A DNA stretch of 64,000 bases from positions 25,758-89,757 of the forward strand of contig WHVA01000469.1 in the NCBI GenBank assembly GCA_015179125.1, given 5' to 3'. A program made the translations under genes and the position numbers. Positions 1 through 64,000 of the stretch are shown piece by piece (position 1 is the stretch's first letter; the number at the start of each line of letters is the position of its first letter). The notes beneath the pieces are model-generated. The model was not told the DNA's origin and ran no database searches. It worked only from the letters and a program-made list of their open reading frames with translations. This stretch comes from Gautieria morchelliformis (Eukaryota > Basidiomycota > Agaricomycetes > Gomphales > Gomphaceae).

Positions 1-893
1 AAGTCATACCTGTCATTTACCAGTTGACTCCTGTTGGTCTGAAACACTGATCAGACCCGCCGACGGACAAATGCAGAAACTGCCAACTGAAACATCGGGT
101 TCCAACTTGACAACCACTTACATGGTTACCCAAGCCGCGCAATATCATGAGATCCCACCACCAAATACCCTTGAGGCCCAAACAGAAGCAACTGCGGGAC
201 ACACGTCAGAGGATAATCAGAGTTCTAGACAGGATCATGTCGAGGAACCACACTCACTGCATGAACCAGAAACGCCACTCCCGGGGAGGAGTACCTGTCG
301 AGCAACAAGCCCAAGTGCCGGCGCTTCGGCCGCTGACCTTCAGCACGAACTCCCTGGCCCTAGTAAAGGTCAGGCCAAACGCAAAACTTGCATGGATAAG
401 GAGTGAGCCCCTTTTGAAATAGGGTGAGTATGATACAATGGTGATGGCTCACTCAGGGTGACTCAAACAAAAGAACCGCAAGGGCGTGGCAAGAGGTATG
501 TGCAACGGCTGCTGAAGACATAGTGGCCAACGAGCTTTTGTAGGCCTCGCATGCTGTCTGAGAAGGCCGTGATCGCCGAACAGTATGTCCACTGAAATGT
601 GATTTTTATGTTGAACCTTTGACATGAACAGAGAACGTGTGGCCCGCACATCATTATCGGCATCTCATGGCTGTGGTGGAGGCAAGCGTGGTATCAGGGG
701 GTCAAGAGGTTGAGGGGCTGGAGTACGGGGCCACAAGGCCGTGGGAGCCTAGCGGGAATTGCACACGGTGAGTGCCTGGCACTGCCCGAGCCCGAAAATG
801 ATCCTGCTGAGCTAAAAATGATCACAGGCGATTGATTCACTGATATAGGTACCTCGGAAGTGCCCCAAAGTGACCTAGAATAGATTGGATATA
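1..893. other. Unassigned sequence left of the first LTR
   Basis: I recognise no gene here. An open frame at 71-406 (+, 111 aa) is rich in Ser, Thr, Pro, Glu and Gln, has no motif I know, and has no visible splice or promoter context. It may be a gag or linker scrap, or chance. The bases just left of 894 are the target of the LTR-B insertion. Confidence 0.4.
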
Positions 894-1583
894 TGTTACG
901 ACCGTTCATTTCCGACTTCCGAACCTCAGTTCCGCAACACATTCCGCCCCTCTGATAATTCCGCAACACATTCTGCCCCTCTGACATTTCCGACATTCCG
1001 CCCCTTGTACATTTCCCTTGTTCTTTCGACTCTATTACTCGGACCCACCGGACCCATTTCATCGTTCATCAAAACCACATATCCGGTCACCCTTGTAGTT
1101 CGTTGTCAGATATGTTTTTCCGACCCCTTGTTCTTTGCCATTGTTCTACCTTACCCTGAACCCCCCTTGTAGTCCCATTGTTCCCAATAGTTAGTTCCCA
1201 CACATTGTTCTTGACTTCCGCTTCCTCCGGAATTTGCTTAGTACCATATCATTACCTGTTGTCTCAGCTCTTTGTATAAAAGCCTATCATGTATGTCTCT
1301 TATTCTGCAATCAGATAATCACCTTCTATACTTGATTTCCTTTGCTCCATCTCCTGTTCTTAGCACAGCGAGTCTAGCAAGATCTCAGTCGCTCTCAGCC
1401 TTCCGTCTTCCGCCTTCCACCTCAGTTCCGACTCAAGTTCCGACCAAACCTTTGGTCCAGTACTTTCCGACTTCCGACTCACATCCGAAATACCTAGGAC
1501 GATAGTTAATTGGGGGCGCAACCTATAAGTTGAAGCCGCTGTCCTTTCCAGTTCTGACCTAGTGGAAATCTCGATACGTAACA
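894..1583 (+). mobile_element. Solo LTR, family LTR-B (Ty3/gypsy), with 5-bp TSD
   Basis: The segment starts TGTTACGACC and ends GATACGTAACA, the TG...CA form of an LTR. It is flanked by a perfect 5-bp duplication ATATA (889-893 and 1584-1588). It matches the LTRs of gypsy-D at 53,993-54,648 and 62.2-63.97 kb. A TATA-like TTGTATAAAAG lies near 1271-1281. No internal coding region is attached, so this is a solo LTR left by recombination between two LTRs. It is dense in the pentamer TTCCG. Confidence 0.9.
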
Positions 1584-2744
1584 ATATAGAGCCGATTCTT
1601 GAATCGTGGTTATACTGGATTGACATAATTAACGATGTTGATTTCCATTGCACCTCCATTGGATTGATTTTGGATTTGTATCGAGTCGAAATCTGTGAAT
1701 TCTTGCGTTGGATTCCCAGTGAATTCATAGGTTACTTTGATGCGAATGTTGAATGGTATTTTCATCGTATTGCCATCGTATTTTTGGGATTATCGGTGGC
1801 GCAGGAGTGGAATCGGATGGAGAAAAAAAAATCCAATAGAAAAGCAATTAATCAAAAGCCCCTTGCTCATAAGGTAGGATTTCATAATTTCAGCTTTATT
1901 GCCTGGAAGCGGCGCATGCAAAATCATGAGCGTATGATATCACCGGGCGTCCTAGTCGCACGTGGGGCTGCCTCGCACAATCTTCTGGTGCTGGTGGAAC
2001 ATTGTGACCCCCACATCTCCCTGTGCTGACCGGCCCGCGCGACCATCAACTTTACGTGATTCCTCGAGGCGCGTGCAGTGCTGGAGTTCTGTGGACGAGG
2101 TGGCATTTAATGGAAACGGGATCAGTTCATCTGGGGATGATCCTGACGGATGGCAACAGTCGGACAGTCGCGTCATGCAGGGAGTGCAGAGAGCCCGCTG
2201 GGTGGGAGGGAAGGTTGTAGTGTTCTGGGTGAAGGCTTACGAGCTGCTGGACTACCACATCTGGCTCGGAAAATGTCTTCGCTGAAGGCATTCCGCAACG
2301 CTGAACACAGCTCAGCGGTAACTTGGAGAGCAGGCCTTCCATCAGGAAAAAGGCATGGTGATACGCAGTCCTACGCAGTCCCACATAGGTGATGTAGGAC
2401 TTATAGCCCTGTAGGACATTGCCCGTTTACGGAGCATACCGTAGTTCGGGTGTAGTGCTGTAGGCTGGTGTAGGCCGGTGTAGCTGTCATGTAGGGCTAC
2501 ATAGCGCGCCCACAAGACTACATTAAGCCCTGTACCTCGATGTAACGGCGAGGTAGTTGCGCTGTAGCGCTATCCCACCCCGTATTTCTTCAATTTGAGC
2601 TATTCTGGGATCAACTTCAATTGTTACATTTTTATGTTTGATTTGAGCTAGTTAGAGAGAATATATCACATATACACATGTGTACTATTCACGACATGGC
2701 CCATGGGCAAATAAAGGCAATTGACCCCTCGATCCCCCCCAATT
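1584..2744. other. Unassigned sequence with a TGTAGG-rich stretch
   Basis: No gene is supported. An open frame at 1562-2029 begins inside the LTR-B end and runs through low-information sequence, so I treat it as chance. From about 2398 to 2560 variants of TGTAGG and its complement CCTACA recur many times, which gives local internal repetition. Confidence 0.4.
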
Positions 2745-3560
2745 TCAATCCTCGTCGGATGATTCAATGGCCTGCACGGCCAGGGAGAACTTCGTCATGT
2801 TAAAGTTTGGCTTCGGGTCATCTTGCAAGATCAGCAGGCGAGCATGCAATCTAGAGATAGCGCCCCAGGTCAAGGTGCTTTGTGAAGGGTTAATAACACA
2901 GAGGGACATACCTGCCATTATCATGCAGATTCTCCTTTAATCGAGCGAGACTCTTTGCTGATTTCGCGCTAAAGGTTCACCAGGCTTCCAGGGCCCTCGA
3001 AATCACGCGCCTTCGGTTTCCCTTTCCTGCTAGGACCCTGCTTCCCCCTCTCCTCCCAGTTGATCTCGTGCTTGGTCAGTCGCTTGGTTGTAAATGGCTA
3101 TGTCAACATATCCATATGAAATGTTTGCAAAAATTTTACTTACATGTTTGTCTTGTGAAAGTGAGGTTTGTTTTTCATGACCGGGCTCCAGACTATTGAG
3201 AGTGCGCGGCCGCTTGTTGCCTGACGGTGTGGCATATTCATGCTGACGAACCCCTGGGTGGGTGGATGTTTGGGTATCTGTGTCAGTGAGGTCGTCGTAT
3301 GACCGTTTGTGAGTTCGGTTTGGCTAGTAGCAATGAATGTTAGATAGCAAGTGTGCACTCAATAAATATCACGTACATCCTCAACATTGTCCGGGTCCAC
3401 CATTGCATTGCGGGGTGTTGTCTTTGGAGTTCTGTGGGGGTGTTCAGGCCCTGGAGACGAAAGTATCTGGCGGTGTTTGGAAGGCCCAAATAGCGTGTGC
3501 GATCTAGCGAATTGCCCAGCGAACAGTACCGAAGAGGTAAGGGTTAAGAAGTAAGAGGGT
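2745..3560 (-). pseudogene. Partial intron-containing gene of unknown function, 5' end lost to LTR-A
   Basis: Reading the minus strand, four exons connect in frame: 3377 to about 3510 or beyond, 3144-3323, 2912-3097 and 2745-2850. Introns of 53, 46 and 61 nt start GTACGT, GTAAGT and GTATGT and end TAG. The frame holds for about 160 codons with a polar, disordered composition (the strings SGNKRPR and GKPKARDF are visible) and ends in an acidic tail ESSDED and stop at 2745. One single-base slip near 2970 is needed to keep the frame inside exon 3, so the gene may be broken. The 5' end runs into LTR-A at about 3548 and no start codon remains. I do not recognise the family. Regular introns argue that this was a real gene and not a chance frame. 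Confidence 0.55.
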
Positions 3561-3918
3561 TACTCGAAAGGAATTCGCCCTGATCTACAGTCATAGCGAA
3601 ATAGCCCATGGCACTTGACGATGTAACGTGCAAGGTGTCGCGGAAAGGTTGTCTAAGTAGCGACAATCCTTTCACCAGCGAAGGCACTCCTTCGGAGCCC
3701 TTCGCCGACAGCACAGAAAATAACTGGAAGGCTAAGGTAACAAAGATGAAGTATGAGAACTCACCAGTGATGCCTAAGTCCTGTGCTAGTTGAAGATGGA
3801 AATCTCCAAGAGAAGGCTTAAGATGATGACCACAGCGAGGTCAAATTTGCACAAGATGAACGACGTATGATAATTGAACTGGGGAATATATATGTGAATG
3901 TAAACTACTTATATCAAA
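3548..3918 (-). mobile_element. LTR-A copy 1, left part (truncated)
   Basis: Sequence from about 3548 matches the interior of other LTR-A copies (for example 18,840-19,190), but the terminal TGTCAAGATTGG portion is missing. It stops where the LINE begins and resumes at 9759. The LTR replaced the 5' end of the gene at 2745-3560. Confidence 0.75.
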
Positions 3919-4062
3919 AAACTTTCTCACGCCTACCACCACCATGAAAAACCCAAAAATTCCACTTCCACCTACGCACAACCTCCTGCTACTGCCAGTT
4001 CACCCCGAACGACAACAAGCACCAGTGAAAAAGCCTACACAGCAATAGGCACCAAAAGGGCC

Positions 4063-5568
4063 ATGCCAATCAACGCAGAGCCCCACCCGCCCGTGGCCGT
4101 GTCAGCACTCAGAACAAGAGCGAGCAGCCAACAGACGAGCACCAAGACCAGAGCTGAGCTGATAGCAGACCCTTATGCGTCAGTACGCACCAAAGAGCAA
4201 GTGAGGGCCTTCCTAGACAAGCAGGGCTTCATAGCCAAGGACGGCCCAGCGACAACAGAACAGCTCAGTTACATCCTCCGCTCCCTCGCCCACAGCTCCA
4301 CGGGCAAAGCGCTTGAGGAGGGTGCCAGATCGGTCGCCATCCTAATGAACAACGAAGCAGCCAGAGGCATAAGTACAGCCGTCATGCAACACGTCGAAAA
4401 GAGCCTAGTGCCCGTACTCAGTAAAGTCGAATCGATCATAGAGGCCACGCGCGAGATCACAGACTCCTCAAAGAACATGACAGACGAGGCCGGTCTGGCG
4501 GTAGAGGAGCTGTGTAGCGTCCAGAGGATAAGGAGCAAGGTGAACAGGGAAAAGGCGACGGAAAACACATACGCGGCAGCGCTCAGAGGTAACGTCCCTC
4601 TATCGCACCCGAGCAACCTGGCCAGAGCAAAGGCCAGGGAGTGTCAAATACTGATAGATAAAGATCCGAGAGCAGAACACAACGCGCTGGGCGACCTCAC
4701 GAAACAAGAGCTGGTAGCCAAAGCGAACCAGGCGCTGGAGCAGCTAGAAGGCATCAACATCAACACCAACATCAGGTTCGTAGGAGCCAAGATCCTGACC
4801 AATGGAGGTCGTGTACGAGCTCAACCCGCCCGCGGCGGCCAAGTGGGTCCAGGCAAACGAGACGCAACTGGCGCACAGGCTCGGCGGCACCTCAGTGATC
4901 AAAGAGCGGGCCGTCGCGGTCCTGGTAGAGTACGTACCGCTGACGCACGCTCCAGAGGCCATGGGGAGCTCAAGAAAATCGAAAGAGACTCCAGGCTACC
5001 CAACGACACGCTGATCTCGACGAGATGGATCAAGCCGGCGAGTCGAAGAACGCAAGGACAGCGCTCGGCCCACATAATAGCTAAGTTCTCATCCATTCAG
5101 GCCGCAAATCAGAGTATATGGGAAGGACTGATAATAGCAGGAAAGCGAACATGGGCCAGAAGAATGAAAAGGGAGCCGAGGAGGTGCCTGAAGTGCCAAG
5201 AGCTCAATGTGAGGCACATGGCAGTGGAGTGCCCGGGCGACGATGTGTGTGGGACGTGCGGAGGGGCACACAACACGGCGGAGTGCGAAGAGATCGACCC
5301 TGCGAAGTACAGATGCGTCAACTGCGACACCAATGGGCATGCATCGTGGGACCGAACATGCCCCAGATTTGTCTCAGCGAGCCAGACCATAGAGAAAGCA
5401 AATCCCGAGGGAACATACAAATATTTCCCCAATGAGCAGCCTTGGACATGGGAGCAGCACGATCACGCAGGGCCCACGACCGACGCGGAGGCCTTCCCAC
5501 ACCAACAAAAGGCCACGCAAGACAAAGACAGGGGCAGAACGCAACAAGCGCAGCCCTACACCGTGTGA
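4063..5568 (+). CDS. LINE-1 ORF1, gag-like RNA-binding protein with three zinc knuckles
   Basis: The 501-codon frame starts at an ATG about 145 bp inside the element. The N-terminal half is helical and charged, probably a coiled coil for self-assembly. Near residues 370-450 lie three knuckles: CLKCQELNVRHMAVEC, CGTCGGAHNTAEC and CVNCDTNGHASWDRTC. They are followed by a Tyr- and Pro-rich YKYFPNEQPWTWE stretch that is typical of fungal LINE ORF1. Such proteins bind the element RNA and form the ribonucleoprotein. Between about 4800 and 4970 the protein makes better sense in another frame (ORF 4802-5014), so two compensating indels have probably replaced about 55 residues with a frameshifted stretch. 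The frame overlaps the start of the poorly defined ORF2 leader. Confidence 0.8.
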   Translation: MPINAEPHPPVAVSALRTRASSQQTSTKTRAELIADPYASVRTKEQVRAFLDKQGFIAKDGPATTEQLSYILRSLAHSSTGKALEEGARSVAILMNNEAARGISTAVMQHVEKSLVPVLSKVESIIEATREITDSSKNMTDEAGLAVEELCSVQRIRSKVNREKATENTYAAALRGNVPLSHPSNLARAKARECQILIDKDPRAEHNALGDLTKQELVAKANQALEQLEGININTNIRFVGAKILTNGGRVRAQPARGGQVGPGKRDATGAQARRHLSDQRAGRRGPGRVRTADARSRGHGELKKIERDSRLPNDTLISTRWIKPASRRTQGQRSAHIIAKFSSIQAANQSIWEGLIIAGKRTWARRMKREPRRCLKCQELNVRHMAVECPGDDVCGTCGGAHNTAECEEIDPAKYRCVNCDTNGHASWDRTCPRFVSASQTIEKANPEGTYKYFPNEQPWTWEQHDHAGPTTDAEAFPHQQKATQDKDRGRTQQAQPYTV

Positions 5569-5764
5569 GGCGGTGAGCGGGAGGCCTCAAGAGCAGGGGA
5601 AGCAGCAGGGGCAGACGAAACACAAACCCAGAGACGGGCCACAGGGATCAGGGGTGGAGCGACAGGAATGCGAGGCAAACGACACTAGACGAGTACGAGC
5701 CCAGGAACCAACCGAGAGAGAACGACCAAAGCCGCCCCCACAGCACACAACCCAGATGAATAGA

Positions 5765-8700
5765 GACAACAGAACACGAACAAATCCCTAACAGCCACCG
5801 TGGACCTACTAGCCACCGCCACGCCCGACAAATACGACTTCATTGCCATACAGGAGCCTTATATAGACTTCCTAGGAAACGCCAGAGTGACGCCCCACTG
5901 GTACACAGTATACCCCAAAACCCACTACGTAGACCGGCAGAAAAGGTCGAGAGCAACAATCCTAGTCAACACAAGAATAGCCACCAACTCCTGGAACGCG
6001 ATAGACGTCGGGACGCCAGACGCCACAGCCATCAGGGTTAATACCAATGCCGGACACATCCTCATCATCAATATCTACTGCGATTGCAACCACTCTGATG
6101 GCCTCAGCGCGATCAAAACATTCATACAGAAGTACCACAATGAGAGAGGGGTCAGGGACGATGACCTAGGAATGGTATCTCTCGGCGACTTCAACCGACA
6201 CCACCGAACTGGGACGAGGAGCGCAACAATCAACTTTTCACGAGGCATAACCTAGACCAAGCACAAACACTCATAGACGCGACGGTGGACTGGGACGTAC
6301 AAATGGCGCTCCCAAGAGGCATGCCGACGCTCAGAGCAATGTCAATGGGGAACAACACATGCGCCGATAACGTTTTCTTATCTTCAGAGCTGATAGAAAG
6401 ACTGACCGCTGCTACACAGTGCCAGAGGAGCAACCCGCGAAAAGCGACCACTACCCAATCGACACCACTCTCGAGCTCTCAACCACGGACGCCGACGCAA
6501 CAACGAGGTGCAACTATAGACAAGTAGACTGGAAGGAATTCAGAGAGAGGTTGGAGACGCGGCTCAGGGACACGGTCCCGGAGGCAAACCCTATAGACAA
6601 GCGACACTTTCACTCGAACCTAAAAGTGATCACTGACTGCATAGCGACCACCATAGACAAGCTGGTGCCTATCACGAGGCCTTCACCCTTCATGAAAGGA
6701 TGGTGGTCAAGGGAGCTGACCCAGATGAGGAAAGAGACGAGGCGGCTAGGCAGGAAAGCCTATAGGCAGAGGCAAGACCCAGACCACAGGGCGCATCAAG
6801 AGTACAAGGAGGCTCACAACAGGTACGCGGGGGTGATAGAAAAGTCCAAAAAGGAACACTGGGAGGACTTCCTCGAAAGAACAAACCAGACACAGTATGG
6901 ACCGCCCACAAGTTCGCCTCATCGGACCCGTCGGACGGAGGGCGCACAAGGATACCGACGCTTACCACCAAACGCGGTGACGGTACCACGTGGGTCGCCG
7001 ACACAAACGAACACAAAGCACAGATGCTCTTTGCAACGTTCTTCCCAGAAGCGACCACGACCCGACGGCAGCCTCAGATGAACACGAGTACCCGCCAGCA
7101 GCCTTTAAGTACGAGGGCATACCGGACAGCCAAATAAGAAGGACAGTGGAGAGGCTCAACTCCTTCAAAGCGCCAGGCGCCAACGGTATGCCCAACTCAA
7201 TACTGAAGCAATGCATTAACGTCCTTTTGCCCTTTATAGGCCCCTGTTCCGAGCGACGTTCAAGCTGAAAGTATATCCACCCGAGTGGAGGGACTCAGTC
7301 ACGAAGGTACTGAGATAACCCGGCAAGAAAGACTGCACAATACCCGGAGCCTATAGACCCATCGCACTACTCGATACACTGGGAAAAGTCCTGTCCGCGT
7401 GCGTCGCAGAAGACTTGGTCATGATGACAGAAAGATACGTGCTGCTGCCAGATAACCACTTCGGCTGTCGACCAGGGAGGACTACCACTGACGCAATGCA
7501 CTATGTGACAGGAGCCACAAAGACGCATGGAGAAGGGGAAAAGTAATGGGCCTACTGTTCCTGGACATAAAAGGGGCTTTCCCCAGCATCATCCTCTCAC
7601 AGCTCATACACAACATGCGTCAGCGAGGAATCCCAAAGGAGTACACAGAATGGATTGAGAGAAAAGTCGGGGGAAGGCTCACAACGATGCAACTAGACGA
7701 CTACAGCACCCCCTCGATGGAGATAGGGTGCGGCATGGACCAAGGATGCCCCCTATCTGCGATTGGTTACCAGTTTTACAACGCGGATCTACTCGAAGTC
7801 GTCAAAAGGAAGAGCGGAGAAGACTGCGTTGGCTTCGTCGACGACACAACGATTATGGCCGAAGGGGCCAACCTGGAAGAGGCGTTCTCAAAGCTCACAA
7901 ATATAATGACCAGGCCCGGGGGCGCACAGGACTGGGCAAGAAAACACCAGTGCACCTTCACGATAGACAAGTTCGGGCTCATGGGCCTAACCAGACGCCG
8001 GGAAGCAGACCCTGATAGAGCCAGGAGAACCAGACCCGTCACCAGGCCCACAATAACGATCGACCAACACGCCATCCAGCCGACACCGTCTCACAAATTC
8101 CTCAGGGTAATAGTCGACCAAGAACTTCACTTCAAAGAGCAAGTCAATCACGCACTACAGAAGTGAAGCACGTTCATAGAGCAATACCAAAGACTAGCAA
8201 AACCGTCCAGAGGAGTACCAGCTAAGCACATGCGCCAGTACTACCTAGCGGTAGCAGTACCGAAACTTCTATATGCCGCTGATGTTTTCCTCATCCCAGC
8301 TTCGGAAGGGAAGAAAGGAACGAAGGGGCACATCAACAAGTTAGCGAGGGTACAGAGACAGGCAGCGCTAGTGATCACCGGGGTGATGAGAACAACGGTG
8401 AGTGACACGCTTGACGCTCACGCCAACTTACTGCCGTTCCCGCTACTCGTAGATAAGCTCATCCACAAGGCCGCCACAAGATTATCCTGCCTCCCTGAGA
8501 GGCATCCCTTGTCCCCGCAAGTAAACCGCGCCGCCTCGAGATACATCAGAAGACACCGCACGCAGATGCACAAGATCCTGCACACGTACAACCTCGAGCC
8601 GAACAGAATGGAGAAATTAAACATGGTGATGAGAGGGCCCAAGTGGGACTTGGCCTTCCGAATCCAGATACCTACAGATGAAATGAAAGCCATAGCGGAG

Positions 8701-9366
8701 CTGAAGAGGGACAGGGTGCAGGTACAGGTCTACTCAGACGGATCGTGCATCGATGGAGGGGTAGGGGCGGCAGCAGTGCTATACAGGGACGGGAGGGAGC
8801 AGCAGGTGGTTCGCCTCTACCTGGGCCCAAAAGAAGAACACACGGTCTTTGAAGCGGAGCTGGTGGGAGCGACGCTGGGCGTGAAGGAACTCAGGCGCAG
8901 GGCCAGAGCTGTATTTGCCAGATCCCCGAGGTCGGCGCTCGCGCACGAGATCGACAGGACGATGCCATCCGCGACCTTCGCGAAGCTGATGGAGGGGCTA
9001 GCACGCAGACAAGCGGCGCTGCTGATCCAACTTAGAACAGGACACGTGCCCCTGAACAAACACCTCTACAGAATCGGAAAGGCGGACTCACCAACGTGCG
9101 CGAAGTGCAGGAGAGCTGACGAGATGGTACACCACTACCTATTCAGGTGCCCGGCCTACAGCGGCCCACGAAAAGAACTCGAGAGGACCCTGAAGCGGGA
9201 AGCGAAGGCGGTAAACACTCTACTAGCCAAACAGAAAGCGATGAAACCATTGTTCAAGTACATACAGGACACGAAACACTTCGAAGGAATATATGGGAGC
9301 ATGGACACAAGGGGCGAGGGGGGCCAGGACAGAGGCAACACAAGGCTGACCAGAGACAGCCGATGA
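5765..9366 (+). pseudogene. LINE-1 ORF2: APE endonuclease, reverse transcriptase, RNase H, zinc finger (broken)
   Basis: Domains follow in order. An APE-type endonuclease at about 5765-6500 shows IAIQEP and LGDFNRHH. Reverse transcriptase at about 7080-8200 shows the fingers motif FLDIKGAFPS, DQGCPLS and the catalytic FVDD (near 7840). Then come a thumb or connection region, an RNase H start YSDGSCIDGGVGAAAV (near 8730) and a C-terminal zinc finger C-X2-C-X7-H-X4-C near 9100. At least four frame changes are needed (near 6220, 6420, 7080 and 7310), with stops near 7546 and 8164. RNase H lacks about 100 residues between KELRR and the next segment; the LINE-2 copy keeps them. No ATG precedes the endonuclease in its frame, because a TAG lies at 5761. 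The enzyme would copy element RNA at nicked DNA, but this copy cannot. Confidence 0.85.
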
Positions 9367-9727
9367 GGCAGAGGCATGGATGAGCGGAAAAAGAGGACGA
9401 GAGAAGCAGGAAAGGACAAGGGGAAAGGGGGCAGATATGAGGGAGAAGAGACACAGGGCAAGGAGACACGACACGACGAGGCAGGGAAATGGAGGAGCAG
9501 ACTAGCGGCAAAGAGAAGGAGCGGAAGAAGAGAGAAAGAACGAAATGGAAAACACGCGGCACACAGAGCGCAAATCCCACCCCGCCAACGCAGGCACGGA
9601 CAAGCCCAGGGCTTACCCCAAGGAGCGTTAGCGGAGATAGAGAAGGACGGGCTAGATAGAACAAATGTTGACAAGGGCTAATGTCCAAGCGTCTTACATA
9701 GGGCCCACCCCAAAAGATGAAAAATTG

Positions 9728-9758
<31 letters not shown>

Positions 9759-9763
<5 letters not shown>

Positions 9764-10320
9764 ACTTATATCAAATGCTTGCAAGGTATTAGCGAATAGG
9801 AAAGAGGCCGTCATGAGGTAGGGCCGGATAGGGGTGCCCAGTCATGATACTAAGTAGATGGAATAAACATACAATAGAGTGAGGGGAGAATGTGAACATG
9901 AAACGACGGAGAGTAAAGGGGGCGAAGGCACTTATGGACAAAACCATGTCTTGGGACCCGCATACATGCTACCCTGCACGAACTCTTCGTTTACTGGGTT
10001 GATCCCGCACGACCTATGGAAGGGACGTCCTGCGAACGCACTTTGGCCATACGAACGCCCAATGGGGTTGGATTAAGAAGATGATGGGGTTAATGATGAA
10101 CCATCATGCCGGATGACTGGTATCGATCATATTTGATGGAAGGCCTGCTGGCAAAATGCGCGAGCAGCGAATAGCGGTTCAGAGAATGGGGCGAACAGCG
10201 AGTAGAGTGGACGTGGAGGGGGAGTGGTCGGTGGGTGCGGTGAATTCTGGCGAAGATGCTAGGGAGTGACGAGGGGGAAAATAGAGGTAGCGTGGTAGGA
10301 GAAATAAACCGGTCATGACA
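9759..10320 (-). mobile_element. LTR-A copy 1, right part
   Basis: LTR-A sequence resumes directly after the LINE poly-A with the target duplication and runs to the family terminus GGTCATGACA at 10,320. It matches 19,160-19,739 and 59,780-60,342 closely. Confidence 0.85.
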
Positions 10321-10427
10321 GTGCCCCAGCAACAGCACCTGGAGAGAGTTGATCCCACACCTAGGACGCGCGCAGCTTATGATTAGTAGCGTTCATCCAT
10401 CATCACTACTGTAGTACTGGAATTCCC

Positions 10428-10445
10428 CATGTGTATTTAAACGAC
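10428..10445 (+). promoter_or_regulatory. Possible TATA element upstream of 10,500
   Basis: TATTTAAA lies about 65 bp upstream of the ATG at 10,500, a spacing common for fungal core promoters. The only support is position and sequence. Confidence 0.3.
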
Positions 10446-10499
10446 AATGCGAGAAACTGGAAGGTGGATCGACCTCCATTCCGACATTGACTTGGTACT

Positions 10500-11074
10500 A
10501 TGGTGTCTCCACTGACACCCGTCGACGCCTGTATATCTGTGCTGCGGCTCCTGGGCTTTGTATCGCTATCTGTGTTGCTGTTCACCATCATTCTTTTGGA
10601 CGCTAAGAACATGTTCTGCCACGCTGTTTTCTTTAATTTTGTGTCGACGTATCTCATGTATACGTCAGCTGGGCTCTTCATGTGCGTCCTTCAAGTGACC
10701 CTCACAATCCACAATTAACTGCTGAGGTGAGTGGGGACAAGGGATGTGGTGCAGTTCATGGCTTTCGCTGAAATCGATCAAACCTTGGGTGTGGCCATCA
10801 TACTCAATACTGTGATCGATTGTATGAGGTTGATGTGAGCATCGAGTTAATCAATACCGCCGCTCACTGGCATCATCCTCCTCCTTATGGTAATATTGAA
10901 TTAACAGCATGCTGACGGCCACCCTCAACCTTGTCATCCATGTATGCGTGGTCTGCATATGAATGTGTGCCGCTAATGTCTCGTCCTGGTGTGGTTTGAA
11001 ATGCGAGCTGCTTTCAGTTATGCAAAGGCATGGACAACGAAGCTATGGACCTTTGCGGTGAGATATCACACGTT
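10500..11074 (+). CDS. Possible N-terminal exons of a multi-pass membrane protein
   Basis: The ATG at 10,500 opens a hydrophobic frame. Its first about 66 residues make two likely membrane segments (around VLRLLGFVSLSVLLFTIILL and the FFNFVSTYLMY region). A GTGACC donor follows CVLQ at about 10,697 and a CAG acceptor lies near 10,757, giving an intron of about 60 nt. The next stretch (IDQTLGVAIILNTVIDCM) and another near 10,915-10,945 (MLTATLNLVIHV) also look like membrane helices. The pattern resembles the family A GPCR-like proteins common in Agaricomycetes, but no diagnostic residue is visible and exon borders after 10,950 are uncertain. It could instead be a degraded gene. A coding-like frame near 11,820-11,995 might be its tail. 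Confidence 0.35.
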
Positions 11075-12251
11075 CTCATAACTACATGCGTAAAGACACC
11101 GACACATTAGACTCCTTTAATGGTAATATCAGGCAGGTATCGTACATGTACTCGGATCTTCAAATTTTCGAAAGATATTGTCGACCTTTAACTTACCTGA
11201 ATTTCCATCCCCCAGAATTATGTTCCTCCATACCCTTTCCTACTCCTAAAAGGAGGGCTCGCATGTCAACATGGCTTTATCAATATAGGAGACCACCGCA
11301 CACCCCTTCATGCCTCCAGCTATTCCGGCGGGCACAGAGAAGAGGGTCACGGGAGGCGCACATGACTTGTCCCTCAGGACCAGAGCAACATCTGAACCTA
11401 TGTGTCACATGCACATGAGTCTCATCAACAGATCAATGCAAGGTTGGGCTAGCGACGCACAGTGAGCATTGTGGGTGCCAGCCACAACCTCGGGCAGTGC
11501 CCTGACCCACTCCACGTGGAAGCACCCTGAAGGTCCTTGAGGACATTGGCACGCAATTACCATATCGGCTCCAACAGGACTACGTTGGAGATGATACCCA
11601 ACGGAATTGTCCCACGAAAACTGTGCACGTAAGGTCTTCATCCAAAATTCCATAGAGTCCTACCTTCCAACTCCCCGCCATCACTATAAATATCATGACC
11701 ATGACCGTCAACCTGTGGCTAACAAGGCTGGTGCTGCTTTTACAGTAAGGTGCATGCTCGCAGTCTGCCCAGATGATCGACGCTAATTCCTCAGCTTTCG
11801 CAGCCTGCCAAGCAGAAGTGTGCGATGGACCAGGCCAAGGATAAAGTGAAGGTCATGGTGTCTACTGCGAAGCTGGGCGACCCGTTCACCCGCAACCCCA
11901 ATGAGACCAGCCAGTTGTTGCTGGACTCTGCTAGGAATGGGGAGCCGCCGCCTTCCCACACGAGCCATAGCTGTGCCGGTGGTCATCTGATCGGGTAACA
12001 AGAAGCGACTTAATCACTATCAAGACATATTTGTGCCTCTAGGAGATGAGACAAATGCATTGTATCATGTTCTGAACTGTGGTTTTATACTAGGAATATG
12101 ATCTTAAGATGATGTGATTTAATCTCTTAATTATGAGATAAATCAAGTAAGTTTTGAAGTAGACAGGAATATCTGCGCGCACAGTGGGTATGCGTGTCTT
12201 GTGAATAGTGTCGACTAGAAAATCTACTACAGAGTGAGAGGTGAAACGATG
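11075..12251. other. Unassigned sequence
   Basis: No gene is supported. Open frames here are short and lack motifs. A frame at about 11,800-11,996 (+) has codon-like composition and could be a 3' exon of the gene at 10,500, which I cannot confirm. Confidence 0.35.
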
Positions 12252-12817
12252 TGTTATTTCACTACTGTTTTATTGTACATGGGGCTACGTATTTATTAGT
12301 TACTGGTGGCACTTGGCAGTCAAGGGATTGGTGGTGTGATACTGAAGGGATGATGGAATGGGGCGAGCGGCGCACATGTAACGATAGGAGTGGTGACGTT
12401 TGTTGTATAGGTTGGGCTTGGAGATGGAGTGTAAAGTAGGATGCGGGAACGGAAGTTTAGTGAAGGATAGGGGGCATAGTCTTGGTATAGGCAGGGTCGG
12501 CTCGACGCGTCGCGTCCCTTGATTGGGTCACGTGACTGATGGAAGGCACGTGATTCGGAATGGGCTCGGTGTTCTTGGATAGCGTTTTGGGTGTTATAAG
12601 TCGTGGTAACACGTGTTACGTGTTCCTGTGAGATCGGGGGAGTCGGGGGATGTGATCAGGTCAAATTGAGTGGGCATATGATGATCCGGCGGTCTCGGGT
12701 ACTAGTGCCGTGATGTATATATCCCGAGAGAGGGGGTATCGATGTATTGGTCGTGATATGGGGTTGTGTTTGTTGTAGTTAATATGTTAATATTGTATTC
12801 TTTAATACTTTCAACAC
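12252..12817 (-). mobile_element. Probable 3' LTR of the copia element
   Basis: On the minus strand the purine tract GAGGGGGAG is followed directly by TGTTGAAAGTATT, the expected order of polypurine tract and LTR start, 7 bp after the pol stop. The far end is placed at TGTTATTTC (12,252), which reads AAATAACA in sense, but no second LTR is present to confirm it. Confidence 0.6.
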
Positions 12818-12823
12818 TCCCCC

Positions 12824-15800
12824 TCAAGCTCGACGCATTCCGAGGATCCCGAGGATGTGGAGATGCTTGGGAGCTGGTAGTGGCTTGGTGAGGACGTCAG
12901 CTGGATTCCCAAGCGATTTGATATATCGAAGATTGATATTTCCAGCCGTGATTTGTTCTTTAGTGTAATGGTAATGGATATCGATGTGTTTCGTCCTGCT
13001 GTTGTTGACACTGTCGTTCGAGAACGCGATGGTGGATTGGTTGTCGGTGAAGATAGGGATGGGGGTAAATTCGTGTCTGAAGTCCCTCCCTATCCTGATG
13101 AGCCATATCCCTTCTGCTGAGGCGAACGATCCTGCCACTGCCTCCGATTCCATCGTCGATCAGCTGACACTGATTTGTTTCTTTGATGCCCAGCATATAG
13201 GTGCCCCGTTGTATGTGAATACCCATCTGGTAGTCGATCTCCTGTCATCTTTATTGTAGTAGACAGGAATTATAGGCAGTAGGTATGGACTTGTTGTTCA
13301 AAAGAATAGACTAGAAATCAATTCACTCTCTCAGTGAATTTAGTTGTCACTGTAAATATATTATACACTACCTAGAAATCAATTCACTACAGAGGATTTC
13401 TAGGTCAATAAATCGAAAGAACACTAGACTAATTTACTTGCCTCTCTCAGTGAATTTAGTTGTCACTGAGAGAGGGGGAAATATGTTTCACTGCGCATGT
13501 ACTACTACCCGGCCCTTTAGCGCCCAAGAGCTCGCGCATCGAAGTCGTTTCAGACTCCACTGGGTGCAGCCGTTTGTGAAAGTAGGAATAACAAGATGAA
13601 ATGGAGAAATAGTGAGTGAGTGGAAAATTTCGAAAATAACCAGAGAAATGGATGCATGATACAAGAACAATATGAGAAGAAATTGAGAAACCACACAACA
13701 AATTGGATATATTATGCTTGATTTTGGTGCAGGAGCATAAATGCACCCAACATTTATCCCCTGCGAAATCTGCGTCCGTGTATCCTGCCAAGTTATGTGC
13801 GAATCCCATGGCCCCGTCCCCTTCTCTGAGGTATGTTATACCGTACTCTTTGGTGTTCAATAGGTATCGTAGGATTCTCTTGGCTGCTTCCCAGTGAGTG
13901 ATGTTAGGCTTGGATGAGAACTGTGCGCATCTTTTGACTGCGTAGGCTATGTCTGGTCGAGTTGCCACTGCACAGTAGTTCAAGCTTCCGATTATCGATG
14001 CGTAAGCGTAGTCGATGATTTCTGATGTGGAGGTGGAGACTCATAGTTCGGTGTTTGGGTCCATTGGGGAATTTACCGTACGTCTGGATGTTATTTCGAA
14101 TCATTTGGCGATGGTGTTAATGAATGCTGGTTGGGAGATGTGTATGGTGCCGTGTTCTCGATTCCTAACGATCTGGATACCGAGTAATCGTGTCGGGTCT
14201 CCCAAATCCTGTATGTCAAAGCTCCCCCTGATGCCTGTGATCATCCTCTCCATTGCAGTCAACGAATTCGATGCAAGGAGTCCATCGTCCACATACCATC
14301 CTGCAATCTCGATGTTGTCTCCTTCCCCAAATCTGAGGAATATCGTCCTATCCGCCTCTCCTGCTTTGAATCCCATTTTCTCCATCTGTTCTTTCAGTGT
14401 CCCATGCCATACTCTCCCCAATTGTTTGAGTCCATATATTCCTTTATTCAGTTTGCAGACCAAATTCTCTTCTCCCTGCTTGATAAATCCCTCCGGTTGT
14501 CGCATGTATACGGTGTCGTCGAGCTTTCCATTCAGGTAAGCTCCCTTCACGTCGATGTGTCGTAATTCTAGGTTGTATTTGGTTGCGAGAGCGAGGATAA
14601 GTCGAATTGAGGTGAGTCGAATGGTGGGGGAATATGTTTCTTGGAAGTCGACTCCTGGGACTTGTGAGTATCCCTGTGCAACAAATCTCGCCTTGAACTT
14701 ATCCACTTCTCCTAGATTATCCCTCTTCACTCTGAATGTCCATCTGCTCCCTACAACGTTTGTTTCCTCTGGTCTCTCGGTTAGTTCCCATGTTTTGTAT
14801 CCTGTTAGCAGATCGTATTCGTCCTGACATGCCTTCCTCCATTTCTCTGCGTCCCTCGATTTCATCGCCTCTCTGTAACTCGCCGGTTCATCCTCTGCTA
14901 ATACTACGAATGCTGTCTCTGTTTCTTCAAGTGTCGTTCTTCCTCGTGCCATCGCTGCTACCTCTGTGAGTAATGCTGTGTGTCGTTTTCCCTTCCCGTA
15001 ATCAGTGTTTGTTGGATTCATCCATGGTCCCTTCAAGAAGTCCTTTGGTGCTGTTTCCTCGCTTCCTTCTCTTCCTGTATCCCCTTCTGACTGTTCTGTT
15101 AATTCTTCCCTTTCGTTGTTTTCTGTTTCTGTTCTTTCCTCCTCCTCTCGTTGTTTCGTCACAATTCCCTCGACCTCTTCCGCTTCAATCTCCTCTTCTT
15201 CTTCCAGACTTAGATCGATGAGTGGTGGGATGTTGTTGTTGTTGTCGTCTCCAGCTGGATCATTTCTGGATTGCGACGGTGGGGAAAATGATGGTAGCTT
15301 TCCGTCGAGTACCCATAGATAGGGGTCGTCCTCCTCCTCTTCCACGTGTAGAGTTGTATGTTCGACATGTTTTAGTTCGTCGAATACTACATCTCTAGAC
15401 TTCATCAGTGTCTGAGTTCATGGTATCCACACCTTGTAAGATTTTGAGTTGTCAAAGTATCCCACAAAAATTCCTTCAATCGCTATGTAGTCTCCCTTCT
15501 TCCTTGTGGATTTTGGGACTAGTGCCCAACACCTGGATCCGTATGTTCGCAGCCAGTCGAGTCTGGGCCTGGTTTTCCAAAAGGCCTCGTAAGGTGACTT
15601 GTTGATTTTCGTGTGTAGTATGCGGTTCTTGACGAAGTTGGCGGTGTGTATGCCGGATACCCAGAATCGTTTGCTGAGTTCTGCGTCGTTCTGTAGGGTG
15701 AGGGCTCCTTCTTGTAGAGTCCTGTTGTATCTCTCGGCGATACCGTTGTGTTCTGGTGTGTGAGGGGCTGTATTTTCATGAACAATTCCAAGCTCACTGC

Positions 15801-15855
15801 ATGTACTTTCGAATTCCTTCCCGGTGTATTCTCCCCCGTTGTCCGTCCTTACCCT
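12824..15855 (-). pseudogene. Ty1/copia pol remnant: integrase tail, reverse transcriptase, RNase H
   Basis: From right to left on the minus strand: the end of the integrase core (RVRTDNGGEYTG, then ENTAPHTPEHNGIAER with the catalytic Glu), a linker, reverse transcriptase in an open frame at 14,101-15,405 (RHIDVKGAYLNGKL and catalytic YVDD in AGWYVDDGLLAS), and copia-type RNase H (YTDADFAGD, then TDNQSTIAFSND and HIDIHYHYTKEQ, ending at 12,824). A solo LTR-C splits RNase H at 13,255-13,752. Stops occur near 15,416, 14,100 and 14,045. Gag, protease and the integrase N-terminus are missing: the element ends abruptly at about 15,855 against another gene. A working copy would encode one polyprotein; this one is dead. 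Confidence 0.88.
13255..13752 (-). mobile_element. Solo LTR, family LTR-C, in copia RNase H
   Basis: The insert runs from TGTAGTAGACAGG to GCACCCAACA and is flanked by a perfect 5-bp duplication TTTAT (13,250-13,254 and 13,753-13,757). Removing the insert and one duplicate rejoins the RNase H frame at the Asp of ADFAGD. It matches the copies at 40,474-40,961 and 62,614-63,091. A 13-bp stem (CCTCTCTCAGTGA and complement) lies at about 13,440-13,474. Confidence 0.9.
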
Positions 15856-16830
15856 CTTTCTATCGTTGTATTGTGGATACTCTTGAGGAATTGATGAGCC
15901 GAGAGCTCTGCCACCAGCAGGTCGGGCGAGAATGCCTCACCGGTAAATGTATTGATTAAGACAGATAAATATAATCTGTTTAGTGACATACCAAAGTGCA
16001 TTGGCAAAGCCATACATCTTTGTAGTCTCCGAACCACAATCAGTGGTTGACTGAATCGGCATCCCTGTATATAGATGATTCTTGTCATTTATTCAACGAA
16101 TAACAAACATATCTCCGAGTTCCTCAACGAGACTAAGATAGAGGTACGCAATAGTCTCCCCAAGGCTATTATTTGGTACGACCCACAGCCCTAGCCACTT
16201 ACCTGACCATACGTCACGTAACGCCCAGATGGGAAAGCCAATTGCAGTTAGCTTGTCATGACCATCACCGCTCCATTAATAGTGAGGACCTAGGACAACG
16301 AGTGGGACCGGATGCACCTTCTTTGCTGTAGGATCTCGGTCTGAGAACCCTTCAGGATCTTGCAGGCGCATCTCCATTTCTACATAGTCTCTGGTCAAAG
16401 ATTGAGATGGTCATCTAATATAAAGCATAAACAGAACTGACCCTGTTAAGTGAATGCCAGTTTGCCTGGAAATGTCCTCTTTGATGAGGTGTGGGCCGTG
16501 CCGCCTCGTCGAATCCTTCGCCATTTGGTCCATAACAAGCTGTCGCTTGACAACCTCTGGTATCTCATGGGTAGTAAGTTTACTTCCTTTGAGTCCCATC
16601 TTGGAACGACATCTCGCCACCGAGGTTGGACTAAAGCACGTGCATGGGCGCAGAGTCACTTCTAAAGTAAAGTACAAGTGAATAGCGGACAAACGAACCT
16701 GATGGTAATGTCATGTTCCACCTTGAGCAATTTGCTCAGAGTTATGGGGTTAGTTATACCACGCTGATGGTATTCTGTGAGGAAGCCTTGAAGGTGAGGG
16801 TCATTGGCCGACGCTAGGCTTGTAACACAT
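15856..16830 (-). pseudogene. Integrase-core-domain (DDE) gene remnant, fused to copia
   Basis: Minus-strand exons read through at least two clean introns (about 16,630-16,697 and 16,397-16,444). The N-terminal part is helix-turn-helix-like (ITNPITLSKLLKVEHDITIS, then HEIPEVVKRQLVMDQMAKD). The middle holds SGDGHDKLTAIGFPIWALRD and GLWVVPNN. The end holds GMPIQSTTDCGSETTKMYG and AHQFLKSIHNTTIERG. I recognise these as the integrase core domain proteins found in many copies in Agaricomycetes, which are RNase H-fold, transposase-like and of unknown cellular role. A TAA replaces the codon before WSGDG near 16,275, one donor looks mutated near 16,105, and the C-terminus is replaced by copia integrase sequence at about 15,856. 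The copy is therefore dead. Confidence 0.7.
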
Positions 16831-17109
16831 GTTATCGTGACCTACAGTTCTAAGTGGAGAAACTTACGGCAGCTTTTGTGCTGGTTTTTACCAGTGGGGT
16901 TGCGATTGTGCAAGCCTGAACTACTGTCGAGGATAGGCTCGTGGCAGTCATCCTCATCGTACATCGTGTCAACAAGCACGTGATAAGGAGTACGTACAGA
17001 TATACAGATCGAAGCCTGCCAATTGCATCCATATTGTATGACTAAAGTTACTAGTTTGCTTCTGGCGTTTACGTTTTGCCATTTGAAACAGACCTGGTAC
17101 TGCTCGGGC

Positions 17110-17385
17110 ACTGTACACGGACATTGATAGTGGTATAGAGAGCCTGGTCGGATTGTCCCATTTGTAAGTGCATACCCTGCCAGTGAGCCGAAGATTCTGG
17201 GTTGCCGCGTCAGACCCCACGTTCTTAGTCACCTGATTGTACATCATGCTATAAATGGCGATTTTCGTCTTTCACGATCGACATGATCGACATGTTCGAT
17301 CTCACTCTGGCAGAAAGCTGTCATCCTGACACAGCCACGTGGGTCTAAATAGAGTAGCGAAGAAGATCGTTGCGGGCGCTAAGCA
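17110..17385. repeat. Dispersed repeat D, uninterrupted copy
   Basis: The left half (GTGGTATAGAGAGCCTGG... to the run CGTCAGACCCC) recurs at 30,508-30,600. The right half (GATTGTACATCATGCTATAA... to GGGCGCTAAGCA) recurs at 36,765-36,885. Here the two halves are joined with only a small spacer, so this copy resembles the pre-insertion site of the KDZ transposon. The ATAAATGG string could be a promoter relic; no gene is assigned. Confidence 0.7.
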
Positions 17386-18248
17386 CCTGTAAGAGGGATT
17401 AGAGGGGTCTTCGAAATAACTTAGCAGACGGGATGACCAGTCGTAACCAAGTATATGTTCGGGGTCAGTTCTCTCTCTACTGTACATGTATTGTTTCGGT
17501 AGGCTACTTATATGAGAAGACACGGGCCTAGGTGCCCGTGTCTTACCTTTTGGTATGCGTAAGTGGTCGGCCGTATTGGGTCTCCGCTGGTAATTATGCG
17601 GTTCCTTACACTCGCCCTCCCTGTTCGACGCAGTCAGACAAAACACACTGAAGGCCAAAAGGTACTTTTGAAGCCCAGTAGCTTCGAAAAAAGCTGGTAA
17701 AGTACATTCATGTGTCAGACATATTTATGTCGGTTGATGAAAAAACTTTGGAAGAAGAAAAGGGTACGTGGCACGTTGGTGCCGTTACGTCTAGTAATTC
17801 TCGATCTCGAACGGCAGCTCAGTCAGGTCATTCCTCAAGCTGTCTGGGAACGTCTCAGACACGTCCGCTGTTACGTCCATATTGGAGTCTGTTTCGATCC
17901 CGGGTGCCATTTGCAACACGGCTGCAAATTTTAGATATGATGTTGGTAAGTGCTGAACAGGGACTGGTGTGAGGCTGATGAGGCATACCTGTAAGGGAAA
18001 CCCTGGCTAGTCGTGGAGATCACACTACAACACAACTGACAAGGGGAAATCCAAAGTATGTATAAATGAACAGAGCATACAAGAGAGGGGGTTCTCACCT
18101 GACAAGGGGAAATCCAAAGAGAAAAGTCTAAGGACCCCCAATGTCAGCGAGCCCGTATTATACTACGCTGCGCAGCCAGGGACAACGCTTGGCACCCGCC
18201 ATCAACCCTGCATCCCCCTGACCCTTGATCGACCCTTGATGCCACCTA
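17386..18248. other. Unassigned sequence, possibly the 3' flank or LTR of gypsy-B
   Basis: No gene is supported. A perfect 10-bp-arm inverted repeat lies at 17,518-17,543. The string CTGACAAGGGGAAATCCAAA occurs twice, near 18,038 and 18,100. The purine-rich run at 18,195-18,235 followed by non-coding sequence could mark the polypurine tract and LTR of gypsy-B, but no partner LTR is in the window. Confidence 0.3.
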
Positions 18249-19870
18249 TTATGCGAGTCGCTTGATTTCCGACACTGTTCCGGGGCGGAAGTCGGAAATT
18301 GGAGTGGAACTGGCAAGGCGAACGGAACTGGTGGAAGTTCTCCCAGAAGCGGAATCGTTCCCGAAAGCGGATGCGGAGATGGAATCGGAACTGGAAGCGG
18401 AGTCGGAAATGGAGTCGGAACTGGGTGTGGTGTCGGAACTGGAAATGGAAAACAGGGTGTCCCTGACAATACCCTTGCCTTTGCCTTTCCCAGGTTCGCT
18501 AGCGGTGTCCTTGAGGCGCTCCGTCATTTCGTTCTGCAGGGCTACCAAGGCCACGTGCTGTGATTCGATGACTCTCGCTAGGTCGGAAAGGCGAGTTGAG
18601 ATGCGGGACGATGAACTGCTTTCGTCGTAGTCACGGGGGGATTTGCGGTGGGAAGGGGGCGCGTGGTTTTTATAAACGTGCGGTTTGTACCACCCCTTGT
18701 TCCTGCCGCGTGTCAAGATTGGTTTTTAGGCGTTAATATTGTGTATTAGTGAACACAGCGAATGCCCGAATAACTTGTGCGAATATGCCGTTCGGCGAAT
18801 AAGTGAACCGATGAATGTTCACGAAACAAGAGGGCTGCCCGAACGGGGCTCGCCCAATCTACAGTCGTAGCGAAATAGCTCGCGACACTTGACAACGTAA
18901 CGTGCAAGGTGTCACGGAAGGGCTGTCTAAGTTTCGACGGTCCCTTCGCTGGCGAAGGTGCTCCTTTGGAGCCCTCCGCCAACAGCACAGAAAGTAGTTC
19001 GAAGACTAAGGTAACAAAGATGAAGTATGAGAACTCACCAGTGATGCCGAAGTCCTTTTCTGGTCGAAGATAGGAATCTTCAAAGGGAGGCTCAAGACGA
19101 TGATCACAGCGAGGTCAAGTTTGCACAAGATGGACGACGTATGATAATTGAACTGGGGAATGTACATGCGAATGTAAACTACTTATACCGAATGCTCGTA
19201 AGGTATCAGCAAATAGGAAAGAGGCCGTCACGAATCAGGGTTGGATAGGGGTGTGCAGTCATGATACTAAGCAGATGGAATAAACATACAATAGAGTGAG
19301 GGAGGAGTGCGAACATGAAACAACGGAGAGTAAAGGTGGCGAAGGTACTTATGTATGAAACCATGTCTTGGGACCCGCATACATGTCACCCTGCACGGAC
19401 TCTTCGTCCACTGGGTTGATCCCATGCAGTCGGTGGAAGGAATGCCCCACGAACATGCTTTTGGCCATACGAAAACCCAAAGGGGTTGGATTAAGAAGAT
19501 GATGGGGTTAGTGATGAATCATCATGCCGGGTAAATGGTATCGATCATATTTGATGGCGTGCCTGTTGGCGAAATGTGCGAGCAGCGAATGGCGGTTTCA
19601 GAGAATGGGGCGAACAGCGAACAGGGCCGATGTAGAGGGTGAGTGGTCGAAGGGTGCGGCGAACTCTGGCGAAGGTGCTAGGGAGTGACGAGGGGGAACA
19701 CAGCGGCAGTAGGGTAAGGAAAATAGTCAGGTCATGACACCACGCCAACCTCCTTGCCCTCCTCGGCCACCTCTGTAGGTCTTTGCGCTGCCATGGCTAT
19801 TTCCACGATCGAAGTCACCTATTTTCTGCATCAGCACCATGTTATCGTCCATTGACATCAAGCCGGTGGC
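18249..19870 (-). pseudogene. Gypsy-B ORF3: RGG-rich, coiled-coil protein after pol (split by LTR-A)
   Basis: The frame opens at an ATG whose A is the last base of the pol stop (TGATG, about 19,858). It encodes GDFDRGNSHGSAKTYRGG and GGQGGWRG, is interrupted by LTR-A, and continues at 18,710 with TRGRNKGWYKPHVYKNH, a helical segment (STRLSDLARVIESQHVALVA), and a long Ser/Asp tail made by TTCCGAC-type microrepeats, ending at 18,249. RGG boxes generally bind RNA, so a nucleocapsid-like or post-transcriptional role is an inference. Canonical gypsy elements end with integrase, so the extra ORF is unusual. The overlapping stop-start could allow termination-reinitiation. I know no named family for it. 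Confidence 0.5.
18711..19739 (-). mobile_element. LTR-A copy 2 (solo LTR) in gypsy-B ORF3
   Basis: Full-length 1029 bp, TGTCAAGATTGG to GTCATGACA. The flanks CCGCG and CCACG differ by one base and fit a 5-bp target duplication. Coding sense of ORF3 continues from one side to the other, so this is an insertion and not the terminal LTR of gypsy-B. Confidence 0.85.
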
Positions 19871-21490
19871 AGGCGTGGGAATCGGCGTGTACGCTGGATA
19901 CCAGGGTAAGGATTCCCAGCTGGGTAGGGCCCGTACGCGCCGGCGTAAGGATGGGATAAGTGAGCAGTTGGGAGCTGCACGTTGTGGTGAGCATCCAAGA
20001 TCTCGGCAGGAGGACGCTGAACACGAACTCTAGCTTCCTCAAGATTCCGGGGTTTTTTATGATTCGTTGCCCATTCCTCAAACCCATCGGGAGCGTCGCC
20101 AGGGTGTGGGGCACCGTAGTTTGCGTTCTCGGTAAGTTTATAGAGGTATTGATAATAGACTCCCAACGTGAAGGCCTCTTCGGCAGAATGCATCTGTCTG
20201 GAGGGGGTGTGCGTTGGGGGGGTTGGGCTTGTCCCAGGTGAGTTTATATGCAATCCCCCATGCGTATCTATTGTGTTTGCTTGTAGGTCCACTGAATCGG
20301 TCGGAGAGGCAACGAATGTTTCAGGGACATCGGCCTGTATTCGCATGTCTGAGGGTGGGTTTCCTGAACCATTTATCATGTGATCTATCTGCTCAATACC
20401 GTTGTTTTCCAGGTATGCGTCTAGTGCCGACAGATGTTTCACGGCGCCATAGTGTAACCAGGTCCGATCCCCCGACTGCCATTCGATCTCGAACCAAGCT
20501 GCTCGGCCCCGTCTGAAGTGAGACAGGATTGCCTTTACAAGAAATTCTGCTGGTGCATTGTCTAAGCTAGTTATCTGATCGATCGATCGGCCGGGAAAAC
20601 AAAGGTTGTCATTTGCCAAGTGAACGCGCAGTAGACTCGCGTGGAATACAGGGTGTATTCCGTGACTGAGTAAGTCCGATGGTAGAGCTAGCTGATATGT
20701 TGTTTTAAACGTTATTTCCTTCGTAATGCGGTATGGTCCGACATACTTCGGGACGAGTTTGCGTGCGCGCCCCTTAGGTAGTGATAGGTTTTCCGTTGAT
20801 AAGTACACCAGGTCGCCGACAGCGAATGGGGCCTTGCTGCGGCGATTGTTTGCATAGTAAGTCTGTTTTACTCGCTGTACTAGTATTGCGTCATGCGCTG
20901 ATATCAGAGCATCCCGGAGGCACGTAATGAAGGTGCGTATGCCAGGCATTGTATCTTGTGCCGTGTTCCACAGCATGGGTGCAGGGGTACCTCCGTAGTT
21001 CAGGAAGAAAGGTGAGTACCCAGTGATGTTGGAACGTGCACTGTTAAACGCGTACTCTATCATAGGCAACTTTTGCACTCAGTCTTTTTGATCGGGTGAC
21101 ACGGCGAGGCAGAGCATTTGTGTCACCGTGCGATTCGCTCGCTCGGTGGCACTGTCAGTCTGTGGATGATACGCAGTAGACATGCAGAGCTCGCGGTTAG
21201 TGAGACGGTGTAGGTGTTCCCAAAAGCTGCTCGTGAACAGCGAGTCTCTGTCACTGACAATGATTTCAGGTATTCCATGCAGCTTGTAAATGCTGTCAAA
21301 GATCATCTCGGCGATATCTCGTGCTCGGTAAGTGCTTTTCGAGGGTAATAGGTGTACCATTGATGAAAGATGGTCTATTACAACGCAGATCATGTTGAAC
21401 TTGCCTAGTCGGTTGTGTGATCCAGGCAAAGGACCGACAAAATCGACGCCGACCTGCTGCCATCTGCGGAATGGGACAGGGAGCGATTAA
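19858..21490 (-). pseudogene. Gypsy-B integrase (catalytic core and C-terminal region)
   Basis: The core occupies 21,079-21,470, with the D,D-35-E triad visible as Asp in VVIDHLSSM, Asp in VSDRDSLF and Glu in TDSATERANRT. The ORF at 19,858-21,078 continues with a GPY-like region (LVPKYVGPYRITKE, HPVFHASLLR) and a weak chromodomain-like stretch (FLVKAILSHF... IEWQSGDRTWLHY). A Pro- and Asn-rich tail follows that is longer than the usual integrase end. Integrase would insert the cDNA, and a chromodomain would bias target choice. One stop near 21,079 and a frameshift near 21,480 break the polyprotein. Confidence 0.85.
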
Positions 21491-23621
21491 GTTTCCCCAG
21501 CGGTTTCTGGTTGCGTGAATTCCCCATTGCACACATGTGGCAGGCGGCGCAGTAGTCTGTCACGTCCTGGTGCATGCCCAGCCACCATGCATTGCTTCTG
21601 AGGTAATGAAAAGTCTTTCTCCCTCCCAGATGCGCTAACATCGAGTGTGCGTGGGAGATCAGGACTTCCCTGATGGATTCTCCGTTGGTCAGTCCGTCGG
21701 GTATGCATAGGAGCTCCAAGCCGTGCTCAGTCAGGTAATACAGGCTGTCGCGTACGCTGAAGTTGTTATACGCGTCGGGCTCCTTCTGCATCTTACTGAA
21801 GAATTTATCTTCACTATATAGGTTCCGAAGACAGTCCGGGAACTTCAAGGACGGGTGCATCATCGATACGATGTCAGAGAAGGGAGGCGGTGCATACTGT
21901 TCATCGTCTCCTGCTATTGGTAACAAGTCTGGTAGGGGTTCGTCGGACTCCTCTCTTAGAGGACTCGTCGCGTCTTGGTCATCTGTCATGGTGTGAGCGG
22001 CTCGCTCTGTTGTTACTGCGTGGGGCGGCTCAGGACCCTTGTTGCGGGATGCTTGCTGAGGTGACTTCTTCGTCATTTTCTTCGATTTTTTCTTATTGTT
22101 TTGCCGTACTTTCAGCAGTGCCGCGCGGGCCTCTTCGCTGATAGGCAGGACGGCAACCCCTCTGGCAGAGTGGTCGTCCAGGCGAGTTGCATGCGCAGTT
22201 CTTATGCGCGTGCTTGTCCTTACCGGCTGCTCCTCTGGAGCTTGGCTGGAGGCTGGCAGGCCGTTTTTGGCACGCCCTGCTCTAGTCAGCGCTGCTATTT
22301 GCAGGTCTACCTCACCCTTCACCTCAGCTCCCATGAGGAGAGGACGAGAGAGGCTTTGCAGCGATGTAGGGATCTCAGGTGTGTCGTTCTCGTGGATATA
22401 TTCTGAGTCGGCCCTGACAATTCCCCTGACAATTCCCAAGCTCTCGTTGCTGTACATGCGTGACAGTGCGTCTGCGAATATGTTGGTGGGGCCCGGGATA
22501 TATTTGATCTCAAAGGTAAAGTCACTTAGCAGATCTATCCAGCGTTGTTGGCGCGCTGACAGGTTTTTCTGCTTCATGAGGAATTCAATCGGCTTGTGAT
22601 CCGTGTAGATATCAAAGTGGATGCCTAGCAATAGGTATCTGTAGCGCTTAAGGGATTCAACCATGGCAAGTAATTCCCTTTCGTGTACAGGGTAGTTTTG
22701 CTGTGCTGAATTGAATTTTCCTGACCAGAATGCGATGATGTTGATGTTCAGAGGTTTGCCTTGTGTCACTATTCCTCCTCCCCCAGTCTGACTCACGTCT
22801 ATAGTCAGACTTACTGGGTTCTCAACGGGATCAGCCTTGTAATCGATCGGTAATCGATGTAAGTCCCGGTACTTCTGTATCGAGGATTTAATTTCCTCAA
22901 ATGCTCGTTGTTCTGTAGGGCCCCACCTCCAAACACTAGTCGCACTGGTGAGCATACTCAGCACTGAGCTGCTGAGCCGTAGCCCAGGGCAGTTATCTGA
23001 GAGATAACCGGCAATGCCCACGAATTGAGCTAGGAGCGCTTTATTCGTGGGTGTCTTCCAGTTCGCAATTTGGTCCACTTTGTGGGGATCCATGACGATT
23101 CCTTTGTCGTCTATGACATGTCCTAGTACGTCCAGTTGTCTAGCGAAAAACTGAAGTTTGTGCACGCCGGCTAAATAAATTTTTGCTTCACACAGTAGGC
23201 GCATTGCCAGACGACAGTGTTCCATGTGTTCCTTGATTGTATCTGAGTACACCATAATGTCGTCTAAGTAGACATCGAAGCATACGCCGATGTATGGAGC
23301 GAAAATGTGAGTCATCAGTGTTTGGAAGGTCGTAGGTGTGTTGCAATCACCCTGTTGCATCACCAAGCTGACCATCATTCCATCCGGTGTGTTGAACAGT
23401 GTTTTCCATACGTCATCGGGTTCAACACGCACATATTCGAAGGCATCCCTGCAGTCGATGAGTGAGCGGTAACGTCGTCGGCTCACGTTCATCAGTATGT
23501 TCTGCTGATCTGGGATAGGGCTCGCCATTTTCTTCGTGTTCACATTGCGTTCACACTCGTCGAAGACGGTACGTAGGCGTGGGGTGCCATCCGCAGCGGG
23601 CTTTTTGCTAACCATCATCAT
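21405..23621 (-). pseudogene. Gypsy-B reverse transcriptase, RNase H, linker and integrase zinc finger
   Basis: The 738-codon open frame begins within the reverse transcriptase fingers (LRTVFDECERNVNTKKM). It carries the catalytic YLDD in FDVYLDDIMVYS, then RNase H (LTIDVSQTGGGGIV, ERELLAMVESLKRY, TDHKPIEFLM, FADALSR). A linker of about 230 residues follows, rich in Lys and acidic residues (KKKSKKMTKK). The integrase zinc-binding HHCC module comes last (HAHSMLAHLGG and CAACHMC). The frame is offset from the gag-protease ORF upstream, with a stop between them. The length of the linker between RNase H and integrase is notable. Confidence 0.88.
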
Positions 23622-23672
23622 TGGTATAGCGTTGTGGCCGACGCGGTATTGCCAACGACCAGTCTTGAGATA

Positions 23673-25765
23673 TTATTCTCTTTTTGCCCGCCATTGATCC
23701 TTCATGGCCTCAGGGCATTTAGATGGCCGGTAAGAGTAATTCTTAGATTCGTCTATTATATGAATCTTATGATTGATTGCTCGTAGTGGTGGGAGCGGTG
23801 TGTCTTCTGCAGGGGTGCAGAGATCAGCCGCTTCTTGCCTCAGCTGCTCGCGCAGCTTTTCAAGCTCATCTTCTACGAAGTCCGCGGCCATTGAAGAGAT
23901 TTTGGCGACGTCTACACCATTTATGGGAGTCGCCGCATCGCTACCTATCACTACCTTGGAGGGATTAAATCCAAGGAGGATCTTGTGTTGCCACAAGAAA
24001 GGGGTCCCTAGAATAACATCGTGATTTTCCAGGTTGATCACGTCGAAACGGCGACGTTCGTGAATGGTCTGGTACGTGAAGTCTGCTTCTATGCAGCTCG
24101 TGATCATAGTTTTGGATCCTGACACGGCCATTTGGCATGGGATCGGCTTTGCCAGGTGTTGCACCGGCAGCCTGAGTTGATCTACGACGGTAGTAGAGAT
24201 AAAGTCAGATAGGGATCCGCTGTCGAGTAGTGCACGGACAGCCTTTCCAGATAAGTTGCATTCTACTATAATGGATTTTGGTACTAATCGCTGAAAATCC
24301 TTAGGTTTCGATGCGTTACGCTCTAAGGTCCGCATATTGTCTGGGTAGACTTCAGTTTCTGGCTTCTGATGAGCCCACTTCTTTTTTGTTACAGACATGC
24401 CTATCGCGTCGCAAGATATATGGTCAGGGGGGGATGGTGAGTCGTATCCCAGGTACTGGCATCTTTCAACCCATGTGTTTTCTTCTGACGCATCGACTAG
24501 ATCTTCGCCAGGGTTGGTGAGACACATCCAGGCTTTCCTGGCCATCTCTTCCGGTTCATTGCGACGGTCGTCAGCTCGTTGCAACCAGAGCGTGTCTAAT
24601 GAATCGGGGAACATGTCTGGGTGAGTGGTGTTATTATGATGGTGCATCCACTGTACATAATAAAATTCAGGTTTGAATATGTGGCCGAGTTGAACGCAGT
24701 ACGTCCGTCTCAAGAATCTATCGACGATGAGTACAGATTTCTCATCGACGTCATTGGTTAGCGGGATTGCGTTATATCTCTTTGGCCAGTCTTGATTGTC
24801 AGGGTTTTCTATGCCATCATGCGGCATGGCGTTAGAAATGCCCAAGCAAAGGTCGTTGTAGAAGCATTGCATGAAGTCGTTCGCGCGGACCGATTGTAAG
24901 AATTCTTCTTCGGAATCGTTATCTGACTCGTCGCCTGCGTTCTCAGGGGTGACTTCAGGCAGAAAACCGCTACTATCAGCGGTACTGGTAGCCGCTGTAC
25001 TGTCCGTCGGTAAGTCTAGCTCCATGCAGTTCAGCTGCAGCGCCATTTGACTATGGGCCATATCTGACGCTTCCTGTAGCTTAGCAAAGTTTACGACTGC
25101 TGCTTGGATGCCAGGAGGCCTTACTGTAGAGCGGCGAGGACAATCTCGAGATAAGTGTCTTCTTTGTTCGCAGATGAAACATTGATTATTTGCATGTAGT
25201 TCATCGTATTTTTCTGGCGTCATCTGAGGCCGTTGTATAGTAGTGCGAGGAGTACGCGGATTTGGCTGCATTACTGCAGAAGCGGGACGCGTACTGTCAG
25301 TGGCTGTTGACTGCTTAGGGCCACGCCAGCGGTTGCTTCGGATGGTGAGTGGCTGCTTATTCGTAGTTCTATTCGGCGTCTGATTCGAGCACGTCCTCCC
25401 TGTCATTGTCGTTCGATCTGCATGCGTCGTTGTGGACGCTTGCACGTCCTTGCCGGCCCGACGTAGTTCATACAGTCGTAAGGTTTCCGCGTTCTCATAT
25501 CGCTCTGCTGACAGTTCTAGGTCATCTAACGTGGAGAACTTGGGGGTAAACCCATTCTCAGTCCATTTCAGTCATAAATAAGACTGTACACCATGCCAGA
25601 ACGGCCGTATCAGCTGGAATTCGGTGATGTCAGGCAGTCGTGCCGCCATTGATCGTAGTAGGCGGAGGTATTCCTTTACGGTGCTCCTTCCTTGAACAAG
25701 TTCGTTGAAACGAGTCCTCATCTGCCTTCTAAAGGCAGGAGGACAGCAGTAGTTGAACAGGCCAT
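23673..25765 (-). pseudogene. Gypsy-B gag tail with zinc knuckle, and aspartic protease
   Basis: Upstream, 25,446-25,765 encodes the end of a retrotransposon gag domain (FNELVQGRSTVKEYLRLLRS) with one stop near 25,570. The ORF at 23,673-25,445 then carries the nucleocapsid knuckle CFICEQRRHLSRDC and a retropepsin-like protease with active site LLDSGSLSDFI and the flap-end motif VILGTPFLW. It ends near the start of reverse transcriptase (KNYSYRPSKCPE). Gag packages the RNA and the protease cuts the polyprotein. The gag N-terminus is missing because LTR-A sits at 25,766. Confidence 0.85.
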
Positions 25766-26165
25766 TGTCAAGATTGGTTTTTAGGCGTTAATATCGTGTA
25801 TTAGTGGACACAGTGAATGCCCGAATAACTTGTGCGAATAAGTATGCCGTTCGGCGAATAAGTGAACCGATGAATGTTCACGAAACAAGAGGGCTGCCCG
25901 GATGGGGCTCGCCCGATCTACAGTCGTAGCGAAATAGCTCGCGGCACTTGACGACGTAACGTGCAAGATGTCACGGAAGGGCTGTCTAAGTTTCGACGGT
26001 CCCTTCGCTGGCGAAGGTGCTCCTTTGGAGCCCTCCGCCAACAGCACGGAAAGTAGTTCGAAGGCTAAGGTAACGAAGATGAAGTATGAGAACTCACCAG
26101 TGATGCCTAAGTCCTTTGCTGGTCGAAGATAGGAATCTTCAAGGGGAGGCTCAAGACGATGATTC
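25766..26165 (-). mobile_element. LTR-A copy 3, truncated
   Basis: It starts at the family terminus TGTCAAGATTGG inside gypsy-B gag and follows copy 2 closely for about 400 bp. It then breaks off at GACGATGAT, in the middle of the LTR. Confidence 0.85.
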
Positions 26166-26222
26166 ACATGTACATTCCTCAGTTAAATTATCATACGTCG
26201 TCCATCTTGTGCAAACTTGACC
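26166..26222 (+). repeat. Inverted 57-bp LTR-A fragment
   Basis: This segment is the reverse complement of LTR-A sequence that should lie just downstream of the break in copy 3 (compare about 19,123-19,181). It is followed at once by transposase coding sequence, so a local inversion and deletion scrambled the LTR. Confidence 0.8.
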
Positions 26223-26224
26223 TT

Positions 26225-26921
26225 GGGTCCAGACGCACTCAAAGCTTTGGACATGAATAAGTCAGATGGCGGGAAGCAGCGTAGACAGCGTGACACGGTC
26301 ATCCCCGAATCCAATCCAGCTGCGGAGCATTGAGGAAAGCTACAGAAGATGACACTTCCAGATGGCAGACCAAAAGGTTTGGAACGTGTTCTTACAGAAC
26401 GTGGTTTTGATGTTCGTAAGATGCGTGCCAAGTGTGCACCAGTATGCCCGTTTGAAAATACTCATTGCTGCATGGGCCGCCTCCTCAGCAAACAGGATGA
26501 TTTCACGAATCAACAGTCTATGCTTGAGGCTCTTATCAAGAAAGCTGGGCATGAATGCATCTTCCTGCCCAAGTTCTACTGCGAGCTCAATCCAATCGAG
26601 ATGGTAAGTTCAAGGTTGCGTAGTAATTTTATTAAGTCTGACTATGGTGAACTACAGTACTGGGGATGGGTCAAGTATCATTATCGGGAGGTACCCAAGC
26701 AAACCTTCGCAGAAGCGAAGGAGATCGCGTTGCAATATCTTAATGCATGCCCTACTGATGTGATCCGGCGGTTTATCAATCGGTCCTGGCGGTTCATGAG
26801 TGCATACCGAATGGGGCTTACTGGTAACGCTGCCGCATGGGCCGTCAGGAAGCAAAAACAACATCGGCAGGTTTCAAACAGGGCAATGATGTCAATTGAT
26901 GCTGTTCTGAACCCGGTTTAG
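26225..26921 (+). pseudogene. DDE transposase remnant, IS630/Tc1/mariner-like
   Basis: The frame reads from an open left edge (LGPDALKALDMNKSDGG), crosses a TGA near 26,330, and continues to a stop at 26,921. The conserved end of the DDE domain is visible as CIFLPKFYCELNPIEM, followed after a 54-nt GT-AG intron (26,604-26,657) by YWGWVKYHYREVPK. A conserved tail follows (CPTDVIRRFINRSWRFMSAYRMGLTG). NPIE-M/F-WG is the usual third catalytic block of this superfamily. The N-terminal DNA-binding part and the first catalytic block are absent, cut by LTR-A. Terminal inverted repeats were not found. The product would have been a cut-and-paste transposase. Confidence 0.75.
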
Positions 26922-27219
26922 CATACATATTTTTCAAAATTTTGGTCCAAAAATTTGGGCCACCCTCAAAAGTTACAGGAAAAATACAAAAGATGTGTTT
27001 TCTGATGTATTTTGACCCGCTGAATCCAATTCTGAACTCAGTTTGTCCAAAAAAATTCCCAATCACAAGATAATAAATTGGTGGACTTTGATTGTCCGCA
27101 ACTGTATCTCAGCTCAGTATGCCAATTGAATTGCGGAAGAGTGCTTCAGCGCTTGTTACATAATTTTGGCACCGACGGCAACGATCAAGCTCGTCGAGCA
27201 TAAGATAACGATTGTGTGG
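26922..27219. other. Unassigned 3' flank of the transposase
   Basis: AT-rich non-coding sequence, possibly the end of the DNA transposon. I could not pair an inverted repeat because the other end is deleted. Confidence 0.3.
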
Positions 27220-27440
27220 TCTGCACTTTCATGACTTTGTGGATTCGACACTCATCTAACCACCTCAATCGTTTTATAATCGGCTTTTCGCCTTCTATCC
27301 TTCACAGACTTGGTCTACAGAATACGGCACACAACGCCCGTTCTAACTGTCGCAGATGTTGGCCTGGTGGGATGTAGTAGGGTGATGTCTGGACATGAGG
27401 TTAGAGCTCAGTTTCTTTATATTACATGTTGGGCCCACGA
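27220..27440. repeat. Degenerate repeat E, copy 1
   Basis: It shares, in the same order, TGACTTTGTGG..., CTTCACAGACT... and TGGTGGGATGTAGT with the copy at 28,565-28,790. Divergence is high, so duplication is old. No coding frame is conserved. Confidence 0.55.
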
Positions 27441-28430
27441 TGCATGCCATCAACATCCAGGGGCATTGTCTGGTGCATTTGAACCCGTTGTAAATCGCTC
27501 CTCAAGCATCTAATTCTCATTATCAGCTGACCGTCACCTTGTTCCCATCACCTTATATAAAGCGCCAACAATAGCCGAGCCACAGTCCACCGTGCCGGGC
27601 CACATTCATGAAGTTACTTACCTTCGTTGAGAGTCTATTATTACTGCTTACTCTATACTACCTTAAAAGCGAACGCTTTTGATTTGACTATCCCTTGAGT
27701 TTACCCGCTTGGCGGCGTTCGAAGACCGCGTGACGTTCCAAAATGCATGTCATTACAATCTTCCTCGCTAGGCCTCAAGGTTTCGCACATAGAAGCATTC
27801 CGTATCACCTGACTGGATATTCCCTTCACTTCGAGAGACTCTAGACCAGTATCCATCTGCTCAGTATCCTGATCGGAAAAAACCGTATTAGCATAGGTTC
27901 GGGGAAAACACGCCCAAGATTAGATGAGAAGGCATGGGGTAGGGCACTGGGGTTTGCACTCGTACAGGCCACGACGAAAACATCACAGTACGAAAGGGAG
28001 GGTTTCTATAACCAAAAATGCCCCTTCTAGTTGCTCAATTATACTCTCCGACCTTTCTCATGAAGTCGTACCCAGGCGAGTGCGCGAGACGGAAACTGGG
28101 GTGTTGGAAAGAAGTGTGGCATACCTGCTGATACGCACTGACGGCCTTGTCTACCGTCGTGCGGAGGCGAGCGAGGAATAAGGCAGAGAGAATGCCACAC
28201 GAGCCTGTTACAACGATGACATCGAAATAATCACATCTTCCACTCACTGTTTCTTTTTGTGAGACTCTTTTCGTGTGTGACGGACACCTCTCCACATGAG
28301 AGCCGGAGAGGAGAGGCATCGACCCTCAAATGCCGCCTCCGAACGATCAGAGAGCGAGAAGATGAATACTCCGTTCCACGCCGAGCAGAGACGTTAGCCA
28401 CAAAATTAGACAGAAGGTGGTAAAGTTAGA
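27441..28430. other. Unassigned sequence
   Basis: No gene is supported. Short frames on both strands lack motifs. TATA-like TTATATAAAG occurs at about 27,553. Confidence 0.35.
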
Positions 28431-28436
28431 CTCATG

Positions 28437-28830
28437 GGAGAGCACAGCACTCATGGTGGAGAACGAGGTGCAAGCCGTACTAGGCCGTTGCGGAGCTCCA
28501 GCTACTCGCCTGTTTTGGAACGCGGCACATGCCGTCGGCATGTGCCGCGCTCAGGCAAAACGCACCGGTATGCACTTCCGTGACTTTGTGGCTTGTGGCT
28601 TCGACATTTATCTAACCTCACCCTGGTCATTTTATAACCTCTGGCTGTCCTGACATTCTTCACAGACTGGCGAATACTATAGAACACAACACAAAGGCTG
28701 TTCTAGTTGTCCCAGACTCCAGTGATGTCGGCCTCCCTGGTGGGATGTAGTGCGATGTTTGGACTTGAGGTCGGAGGTCAGTTTGTATTCTGTTCCTCTT
28801 TTGTATCACGATGCATTTCACCAAATTTCA
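28437..28830. repeat. Degenerate repeat E, copy 2, with a 29-nt perfect palindrome
   Basis: This copy resembles 27,220-27,440 in its right part and 29,450-29,590 in its left part (CTCCAGCTACTCGCC... then CTTCCGTGACT...). Inside it, 28,521-28,549 is a perfect inverted repeat with 14-bp arms CGCGGCACATGCCG around one T; the other copies lack it. Confidence 0.6.
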
Positions 28831-29419
28831 TCAACATCCAGATGTACTGTCGGTTCCAAGTCCAGCCACGACAGAATCTACAGCCCACCGTGTCAGAAGT
28901 ACATTTCATGTTATTTTCTGGCAGGGCCGATAGCATGGTTCGGTAGTGTTTTTATGTCTGATCTATCCAACATACTGAAACATCAAGGATGGCAATCGAG
29001 CCAAGACATTGAGAAGACTTCAACTCTCAATGTCCGGAGACTAGAGACAAGGGCGGCCCCCATTTAGAGAAATGAAAAAGACTTCTTCATGCCACAGCCG
29101 GGAAGTCAGCAATAGGTTGGTCGTACGTATTGACACACCATCTCAAAGTCGATGCCTGGATCTGATCGCCGGACTCTGTCGTGGATGGGTATTGATTTCT
29201 CTCGGGATTGCTCCCAGAATGTGAGTGTTTACATTTAGAGGGAGATGAATGGTGAACAAGTTGTCACCGGAACAGGAACAGCGTTTCTAGGTTGCATGAT
29301 GAGTTAACAACTCAGTTGTGCACGGCTCGGTAAGTCCGCATGGACTCCTGTATTCTATGTACCCTGGTGTATGAACTAACACTGGTCATGTTCTGACGGG
29401 ATTGTAACGATGACACCCC
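28831..29419. other. Unassigned sequence
   Basis: No gene is supported; no motif or splice pattern is visible in either strand. Confidence 0.35.
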
Positions 29420-29600
29420 AACAGCGCGACAAGGGAAAGCACAGCCATCAGTGGGAAAGGGTAGTACTGAATGAGATGATGTTCCGCAACTGCAGATATT
29501 GTGCTCCAGCCGCTCGCCCGTTTGGCACTGTACCGAGTTCTTGTCTCGCACAGAACGTCTGTGGTCTCCACTTCCGTGACTATGGCTTCGAACTGGTCTC
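29420..29600. repeat. Degenerate repeat E, copy 3
   Basis: CTCCAGCCGCTCGCCCG and CTTCCGTGACTATGGC align with 28,490-28,600. This copy runs straight into the P450 scrap, so the repeat may derive from the 5' side of a duplicated P450 gene. Confidence 0.5.
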
Positions 29601-29635
29601 AAGCCTACTTATTTTGCGTTGGCTTTCCGCAACAT

Positions 29636-29763
29636 CCTCGGCATCCTCCAGGACCCACGCCCTCTCCCCCGCCCAGGCGGCCGCCGACGCCTCCTTCATT
29701 GTCATCGCGGGCACCGACACGGTCACCCAGGGAAGCACCGCCCTGCTGCGCTACGTTATCTAG
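29636..29763 (+). pseudogene. Cytochrome P450 fragment (helix I exon)
   Basis: The frame encodes LSPAQAAADASFIVIAGTDT and then a TALLRYVI end and stop. AGTDT is the oxygen-activation motif of helix I ([AG]GxDT), and the preceding LSPxQAxADAS is typical of Agaricomycete P450s. Only about 40 residues survive; no haem-binding Cys region or other exon was found nearby. A complete enzyme would be a membrane-bound haem monooxygenase, but this is a relic. Confidence 0.6.
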
Positions 29764-30507
29764 GAACATGCAAGGCGTAGCCGCGAGGAGGTGCAGGACG
29801 AGTTTAGGTGGAGAGGGACGTGGGCCGCCTGGCACGCATCGATGCATCTGGTTTCCCGATTCAAATCCTGATTCCTGGGACCGTGACGTGCTCGATCTGG
29901 TCGATACAAGCGCGATCGTACGCGCGGACCTTTGCCGACCTCGATCCGCCCCTGATCGACAGGCTCTTTGATGCTCTTCATTGACGCTTGCTTCTTTGAT
30001 GGTGTGCCTGGTTCTGTATGACTGATCAAGTAATAGAATGTAGATTCAGAAGTAATATGGGGCACGTGCTCGCGTATCACGGAGCTTCTTACACCTACAT
30101 GATAAGCGCTTGTGCTTATCTAGCCGCCCTGTTCAGAAGCAGATGGCGTGTATCTAAATATAGTCACGAAGGCGACATCGCCACGTGCACCCGCCATTCA
30201 GTAGCCCTTCCAACATAGTCTGCCTTCGCTCGCTCTCAAATATCATTGATTCTCGATTACCTACTCCCCACCAACACTTTGTCGTCGACATCCTCATGTC
30301 TCCCACGCACTAGGACGTCGACGCGCAGCCCCATTCACGATTATCATCGCTGTTCTCACCGTCGTCAGCAGCGATGGGTCCTGGTGACAGGTAGTGTTTC
30401 AGTGAGTAGACTTCATGCTCTTGTCAGGTTATTACCACGAGTTCCTTTTATCAGATACGAGTGCAATGCAGTCCCTTTCGAGTATAAGGAGATATAACTT
30501 GGACAAC
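29764..30507. other. Unassigned sequence
   Basis: No gene is supported. Short frames such as 29,501-29,971 continue the P450 region in the wrong frame and are not believable. Confidence 0.35.
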
Positions 30508-30600
30508 GACACGGACGTTGATGATGGTATACAGAGCCTGATCCCATTTGTGAGTGCATACCCTGCCGGTGAGCCGAAGATTCCAAGTCGCGTCAGACCC
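30508..30600. repeat. Dispersed repeat D, left half, interrupted by the KDZ transposon
   Basis: GGTATACAGAGCCTG... to CGTCAGACCC matches 17,120-17,210. The match stops at the target duplication of the KDZ element, and the right half of the repeat resumes at 36,765. Confidence 0.75.
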
Positions 30601-30608
30601 CGCACTCT

Positions 30609-30653
30609 CAAAATTACGGCGCTGCGGGGAAAACCGCCATGGCCGCCATGGCC
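30609..30653 (+). repeat. Left terminal inverted repeat of the KDZ transposon
   Basis: It begins CAAAATTACGGCGCTGCGGG and continues through GCCATGGCCG. Aligned with the reverse complement of 36,714-36,756 it is roughly 80-85% identical, and both ends give 6 bases between the target duplication and TACGGCG. Confidence 0.8.
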
Positions 30654-30745
30654 ATCACGTGAGTTTCGGAATTGCCCGCCGCCCATAACCCACAGGACAT
30701 CATAATTGACTACCGTTTTACATCACGTGAGGGGCACGTGCCGGC
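30654..30745. promoter_or_regulatory. Subterminal CACGTG motifs
   Basis: CACGTG occurs near 30,656, 30,724 and 30,735, twice in the longer form CATCACGTGAG. Repeated subterminal motifs often serve as transposase binding sites; CACGTG is also a bHLH site. Function is inferred only. Confidence 0.4.
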
Positions 30746-30991
30746 CAACGCGTCAACGCGTACATCATTCCTCATCTGCGGCGATGCCGTACAACTGCGT
30801 CAGGTCTCATTATCTGTGTATCTAATCACCGCCAATATATATTATTAATTGTTCCAATGAGGCGTACATGTGTAGTGGTGCATGTTTCCGGAAAGTCCGC
30901 CGAATACCCACTTAAAAGCTGAAGCTACACTCCCATATCCTCCAGCGCACTTGCTACAGCTTTCCTTTCCCACTAGCCCTTGACTTAACAA

Positions 30992-33900
30992 ATGCTTGCC
31001 ATGATCTGTATACACTACGCTTCGCTAAAACGTCACCTCCGACCGGCCTGCTTTCCTCCACCTTGTCACCTTATGTCACCCTTTTATTTCCTCTTCCCGC
31101 TGTCACTTTCCTTCACTCTTTCAATATCTAACCTATTTTCTTCTCATATCGTGAATGTGGGGCAACCAAACCATCCTTTGCCAATCCGAGTCCAAAGGTG
31201 TGCTGTGTGTAGCCATGCTGTTAGGGAATTTGTAGCGTGCAAGGGATTGGGGACAGCGGCGAATAGAGGAAGGGTGATGCAACAAGTGAGTATTTCAAGT
31301 TCTTTCAAGCCCTGTGTTGTATCTCACCTTTTTTCCAGTGTTCAAACAAGACATGCAATGCCACAATATTCCACACTGCAGCATTTGAGAGCTATGAACA
31401 GGCCGTTCAACAAGCCGAACATTATAATGCTTTCGCACCGTGCGCTCAAGCTGCCCCAGTGGGCCCAGTTCAACCTTTCTATCTTCCGGAGCCTGGTCTC
31501 GTTCCGGCTCTTGCAGCCCCCATTCCGGCTCCTGCCCAGCTGCCTCCCGCCCCCTTTCCACTACCACACCCTTCAGCAGTGCCTGTTTTGCAGCATCCCA
31601 AAGGATCATTTAGTTGTGCTGGATTCTGGTGCTTGCTAAAGAAAAACGGCAAACCTTCGAGAGGTGCCCAGAATTGTATTTTCAGGAGATGCGCTGGATG
31701 TTGCGGGAAGGAATTCGAGACTGCAGAAAAACAGAAACAGAAGCGAGCCGAATGTCCTACTCACAACAAACGCTCAGCCCAGTGGACTGCACCAGTTACC
31801 GTTCTCGCTACTCAACCCCTTGACCCAGCTCTCAACTCGAGTATTCCCACTGCATCCAACTCTACTGCATCGGGTAACAAGCCAGATACAGTCCATGTTA
31901 GACCATATGCTGTTGGTCCCATGTGGAATGCAGAAGCTAGGGCCGCTCATGAGGCTGCAGCAATCGCACAGCAGCGGAAGGTTGAAAACTGTCTCCTCAA
32001 AATGGCTCCGCATCGCACAATCAGGCTTTTTATATGGCATGCGGTAATTTTGCATATCTTTTGTATCGATAACTGTACTGATAATTTATGTAATCTAGGA
32101 AAATGATCTGCCGAAATGTTTCCCAGTTGTTGTGGACTCCTACCCTGATTTTTCACTCTCCATGGCCACACATGCCGTCTCATTTCTTAATATCAGCCCC
32201 ACCGATACATTCGAGGCATGGAATCATCAACATGGCTATTGGGAACTGCACTCCTTGTCAACACATCGTCATGTAACTGAGAATCAATGCCTGCTCTACA
32301 AGCTTATTCGCAATGCTAGCTCATCTCTCGAGGATGGCAAATGTGTCGGATTGGCAGAAGAACTCGCAATGCAACCTGTGCTTGGAAAGCGCACGCGACC
32401 GACTGAACAAGTCGTATTGCCTGTTTCTAAAGGCCTGCCATTCAACCTCATAGAGAGCTCAGCCCCCACTGTGTCTTCCCAGCATTCTCCATCCATATCC
32501 GTGGCCTCGACCTCTCCGATCATATACAAACCAACGAGCCGTTCAGTTTCTCCCGATTTTCTTCTTCCCCCTAAGCGCCAGCGCAACACACTGCCCGATG
32601 AACATGCCAACGCTGAACCCAAGGGTAAAGGGAAGTGGAGAGTAACTAAGAAGTTCCGAGTCTGGCCCACGAACTTCTATGTTTCCGAGGTCGCGGCCGG
32701 CTTCAATTTCATTCGGAAGGGACGCCAACAGGGCCGCACAACTATCGCATCACTATTCAAGGAGTTCTATGGACAAGACATTGTTCCCTCTACATTTAAA
32801 TCAAACCGCAAATACTGGCAGGAAGACTTTAGCGACGATCTCAAACAATGCTTTGTATCCTATGGAGAGACACCACGTGGCCTGTGGACACACTTTCTGG
32901 CAACATATCGTAGTTCAGGTGTGGAGCCCCCACTCAAATTGACACTCGAGGATGAATCGGACGTGATGTTGGACATGTCCACTGATATCGCTTCTGACAC
33001 ATCGGATGGAAAAACTGACCGTCAATGTGTCTTCTGCTTCCTACCTCTCCCTCAGATCCTTTCCCAGCCACTTCAGGTGCTTCTTGACGAGGTCCTGCTT
33101 CCCAAGAACAGCTATGTGGCCCCAACCCAGGAGAATCCATTGGCTCGCAAGCATCGCCCAGGAAGGGGCTGGACGTTACGCTTGGCATTTTGCGGTATGC
33201 ATATGCAGGAGGTGGATGTTACTTTGGAAGGTAATGGTCAGAACTGGCCCGTTCCTGCAGATATTGAATACGAGATACTCGGGGCTCGGATTAAATCTCT
33301 GGAGAAAGAGATTACACAAGCAGTTGTGGCTCCTAAATGCAACCTACTCTTCCGTCGAGCAATCTGTCAAATGGTCAAACATGGTATGAAATCTTTTGTG
33401 AGTTTAGACGGCATTCGCAAGCGTATGGAGTGGGAGCATGCAGGCTAGTCAGTGGTTTCACCTCTTCATGTCATGTTGCGTAAACTGATGAAGCTATAGT
33501 TACGGTGACAAGGGGACGATTCTTATTAACGAGAACCTTCTCAGCCTCTTTCCGGAGCATCCCAACACAGACAAAGATGAACGGCTGGACAAACTTCTTG
33601 ATGCCCTCTTCGATGAGCCGAATGCCCAGGTGCCGAAGTTACCTTCTAGTAGAAAACTAGAAAATCACCCTGGCACAATCTTTATTGACCCTATAACAAT
33701 CCATCCTCTGAGCTACACCAATTTCCTAACCTGTGTCTTGATCCCTTTCACCGCCATTCTTCTAATTCAAGCCGACCGATCTTGTGCATTCGACGAGGCT
33801 TGGAAGACATGGCATGACAGTGGTCCCTGGGGTTCACACCACTCTTTCGATGAGGATTCCGAGGCTTCTGAAAGAACGATGGAGGCCGTTGTCAAACCAG

Positions 33901-34004
33901 AACCTGTCAAAGATCGCATGCCTACCCCACTTTATGACGGTTGGCATGAGGTAGTTAGCATAGATGAGGAGGGAAATCCTACGGAGACCTTAATCATTGA
34001 TTAG
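30992..34004 (+). CDS. Cysteine-cluster and RTC4-like domain protein carried by the KDZ transposon
   Basis: Four exons (30,992-31,285; 31,339-32,043; 32,099-33,447; 33,500-34,004) with GT-AG introns of 53, 55 and 52 nt join in frame to 950 codons plus stop. The start ATG is the least certain part; a start further inside exon 1 is possible. Residues about 70-110 carry paired cysteines across the first intron (CAVCSH, then CSNKTC), and a second set lies near 215-245 (CIFRRCAGCCG). The middle is Ser/Pro-rich, with a basic stretch before FRVWPTNFYVSEVAAGF. From about 641 to 905 the pattern fits the RTC4-like domain: CVFC at its start, a Cys-His pair CGMH, NWPVPADI, AGYYGDKG across the last intron, and HPLSYTNFLTCVLIPF. 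RTC4 is named from a yeast telomere-capping modifier; its biochemistry is unclear. An acidic tail ends the protein. Confidence 0.78.
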
Positions 34005-34203
34005 GTAGTATCCCGCTCTTCTTCTTTTTGACCACACATGTGCCACATTTTCGTTTTTTTTCTTTTTTTTTCATTGACTCAATGTCTGTCGTGTATGCAT
34101 GTTAACCAATACTCTTGTTGCCTGTACAAGAAAATATGCAAAACTATACTAAATTCAACAGTGCACATAGCATAGCTATCTCCTAGTAATTCGTCACAAG
34201 CTA
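34005..34203. terminator. Shared 3' region between the convergent KDZ-element genes
   Basis: The 199 bp between the two stop codons hold T-rich runs on the plus strand (about 34,050-34,075) and AATAAA-poor, AT-rich sequence for both transcripts. Transcripts probably end or overlap here. No coding frame lies between them. Confidence 0.4.
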
Positions 34204-36463
34204 TCAATGTCCTAGTAAGTCGTCACGAGGAATAGAGTATGGCACGTGATATGATGCCTTCAACTGGGAAATGATAACCCGGTTACGTCGCATTATCATC
34301 TCGTCTGGAAAAAAATTAAATCTAATGCATTCATTAGCTACTGCTTGCATGGACAACAACAGTGAATGACCTATCCTGACGCATGAGGCGGGTGATAGCA
34401 TGGTATCCCCCAAACCAGAGATTGACTTGTTCGGCAGCTGATGAATTAAATGTCCACCGACCTGTCTTTTCATCCAGGAGCTCAGGCCACCATGCAGGGT
34501 TGCAGTATCGACCGCAGAATGCATCTGACTCCTTATGCTTGCATTTGTAATGAAACACGTCCACGGGCATCGCTATGTTTTCAAAGTATGTGTCGTTATC
34601 TTTGAATAGCATAGCGGCCATACGACAATTATTGTCGTACCACATGACCGACGGCAGAGACTGTTTGGTGGGAAATAAAGTCTTCCAGAAACCCTGGGTA
34701 ATGATTAGAAGTTCCTTAATACACGAGTGAAGCTAAGACCTACACGGACACTGTTTGGCCCTTCCGCCCCATAGAACGTCGCTCGTCCTAAGATCACGCC
34801 ACATGAAGCTACGCAAAGCTGCTCATTGTGGGTTCGATGGCGTCCAAATCTGGCAAACACCTTCCAGAGCCCTGCATCAGGCTTGTCATCACATGGGTTG
34901 ATGATCTCGCCATCCGCACCTATGAGAATTGGATCAGGTGACAATTCCCTGTCCTGCACCTGTGGCGCTGCATCGGCATCTGCTGCATGAAGGGCTTCTA
35001 TACCCATGGACTTATTTGTCTTCGCCATACGTTCCTTCAGTTGAAAGATAGCCTTTCCTTGTTCAAGAAAGTGCGTTTCTGCTGCGCGATGTGTTGCAAT
35101 CGAACATGTTCGAAAAGATTCCTCTGCTGGATCGCTGCATGCATCGGCAGCACATTTGTTCTTATGGCTTGTGTGCAGGGAGCAATATCGATCCTTATTA
35201 CTCTCGAGTTCCTCCTTGCAATCATGGATGCCACAGCAAGGGTGGCCAAGGCTGACGCCATCGGTTACGACCGATCTCATAGCTCCGGTAATGTTTCCAT
35301 CTGCGTCCTTGATGTGCTTCACACAGAGGTTACATGCATGATTCCATGCAGGCTGTCCGGTACCTGCCATGGCAAGGTTTCGAGCCGTGATGGTGGCATG
35401 CCATCGTGCAGACTGAGAGGGTGCTTTGTGGGGAACTTGCAGTGACGTCTTGTGCTCGCTGTGCCATGTAAGGAGCGCGTGGATGGTGAACGCTTCGCCA
35501 ACGAGCTCGTAGTTGATGTTGAAAGAAATGGGCCAATCTGGGGGTAGTGCTACAGCTGACGGTAGCGAAGCGGATTCCTCGTTGTATATTCGTGCACAGT
35601 TCAATGATGAAGTCCTGTAATAAATAAGCACAATAATACTGCAGATGAGTGTGCAGATACGTACCAAGCCATGGCCATCTGCATCATGAAACACTCACAA
35701 AGATCCCGTTCAACAAAGAAGTGCGGTGCTACTTGGATTGCGCGTACTGTTGCTGATAGGTCTTCATGCTCATAGTTGTAGTATGCTCTTATATTGCCTT
35801 GAACGAAGCAGTCGGGATGGTAGCGAGTGTTACAACCTAGTGAGGGCAAAAGATGATAAACGTAGAAGTCTTGCCAGTATATATCCTATCCCTCACCTCG
35901 GCAGTACGTGGAGGTCACATTCACAGGAACTGGACCGAACGATTTGGTAAAGCAGGTAGCTTGATGTGTGTTTACCTCACGAAGTTCCGGCGGCTTTCCT
36001 GAAAGCCGCTGATATGAACTATTGGGGCAATGCAGCCTAATACACGTTTGAACCGGAGGTAGGAACTCGTGGATAGCTGTTAAAGTAAGGTAAAGTCACA
36101 GTAATGTAGGCGAGTGATTCATATGCACTTACAGAAATGTACCGGCGTGCCGTGCCTCAGGAAGAGGGTTAAAAGTGAACCCCAATTCCGAGGAGCAATA
36201 TCGGGATGGTTCCACGCAATTTCTCTGAATGCTGTCCAACAGAGATGAGCAGTATAGTCATCTATATCGAGAGCGAGCTGCAGAAAGTCATGCAACGACC
36301 TTGGAAGGCCATCCGGAGCGGCCTCCTGAGTCAACACCTGCGTGAATGCGATCCTTGGTTTCAGGTGGTGTAGAAGGGCAATGTACATTGTTATCTTATC
36401 AATCGCTAGGGATTCCAGCTGGGGATAGAGCCTACAAGCATTCGTGATATCAGTGAGTGACAT
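34204..36463 (-). CDS. KDZ-type transposase with CxC5 and CxC6 cysteine clusters
   Basis: Six exons on the minus strand (36,133-36,463; 35,897-36,076; 35,665-35,836; 34,744-35,614; 34,371-34,693; 34,204-34,321) with introns of 49-60 nt join without a stop to 664 residues. After a helical N-terminus come CxC5-like cysteines (near 118-182: TCIRLHCPN, YCRGCNTRYHPDC), then NCARIY. CxC6 at about 321-410 shows HACNLC, VVTDGVSLGHPCC, then RYCSLH and RTCSIATHR. The catalytic-looking end has WYDNNC, VDVFHYKCKHKESD, GRYCNPA and FNSSAAEQVN. Asp345, Asp538 and Glu606 are my candidates for the RNase H-fold triad. The family is known as KDZ-associated in basidiomycetes. The complete frame suggests recent activity or selection. 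Confidence 0.85.
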
Positions 36464-36756
36464 GGTTACGGTCCAAGGTCGTCAGTGCCACGACTTCAAC
36501 GCGACTTTGACGCGTCTTGGAGAAACATACATGCTTTACACGCACAACGCATAGAAAACTCATGCCAATCGTTATTCCAATCGTTATTCTAATCTATCTA
36601 CACTACTAATCCAGTAATCTATTTTAGCAGCAGTGAGATTTATATATAACTCATGCGCCCACTATGGACTATGTCCACAGTGCACGCCGGTCCCCTGAGG
36701 TCCATTGGTTTGTAATGGCCGGCCATGGCCTTTTTCCCTGTAGCGCCGTATTCCTC
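36464..36756 (-). promoter_or_regulatory. Transposase upstream region and right terminal inverted repeat
   Basis: The right inverted repeat occupies about 36,712-36,756 (reverse complement begins GAGGAATACGGCGCTACAGG). Between it and the transposase ATG at 36,463 lies a TATA-like ATATATAA on the minus strand near 36,645-36,653. The transposase promoter therefore sits beside the terminal repeat. Confidence 0.6.
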
Positions 36757-36764
36757 CGCACTCT

Positions 36765-36890
36765 GATTGTACATCATGCTATAAATGGTGATTTTCGTCT
36801 TCCACGATCGACATGATCGACAGCCACGGGGTCTAAATATAGGAGCGAAGAAGATCGTCCGTGGGCGCTAAGCATCTCCGCCGCTAACTC
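36765..36890. repeat. Dispersed repeat D, right half
   Basis: GATTGTACATCATGCTATAA through TCGACATGATCGACA and GGGCGCTAAGCA match 17,233-17,380. It starts directly at the right target duplication of the KDZ transposon. Confidence 0.8.
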
Positions 36891-37017
36891 CGGATGTGCT
36901 CGACTTGCCAATGCCATTCCATTCTCGTCCCCAACATTAGGCATCACAGACAGTCAAAGGCATAAAATCAACACAAGTACAGTACATGACATATGCGTGT
37001 TGTGTGGTCTGAATGCT

Positions 37018-37554
37018 TCAATTTAACCCTGCAGCTTGCGGGCAAGAGTCTGCCTTGGCGCCGAGGTCGCAAGAGCTCTTTCCGTCATTGGCACACTGGT
37101 AGAGGTGTCCATGGATGCAATTGGATAACCCGTCACCGCAGAAAGCAGCGTTTGGAGCTCCGTGGCAGGGGCAGGCAGTGGCGGCACACACGCTCTTTCC
37201 AAGAATTAATACACAGTAATTAGTCATACTTTCCAGCTTGAATGGCAAAACAACATACAGGGCTATCGGACACGCTCTTTCCAAGCTATTAATACACAGT
37301 AATTAGTTGTCCTTTCCAGCTTGAATAGCAAAACAACATACAGGGCTATCGGACACGTTCTTTCCAAGCTATTAATAAACAGTAATTAGTTATCCTTTCC
37401 AGCTTGAATAGCAAAACAACATACAGGACTATCGACTGCCATCGCAAAAGCAGCGGGGAGGATGGCAACAAGAGCAACGAAAGCAGTGTACTAGATAATG
37501 GACGGTGTGAGCTCAAGTGTATATATATGAAATGTTAGACCGACCGACCTTCAT
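37018..37554 (-). CDS. Small secreted cysteine-rich protein (effector-like)
   Basis: On the minus strand exon 1 is only ATGAAG (37,549-37,554). After a 58-nt intron, exon 2 (37,425-37,490) gives a clean signal peptide, MKYTAFVALVAILPAAFAMA. The last exon (37,018-37,194) encodes a secreted domain with eight cysteines (VCAATACPC, AAFCGDGLSNC, LYQC, SSCDLG, DSCPQ). Between them an 82-bp unit is repeated; each repeat contains a possible 27-nt mini-exon (37,342-37,368 and 37,259-37,285; LGKNVSDSP-like), preceded by AATAG and followed by GTATGT. The mature core is about 60 residues. Such proteins in basidiomycetes are secreted during host or substrate interaction; the role here is unknown. The final acceptor is uncertain, because its AATAG has changed to AATTC. 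Confidence 0.65.
37190..37437 (-). repeat. Threefold tandem repeat of 82-83 bp spanning intron and mini-exon
   Basis: The string ACG(C/T)TCTTTCCAAG recurs at 37,190, 37,272 and 37,355, and CAAAACAACATACAG recurs just before each next unit. Identity between units is above 90%. Each unit holds a whole splice module in minus-strand order: donor GTATGT, branch-like CTAATTAC or TATTAAT, acceptor TAG, then 27 nt of coding sequence. Confidence 0.85.
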
Positions 37555-37641
37555 GGCTATCGGTTTGGTGTGTTTGGAGATATTGTTGAAATGCGTCAAG
37601 GTTTCGACTCGGGGACTGAGTATCCAGGCAGAAAAAATATG

Positions 37642-37652
37642 CTATTTTATAG
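37642..37652 (-). promoter_or_regulatory. TATA box of the secreted-protein gene
   Basis: On the minus strand CTATAAAATAG lies about 90 bp upstream of the ATG at 37,554, a good consensus and normal fungal distance. Confidence 0.5.
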
Positions 37653-37654
37653 CT

Positions 37655-39423
37655 TTCCTCGGTTGACTGCGCAGCAATGAGACGAAAACGGCGATCCCTG
37701 AAGAGACACTAAAACAGTTGAGAAATGGAGCTGACAGCCTGCGCATATGCAAAATGGCTAAATGGGAATGGTTCTGAGATATGGTTATCAATTTGAGCAA
37801 TATTTTGTACATACATCACGGTTTACCATATGGCTTTTACCAGTCCATGCGAAGACAAAGTAAGACGTCTCAGATCTATCGTGAAAAGCAAACATTGTTT
37901 CACCATCTTGAGGCAACTTGAAGTGCTGGAAATACCCTTCGCTTTTGGAAATAGTTAGCTAGGCGATTATGCCCACGGATGGTAGGTAATTGTAGGTGCA
38001 CCGCTTTCAGGGATAGACAATGTAAGCGACTGCGGGATTATAAGTACTCACCAAGGGAGCAGTGGCATGGAAACGAACTTGCAGTCCGAGGCTGAGTGTG
38101 TTCCACTCATCTATGACAGACCCTGGTAAAGTTGAAATACGCTAAGAAAATATCAAGGACAAACCCATGATGAAAAGCGTCACGTTGTATGCCTGCAGTG
38201 CCGCTGGTGCTGCAGCTTGAAAGACAATCATCGTTGTGCACTGATGTATGTGAAAGATGGCAATATATGATGCACTTGCGTCGGGAGTGTTCCAAGCGGG
38301 AAATTCACTATGCAAGCTTTGCCATTGGGAAGTGAGTGCTCTCTTTTAGGAATAATATATCAGATATATCAGAATTGATATATTTGATGACTCAGGGAGT
38401 GGGGACTCTTCGTGCACCCCTGTGGACGGTATATGCGCGAGCTGACTAAGCTCTGTGGGGCGAGTGCGTCACTGATTGATGTAGGTCACGTGACCGAGTC
38501 GAGGGAGAAACAGGTGAGAACAGAGGAACTAGGGGTTCGAAGCTTTCGATTTTGGATCAGTATAGTGTAGCCAGTTATAGTAGACTCTCAACAAAGAATT
38601 AGAGAAAACTATCAAGAAATAAGCTCTGTAGCTATCAAACAAGTCTACAGTTACTTCAGGAGGTGAAACAGCAATTCTGGATTGTTCTGGATAATATTCT
38701 GGATGTTTTGTTCGTACATTTATGGTAGCTACTTATACCAAAATAGTAGTGACTACCAGTGTTCAAGATAGTGATAGAATGGGTCAGGATAATGTGGAAA
38801 TGCTCCACAGGCTGCATACAGCTGTGGGGCAGGAACAATGATGGGGATACTTGTCCTACTGACAAGTATCTAAGCTGGGACCTTGGAGCAATGTACAAAG
38901 CCCCTTTCAACATGTAATACAGGTCGTAATCAGTGGAGCTGGTCAGGGGAGTAGAATAGAATAGAAAACTTGTGTGTCCTGTGCTGTGTGCCTACAGCAG
39001 CCTTGGCAAGGCATTTGCCATCTCTGTACCTCTCTCCTGAGGTAGCTATTCAGTATGTCCATAGATAGGACAGTGTACTGTAATCTCCATCGTGTCCGAT
39101 GTTCCCTGTATGGGACTATTAGTCCCATAGCAATATTTCTTCTGACCAGGGCCCAGGTGCCTGCTTTCCAGGGCAGGCACTGTGACTGGTGCATGGATTA
39201 TTTCTCACAGATGTTAGCTCAGTTAGAGGATTGTATAGACCTTAGAATAATGTTTGATATAGCTATCCATTTATTCTAACACTCTCAGCCTCCATACTTA
39301 GAGACTGCGGTAGAGACTGCGGTCGCTGATTACATAATAAGACTGAAGCCATGACCATATGCTACAATCATCAAACTTCACAAGATTCAAGTTATTAATA
39401 TTTCAATAATTAGAGCGCTTAGT
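37655..39423. other. Unassigned sequence
   Basis: No gene is supported. Near 38,345-38,390 ATATATCAGA-type strings form short inverted repeats, and CACGTGACC occurs near 38,487. Repeated TTCTGGAT occurs at 38,675-38,705. The stretch 38,380-38,650 has an LTR-like look but no target duplication or partner was found. Confidence 0.35.
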
Positions 39424-40961
<1,538 letters not shown>

Positions 40962-40966
40962 GTTGT

Positions 40967-43284
40967 TGTTGGCGGCGGCGTGTGTGTGCGGGGGTGCGGG
41001 GATGTGCAGTGCGCCAGCGTGCACATGCTCATGTGCGTCGCGCATGTGGCTGCAAGGAGAGAGGCGCAGCGTCGCCTCGGGCGCATCGACGTGACCTGCA
41101 CTCTCCAGCTCCAGCCCCACCCCCAGCCCCTGTGCCGCTTCGCGGGGTACACGTCTCAGGGCCCCGTCACACAAATTGCGTGCATGCACTCCCCGATGAC
41201 ATGAAAGTCACGCTCGGCCGCGCCGTCTTGAAGAACTCCCGCCGCCATCTAGGGAACCCGCTCCCGCCCCTGATAAACGCGCTGCATGCTGAACCACGCC
41301 GACGTCCCACGCCACGCGCCGTGGCCATGCTCCCGCTCCGGCTGCTGATTCTTCTCGAGCTCGTCCCGGGCAGGGCACGCCCTCCGTGGCAAAGGCCACT
41401 GCCTCGCTGTGGCTGTGTTTGTTGCGCGGCAAGGAGCCGTCGCTCGGGGGACAGATCGGGAAGAGCTTCATTAGATGGTGCCCGGTGGGTGGGAAGGGGG
41501 GTGTGGCATGTCAGGGGGCGGGAGGTTGGAGTGTAGGGCCCAGCGAGTGGCGCTGGGTAAGAGACACGAGGGACAGGGAAACGGGCCGTACCATTGGCTG
41601 GGTGGGGTTGTGTCTCCAGGGTCTGAGATGGAGGGCCAGGTTTTATGCAAAGGGAAGTACCGTATACTGGGCTCGTTCCTCTTTCTGGCCTTATATACAC
41701 CTGGAAAATACACCATACACCCACACCGTCCCCTCCACTGGCAAACACACGCCGGAAACATTATTATAAGTTCATGTCTGTGGGCGGGATCGAGAGGGCG
41801 GTGAATACTGGGAGGGGAGGCTGTCAGTGTTATGTGAGGAGAGGTGAACTGACATTTAGAATGAACGAGTAAAATGTGTGGTAATGCTGTGAAAGATGAG
41901 GGCGTGGTGTGGGCAGAAAGGACGGGACGACAACCATGCGACGAGGGGGCTGGGTCGGGCGCCAGTGTGCATGTTTGTCTTTGTTTGGTGAGTTCCCTCT
42001 CTTCACTCACCTTAAGTACACGAGTTCTTCATACTCAGAAGTATCAGCATCCGGTTGATAAGTGTTTATGAAATTCGTTGGATATCTGGATAAGGCTGTT
42101 TATGTTTGACTCTGGATCCAACCAGGTTATCTTGTTAGCGGCCTGTATATCTGCCAGAGTGTATAGGCAAGCTGTGCAGGTCCAGCGGGATCAGCTGGCT
42201 CTGGCGGTTGATCGATGATCTCGCACCCCCGCACCACCCGCCATGGCCTAATGCGGACACTGGCCACTTGCAATCAAGAGACCTCCCACACGTATCATCA
42301 TCCACCTCCGATTCACTCCTTGATTCTTCCCAGAGCAGCATCAATCTCCACTTCATGCTTGTCAGTACGTGGGTGGAGATGTACCGAGTAGACGTAGGAC
42401 GCGCCGCGGGTTTGGGGGAGGGAAAGGTACAGGAGGAAGGTAGTTTTGAACACATGGTAGAAGGGAACCCTGATCAGGCTCATGGTGGCGAGGTTGTCTA
42501 CCCAAATGTGTGAGAGTATAATACATTGAGACATACCAGCTAATGGTCCACTCCGCAACATATTCAAGACCAATAATTTTGCCAGAAAAACGAGGGCCGG
42601 CACACATCGCGTGTCTGTGCGTAGAAGAGTAAAATATCGGCATCAGGTTATGACTGCATCCACAGAAACGAAAGACTCGCACCGTATGCAGAACAAAGCC
42701 GTAGAAAATCGTGGAAACGGAAATCGAGCCTTGACTACGCAGATGTCAGTGCACTTGCAGAAATGGGAGCTCGGATGACAATGGCAGAATGCAGATGTGA
42801 GCGCGCGCGCAGACATGGGAAATGGAGTTACAACGAGATGCGAGTGCGTCCAGGAAAAGTCGAGTGAAGCTGTCAAGCAGACATACTGGTATCGGTAGGT
42901 GACGGCTCTGAACCGGAAGCAATGAATTTTTATAATTGAACGCGTCGGTGCGTCACCGGTACCTACAGATTTGACCCTCGACTTTCGATTTCATTATCGG
43001 TATTTACAGCTACGTGCTGGCCTAATTTGAATCGATCTCCACTGGGCTTAATTGGCCGCCAGCCGCTCTGGGTTACTATACTAGTAGCCTGAGTGCCACC
43101 TTCGGTCCTTATGCTGCTGTTTTGTCACTGAGTACCTGCCACCGGACATACTTATTTGGTGCAACATTTGTCCATTAGTACATTGAGCCGCAGCTTGATC
43201 CGAGTAGCGCCCCTGAATTTGGATCCTAATATACCCTGAGCTGGTCCAACCTCCTAGCTATCACCACAACGTCGCTCTTACCCA
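40967..43284. other. Unassigned, partly GC-rich sequence
   Basis: Many overlapping open frames occur at 40,980-42,010 on both strands because of high GC content. None shows motifs, splice sites with coding continuity, or a consistent frame, so I annotate none. The interval just left of 43,285 is the presumed promoter of the F-box gene. Confidence 0.4.
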
Positions 43285-44557
43285 ATGTCATCATCGTAAG
43301 TTGTAATAACGTACAGTCTAAAAAAATGAAGCACACAATACGACACCTCCTTTAGATCCACGAAATACATACTTCCAGGAGAATTGATCGACCAAGTCAT
43401 TGATCACTTGCACGATGACCCACCCTCTCTACGAGCGTGTTGTCTCACTTGTCACGCATGGGCCCCCAGTTCACGGTTTCATATATTCCATGACATTGTG
43501 CTCTCTGACGCTGAGCGTGCCGACGGACTCGCCGAGCATCTGGAAACTAGCCCGCACATTTCCCCCTTGGTCAGGTCCCTAACTATTAACGGACACCTGG
43601 ATCCGATGCACCAAATGTTGGACTACTATCTGGATGCGGTCCTTCCCACAAGTGCTCCCAAATTGACAAGACTGAAGACCCTTCGAGTCGAACGGGTGGC
43701 CTTAGCTGACCAGGACCCAAAGGTCCTGTCTGCATTAATTCACAACTTCTCTACCCTCCAAGAATTATACATTAAAGCAGTCAGCTTCAACACATTCAGA
43801 GACTTTGCAGCACTCATAGTCTCACATCCCTTCCTGGAAAGCCTGGATCTCAATTTTGTTCTCTGGTGGAAGCCAGTGACTACGGAAAGTCATTGGGAGA
43901 ATGTGTTTCAGGAGTATCCTGACTTGCACTCACAGTTACGGAGCATAAAATTGAGCTACATATCTCACAGCGTGATGGATTGGCTATCATCTTACTATCA
44001 CGTTCTGCCTGTTTATACGCTCACTCAATCATCCTACATTTCCATCCGTGAGGTTCCCCAGATGGCGAGAATTCTCCAACTCATCGGATCTTCCCTTGAA
44101 CACCTCACCTTCTCCATTGATCAAGGGTCTCCCGGTATGAATTTTCCCTTGGTGGAAGCTTTCATCTCACATTGATGTCATTTTAGAGAAAACAAAAATG
44201 GACCTCTTATCATCTAACACAGGATTACGCACTCTAACTTTCGACAACATTTTACTAAGTCTACAATATGCAAAGACTTATGCATGGCTTCCTGTCTTGC
44301 TCTCCCAGGTCACATCCCTCTATATCGAGGAAATATCCTTCAATTTGACCTGGACCCGAGTCCACCTAATCGAGAGAGTAGATCTAAAGCTGGTACAGGA
44401 TATTATCACCAAACCTGTTTTCAGTGGACTGAAGAGAGTTATTTTTCGGTGGAGGGGCGCTGTGGATCCTGTGGAGGGCAGCCAAGCAATTAGGGTGCAA
44501 ATGGACCACCTGGATGAAATGGGACTACTTGTGTTCCACTGTAGAAAACCATGTTAA
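43285..44557 (+). CDS. F-box protein with leucine-rich-type repeats
   Basis: Three exons (43,285-43,295; 43,356-44,134; 44,187-44,557) join in frame through introns of 60 and 52 nt (GTAAGT...TTTAG and GTATGA...TTTTAG), giving 386 residues. The N-terminus LPGELIDQVIDHLHDDPPSL then RACCLTCHAW is the F-box signature expanded in Agaricomycetes. The rest alternates helix and strand in LRR-like style (LTRLKTLRVERV, FLESLDLNF, SSLEHLTFSI, GLRTLTFDN). F-box proteins link a substrate to the SCF ubiquitin ligase through Skp1. The target is unknown. The frame is intact and this is one of the few normal-looking host genes in the window. Confidence 0.85.
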
Positions 44558-45029
44558 AACTCAAAGAAAGGCTATGATTTGTAGCTCATGTAGATATGCC
44601 CCAAGACATTTAGTTGGACTCATGTGCCACAAAGGACAATTTCATCGATTACTGACAATGCTAGAGCTCAGACTTCTTCATGTTATAACATTTGCCTAGC
44701 ACTCTAAATTGTCTTTGAACTCGCAAACATGGCTTGCAATGTTTTATCTGATGACCCCACATTCATATTAACAATTTCTAACCTGTTCACTATATTCAAG
44801 TCCATCCAAGCATCATACATTCACCTATCCAAGTCACCGAGCCTTCCATTTGTGTAAATAACCTAACAACCTATGTACATAGTGTTACCTAATACCAGTG
44901 GGCCCCTTAGGGACTCACTGTACAGTTCATGCGTGGGAACTGGCCAGTGGTTCCCATCACATCTTACCTTACAACTGTCACTACATAGCATCCAGAATAC
45001 CACACATTGGTCAAGTTCTGTCTTCCCTT
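44558..45029. other. 3' flank of the F-box gene
   Basis: AT-rich and without coding signal. It presumably includes the F-box 3' UTR. LTR-A copy 4 begins at 45,030. Confidence 0.4.
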
Positions 45030-45828
45030 TGTCAAGATGGTTTTTTTGGCGTTAATATCGCATGTTAGTGAACCTGGGCGCTGATAATAGTACAAAGGCT
45101 AAGGCAATGAAGGTGAAGTATGAAAACTCACCAGTGGTGCTTAAGTTCGCCTCTGGTTGAAGATAGGATTCTATAGAAGAGGGCTCAAGATGATGGTCAC
45201 AGTGAGGTCAAGTTTTGCACAAGATAGACATATGATAATTGAACTGAGGAATATACATGTGAATGTAGACTACTTATACCGAATGCTCATATGATGCTAG
45301 CGAATAGGAAAGAGGCCGTCTTGAGTCAGGGTTGGATAGGGGTGTGCAGTCAGGATACAAATAGATGAAACACATGTACAATAGAATGAAAGAGGAGTGT
45401 GAACATGAAATGACGGGGAGGAAAGTGGGCGAAGGTACCTATGTATGAAAACACACCTTGAGACCTGCATATACGCCACCCTGCATGGACTCTTCGTCTG
45501 CTGGGTTGATCCCACACGATCTACGGGTAGGATGTCCCATGAATGCACTCCAGCCATATGAACACCTAAAGGGGTTGGATCGAGAAGATGATTGGGCCAG
45601 TTATTAACCATCATGCCGGGTAAAGGGTGTCGATCGTGTTTGATGGTGTACCTGCTCGTGAATGATGTGAGCAGCGAATGGTCATTCGGCGAATGTGGCG
45701 AAGGGTGCATGGAGAGAACATAGAGGAGGCGTGGTGGAAGGGAAGGGTGAATCCGAGCGAACATAGAGGAGGAGTGGTGAAAGGGAAAATAGGGATAGCT
45801 GGGTACAAGAAATAAATGGGTCATGACA
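45030..45828 (-). mobile_element. LTR-A copy 4, internally deleted
   Basis: It keeps both family termini (TGTCAAGATGG and GGTCATGACA) but is 799 bp because about 200 bp of the left part is missing. No target duplication is visible at the flanks. Confidence 0.8.
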
Positions 45829-46344
45829 ACTGTATAGAGTGAAAACTTCAGCGAAGCTAATTAGTCCTGGTATGAGTCCCATTGAGTCCAATCTGCACAG
45901 AGGCTGCAACTGACACTATCATGGAGTGGGAGTTTAACAGATGATGGGTTGTATGACGGATGATGGCCTCAACACCTGGGGTCTGACAGGAATGATGCGA
46001 ATAGTGAATGCAAAAGCAGTATGGCGATGGATATTTTGGCGAGGTATTCACTGGTTCGGAAAGTTGTTTGCTGGTTCGGGAGGTCATTTGCTGTATGTTG
46101 AGGTATGATTCACAGATTAGACGAATCATGACACCCTTGTGACAAAAGGCTTAAGATCCATATCTTTACACCTTTTTGAACTATCCTGCAGTTGATCGCC
46201 ACATGACCAACCGATTGTGGATTCAGAGCAATCTTGAAAAATATTGCTGTGTCAATGACTAAACATCATTGAGACCCTCCAGTAGACCCTCTACTGTCGG
46301 CTGCGAGCGTGATGACTCCATGCAGTCGAAGACGGATGTGAGCC
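45829..46344. other. Unassigned sequence with LTR-like tail
   Basis: No gene is supported. The stretch ending GAATCATGACA near 46,133 resembles the end of LTR-A weakly, together with scattered TTCGG and GCGAA strings; it may be an old relative. Confidence 0.3.
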
Positions 46345-46968
46345 ATGAGCTCATGGTCCATGCCCCAGGTGCAGCCCAGCGACACGATGGCTGACGCTAC
46401 CCTGGACCAAGAGTCCAGGACACCAGAAGATGGAGAGATCATAGATTTCACCGCCCTCGTCCCCCCAATAGAGGACGAGGAAAACCCCAACCACATCTTG
46501 CTGTGTGTGGTCGAGGATGAGACGTCGCTGGGCGACAGACTGGCAGCGCCCCCCCAATCCCCTCCACCCAGAGACAAAGGGAAGGGCAGAGAAGTCCTGC
46601 CATCATCAGATGGCAGAGCATCACTATCGAGATGGGCACAAAGCCGAGACTCAAACCGCCAATCACGAAGTCGAGCGACAACTATCGTCCCCGAAGGAGG
46701 ATGAAGACAAAAAAGACGAGCCCCTGACGATGGTCAGGGCTCAGAATACTCAAGCTCAAGTCGCAAGAGCTCAAGGACACATGCCATCGACAACAAGATG
46801 GCTGAGGCAATGGCCAAACAGGTGCAAGATGCATTGCACCAGAACGCCCTCCCGGGCCACAAGCATGAGCATATCGCATCGCAGCTCGATAACATTGCAT
46901 CTGCCCTTATGCAGTTTGGCAAAGAGCTCCACCAGATTGAGGAGATCTGGCAATGGGACGCTTCCATG
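46345..46968 (+). pseudogene. Gag-like acidic and coiled-coil ORF cut by gypsy-C
   Basis: The frame at 46,345-46,704 is acidic (TPEDGEIIDFTALVPP, DKGKGRE). After a frame change it continues to a helical end (MAEAMAKQVQDALHQNALPG, HIASQLDNIASALMQFGKEL), stopping exactly at the gypsy-C LTR at 46,969. The layout of an acidic head followed by a helix-rich segment resembles the N-terminal gag ORF of basidiomycete gypsy elements, but no gag motif or zinc knuckle is present. It could also be a host gene. Confidence 0.4.
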
Positions 46969-47959
46969 TGTCAAGATTGGTTTTTATGCATTAATATCGT
47001 GTATTAGTGAACACAGTGAATGCCCAAATAACTTGTGCGAATAAGTATGCCGTTCGGCGAAGAGGGTGAACCAATAAATGTTTACAAGATAAGAGGGCTG
47101 CCCGAACGGAGCTCGCCCTATCTACAGTCATAGTGAAATAGCTCATGGCACTTGATGATGTAACGTGCAAGGTGCCATAGAAGGGTTGTCTAAGTAGTTC
47201 AACCCCTTCGCCGACAGCACAGAAAATAGCTCAAAGGCTAAGGTAATGAAGATGAAGTATGAGAACTCACCAGTGGTGCCTAAGTCCTCTTCTGGTCGAA
47301 GATAGGAATCTACCGGAGAAGGCTCAAGACGATAGTCACAGTGAGGTCAAGTTTGCACAAGATGGATGTATGATAATTGAGCTAGGGAGTATACATGTGA
47401 ATGTAAACTACTTATATCGAATGCTCATATGGTAACAGCGAATAGGAAAGAGGCCGTCATGAGTCAGGGCTGGATAGGGGTGTGCAGTCATGATACAAAT
47501 TGAGTATACAATAGAACGAAAGAAGGGTGTGAACATGAAACAATGGAGAGGAAAGAGGGCGAAGGCACCTATGTAGAGAAATATGCCTTGGGACCCGCAT
47601 ATACACCACCCTGCACGGACTCTTTGTCTGCTGGGTTGATCCCACATGACCTACGGGTAGGACGTCCCATGAATGCATCACGGCCATATGAATCACCTAA
47701 AGGGGTTGGATCGAGAAGGTGATGGGGTTAGTGATGAACCATCATGCTGGGTAAATGGGATCAATCATATTTGATGGCGTGCCTGCTGGCGAAATGTGCG
47801 AGCTGTGAATACTCGTTCGGAGAATGGGGCAAACAGAAAATGGAGTGAACGTAGAGGAAGAGTGGTCGAAGGGTGGGGCGAACTCAGGCGAAGATGCAGG
47901 GGGAGTGACGAGGGGGAATGTAGAGACAGCGGGGTAATGGAAATAGACAGGTCATGACA
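46969..47959 (-). mobile_element. LTR-A copy 5: 3' LTR of gypsy-C
   Basis: 991 bp with intact termini. It is the only LTR-A that abuts a polypurine tract, which assigns the LTR-A family to gypsy-C. Confidence 0.85.
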
Positions 47960-47974
47960 GTACCCCCCTCCTAG
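47960..47974 (-). promoter_or_regulatory. Polypurine tract of gypsy-C
   Basis: On the minus strand AGCTAGGAGGGGGGTAC directly precedes TGTCATGACC of the LTR, the normal primer site for plus-strand synthesis. Confidence 0.8.
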
Positions 47975-48133
47975 CTTTGGAGTCCAACAACACTGTGTCC
48001 TATGGTGAGGTGGAAGCATTAAAGATGTAATGGGTCCCCCAATGGGATCTCTAAGGTCTGGGCCCTGCCTTGCTGCTGCGTAGTCCGTGCATGACTTCTC
48101 TAGAGGTCCCTCGATGAAGTCCATGGAGATAGA

Positions 48134-49394
48134 TGTCATGACACGTCTATTTTGTATACCCATTAACCTCGACACACCACTTCTACGTTCTCCCGGTTTG
48201 CTCGTCGCCGAATGTGTCGAACATTTATTGGCTTTCGCATCATTCGCACGTAGCAGCGCTACCTGAACTCAATCAACGCCTCCTCCACGTCTCAATTGCC
48301 TGTCGTGGGTCCTCTCACCTCCCTTGCTCAAACCTCATCGGATGCTCCTCTGATCGGGTGGTGCAACTCATTTTATTTCCTATACCCAGTTATCCCTATT
48401 ATCCATTTTCCCATTCCCCCTCTATGTTCGCATGGCTTCGCCCTCCCCTTGGGCCACGGCTCTTCAATGATCATTCTATTTTGTGCTTCGCCGCATTTTG
48501 CCGAACAGCCATTCGCTGCTCGCATCATTCGCCAGCAGGCACACCATCAAAACATGATCAACATCCCTACCCGGCATGATGGCTCGTCAGTAGCTCCATC
48601 AGGTTCTCGATCCAACCCCCTTTAGGTGTTCATATAAGCAGGGTGCGTTCGCAGGACATCCTACCCGTAGGTCGTGTAGGATCAACCCAGTAGACGAAGA
48701 GCCCATTCAGGGTGGTGTATATGTGGGCCCCAAGCCATGATTTCGTACATAGGTGCCTTCGCCACCTTTACTCTCCATCGTTTCATGTTCTCCCTCTTCT
48801 CTCACTCTATTGTATGTTTATTTCATCTATGTTGTATCACGACTGCACACCCCTATCCAACCCTGACTCATGACGGCCTGTTTACTATTCGCTGATACCT
48901 TATGAGCATTCAATATAAGTAGTTTGCATTCGCATGTATATTCCCCAGTTCAATTATCATACGTCGTCCATCTTGTGCAAACTTGACCTCGCTGTGATCA
49001 TCGTCTTGAGCCTTCTCCTGGAGATTTGTATCTTCGACCAGAAGAGGACTTAGGCATCACTGGTGAGCTCTCATACTTCATCTTCGTTACCTTAGCCTTC
49101 GAACTATTTTCTGTGCTGTCGGCGGAGGGTTCCGAAGGGGCACCTTCGCCAGCGAAGGGATTGTCGCTACTTAGACAGCCCTTCCGTGACACCTTGTACG
49201 TTATGTTGTCAAGTGCCATGGGCTATTTCGCTATGGCTGTAGATAGGGCGAGCTCCATTTGGGCAACCCTCTTATCTTGTGAACATTTGTTGGTTCACCT
49301 ATTTGCCGAACGGCATACTTATTCGCACAAGTTATTCGGGCATTCGCTGTGTTCACTAATACACGATATTAACGCCTAAAAGCCAATCTTGACA
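48134..49394 (+). mobile_element. LTR-A copy 6 (solo, reverse orientation) in gypsy-C integrase
   Basis: TGTCATGACA to CAATCTTGACA, 1261 bp, with perfect ATAGA duplicates at 48,129-48,133 and 49,395-49,399. About 200 bp near 48,165-48,365 is extra or very divergent relative to other copies. An open frame of 117 codons crosses it at 49,026-49,379. Confidence 0.9.
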
Positions 49395-51114
49395 ATAGAG
49401 TCCCAAGGTCATTGGCTGATGGGCAGGAAGCGAAGAGGACCGAAGGGTTTGTGATGAATGGATTTAGTGTGGTGACACTTGGAACAGGAGCCGATGTAGT
49501 TGGTGACAAAGGTGGACATGTTCGGCCAATGATACTGTCTTCAAATGCTCTTCATCATTTTGCTGATCCCTGGATGGCCTGCTAACTGATGATCATGCAG
49601 CGAGCAAAGGATGTCCAAGCGAATATCATTATGATTGGGGACATACATTTGCTGTTTGTACAACAGCATTTTGGCATCCTCGCCAAGTGACCAGGGGTCT
49701 GGCTTCACGTTCAGAAGGGTGATCACCATCATCTGAGACTGGAGACGAGTGATGTGGGCTGAAGACAAGGGATCGGTCAACTGGCCCTGTTGGATGGATG
49801 TCAACAGTGATGCAGAGTCAAGGATGATGGCACGAATAAGTTGCCTGGTCTTAAACATCGATTGGAAGTTGTGAGGATTTGCTAATGCATAAGCACCATC
49901 CCCCCCTTTAGGGTACACGTCGCCCTGATGGGTCAATGCATCAGGCTTTGTGCCAAGCCGCCCAGCTCAGTAGCAAATGATGTAGTTGAAACCTGACACG
50001 TGCTTGGACCATTGAACCTCACATCGGGTCAGCTGCTTCGTAGTTGCGAAGTATTCTAGGTTTTTGTGGTCAGAGAGGACGAGAATGACGTGGGATTCTC
50101 CTTCGGGGTAGTTTTGCCATTGCTTGAAGGCGCAGAAGATGGTGAGAAGCTCCTTGTCGTAGATCTCATAGTTCATCTCGGCTGGTGCCATTCCTCACGA
50201 ATAGAAGGCGATTGGATGGATATTGCCATCGGAGGGGGTGATCTGCAAGATGATAGTGGCGATGGCGTAGTCGGAAGTGTCTGTCTCTATTACTATGGGG
50301 TTACTCGGGTTGAAGTGGATGAGGACTGGGGCTTTTGAGAACACAGCTTTGAGTGCTTTGAAGGCCTCCTGCTGCTTCGCCTCCCATGCGAATGGAGTAT
50401 CCTTCCTGGTTAAGGGAGTAAGCGGCAGGACAATATCTGAGAACGAAATGATGAATCTTCTGTAGAAGTTTGCAAAGTCCAGGAACTATTGGACTTCGCG
50501 AATGTTCGTTGGTACAGGCCACTTTGTGATGGCAGCTGTTTTTTGACGTATGAGACCCCAGCAGGAGAGATGATGAATCCAAGAAATTCAACCCAGTCCG
50601 AATGGAAAAGGCACTTCTCTGGCTTTATGAAGAGGTTGTGCTTTCGAAGACGGGCGAGGACCATTCGGACATGTTCCAAGTGATCCTTCCTGTTCGTGGA
50701 GAGAAGATAAGGAGTCGTCGAGGTAGACTACAACGAAGATGTCAGCCATGTCTGGGAAGATATAATTCATGAAGTGCTGGAAAGTCGCCAGAGCGTTCGT
50801 CAACCTGAACGGCATGACAAGATATTCGAAGGACCCATATCGAGTTCGGAAGGCTGTCTTCCACTCTTGACCAGAAGCGATCCGAATATTGTTGAACCCG
50901 GTGCGAAGGTCGAATTTGGTATAGACGTTCGCGCTTTTGAGTTGGTCAATAAGGCTCAGAATGAGTGGGATAGGGTACTTGTTCTTTCGCATGATACGAT
51001 TCAACCCTCGGTAGTCCACATACATTCGTAGTGTACCATCCTTCTTCTTCGTGAACACAACAGGGGCGCCACCGGGTGATTGGGAGGAGCGGATAAAGCC
51101 CTTGCCAAGCATAT

Positions 51115-51943
51115 TGTCATGACCTGTCTATTTCCATTACCCCGCTGTCTCTACATTCCCCCTCGTCACTCCCCCTGCATCTTCGCCTGAGTTCGCCCCA
51201 CCCTTCGACCACTCTTCCTCTACGTTCGCTCCATTTTCTGTTCGCCCCATTCTCCAAACGAGTATTCACAGCTCGCACATTTCGCCAGCAGGCACGCCAT
51301 CAAATATTATTGATCCCATTTACCCAGCATGATGGTTCATCACTAACCCCATCACCTTCTCGATCCAACCCCTTTAGGTGATTCATATGGCCGTGATGCA
51401 TTCATGGGACGTCCTACCCGTAGGTCATGTGGGATCAACCCAGCAGACAAAGAGTCCATGCAGGGTGGTGTATATGTGGGTCCCAAGGCGTATTTCCGTA
51501 CATAGGTGCCTTCGCCCCCTTTCCTCTCCATTGTTTTATGTCCGCACCCTTCTTTTGCTCTACTGTATGTTTAATCCATCTCTCTGTGATCATGACTGCG
51601 CACCCCTATCCAACCCTGACTCATGATGGCCTCTTTCCTATTCGCTGATACCTTACGAGCATTCAATATAAGTAGTTTACATTCGCATGGATATTCCCCA
51701 GTTCAATTATCATATGTCCATCTTGTGCAAACTTGACCTCGCTGTGACCATCATCTTGAGCCTTCTCCTGTAGATTTATATCTTCGACCAGAAGAGGACT
51801 TAGGCATCACTGGTGAGTTCTCATACTTCATCTTCGTTACCTTAGCCTTCACACTATTTTCTGTGCCGTCGGCGAAGGGCTCCTTGCTACTTAGACAACC
51901 CTTGCATGACACCTTGCACATTACATCATTAAGTGCCACGGGC
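51115..51943 (+). mobile_element. LTR-A copy 7 (solo, reverse orientation), left part
   Basis: It begins TGTCATGACCTG after the target duplicate CATAT (51,110-51,114). LTR sequence continues until LINE-2 at 51,944. Confidence 0.9.
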
Positions 51944-53512
51944 AACGATCCAAAGGCACAAAGGGGCACATCACCAAACTGGCAAGAGTACAGAGGCAAG
52001 CCGCCCTCGCAATCACAGGAGCGATGCGAATGACAGCGAGCGACACAGCTGACGCACACGCAAATCTATTACCATTCTCGCTACTAGTATCCAAGGTTGT
52101 TCATCAAGCCGCAGTCAGACTAATGTGTTTGCCCAAACAGCACCCCCTGTCCAAACACGTGAGAAAAGCAGTGCGTAGATACGTCAAGAAACACAGGTCA
52201 TCGCTCCACGAAATCCTACATGCGTTCAACCTACAGCCGCAACGAATGGAGACGATCGAAGTGGTAAGACGGGGGCCCAAATGGAAGCCCGTCTTCAACG
52301 TGAATATACCTGAAAACAAGGAGAAAGCAGCGGAAATGGGAGCAGGAGATAATGTGGAAGTGAAGGTATACACGGATGGATCAATGATCAAGGGCGGGGT
52401 GGGGGCTGCAGCGGTGCTGTGCCGTAGAGGAGCGGTGAAGTGGGTCGCCAGGAAATACATGGGATCGGCGGACGAACATACCGTCTTCGAAGCGGAACTC
52501 CTTGGAGCGGCGATGGGGGCTAGGATGATAAGGGATGAGGGATGTGGGGAGCACATGCTGGGATTGGACAACCAGTCAGCGATACAGACGACCAGAGAGG
52601 AGCGAGCAATATCGGGACAGTATCTGGTTGAAGCCATACACGACCATATGGAAGCAATAAGGGAGGAAAAGGGAGGAAAAGCGACGGTGACAGTGAGATG
52701 GATACCTGGGCACGAGGGGATAGAAGGAAACGAGCGGGCGGACAGGGAAGCTAAGAGGGCAGCGAAAGGCGACCACCAGAAGCGCGAATGACTTTCCGAT
52801 ATGCCAGGGGAGAATGCCCACCAGCAAGACAGCCGAACTACTGAGACACCACAAAGCGCTGAAGGCGCAAGCCAGGGAAATGTTCGCGAGATCGCCGAGG
52901 GCCAAGCATGCGCACAAGATTGACCCAACAATGCCATCGCCAGCATACATAAAACTCACCAGGGGCATGACAAGACGACACAGCTCACTACTAGTCCAGT
53001 TGAGAACGGGCCACGCACCACTCGTGAAGCACTTGTTCAGGATAGGGAAGGCCGACTCACCCACTTGCGCAGCTTGCCTCAGCAGTGACGAAACTGTGCA
53101 CCACTACCTACTACAGTGCCCAGCGTACCGAGAGCAAAGGGGACAGATGGAGAAGAAGCTGAGGCGCGGAGCTAGATCGATGGGAACACTACTGACCAGA
53201 CCGAAGGCCATGGAAACGCTCTTCCGATACATAAATGACACAGGGAGGTTTCAACAAATGTTTGGAGATGTGGGGCTGCCGGAGATAAGAGACAAAAGAT
53301 AGACCAGCCTGTGCAAGCCACACAGAGCTAACCACCTCGCTTTCACAAAGGCACGGACACGCTCGGGGCATCGCCCATCGAGCTCATGCGGAGACAGATT
53401 AGAACAGCGAGACCGAGCAATCAAGCAGGTAGAATACATGTATGCATCGTCTTACATAGAGCGCGGCCCCAAAAGAGAAAAATGGATTAAAAAAAAAAAA
53501 AAAAAAAAAAAA
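51944..53512 (+). mobile_element. LINE-2: 5'-truncated non-LTR element with poly-A
   Basis: The 1.57-kb piece begins in the connection region of ORF2 and ends in about 26 A. It is flanked by a 13-bp duplication AAGTGCCACGGGC / AAGTGCCATGGGC (51,931-51,943 and 53,513-53,525, one difference) taken from LTR-A. It is the same family as LINE-1: the tail GTCTTACATAG... CCCCAAAAG... ATGGATTAAAA is shared. Confidence 0.92.
51945..53302 (+). pseudogene. LINE-2 ORF2 C-terminal part: connection, RNase H, zinc finger
   Basis: The frame at 52,024-52,791 covers the connection region (KLARVQRQAALAITGAMRM) and an RNase H with all expected blocks: VYTDGSMIKGGVGAAAV, EHTVFEAELLGA, LGLDNQSAI and GHEGIEGNERAD. 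A one-base shift near 52,790 leads into 52,814-53,302, with PTSKTAELLRHH and the zinc finger CAACLSSDETVHHYLLQC, ending ten codons after a FGDVGLPEIRDKR tail. It shows what LINE-1 has lost. Confidence 0.9.
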
Positions 53513-53700
53513 AAGTGCCATGGGCTATTTCACTACGACTGTAGATAGGGCAAGCTCCGTTCAGGCAGCCCTCTTATCTTGTGAACATTTGTTGGTTCAC
53601 CTATTCGCTGAATGGGATACTTATTCGCACAAGTTATTCGGGCATTCGCTGTGTTCACTAATACCTGCAGGATATTAACGCCTAAAAACCAATCTTGACA
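53513..53700 (+). mobile_element. LTR-A copy 7, right part
   Basis: LTR sequence resumes after the LINE-2 poly-A and ends CCAATCTTGACA at 53,700, followed by the second CATAT (53,701-53,705). Confidence 0.9.
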
Positions 53701-53992
53701 CATATCTTTGAGATAATCGCGAAGTGCTTCTAATTCGCTGTTCAAGAGTGGGTATATGGGACCGTGAGGTGGTGTGCCATCATTTTTGATCTGGATGGTG
53801 TGGTCATAAGGGCGGTGCAGGGGCAAGTCTTTGGCTTTAGCACATGAGAAGATATCGAAGAAGTCATGGTACTCCTCTGGTACCACAGTTCTGAACATCT
53901 TTAACTCGTCCTTCGGTAGTGGGTTTTCGTAAAGTAGTGTAGTCGGAGCGGGTGCGTTGCCTACAGTGCAAAGCGAAGTTGGTTCGGGGATG

Positions 53993-54648
53993 TGTTACAT
54001 ATTGAGGTTTCCGCTAAGTCGGAACTGGAAAGGACAGCGGCTTCAACTTGTAGGTTGCGCCCCCAATGAACTATCGTCCTAGGTATTTTCGGAAATGGGT
54101 CGGAAGTCGGAATACACTGAACTGAAGGTTCATCGGAACTTGAGGCGGAATTGAGGTGGAAGACGGAAGGCGGAGAGACGGAGGTCTTGCTAGACTCGCT
54201 GTGCTAAGAACAGGAGATGGAGCGAAGGAAATCAAGTATCGAAGGTGATTATCTGATTGCAGAATAACAGACATATATGACAGGCTTTTATACAAAGAGC
54301 TGAGACAACAGGTAATGGGGTAGTACTAAGCAAATTCCAGGGGAAGCGGAAGTCGAGTAGACAATGCGTGGGAACTAACTAATCGGGAAACAATGGGACT
54401 ACAAGGGGGGTTCAGGGTAAGGTAAAACAATGGCAAAGAACAAGGGGTCGGGAAAACATGTCTGACAACGAACTTCAAGGGTGACCGGATATATGGTCTT
54501 GATGAACGATGAAGCGGGTCTGGTGGGTCCAAGTATTAGAGTCGAAAGAACAAGGGAATAGAACAATGGGCGGAATGTCGGAACTATCGGAGGGGCGGAA
54601 AGTGTTGCGGAACTGAAGGTCGGAAGTCGGAAATGAACGGTTGTAACA
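53993..54648 (-). mobile_element. 3' LTR of gypsy-D (LTR-B)
   Basis: 656 bp; in sense it runs TGTTACAACC to ATATGTAACA. It matches 894-1583 in reverse. The pentamer TTCCG is frequent throughout. Confidence 0.92.
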
Positions 54649-54664
54649 GTATCTCCCTTCTAAG
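54649..54664 (-). promoter_or_regulatory. Polypurine tract of gypsy-D
   Basis: On the minus strand AGAAGGGAGATAC directly precedes the 3' LTR start TGTTACAACC. Confidence 0.75.
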
Positions 54665-54769
54665 GTCGAGCCCCGCGAGACCACAGGTCGGATCACGTGA
54701 CTTGTGAACAAATGCGTCGGGGTTCAAAAAATAGGCTGAGGAACAAACGCATCTTCTTTCCAATCCAAC

Positions 54770-55952
54770 ATGAGTGCTCCAATCGATTTCTCCAAGATGA
54801 CAAGTGCCGAGATGAAACAGCATTTTGCTGACATGCTCGTGCAAAAGGAACTGGCCGAAAAACGTGAGGCCGAGGAAGCTGCGTGGAAAGAGAAGGAACG
54901 TCAGGAGAAAGAGCGGAAAGAACAGGAGAGGAAGGACCGCGAGCGCCGCGAGGAGGAGGAGCGCGTCCGCGAAGAGAAACAGAAACGGAACACGGCTAAG
55001 AAAGCTGCTGAGGACAAGGCTGCTGTGGAGAAGGCGGAAAAGTCCGGCGGAAATGTCCTTGTATTAACTGAAAATCCTTCCAGAAAATTGTTCAGGACGA
55101 GTCTGAGTCAGACTCGGAAGGTTCGGCGGAAAGTACACCGTCTCCTGAAGGAAAAGGGAAACAAAAGGAAACTGCTCCTTCGGTGAACCTTGTGGCAAAA
55201 CGGAAACAACGGGCGGAAGAATTCCAAAAGGCTCGAAAGAGCAAGTTAAATCGGATGCTGGAGTTGCGTGAACTAGGACCGGAAAATCCCGCGACTAAGG
55301 AGCGGAAAACGCGGGACGACTATGAAGAGGAAAGGCTCCTTGCGACCCATGCGAATCTAGGGGGCTGGATTGCACGTGGTCGAGTAATCCACGGGAAACA
55401 TCGTGCAATCAGTGCCTGGACAAGAAAAAACGCTGTGTCGTGGACGGGTGTGCCTCGAGGGTGGAGCGAAAGAAACAGAAGGTTGAGAAGTCGATCCTGA
55501 AGTCGGAACCGGGACCGAGCGGAGGGAGGTCCTAGGAATCGTTTCCGGTGACCAGAAAATCGGGACAGGCGGTGTTGAACCGGTTTACAATGTCTTATCC
55601 ACTCCTTGACATTGCTGGGTCGCTGAGGGCCATGCAGAAACAGCAACGCGAAATCCGGGACATAATGATCGATATGGCAGAGGTTCAGCAGCATCAGGTT
55701 CTGTCAATTCAGAACCAGATGACTGTTATGTCCACAGTCCTGGAACAGTTGACACGGGAAATGTGGTGGCGGAATGATCTGGTCCGGGACCAAATGGACG
55801 CGCGGCTGCGGGGGCAGGGAATTGGGGCAGAAGCGGGTCTAAGCGGGAGGGCGGAAACGAGGGAAAGAGTGGAAAGGGAGTTGGTGAGTGTGGAGGTAGG
55901 AGAGGCGGAAAAGAGCCAGAAGCGGAGAAAGAGGTCAAGGCAGAGACAATGA
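54770..55952 (+). pseudogene. Antisense ORF of gypsy-D: coiled-coil protein with a cysteine cluster
   Basis: The plus-strand frame starts MSAPIDFSKMTSAEMKQHFA and runs into a long charged helix of EKER/KEQERKDRER type (54,770-55,060). After a frame change it goes on through SESDSEGSAESTPSPEGKGK, KRKQRAEEFQKARKSKLN and RDDYEEERLLATHANLGGW, then after another shift through ETSCNQCLDKKKRCVVDG, a Zn2Cys6-like cysteine pair. It ends with a helical segment (SLRAMQKQQREIRDIMIDMA) at 55,952. I know this layout from many unnamed Agaricomycete proteins. It lies opposite to gag-pol, between integrase and 3' LTR, so it would need its own promoter. The cysteine cluster suggests nucleic acid binding; the role is unknown. 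At least three frameshifts make this copy dead. Confidence 0.65.
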
Positions 55953-56093
55953 GGGAGGAGTAGGGGTCTAAAAGACTTGTAAATAATTTCTTGAAGTGTT
56001 GGAAAATAGCGTAACGGATATCAATCGGATTTTGATATGTAACTTGAGATCTGTAAGAATAAATGAGGGTATCGGAAGTGGAATCGGAAATGA

Positions 56094-57293
56094 CTAGGGC
56101 GCGGAAATGGGGCCAGGCTTATCAGGATATGACTTATGAAAATCAGAGACGAGGTCAGAGGCGTGATCGAGTTCTGTGGCAGAAATCCAGGAAGTCTCTT
56201 CGTCGGTGTTTTCATAGCCTGCCCACTTGACTAGGTACTGGAGTTGGCAGCGGTATCGTCTGTCGAGCTTGGAGTTGAGAATTTCCAAGATTTCATATTC
56301 CGGTTCTCCGTCGATGATTACTGGCGGAGGCGGAGGCTGTTCTCGATTCAGGATTGTATTTGGAACTGCGGGTTCAAGCATAGAGACGTGGAATACCGGG
56401 TGTACTGCGCACATATTGTCAGGAAGTCTGAGGGTGAAAGAACGACTGCCGGCCTTAGCGATGATCTCATAAGGTCCAAGGTATTTTTCAGAGAGTTTCT
56501 TCGAGGGGCGAGTGGTGCGGAAGTTTTCAGCTTTGACAAAGACTTTGTCGCCTATCTCGAATGCCGGTTGCGGAAGTCGTTTCCGATCAGTGGAAGTTTG
56601 GTATCTCTTTTGGGCAGCGGATATGTTCTCTCGGAGGTGCTGGTGAAGGTCGTCAAGTTCTACAACGAAATCTCGGGCTCTTGCAGAGGCGAGGTCGCAT
56701 TCAGGGTGGATGGCGAGATTCGGGTGGTAGCCCTTGTTGGCGTAGAAGGGCGAAATTCCGGTGGTGGCGGAAGGCGCATTGTTGTAAGCAAATTCCGCGA
56801 GTGGAAGGAGGTCGGACCAATTGCTGTGTTGGTAGTTGCAATAGACGTGGAGATACTGCTGAAGGGTCTGATTAGTACGTTCCGTTTGTCCTTCTCCTTC
56901 AGGATGATAACCGGAAGTGAAATGGAGCTTCATGTCGAGAGCCTTGCCGAGTGTGCGGAAAAAGGAGGACACGAATTCTGATCCACGGTCGCAAGTGACA
57001 TGGGAGGGGATTCCGTGCTTGGAAAAGACGTGGAGCACGAAGAGCTGTGCGAGCTGGGCGGAAGTGATGGTGTCGTAGGTTGGAATAAAGATGGACTGCT
57101 TTGTGAGGCAGTCAACGATCACTAGAATGGTATCATAGCCGGATGACTTAGGCAGTTTCTCGATGAAATCCATGGATATCGAATTCCAGGGTTGTTCTGG
57201 GATCGGAAGTTGCTTCAGGAGGCCGTAGTATTTGTGACGTTGAGGCTTGGCTCGCATACAGGTGGTGCATGACTTGCAGTAGTCTTGGACCAT
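56094..57293 (-). CDS. Gypsy-D integrase with C-terminal chromodomain
   Basis: The 399-codon frame holds the end of the zinc-binding region (CKSCTTCMRAKPQRH), the catalytic core with Asp in SISMDFIEKLPKSSGY, Asp in HVTCDRGSEFVSSFF and Glu in YHPEGEGQTERTNQT, and a GPY/F module (LSEKYLGPYEIIAKAGSRSF, HPVFHVSMLEP). A chromodomain closes it (YEILEILNSKLDRRYRCQLQ, then YLVKWAGYENTDEETSWISA). Integrase joins the cDNA to target DNA, and the chromodomain reads histone marks and steers insertion to heterochromatin. This fits the nest-within-nest pattern seen here. The frame is intact although the rest of pol is not. Confidence 0.92.
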   Translation of the reverse strand: MVQDYCKSCTTCMRAKPQRHKYYGLLKQLPIPEQPWNSISMDFIEKLPKSSGYDTILVIVDCLTKQSIFIPTYDTITSAQLAQLFVLHVFSKHGIPSHVTCDRGSEFVSSFFRTLGKALDMKLHFTSGYHPEGEGQTERTNQTLQQYLHVYCNYQHSNWSDLLPLAEFAYNNAPSATTGISPFYANKGYHPNLAIHPECDLASARARDFVVELDDLHQHLRENISAAQKRYQTSTDRKRLPQPAFEIGDKVFVKAENFRTTRPSKKLSEKYLGPYEIIAKAGSRSFTLRLPDNMCAVHPVFHVSMLEPAVPNTILNREQPPPPPVIIDGEPEYEILEILNSKLDRRYRCQLQYLVKWAGYENTDEETSWISATELDHASDLVSDFHKSYPDKPGPISAP

Positions 57294-59311
57294 CGTGCGG
57301 AGGAGAGGCCAAGTATAGGTATGTCGGATTATGTCGAGGGTTTTGTTCTGGCCTTGGTGTCCTGAGAGCGGATGATCGTGGCTTTGCTGGAGTACGCGAA
57401 GTCTAGATCGTTGGTATCCGGAACGTAAATCCGGGACTTGTACCGGAGAAATCCGTCGGAATCAGGGACCATCCAGGACTGGTGGGGTCATCGAGGTGGG
57501 CTGGGAGATGGGGTCGGAACGGAGTGCGGAACGGATGTCGGAATGGAGAGACTCGTGTCCATAATGATGAGGCCGGAGTAGTGGAAACTGCAATGCTGTG
57601 GCACGCAGGGACGATGCCAGTTGCTCAGTGAGAATACTGGGTGGAAGTTGTGCGATTAACGCTGGCATAGTCGCTACTTCCCTCTTTTGGGTAGACGTCC
57701 CAACGTCTAGTGAGTGCGTTGGGTTTTGCTCCGAGCTTTCCGGGGCGGAAGCGGATCACCATGTTGAACTGTGAGAGATATTCAGACCAGCGGACTCGAG
57801 GCAGTCAAAATCTTAGTAGTTGCAAAATACTCAAGGTTCTTATGATCCATTACAATGTCGATCAGATAGTTGGCCTTCGATGTAGTGTCTCCAATTTTGA
57901 AGGCTTCGAAAATCGAAGTAGTTCCTTATCGTGGACGTCGTAGTTGAGTTCCGGGTGGAAAAGGTGCGGGAATGGAAAGCGATGGATGAATTTCTCCGTC
58001 ATCGGGGAAATGATGGAAAGAATGGCGCTAGCGTGTAGTCGGAAGCGTGGTTTCGAGTACAAGTTGGGCATCAGGAATCCAGAAACCGAGTATGGGAGCC
58101 GAGTGAAGGCCGATTTGAGAGCTTCAAATGGGAATGGCATTCCAGAGTGAAATTCCATGGGGCACCTTCCTGGTGAGACGCTGAGCGGAACAGTAATGTC
58201 GGAAAAATTGTAAATGAAACGCCAGTAAAAATTGGCGAAGCCAAGGAAAGACTGTACATCCTTAACACGTCGAGGTTCCGGCCATTCTTGAATTGCCTTG
58301 ACCTTGTCCTCTGCCATGGTAAGACCCGTAGGAGAGAGGATGTAGCCTAGGTATTCGACCATGTCGCGATGCCATTCGCATTTCTCTGCTTTTGCGTAGA
58401 GGTGGTGTTTGCGTAGGCGGCGGAGTACTTCGCGGACATGTTCCCGATGTTTCTCCGGTGTGTCAGAATAGATGAGGATGTCGTCAATGTAGACTAGGAT
58501 GCATATGTCGAGAAGGTCGGAAAATATGTCGTTCATAAAGCGCTGAAAAGCGGCGGGAGCATTGGTTAGACCGAAAGGCATGACAACCCACTCAAAAGCG
58601 CCATAGCGGGTGCGGAAAGTGGTTTTCCACTCGTCACCTTCCCGGATGCGGACAAGGTGATAAGCATGCTGGAGGTCAATTTTGGTGTAGATCTTCGCCC
58701 TGCGGGGAGTGTCGAGTAGGTCGGAAATGCGCAGAAGCGGATATTTGTCCTTTTTAGTGAGGGCATTGAGTCCGCAGAAATCGACACAGAGGGGGAGAGA
58801 TCCATCCTTCTTCTTGACGAAAAGGACCGGGGCGCCATGCGGAGACAGTGAAGGGCGGATGAAGCCCATATTGAGGTGTTCATCGACAAACTCGCGGAGA
58901 GTTTGGAGTTCACTTTGCGAAAGAGAGTAGATCGGTCCAAGGGGGGAGATGCTCCTTCTTCCAAATCTATCTTCAGATCGTAAGGTCGATGTTCAGCAGG
59001 TTTATCGGCTTTGGCCTTATTGAATACGTCCGGGAAGTCACGATATTCATCTGGAACTAAACTCATGTCGACCAGAGCGGAAGTCGAGGCGGAACGAGCC
59101 TTGACTGAAGCCGAGTCGGAAAGGTGAAGCTGGAAAATGGTCGTGTCTTCTTGCCGTTGCAATACACGGAAAGCAGTGGCAGAACTGAGCGCAATTCGAG
59201 GAGCTTCGAGGGACGGAGGTGCTAAAGCGGGACTGGAGTGCGGAACTGAATCCACGAGCGGAGTTGCAGAAGAGGCCTGAGCCATCTTTGCGGATGACGT
59301 CGGAATAGACA
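57294..59311 (-). pseudogene. Gypsy-D reverse transcriptase and RNase H
   Basis: Reverse transcriptase is at 57,990-58,960: [57 protein letters not shown], catalytic YIDD in [12 protein letters not shown], and [20 protein letters not shown]. RNase H follows with [12 protein letters not shown] but is shifted and stopped several times down to 57,294. Upstream, 58,566-59,311 encodes the linker from protease (VPDEYRDFPDVFNKAKADKP), in a different frame. LTR-A copy 8 splits the polyprotein at 59,312. Confidence 0.88.
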
Positions 59312-60342
59312 TGTCAAGATTGGTTTTTAGGCATTAATATCGTGTATTAGTGAACACAGCGAATGCCCGAATAACTTGTGCGAATAAGTATGCCGTTCAG
59401 TGAATAAGTGAACCGATGAATGTTCACGAAACAAGAGGGTTGCCCGAATGGGGCTCGCCCTATCTACAGTCGTAGCGAAATAGCTCGCAGCACTTGACGA
59501 CGTAACGTGCAAGATATCGCGGAATGGCTGTCTAAGTTTCGACAGTCCCTTCGCTGGCGAAGGTGCTCCTTCAGAGCCCTTCGCCAACAGCACAGAAAGT
59601 AGTTCGAAGGCTAAGGTAACGAAGATGAAGTATGAGAACTCACCAGCGATGCCTAAGTCCTTGGCTGGTTGAAGATAGAAATCTTCAACGGGAGGCTCAA
59701 GACGATGATCACAGTGAGGTCAAGTTTGCACAAGATGGACGACGTATGATAATTGAACTGGGGAATATACATGCGAAAGGAAACTACTTATATTGAATGC
59801 TCATAAGGTATCAGCAAATAGGAAAGAGGCCGTCACAAGTCAGGGTTGGATAGGGGTGCGCAGTCATGATACTAGGTAGATGGAATAAACATACAATAGA
59901 GTGAGGGGAGAATGCGAACGTGAAACGATGGAGAGTAAAGGGAGCAAAGGCACTTATGGACAAAACCATGTCTTGGGACCCGCATACATGCTACCCTGCA
60001 CGGGCTCTTCGTTTACTGGGTTGATCCCGCACGGCCTATGGAAGAGACGTCCTGCGATCACACTTTGGCCATACGAACACCCAATGGGGTTGGATTAAGA
60101 AGATGATGGGGTTAATGATGAACCATCATTCCGGGTGAATGGTATCGATCATATTCGATGGCGTGCCTGCTGACGAAATGTGCGAGCAGCGAATAGCGGT
60201 TCGGAGAATGGGGCGAACAGCGGATAGAGTGGACGTAGAGGGGAAGTGGTCGGTAGGTGCGGCGAACTCTGGCGAAGATGCTAGGGAGTGACAAGGGGGA
60301 ACATAGAGGTAGCGTGGTAGGAGAAATAAACCGGTCATGACA
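59312..60342 (-). mobile_element. LTR-A copy 8 (solo) in gypsy-D
   Basis: 1031 bp with both termini intact (TGTCAAGATTGG, CCGGTCATGACA). Flanks AGACA and AGACG differ at one base and fit a 5-bp duplication. It is very similar to the right part of copy 1 (9,770-10,320). Confidence 0.88.
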
Positions 60343-62198
60343 AGACGGAAGTTGATCCGGGGTACAGAACTGTATTTGACCCAATGCCCAGTTAATTGAC
60401 GGATTATATCGGGTGAGCCAATTGTGTCCTAGTACAACGGAACAGCTAGCATCTAGCGGAGTAACGTAAAACATAACTTCATGGTTGTCCCCGGTAGCAA
60501 AACAGATAGACAGGTCCACGACTTGGGAAATTGCCGTGTTAGACGACCCGTCGAAAAGGCAGAGCGGAATTGTCGGAATGTTGCAGGTTGGAAGTTTATG
60601 TTTCAAAACAAAGTCGGAATCGAGGAAACAGTGAGTCGAACCGGAGTCGATCAATGCTGTGAATGGGGGTGCGGAAATTGTGTCGGAAGTGAGCGGAACA
60701 GAGAGGGAGTCGGAGGACGAAAGAGCGGATGCATTGAGTTTAACCTTGTTTGTTGCACGAATGGGGTCAACACAGCCCTCAGCTCGTGCGGAGGCCGGAG
60801 GACTGCTGACTATTTTGTTGCATCCGTAGTGGGAGCCGCTTCGTATTTCTCTTCCATCTTCGCCGCACGGCCCTTGGCCTTTGCAGCGGAAGCAGAAGCT
60901 CGAGTGCAATCGCGAGCGACGTGACCTCCTTTGCCGCAGAAGAGGCAAAGGTTGTTGTCCATGCGACGCTGGCGTTCTACAGGGGTAAGTTTTCCGTCCT
61001 TCCCAAGTTTGTCGGAAAGGTCCGGAGTGCTCTTCCGGGCGTTGGTGTTGGAACCAGAGGCCTGGTTATTGCGAGGGGTGGAGTTGTTGTTCCGGTTGCT
61101 GGAGTTGGATCTGGAACTGTTGTTGTTGTTGTTTCCAGAGTTGTTGTTTCCGGAATTAGTCTTCTTCTTGTCTTTATCAGACTTCTTGTCGGAAGACTTG
61201 TCGTTCTTGCTCTGGGCGGAGGTTTCGCGAGCAATCTCGGAGTGTCTTTCCCAGTAGCGCGAATCATGGATTGGGCTAAATTACAAAGGTCGGTAAGGGT
61301 GGCGGGTTTTCCGACGTGGGCAATTTCATCCTTGATCCGGGATGGCCAGCCCATGTAAAAACTGGTGTCGGGAGTGCGGCTTCTCCCCATTGGACTTGAG
61401 GAGCGAGCTGCTGGAATGTGACGATATATTTAGCTATCTTATGAGTGTCTTTCATACGAAGCTTATCGAGTTCATTTTCCGCATTGGCCAAATGGTCCGA
61501 AGTTGCTGCGGAGTTCGGAAATGAAGTTGTGGTAATCGTCGGCCCAGTCGATGAGAGCGAACGGATCCATGAGGGCGGGTTTGAAGTAGTCGAGAGCCAT
61601 GCCTCGGAGATAGGAAAGGGTGTAATTGACCTTTCATTCGTCGTCGGGAAAGGCGTCGGGATGATCGCGGAAGTTGAGTTGAAGCTGGACCAGAAATGGC
61701 TGGAGCTTCTTGGGGTCGGAACCGTCAAATTGATCTGGTTCGCGGACCTTTGTCTTGGGGCGAGGTGGTGCTTGGGCCGGGCGCTGGAGTTGTCCGGCTA
61801 GCATTGCGATGGCTTGTGCAAGATCCAGAACTGGCGCGGGGGGAACTGGGTTGGCGGGGATCTGAGGTGGGATTGGAGGTGGAGGACCGCCGGGTGGGCC
61901 GCCATGAGGGCCGCCTGGGGGTGGGTCCTGGTGGTGGTGGTGGTGCTGGGCGTCGGAATGACGCTGCTGTTTGTTTCTCCCGCTGCTACTCGTCGAATTC
62001 CCATCATAGTCGGGATTGTCGTCGGATTAGCGTCGGGAACTTCTTCGAAGCGTTGCAGAATAGCATCGGGAGCTCATCAGCACGAGAGCTGCTGGAGGGT
62101 TCCGCGTGTCTTGGTGCTGCAGATCTAAGACTGCCAAAATAAGAGAGAGCTTCAACAGCTCCTGCTCGAGCTGAAGTAGCTGTGGTACGAGGAGGCAT
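60343..62198 (-). pseudogene. Gypsy-D gag, zinc knuckle and protease
   Basis: Gag begins MPPRTTATSARAGAVEALSY at 62,198, about 34 bp inside the 5' LTR edge. It passes through a Pro/His-rich stretch, then the retrotransposon gag core (PKKLQPFLVQLQLNFRDHPD, VNYTLSYLRGMALDYFKPAL, WADDYHNFISELRSNFGPF). The nucleocapsid knuckle CLFCGKGGHVARDC lies near 60,920-60,960. The protease follows with ALIDSGSTHCFLD and VLGHNWLTRYNPSINW. At least five frame changes or stops occur between 61,280 and 62,010. In a working element gag forms the particle and the protease processes it. Confidence 0.85.
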
Positions 62199-62241
62199 AG
62201 TGATAGGTATCGGGTGGGAATCAGATAATACTGTTACGTAT

Positions 62242-63348
62242 TGTTACGACCGTTCATTTCCGACTTCCGACCCCTCAGCTCCGCAACACCTTCCGCCCCT
62301 CCGATATTTCCGCAACACCTTCCACCCCTCCGATATTTCCGACATTCCGCCCCTTGTACATTTCCCTTGTTCTTTCGACTCTATTACTCGGACCCACCGG
62401 ACCCACCTCACCGTTCATCAAGATCATACCTCCGGTCCTCCTTGTGTTTCGTTGTCAGATATGTTTTCCCCACCCCTTGTTCCTTGCCATTGTTCTACCT
62501 TACCCTGAACCCCCCCTTGTAGTCCCATTGTTCCCAATTAGTTTAGTTCCCACGCATTGTCTACTCGACTTCCGCTTCCCCCGGAATTTGCTTAGTACTA
62601 CACCATTACCTGTTGTTGGGTGCATTTATGCTCCTGCACCAAAATCAAGCATAATATGTTCAATTTATTGTGTGGTGTTTCCAATTGTTTCTCACATTGT
62701 TCTTGTACCATGCATCCATTTCTCTGATTATTTTCGAAAATTTCCATCACTCCCTACTCTCCATTCCACTTTGTTATCTCTATTTTCACAGGCGGCTGCA
62801 CCCAGCGGAGTTTGAAATGATTTCGACGCGGAGCTCTTGGCGCTAAAGGCCGGTGCACGTATATGCCTTCTGAGACAGGATTATACTCTCTCTCATGACA
62901 ATAAATTCACTGAGAGAGCAAGTAGTATTCTTTGTATTTTCATAACATGTTGACTGAAAATCATGTAGTACATTTGATTCTAGGTATTGTATTAATACAT
63001 CAGTGACAATAAATTCACTGAGAAGTACATTTGATTCTAGCTTTCTAAGAACTCTACCGAACCTTCCCTGCATAGCCCTAGTTGCTAACACCTGTTGTCT
63101 CAGCTCTTTGTATAAAAGCCTGTCATGTATGTCTGTTTCTGCAATCAGATAATCGCCTTCGATACTTGATTCCTTTCGTCCATCTCCTGTTCTTAGTACA
63201 GCGAGTCTAGAAAGATCTCAGTCTCTCTCCGCCTTCCGCCTCAGTTCCGACTCAAGTTCCGACCAACCTTTGGTTCATATACTTTCTGACTTCCGACTCA
63301 GTTCCGAAATACTTAGGACGATAGTTCATTGGGGTACAACCTATAAGT
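62242..63348 (+). mobile_element. Inverted LTR-B inside the 5' LTR of gypsy-D
   Basis: It starts with a full terminus TGTTACGACC and follows LTR-B to ACCTATAAGT, then flips into the opposite strand of the same LTR without its own end. The overlap at the junction is TAAGT-like. A solo LTR-C is inserted in it. The result is a large imperfect palindrome centred near 63,346. Confidence 0.85.
62614..63091 (+). mobile_element. Solo LTR, family LTR-C, in the inverted LTR-B
   Basis: TGTTGGGTGC to GTTGCTAACA, 478 bp, with perfect CCTGT duplicates (62,609-62,613 and 63,092-63,096). Close to the copy at 40,474-40,961, with small deletions in the hairpin region. Confidence 0.92.
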
Positions 63349-64000
63349 CGGAACTGGAAAGGACAGTGGCTTCAACTTGTAGGTTGCGCCCCCAATGAAC
63401 TATCGTCCTAGGTATTTTCGGAAATGGGTCGGAAGTCGGAATACACTGAACTGAAGGTCTCGGAACTTGAGGTGGAATTGAGGCGGAAGACGGAAAGGCG
63501 GAGAGATGAGGTCTTGCTAGACTCGCTGTGCTAAGAACAGGAGATAGAGCGAAGGAAATCAATATCGAAGGTGATTATCTGATTGCAGAATAACAGACAT
63601 ACATGACAGGCTTTATACAAAGAGCTGAAAACAGGTAATGGGGTAGTACTAAGCAAATTCCGGGGAAGCGGAAGTCGAGTAGACAATGCGTGGGAACTAA
63701 CTAATCGGGAAACAATGGGACTACAAGGGGGGTTCAGGGTAAGGTAAAACAATGGCAAAGAAACAAGGGGTCGGGAAAACATGTCTGACAACGAACTTCA
63801 AGGGTGACCGGATATATGGTCTTGATGAACGATGAAGCGGGTCCAGTGGGTCCAAGTAATAGAGTCGAAAGAACAAGGGAATAGAACAATGGGCGGAATG
63901 TCGGAACTATCGGAGGGCGGAAAGTGTTGCGGAACTGAAGGTCGGAAGTCGGAAAATGAACGGTCGTAACAGGATGGAAGGGTGCATGTTTTGTTGGAAA

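Follow-up and report, generated by a model that had tools for sequence, protein, structure and literature searches.

The window analysed here, a stretch of 64,000 nucleotides that represents contig C525 of the genome of the truffle-like basidiomycete Gautieria morchelliformis (122 Mb, 1113 contigs), contains at 30609-36756 a DNA transposon that has two genes and defined ends. It very probably belongs to a lineage of cut-and-paste transposons in which gene 2, encoding a CxC5/CxC6 protein, supplies the DDE transposase and gene 1, encoding an RTC4-like protein, is accessory. As the initial annotation had proposed, the unit is complete, in that its ends are defined, other copies have the same edges, and both spliced frames are open. 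Its features are as follows.

30609..36756, plus strand: whole element, 6148 bp; edges set by copy boundaries
30601..30608, plus strand: left target-site duplication CGCACTCT, 8/8 identical to the right
36757..36764, plus strand: right target-site duplication CGCACTCT, 8/8 identical to the left
30609..30614, plus strand: outer hexamer CAAAAT, CA-type end, gene-1 side; identical in 6/6 other family copies reaching this end
30615..30645, plus strand: left inner terminal inverted repeat, beginning TACGGCGCTGCGGGGAAAAC
30636..30643, no strand: 8-bp palindrome GCCATGGC, 27 bp inward of the left terminus
31151..31285, plus strand: gene 1 exon 1, counted from the conserved start; further upstream the open frame includes ATGs at 31073 and 30992
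31339..32043, plus strand: gene 1 exon 2, rich in cysteine; C299 and C320 have similar exon edges
32099..33447, plus strand: gene 1 exon 3
33500..34004, plus strand: gene 1 exon 4; includes the stop and the best-matching part of RTC4-like PF14474
34204..34321, minus strand: gene 2 exon 6, with the stop
34371..34693, minus strand: gene 2 exon 5, with the proposed catalytic residues Asp538 (34634-34636) and Glu606 (34430-34432)
34744..35614, minus strand: gene 2 exon 4, with CxC6 (residues 344-409) and the proposed catalytic residue Asp346 (35260-35262)
35665..35836, minus strand: gene 2 exon 3
35897..36076, minus strand: gene 2 exon 2; CxC5 (residues 112-240) begins here
36133..36463, minus strand: gene 2 exon 1
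36720..36750, minus strand: right inner terminal inverted repeat
36722..36729, no strand: 8-bp palindrome GCCATGGC, 27 bp inward of the right terminus
36751..36756, minus strand: outer hexamer GAGGAA (read inward), GAG-type end, gene-2 side

The 8-bp duplication claimed in the initial annotation is exact, and its sequence occurs four times when both strands of the window are counted, whereas 1.8 occurrences would be expected. When the 7150 exact 8-bp direct repeats that lie 3-9 kb apart within the window were ranked by inner inverted match, the element's pair came third (20 of 24 positions); the two pairs above it fall within other repeats that are present as long inverted copies, and the next-best pair after it reaches 14 positions. 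The matching inverted repeats said to lie at the ends are present as inner arms of 31 nt, 87% complementary, but not in the outermost 6 bp, which agree at 2 of 6 positions (CAAAAT versus GAGGAA); because these hexamers are not inverted repeats, the terminal inverted repeat (TIR) lies 6 bp in from the terminus.

Two other repeats were seen in the window. An 83-bp unit stands in three tandem copies at 37205-37453, about 450 bp past the right end of the element, and a repeat of about 1.03 kb, starting TGTCAAGATTGG and ending GGTCATGACA, occurs in about ten full or partial copies across 3553-60343 (for example 18711-19739, 59312-60342 and 46969-47959, and 49394-48487 on the minus strand). At the copies at 18711 and 59312 four of five flanking bases are alike, and these repeats are probably solo LTRs.

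Paired searches of the genome with the two ends, as the initial annotation had suggested, recovered further copies that have the two genes and 8-bp duplicates; the copy counts are lower bounds, since the search scores its best candidates. The left-end query found its own copy and seven matches, and six other copies reach the terminus, five of them beginning exactly at 30609 and the sixth, C226, two bases earlier, since its target ends in CT as well. The right-end query found 14 other places, of which nine end exactly at 36756 and five are cut off earlier, with none running past. Three of the nine exact right ends (C264, C731 and C295; L028, L029 and L031) have one common flank beginning GTCCGCTG and are therefore not independent; here the right end was apparently amplified within another repeat. 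The duplications are GAGCAACC at C332 (8/8), TTCCAGCT at C226 (8/8) and GCGCTCGG/ACACTCGG at C255 (6/8), and both C255 mismatches would fit a change from CpG to CpA. In C332, a derivative of 3392 bp with an internal deletion, bases 1-1403 are joined to 4153-6148; this copy has an 8/8 duplication of its own.

Unoccupied sites were sought among the element loci read. Those found are paralogous repeats of the same genome and not, as the initial annotation had envisaged, empty sites in other strains. For the C226 insertion, single copies of TTCCAGCT lie in repeats at L030 7437-7835 (96.8%) and 3478-3874 (81.7%) and at L037 6965-7225 (94.8%, covering query 131-400); for the C320 insertion, a single GCTCGAGT lies at L032 8348-7938 (93.7%). 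The flanks of the window copy have unoccupied relatives at L025 (78%) and at window 17115-17292 (80%), both with indels at the target and thus weaker. No unoccupied site was found for the other six insertions among the loci read.

The gene models of the window copy contain no stops, in comparison with two in each gene of C255, one in gene 1 and four in gene 2 of C226, three in gene 1 of C153, and none in the remaining part of C332 (codons with gaps were skipped). The dN/dS of the window copy is 0.47-0.58 versus C255 and C226, 0.14 (gene 1) and 0.62 (gene 2) versus the remaining part of C332, and 0.51 versus gene 1 of C153. CpG transitions make up 102 of the 205 differences to the window copy in C255, 109 of 189 in C226, 28 of 63 in C332 and 77 of 211 in C153, a share that would fit methylated repeats, as expected. 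In the full-length C226 copy (L023), gene 2 is also interrupted at 6553-7375 by an insertion of some 0.8 kb, with five bases common to its edges. Element pieces between bases 1 and 6077 in C943 (L030), with the left flank ATTCTTTC, and element bases 6071-6148 in C781 (L032), with ATTCTTTC as the right flank, are probably one insertion split by rearrangement, nested insertion or a contig break.

Three further subfamilies have the same design, namely an 8-bp duplication, two facing genes and the unlike ends 5'-CAnAAn and 5'-GAG, and in all subfamilies the inverted repeats are set in about 6 bp from the outer ends. Their ends, written inward with the gene-1 side before the gene-2 side, are as follows.

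C415, 6442 bp: CAAAAA-TACCGCGATGCGGGG / GAGGAA-TACCCAGCTACGGGG; duplication GAAAGGCG, 8/8
C160, 7243 bp: hexamers and TACC starts as in C415; duplication GGCATGGC, 8/8
C299, 6536 bp: GAGGAA-TAGGCAGCTGCGGGG / CACAAG-TACGGTGACGCGGGG; duplication GCACCCTA, 8/8
C320, 8727 bp: ends nearly as in C299; duplication GCTCGAGT/GCTCAAGT, 7/8
C271, 5079 bp: CACAAT-TTGCCCCCC / GAGAGT-AAGCCGCC; duplication TATTTTTT, 8/8

C415 and C160, and likewise C299 and C320, align with each other in pieces from edge to edge, within 3 bases. The ends of C271 rest on one copy, a second complete one being absent, and on a low-complexity duplication. For C748 and C674 no end pair was convincing, and both lack the outermost bases that their relatives have. 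Altogether, the 25 element places read (the window, L021-L041 and L051-L053) include nine insertions with both ends; the remainder are truncated, rearranged or without an end pair. All nine duplications are 8 bp long (seven match at 8/8, C320 at 7/8 and C255 at 6/8), and each insertion has one CA-type and one GAG-type end, with the gene block of C299 and C320 flipped relative to this end pair when compared with the other insertions. A fixed 8-bp duplication at several independent sites and unoccupied sites with one target copy (C226, C320) are characteristics of DDE cut-and-paste transposition. The palindrome GCCATGGC recurs 27 bp from the termini at both ends of C255, C332, C226 and C160, as in the window, and C271 has GCTATAGC at both ends, which is altered yet still palindromic; the corresponding sequences are non-palindromic at the CA-type end of C299 and C320 (GCCGTGGC) and at the GAG-type end of C415 (ACCATGGC). 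The palindrome is thus not universal, being intact at both ends in 6/9 insertions.

Gene 1 encodes a cysteine-rich protein in four exons on the plus strand. The initial annotation gave it 950 codons, counted from 30992; this frame is open but too long, because the conserved start lies at 31151, where four of four other copies covering the codon have ATG and the window copy has GTG. The frame comprises 923 codons from the ATG at 31073 and 897 from 31151, and the part upstream is probably leader sequence. The RTC4-like domain (Pfam E 1.3e-8) was seen in three of three members, including the C299 and C160 block proteins. Matched pieces break at residues 71, 304-312 and 755-757 in both C299 and C320, where they are 40-65% identical to the window protein; C271 agrees partly (28-48%). 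A GRF-like zinc-finger spacing noted by eye had no Pfam match up to E 1, and Pfam detected no known transposase domain in gene 1. Searches that need shared exact words returned only Gautieria proteins and the ENA protein P0053 as relatives. A structure model of gene 1 (P0050, 15 rows) was set aside (pLDDT 40.9, pTM 0.24).

The two genes are often linked. Hand-grouping gave 71 gene-2 and 30 gene-1 loci in the genome, and 20 of the 30 gene-1 loci have a gene 2 within 8 kb, facing in all 20, while ten have no partner. The RTC4 model revealed an additional facing pair at C113, a locus still counted among the 51 of 71 gene-2 loci with no gene-1 match within 8 kb, some of which are fragments. At C547 the catalytic region is open and no partner gene was detected; a satellite-like array, open for hundreds of codons in three frames, lies beside this CxC6 copy (L051, 340-2220).

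Gene 2, on the minus strand, has six exons and the 664 open codons given in the initial annotation, its last intron being placed by comparison with homologues. Pfam finds CxC5 (PF18718, E 5.9e-30) and CxC6 (PF18721, E 2.1e-23), both above cut-off, and no other domain up to E 10. The structure predicted for a gene 2 homologue is an RNase H fold containing an Asp-Asp-Glu triad, and its best alignments are to transposases; the triad is conserved among gene 2 homologues. The predicted model has the hallmarks of an RNase H-like transposase. This fold and triad make it very probable that the CxC5/CxC6 protein is the transposase itself and not a KDZ companion. Fold and triad, as predicted, are like those of ISCth4 (IS256 family) and other RNase H-fold transposases; to our knowledge, ISCth4 is prokaryotic and has no zinc-cluster insert of the CxC6 kind. 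No PDB sequence matched the gene 2 profile up to E 1. At least 48 proteins are related to gene 2 at E <= 0.001 among 8000 candidates scored, the best among the matches listed being from Ramaria rubella (47% identity), and the 47 with a species name all belong to what we take to be Agaricomycetes. In one scan of viral contigs, none of 36 pattern matches was confirmed by tblastn as a transposase relative.

The initial annotation assigned the element to the KDZ class (Kyakuja-Dileera-Zisupton), an assignment that the domain searches did not bear out. That it is a true KDZ element with a catalytic domain too diverged for the Pfam model to detect is nevertheless a serious alternative, with a chance not far short of even. 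Pfam names CxC5 and CxC6 "associated with KDZ transposases," an 8-bp duplication occurs in Zisupton and in the Dileera-type Zisupton-1_PGr (in the parts of PMC12730594 used here), and in the hhalign alignment the C-terminal motifs follow the KDZ order. On the other hand, PF18758 had no match up to E 10 in the gene 2 protein and five homologues (HMMER filters drop most weak matches). The hhalign probability between the CxC5/CxC6 profile and KDZ, represented by only six sequences of this genome, is 1.6% (0.5-0.9% for the C-terminal halves); this is not significant, and a distant relation to KDZ would still be compatible with it. The genome has 91 matches to PF18758 and 85 to CxC6 (83 above cut-off), yet the two lists share just five contigs, where the nearest pairs are 47, 47, 47, 96 and 148 kb apart. 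In Pleurotus, moreover, intact KDZ genes are preceded by CxC2 and never by CxC5/CxC6, according to the sections of PMC7641404 consulted.

Published descriptions, in the portions cited here, show likenesses to the window element as well as differences. Zisupton and KDZ elements resemble it in the 8-bp duplication and fungal hosts, and the mobile KDZ elements of Cryptococcus, which have CxC1 and duplications of 8 or 4-8 bp, also resemble it in their zinc-cluster transposase and TIRs (PMC12730594, PMC12810828); CxC7 is reported from fish (PMC12062965). Some KDZ elements carry an extra gene (TET/JBP), the second gene here being RTC4-like. By contrast, the window element has no detectable PF18758 and has CxC5/CxC6 in place of the CxC1 of Cryptococcus or the CxC2 of Pleurotus, and its inner TIR, set in 6 bp behind unlike hexamers, differs from KDZ ends as known by published description. 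Kyakuja has 7-bp duplications and 5'-CA..TG-3' ends without TIRs (PMC12730594); the window element likewise starts 5'-CA at one end, but it has 8 bp, 5'-CA..CTC-3' and a TIR. IS3EU has duplications of 6 bp and, at its ends, TAYGG (PMC12730594), a motif resembling the inner TACGG of the window element, in which, however, the 6 bp outside TACGG are constant between copies and unduplicated, and the duplication is 8 bp. RTC4, CxC5 and CxC6 do not occur in the main text of PMC12730594. In open PMC papers, no description of this element type was found (Repbase lay outside the search), nor any paper on RTC4 with a transposase or on the RTC4 domain in basidiomycetes.

It is improbable that the CxC5/CxC6 protein is a companion only and that the element is moved in trans by another transposase. 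This would agree with the current Pfam naming and with the link to Copia drawn in the Pleurotus study (in the sections of PMC7641404 consulted), but it conflicts with the RNase H-like model and its conserved DDE triad, and Pfam detects no other known transposase domain in either gene. The idea of two host genes in conserved synteny, flanked by repeats by chance, has the presence of introns in its favor but can safely be dismissed in view of unoccupied sites and of copies at unrelated sites with exact common edges and different 8-bp duplications.

The most likely model of the cut-and-paste lineage is as follows. The CxC5/CxC6 protein is very probably a DDE transposase whose RNase H-like core is interrupted by the CxC6 zinc cluster just past the first of the catalytic strands, which places the first catalytic Asp within the Pfam CxC6 model. 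It would recognize two unlike ends, each made up of the inner inverted repeat, the palindrome and an outer CAnAAn or GAG hexamer, cut at the outer edge and join the element to a target with an 8-bp stagger, and host fill-in would then yield the 8-bp duplication. The RTC4-like gene probably travels along and encodes an accessory protein that most likely binds DNA or chromatin. The lineage has many copies in Gautieria and, judged by the transposase, occurs in many other Agaricomycetes. We further propose, as a tentative reading with slightly less than even prospects as a whole, that CxC5/CxC6 proteins are the transposases of a lineage of their own apart from KDZ, that the elements need two unlike ends and usually have an RTC4-like partner gene, that the gene block can flip relative to the end pair (C299/C320), and that insertions of this lineage account for spontaneous mutations in mushrooms, the sporeless poMSH4 allele among them.

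In sporeless Pleurotus ostreatus, poMSH4 is interrupted by an insert of 6,792 bp that contains a CxC5/CxC6 ORF of 739 aa, and the authors suggested that a Copia retrotransposon might have been involved (PMC7641404), a suggestion repeated in PMC12568894. As described in the sections consulted, the insert is similar in size to the full elements found here (5.1-8.7 kb), has one CxC5/CxC6 gene, exists in several copies and has no KDZ gene within the expected distance; it differs in that those sections do not mention a second gene and link the insert to Copia. Terms for inverted repeats and target sites are absent from the main text of PMC7641404. We predict that the poMSH4 insert may belong to this lineage.

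Many mushroom genomes contain CxC5/CxC6 genes (at least 48 proteins), whose Pfam name makes them companions of KDZ transposases. Read as transposases with known ends, they would make a large class of repeats classifiable and provide a DNA pattern that can be searched for, and they would offer a concrete origin, open to testing, for a mutation in commercial use which the original study connects with a retrotransposon. That the ends are unlike and recessed also poses a mechanistic question, namely how one transposase distinguishes two ends.
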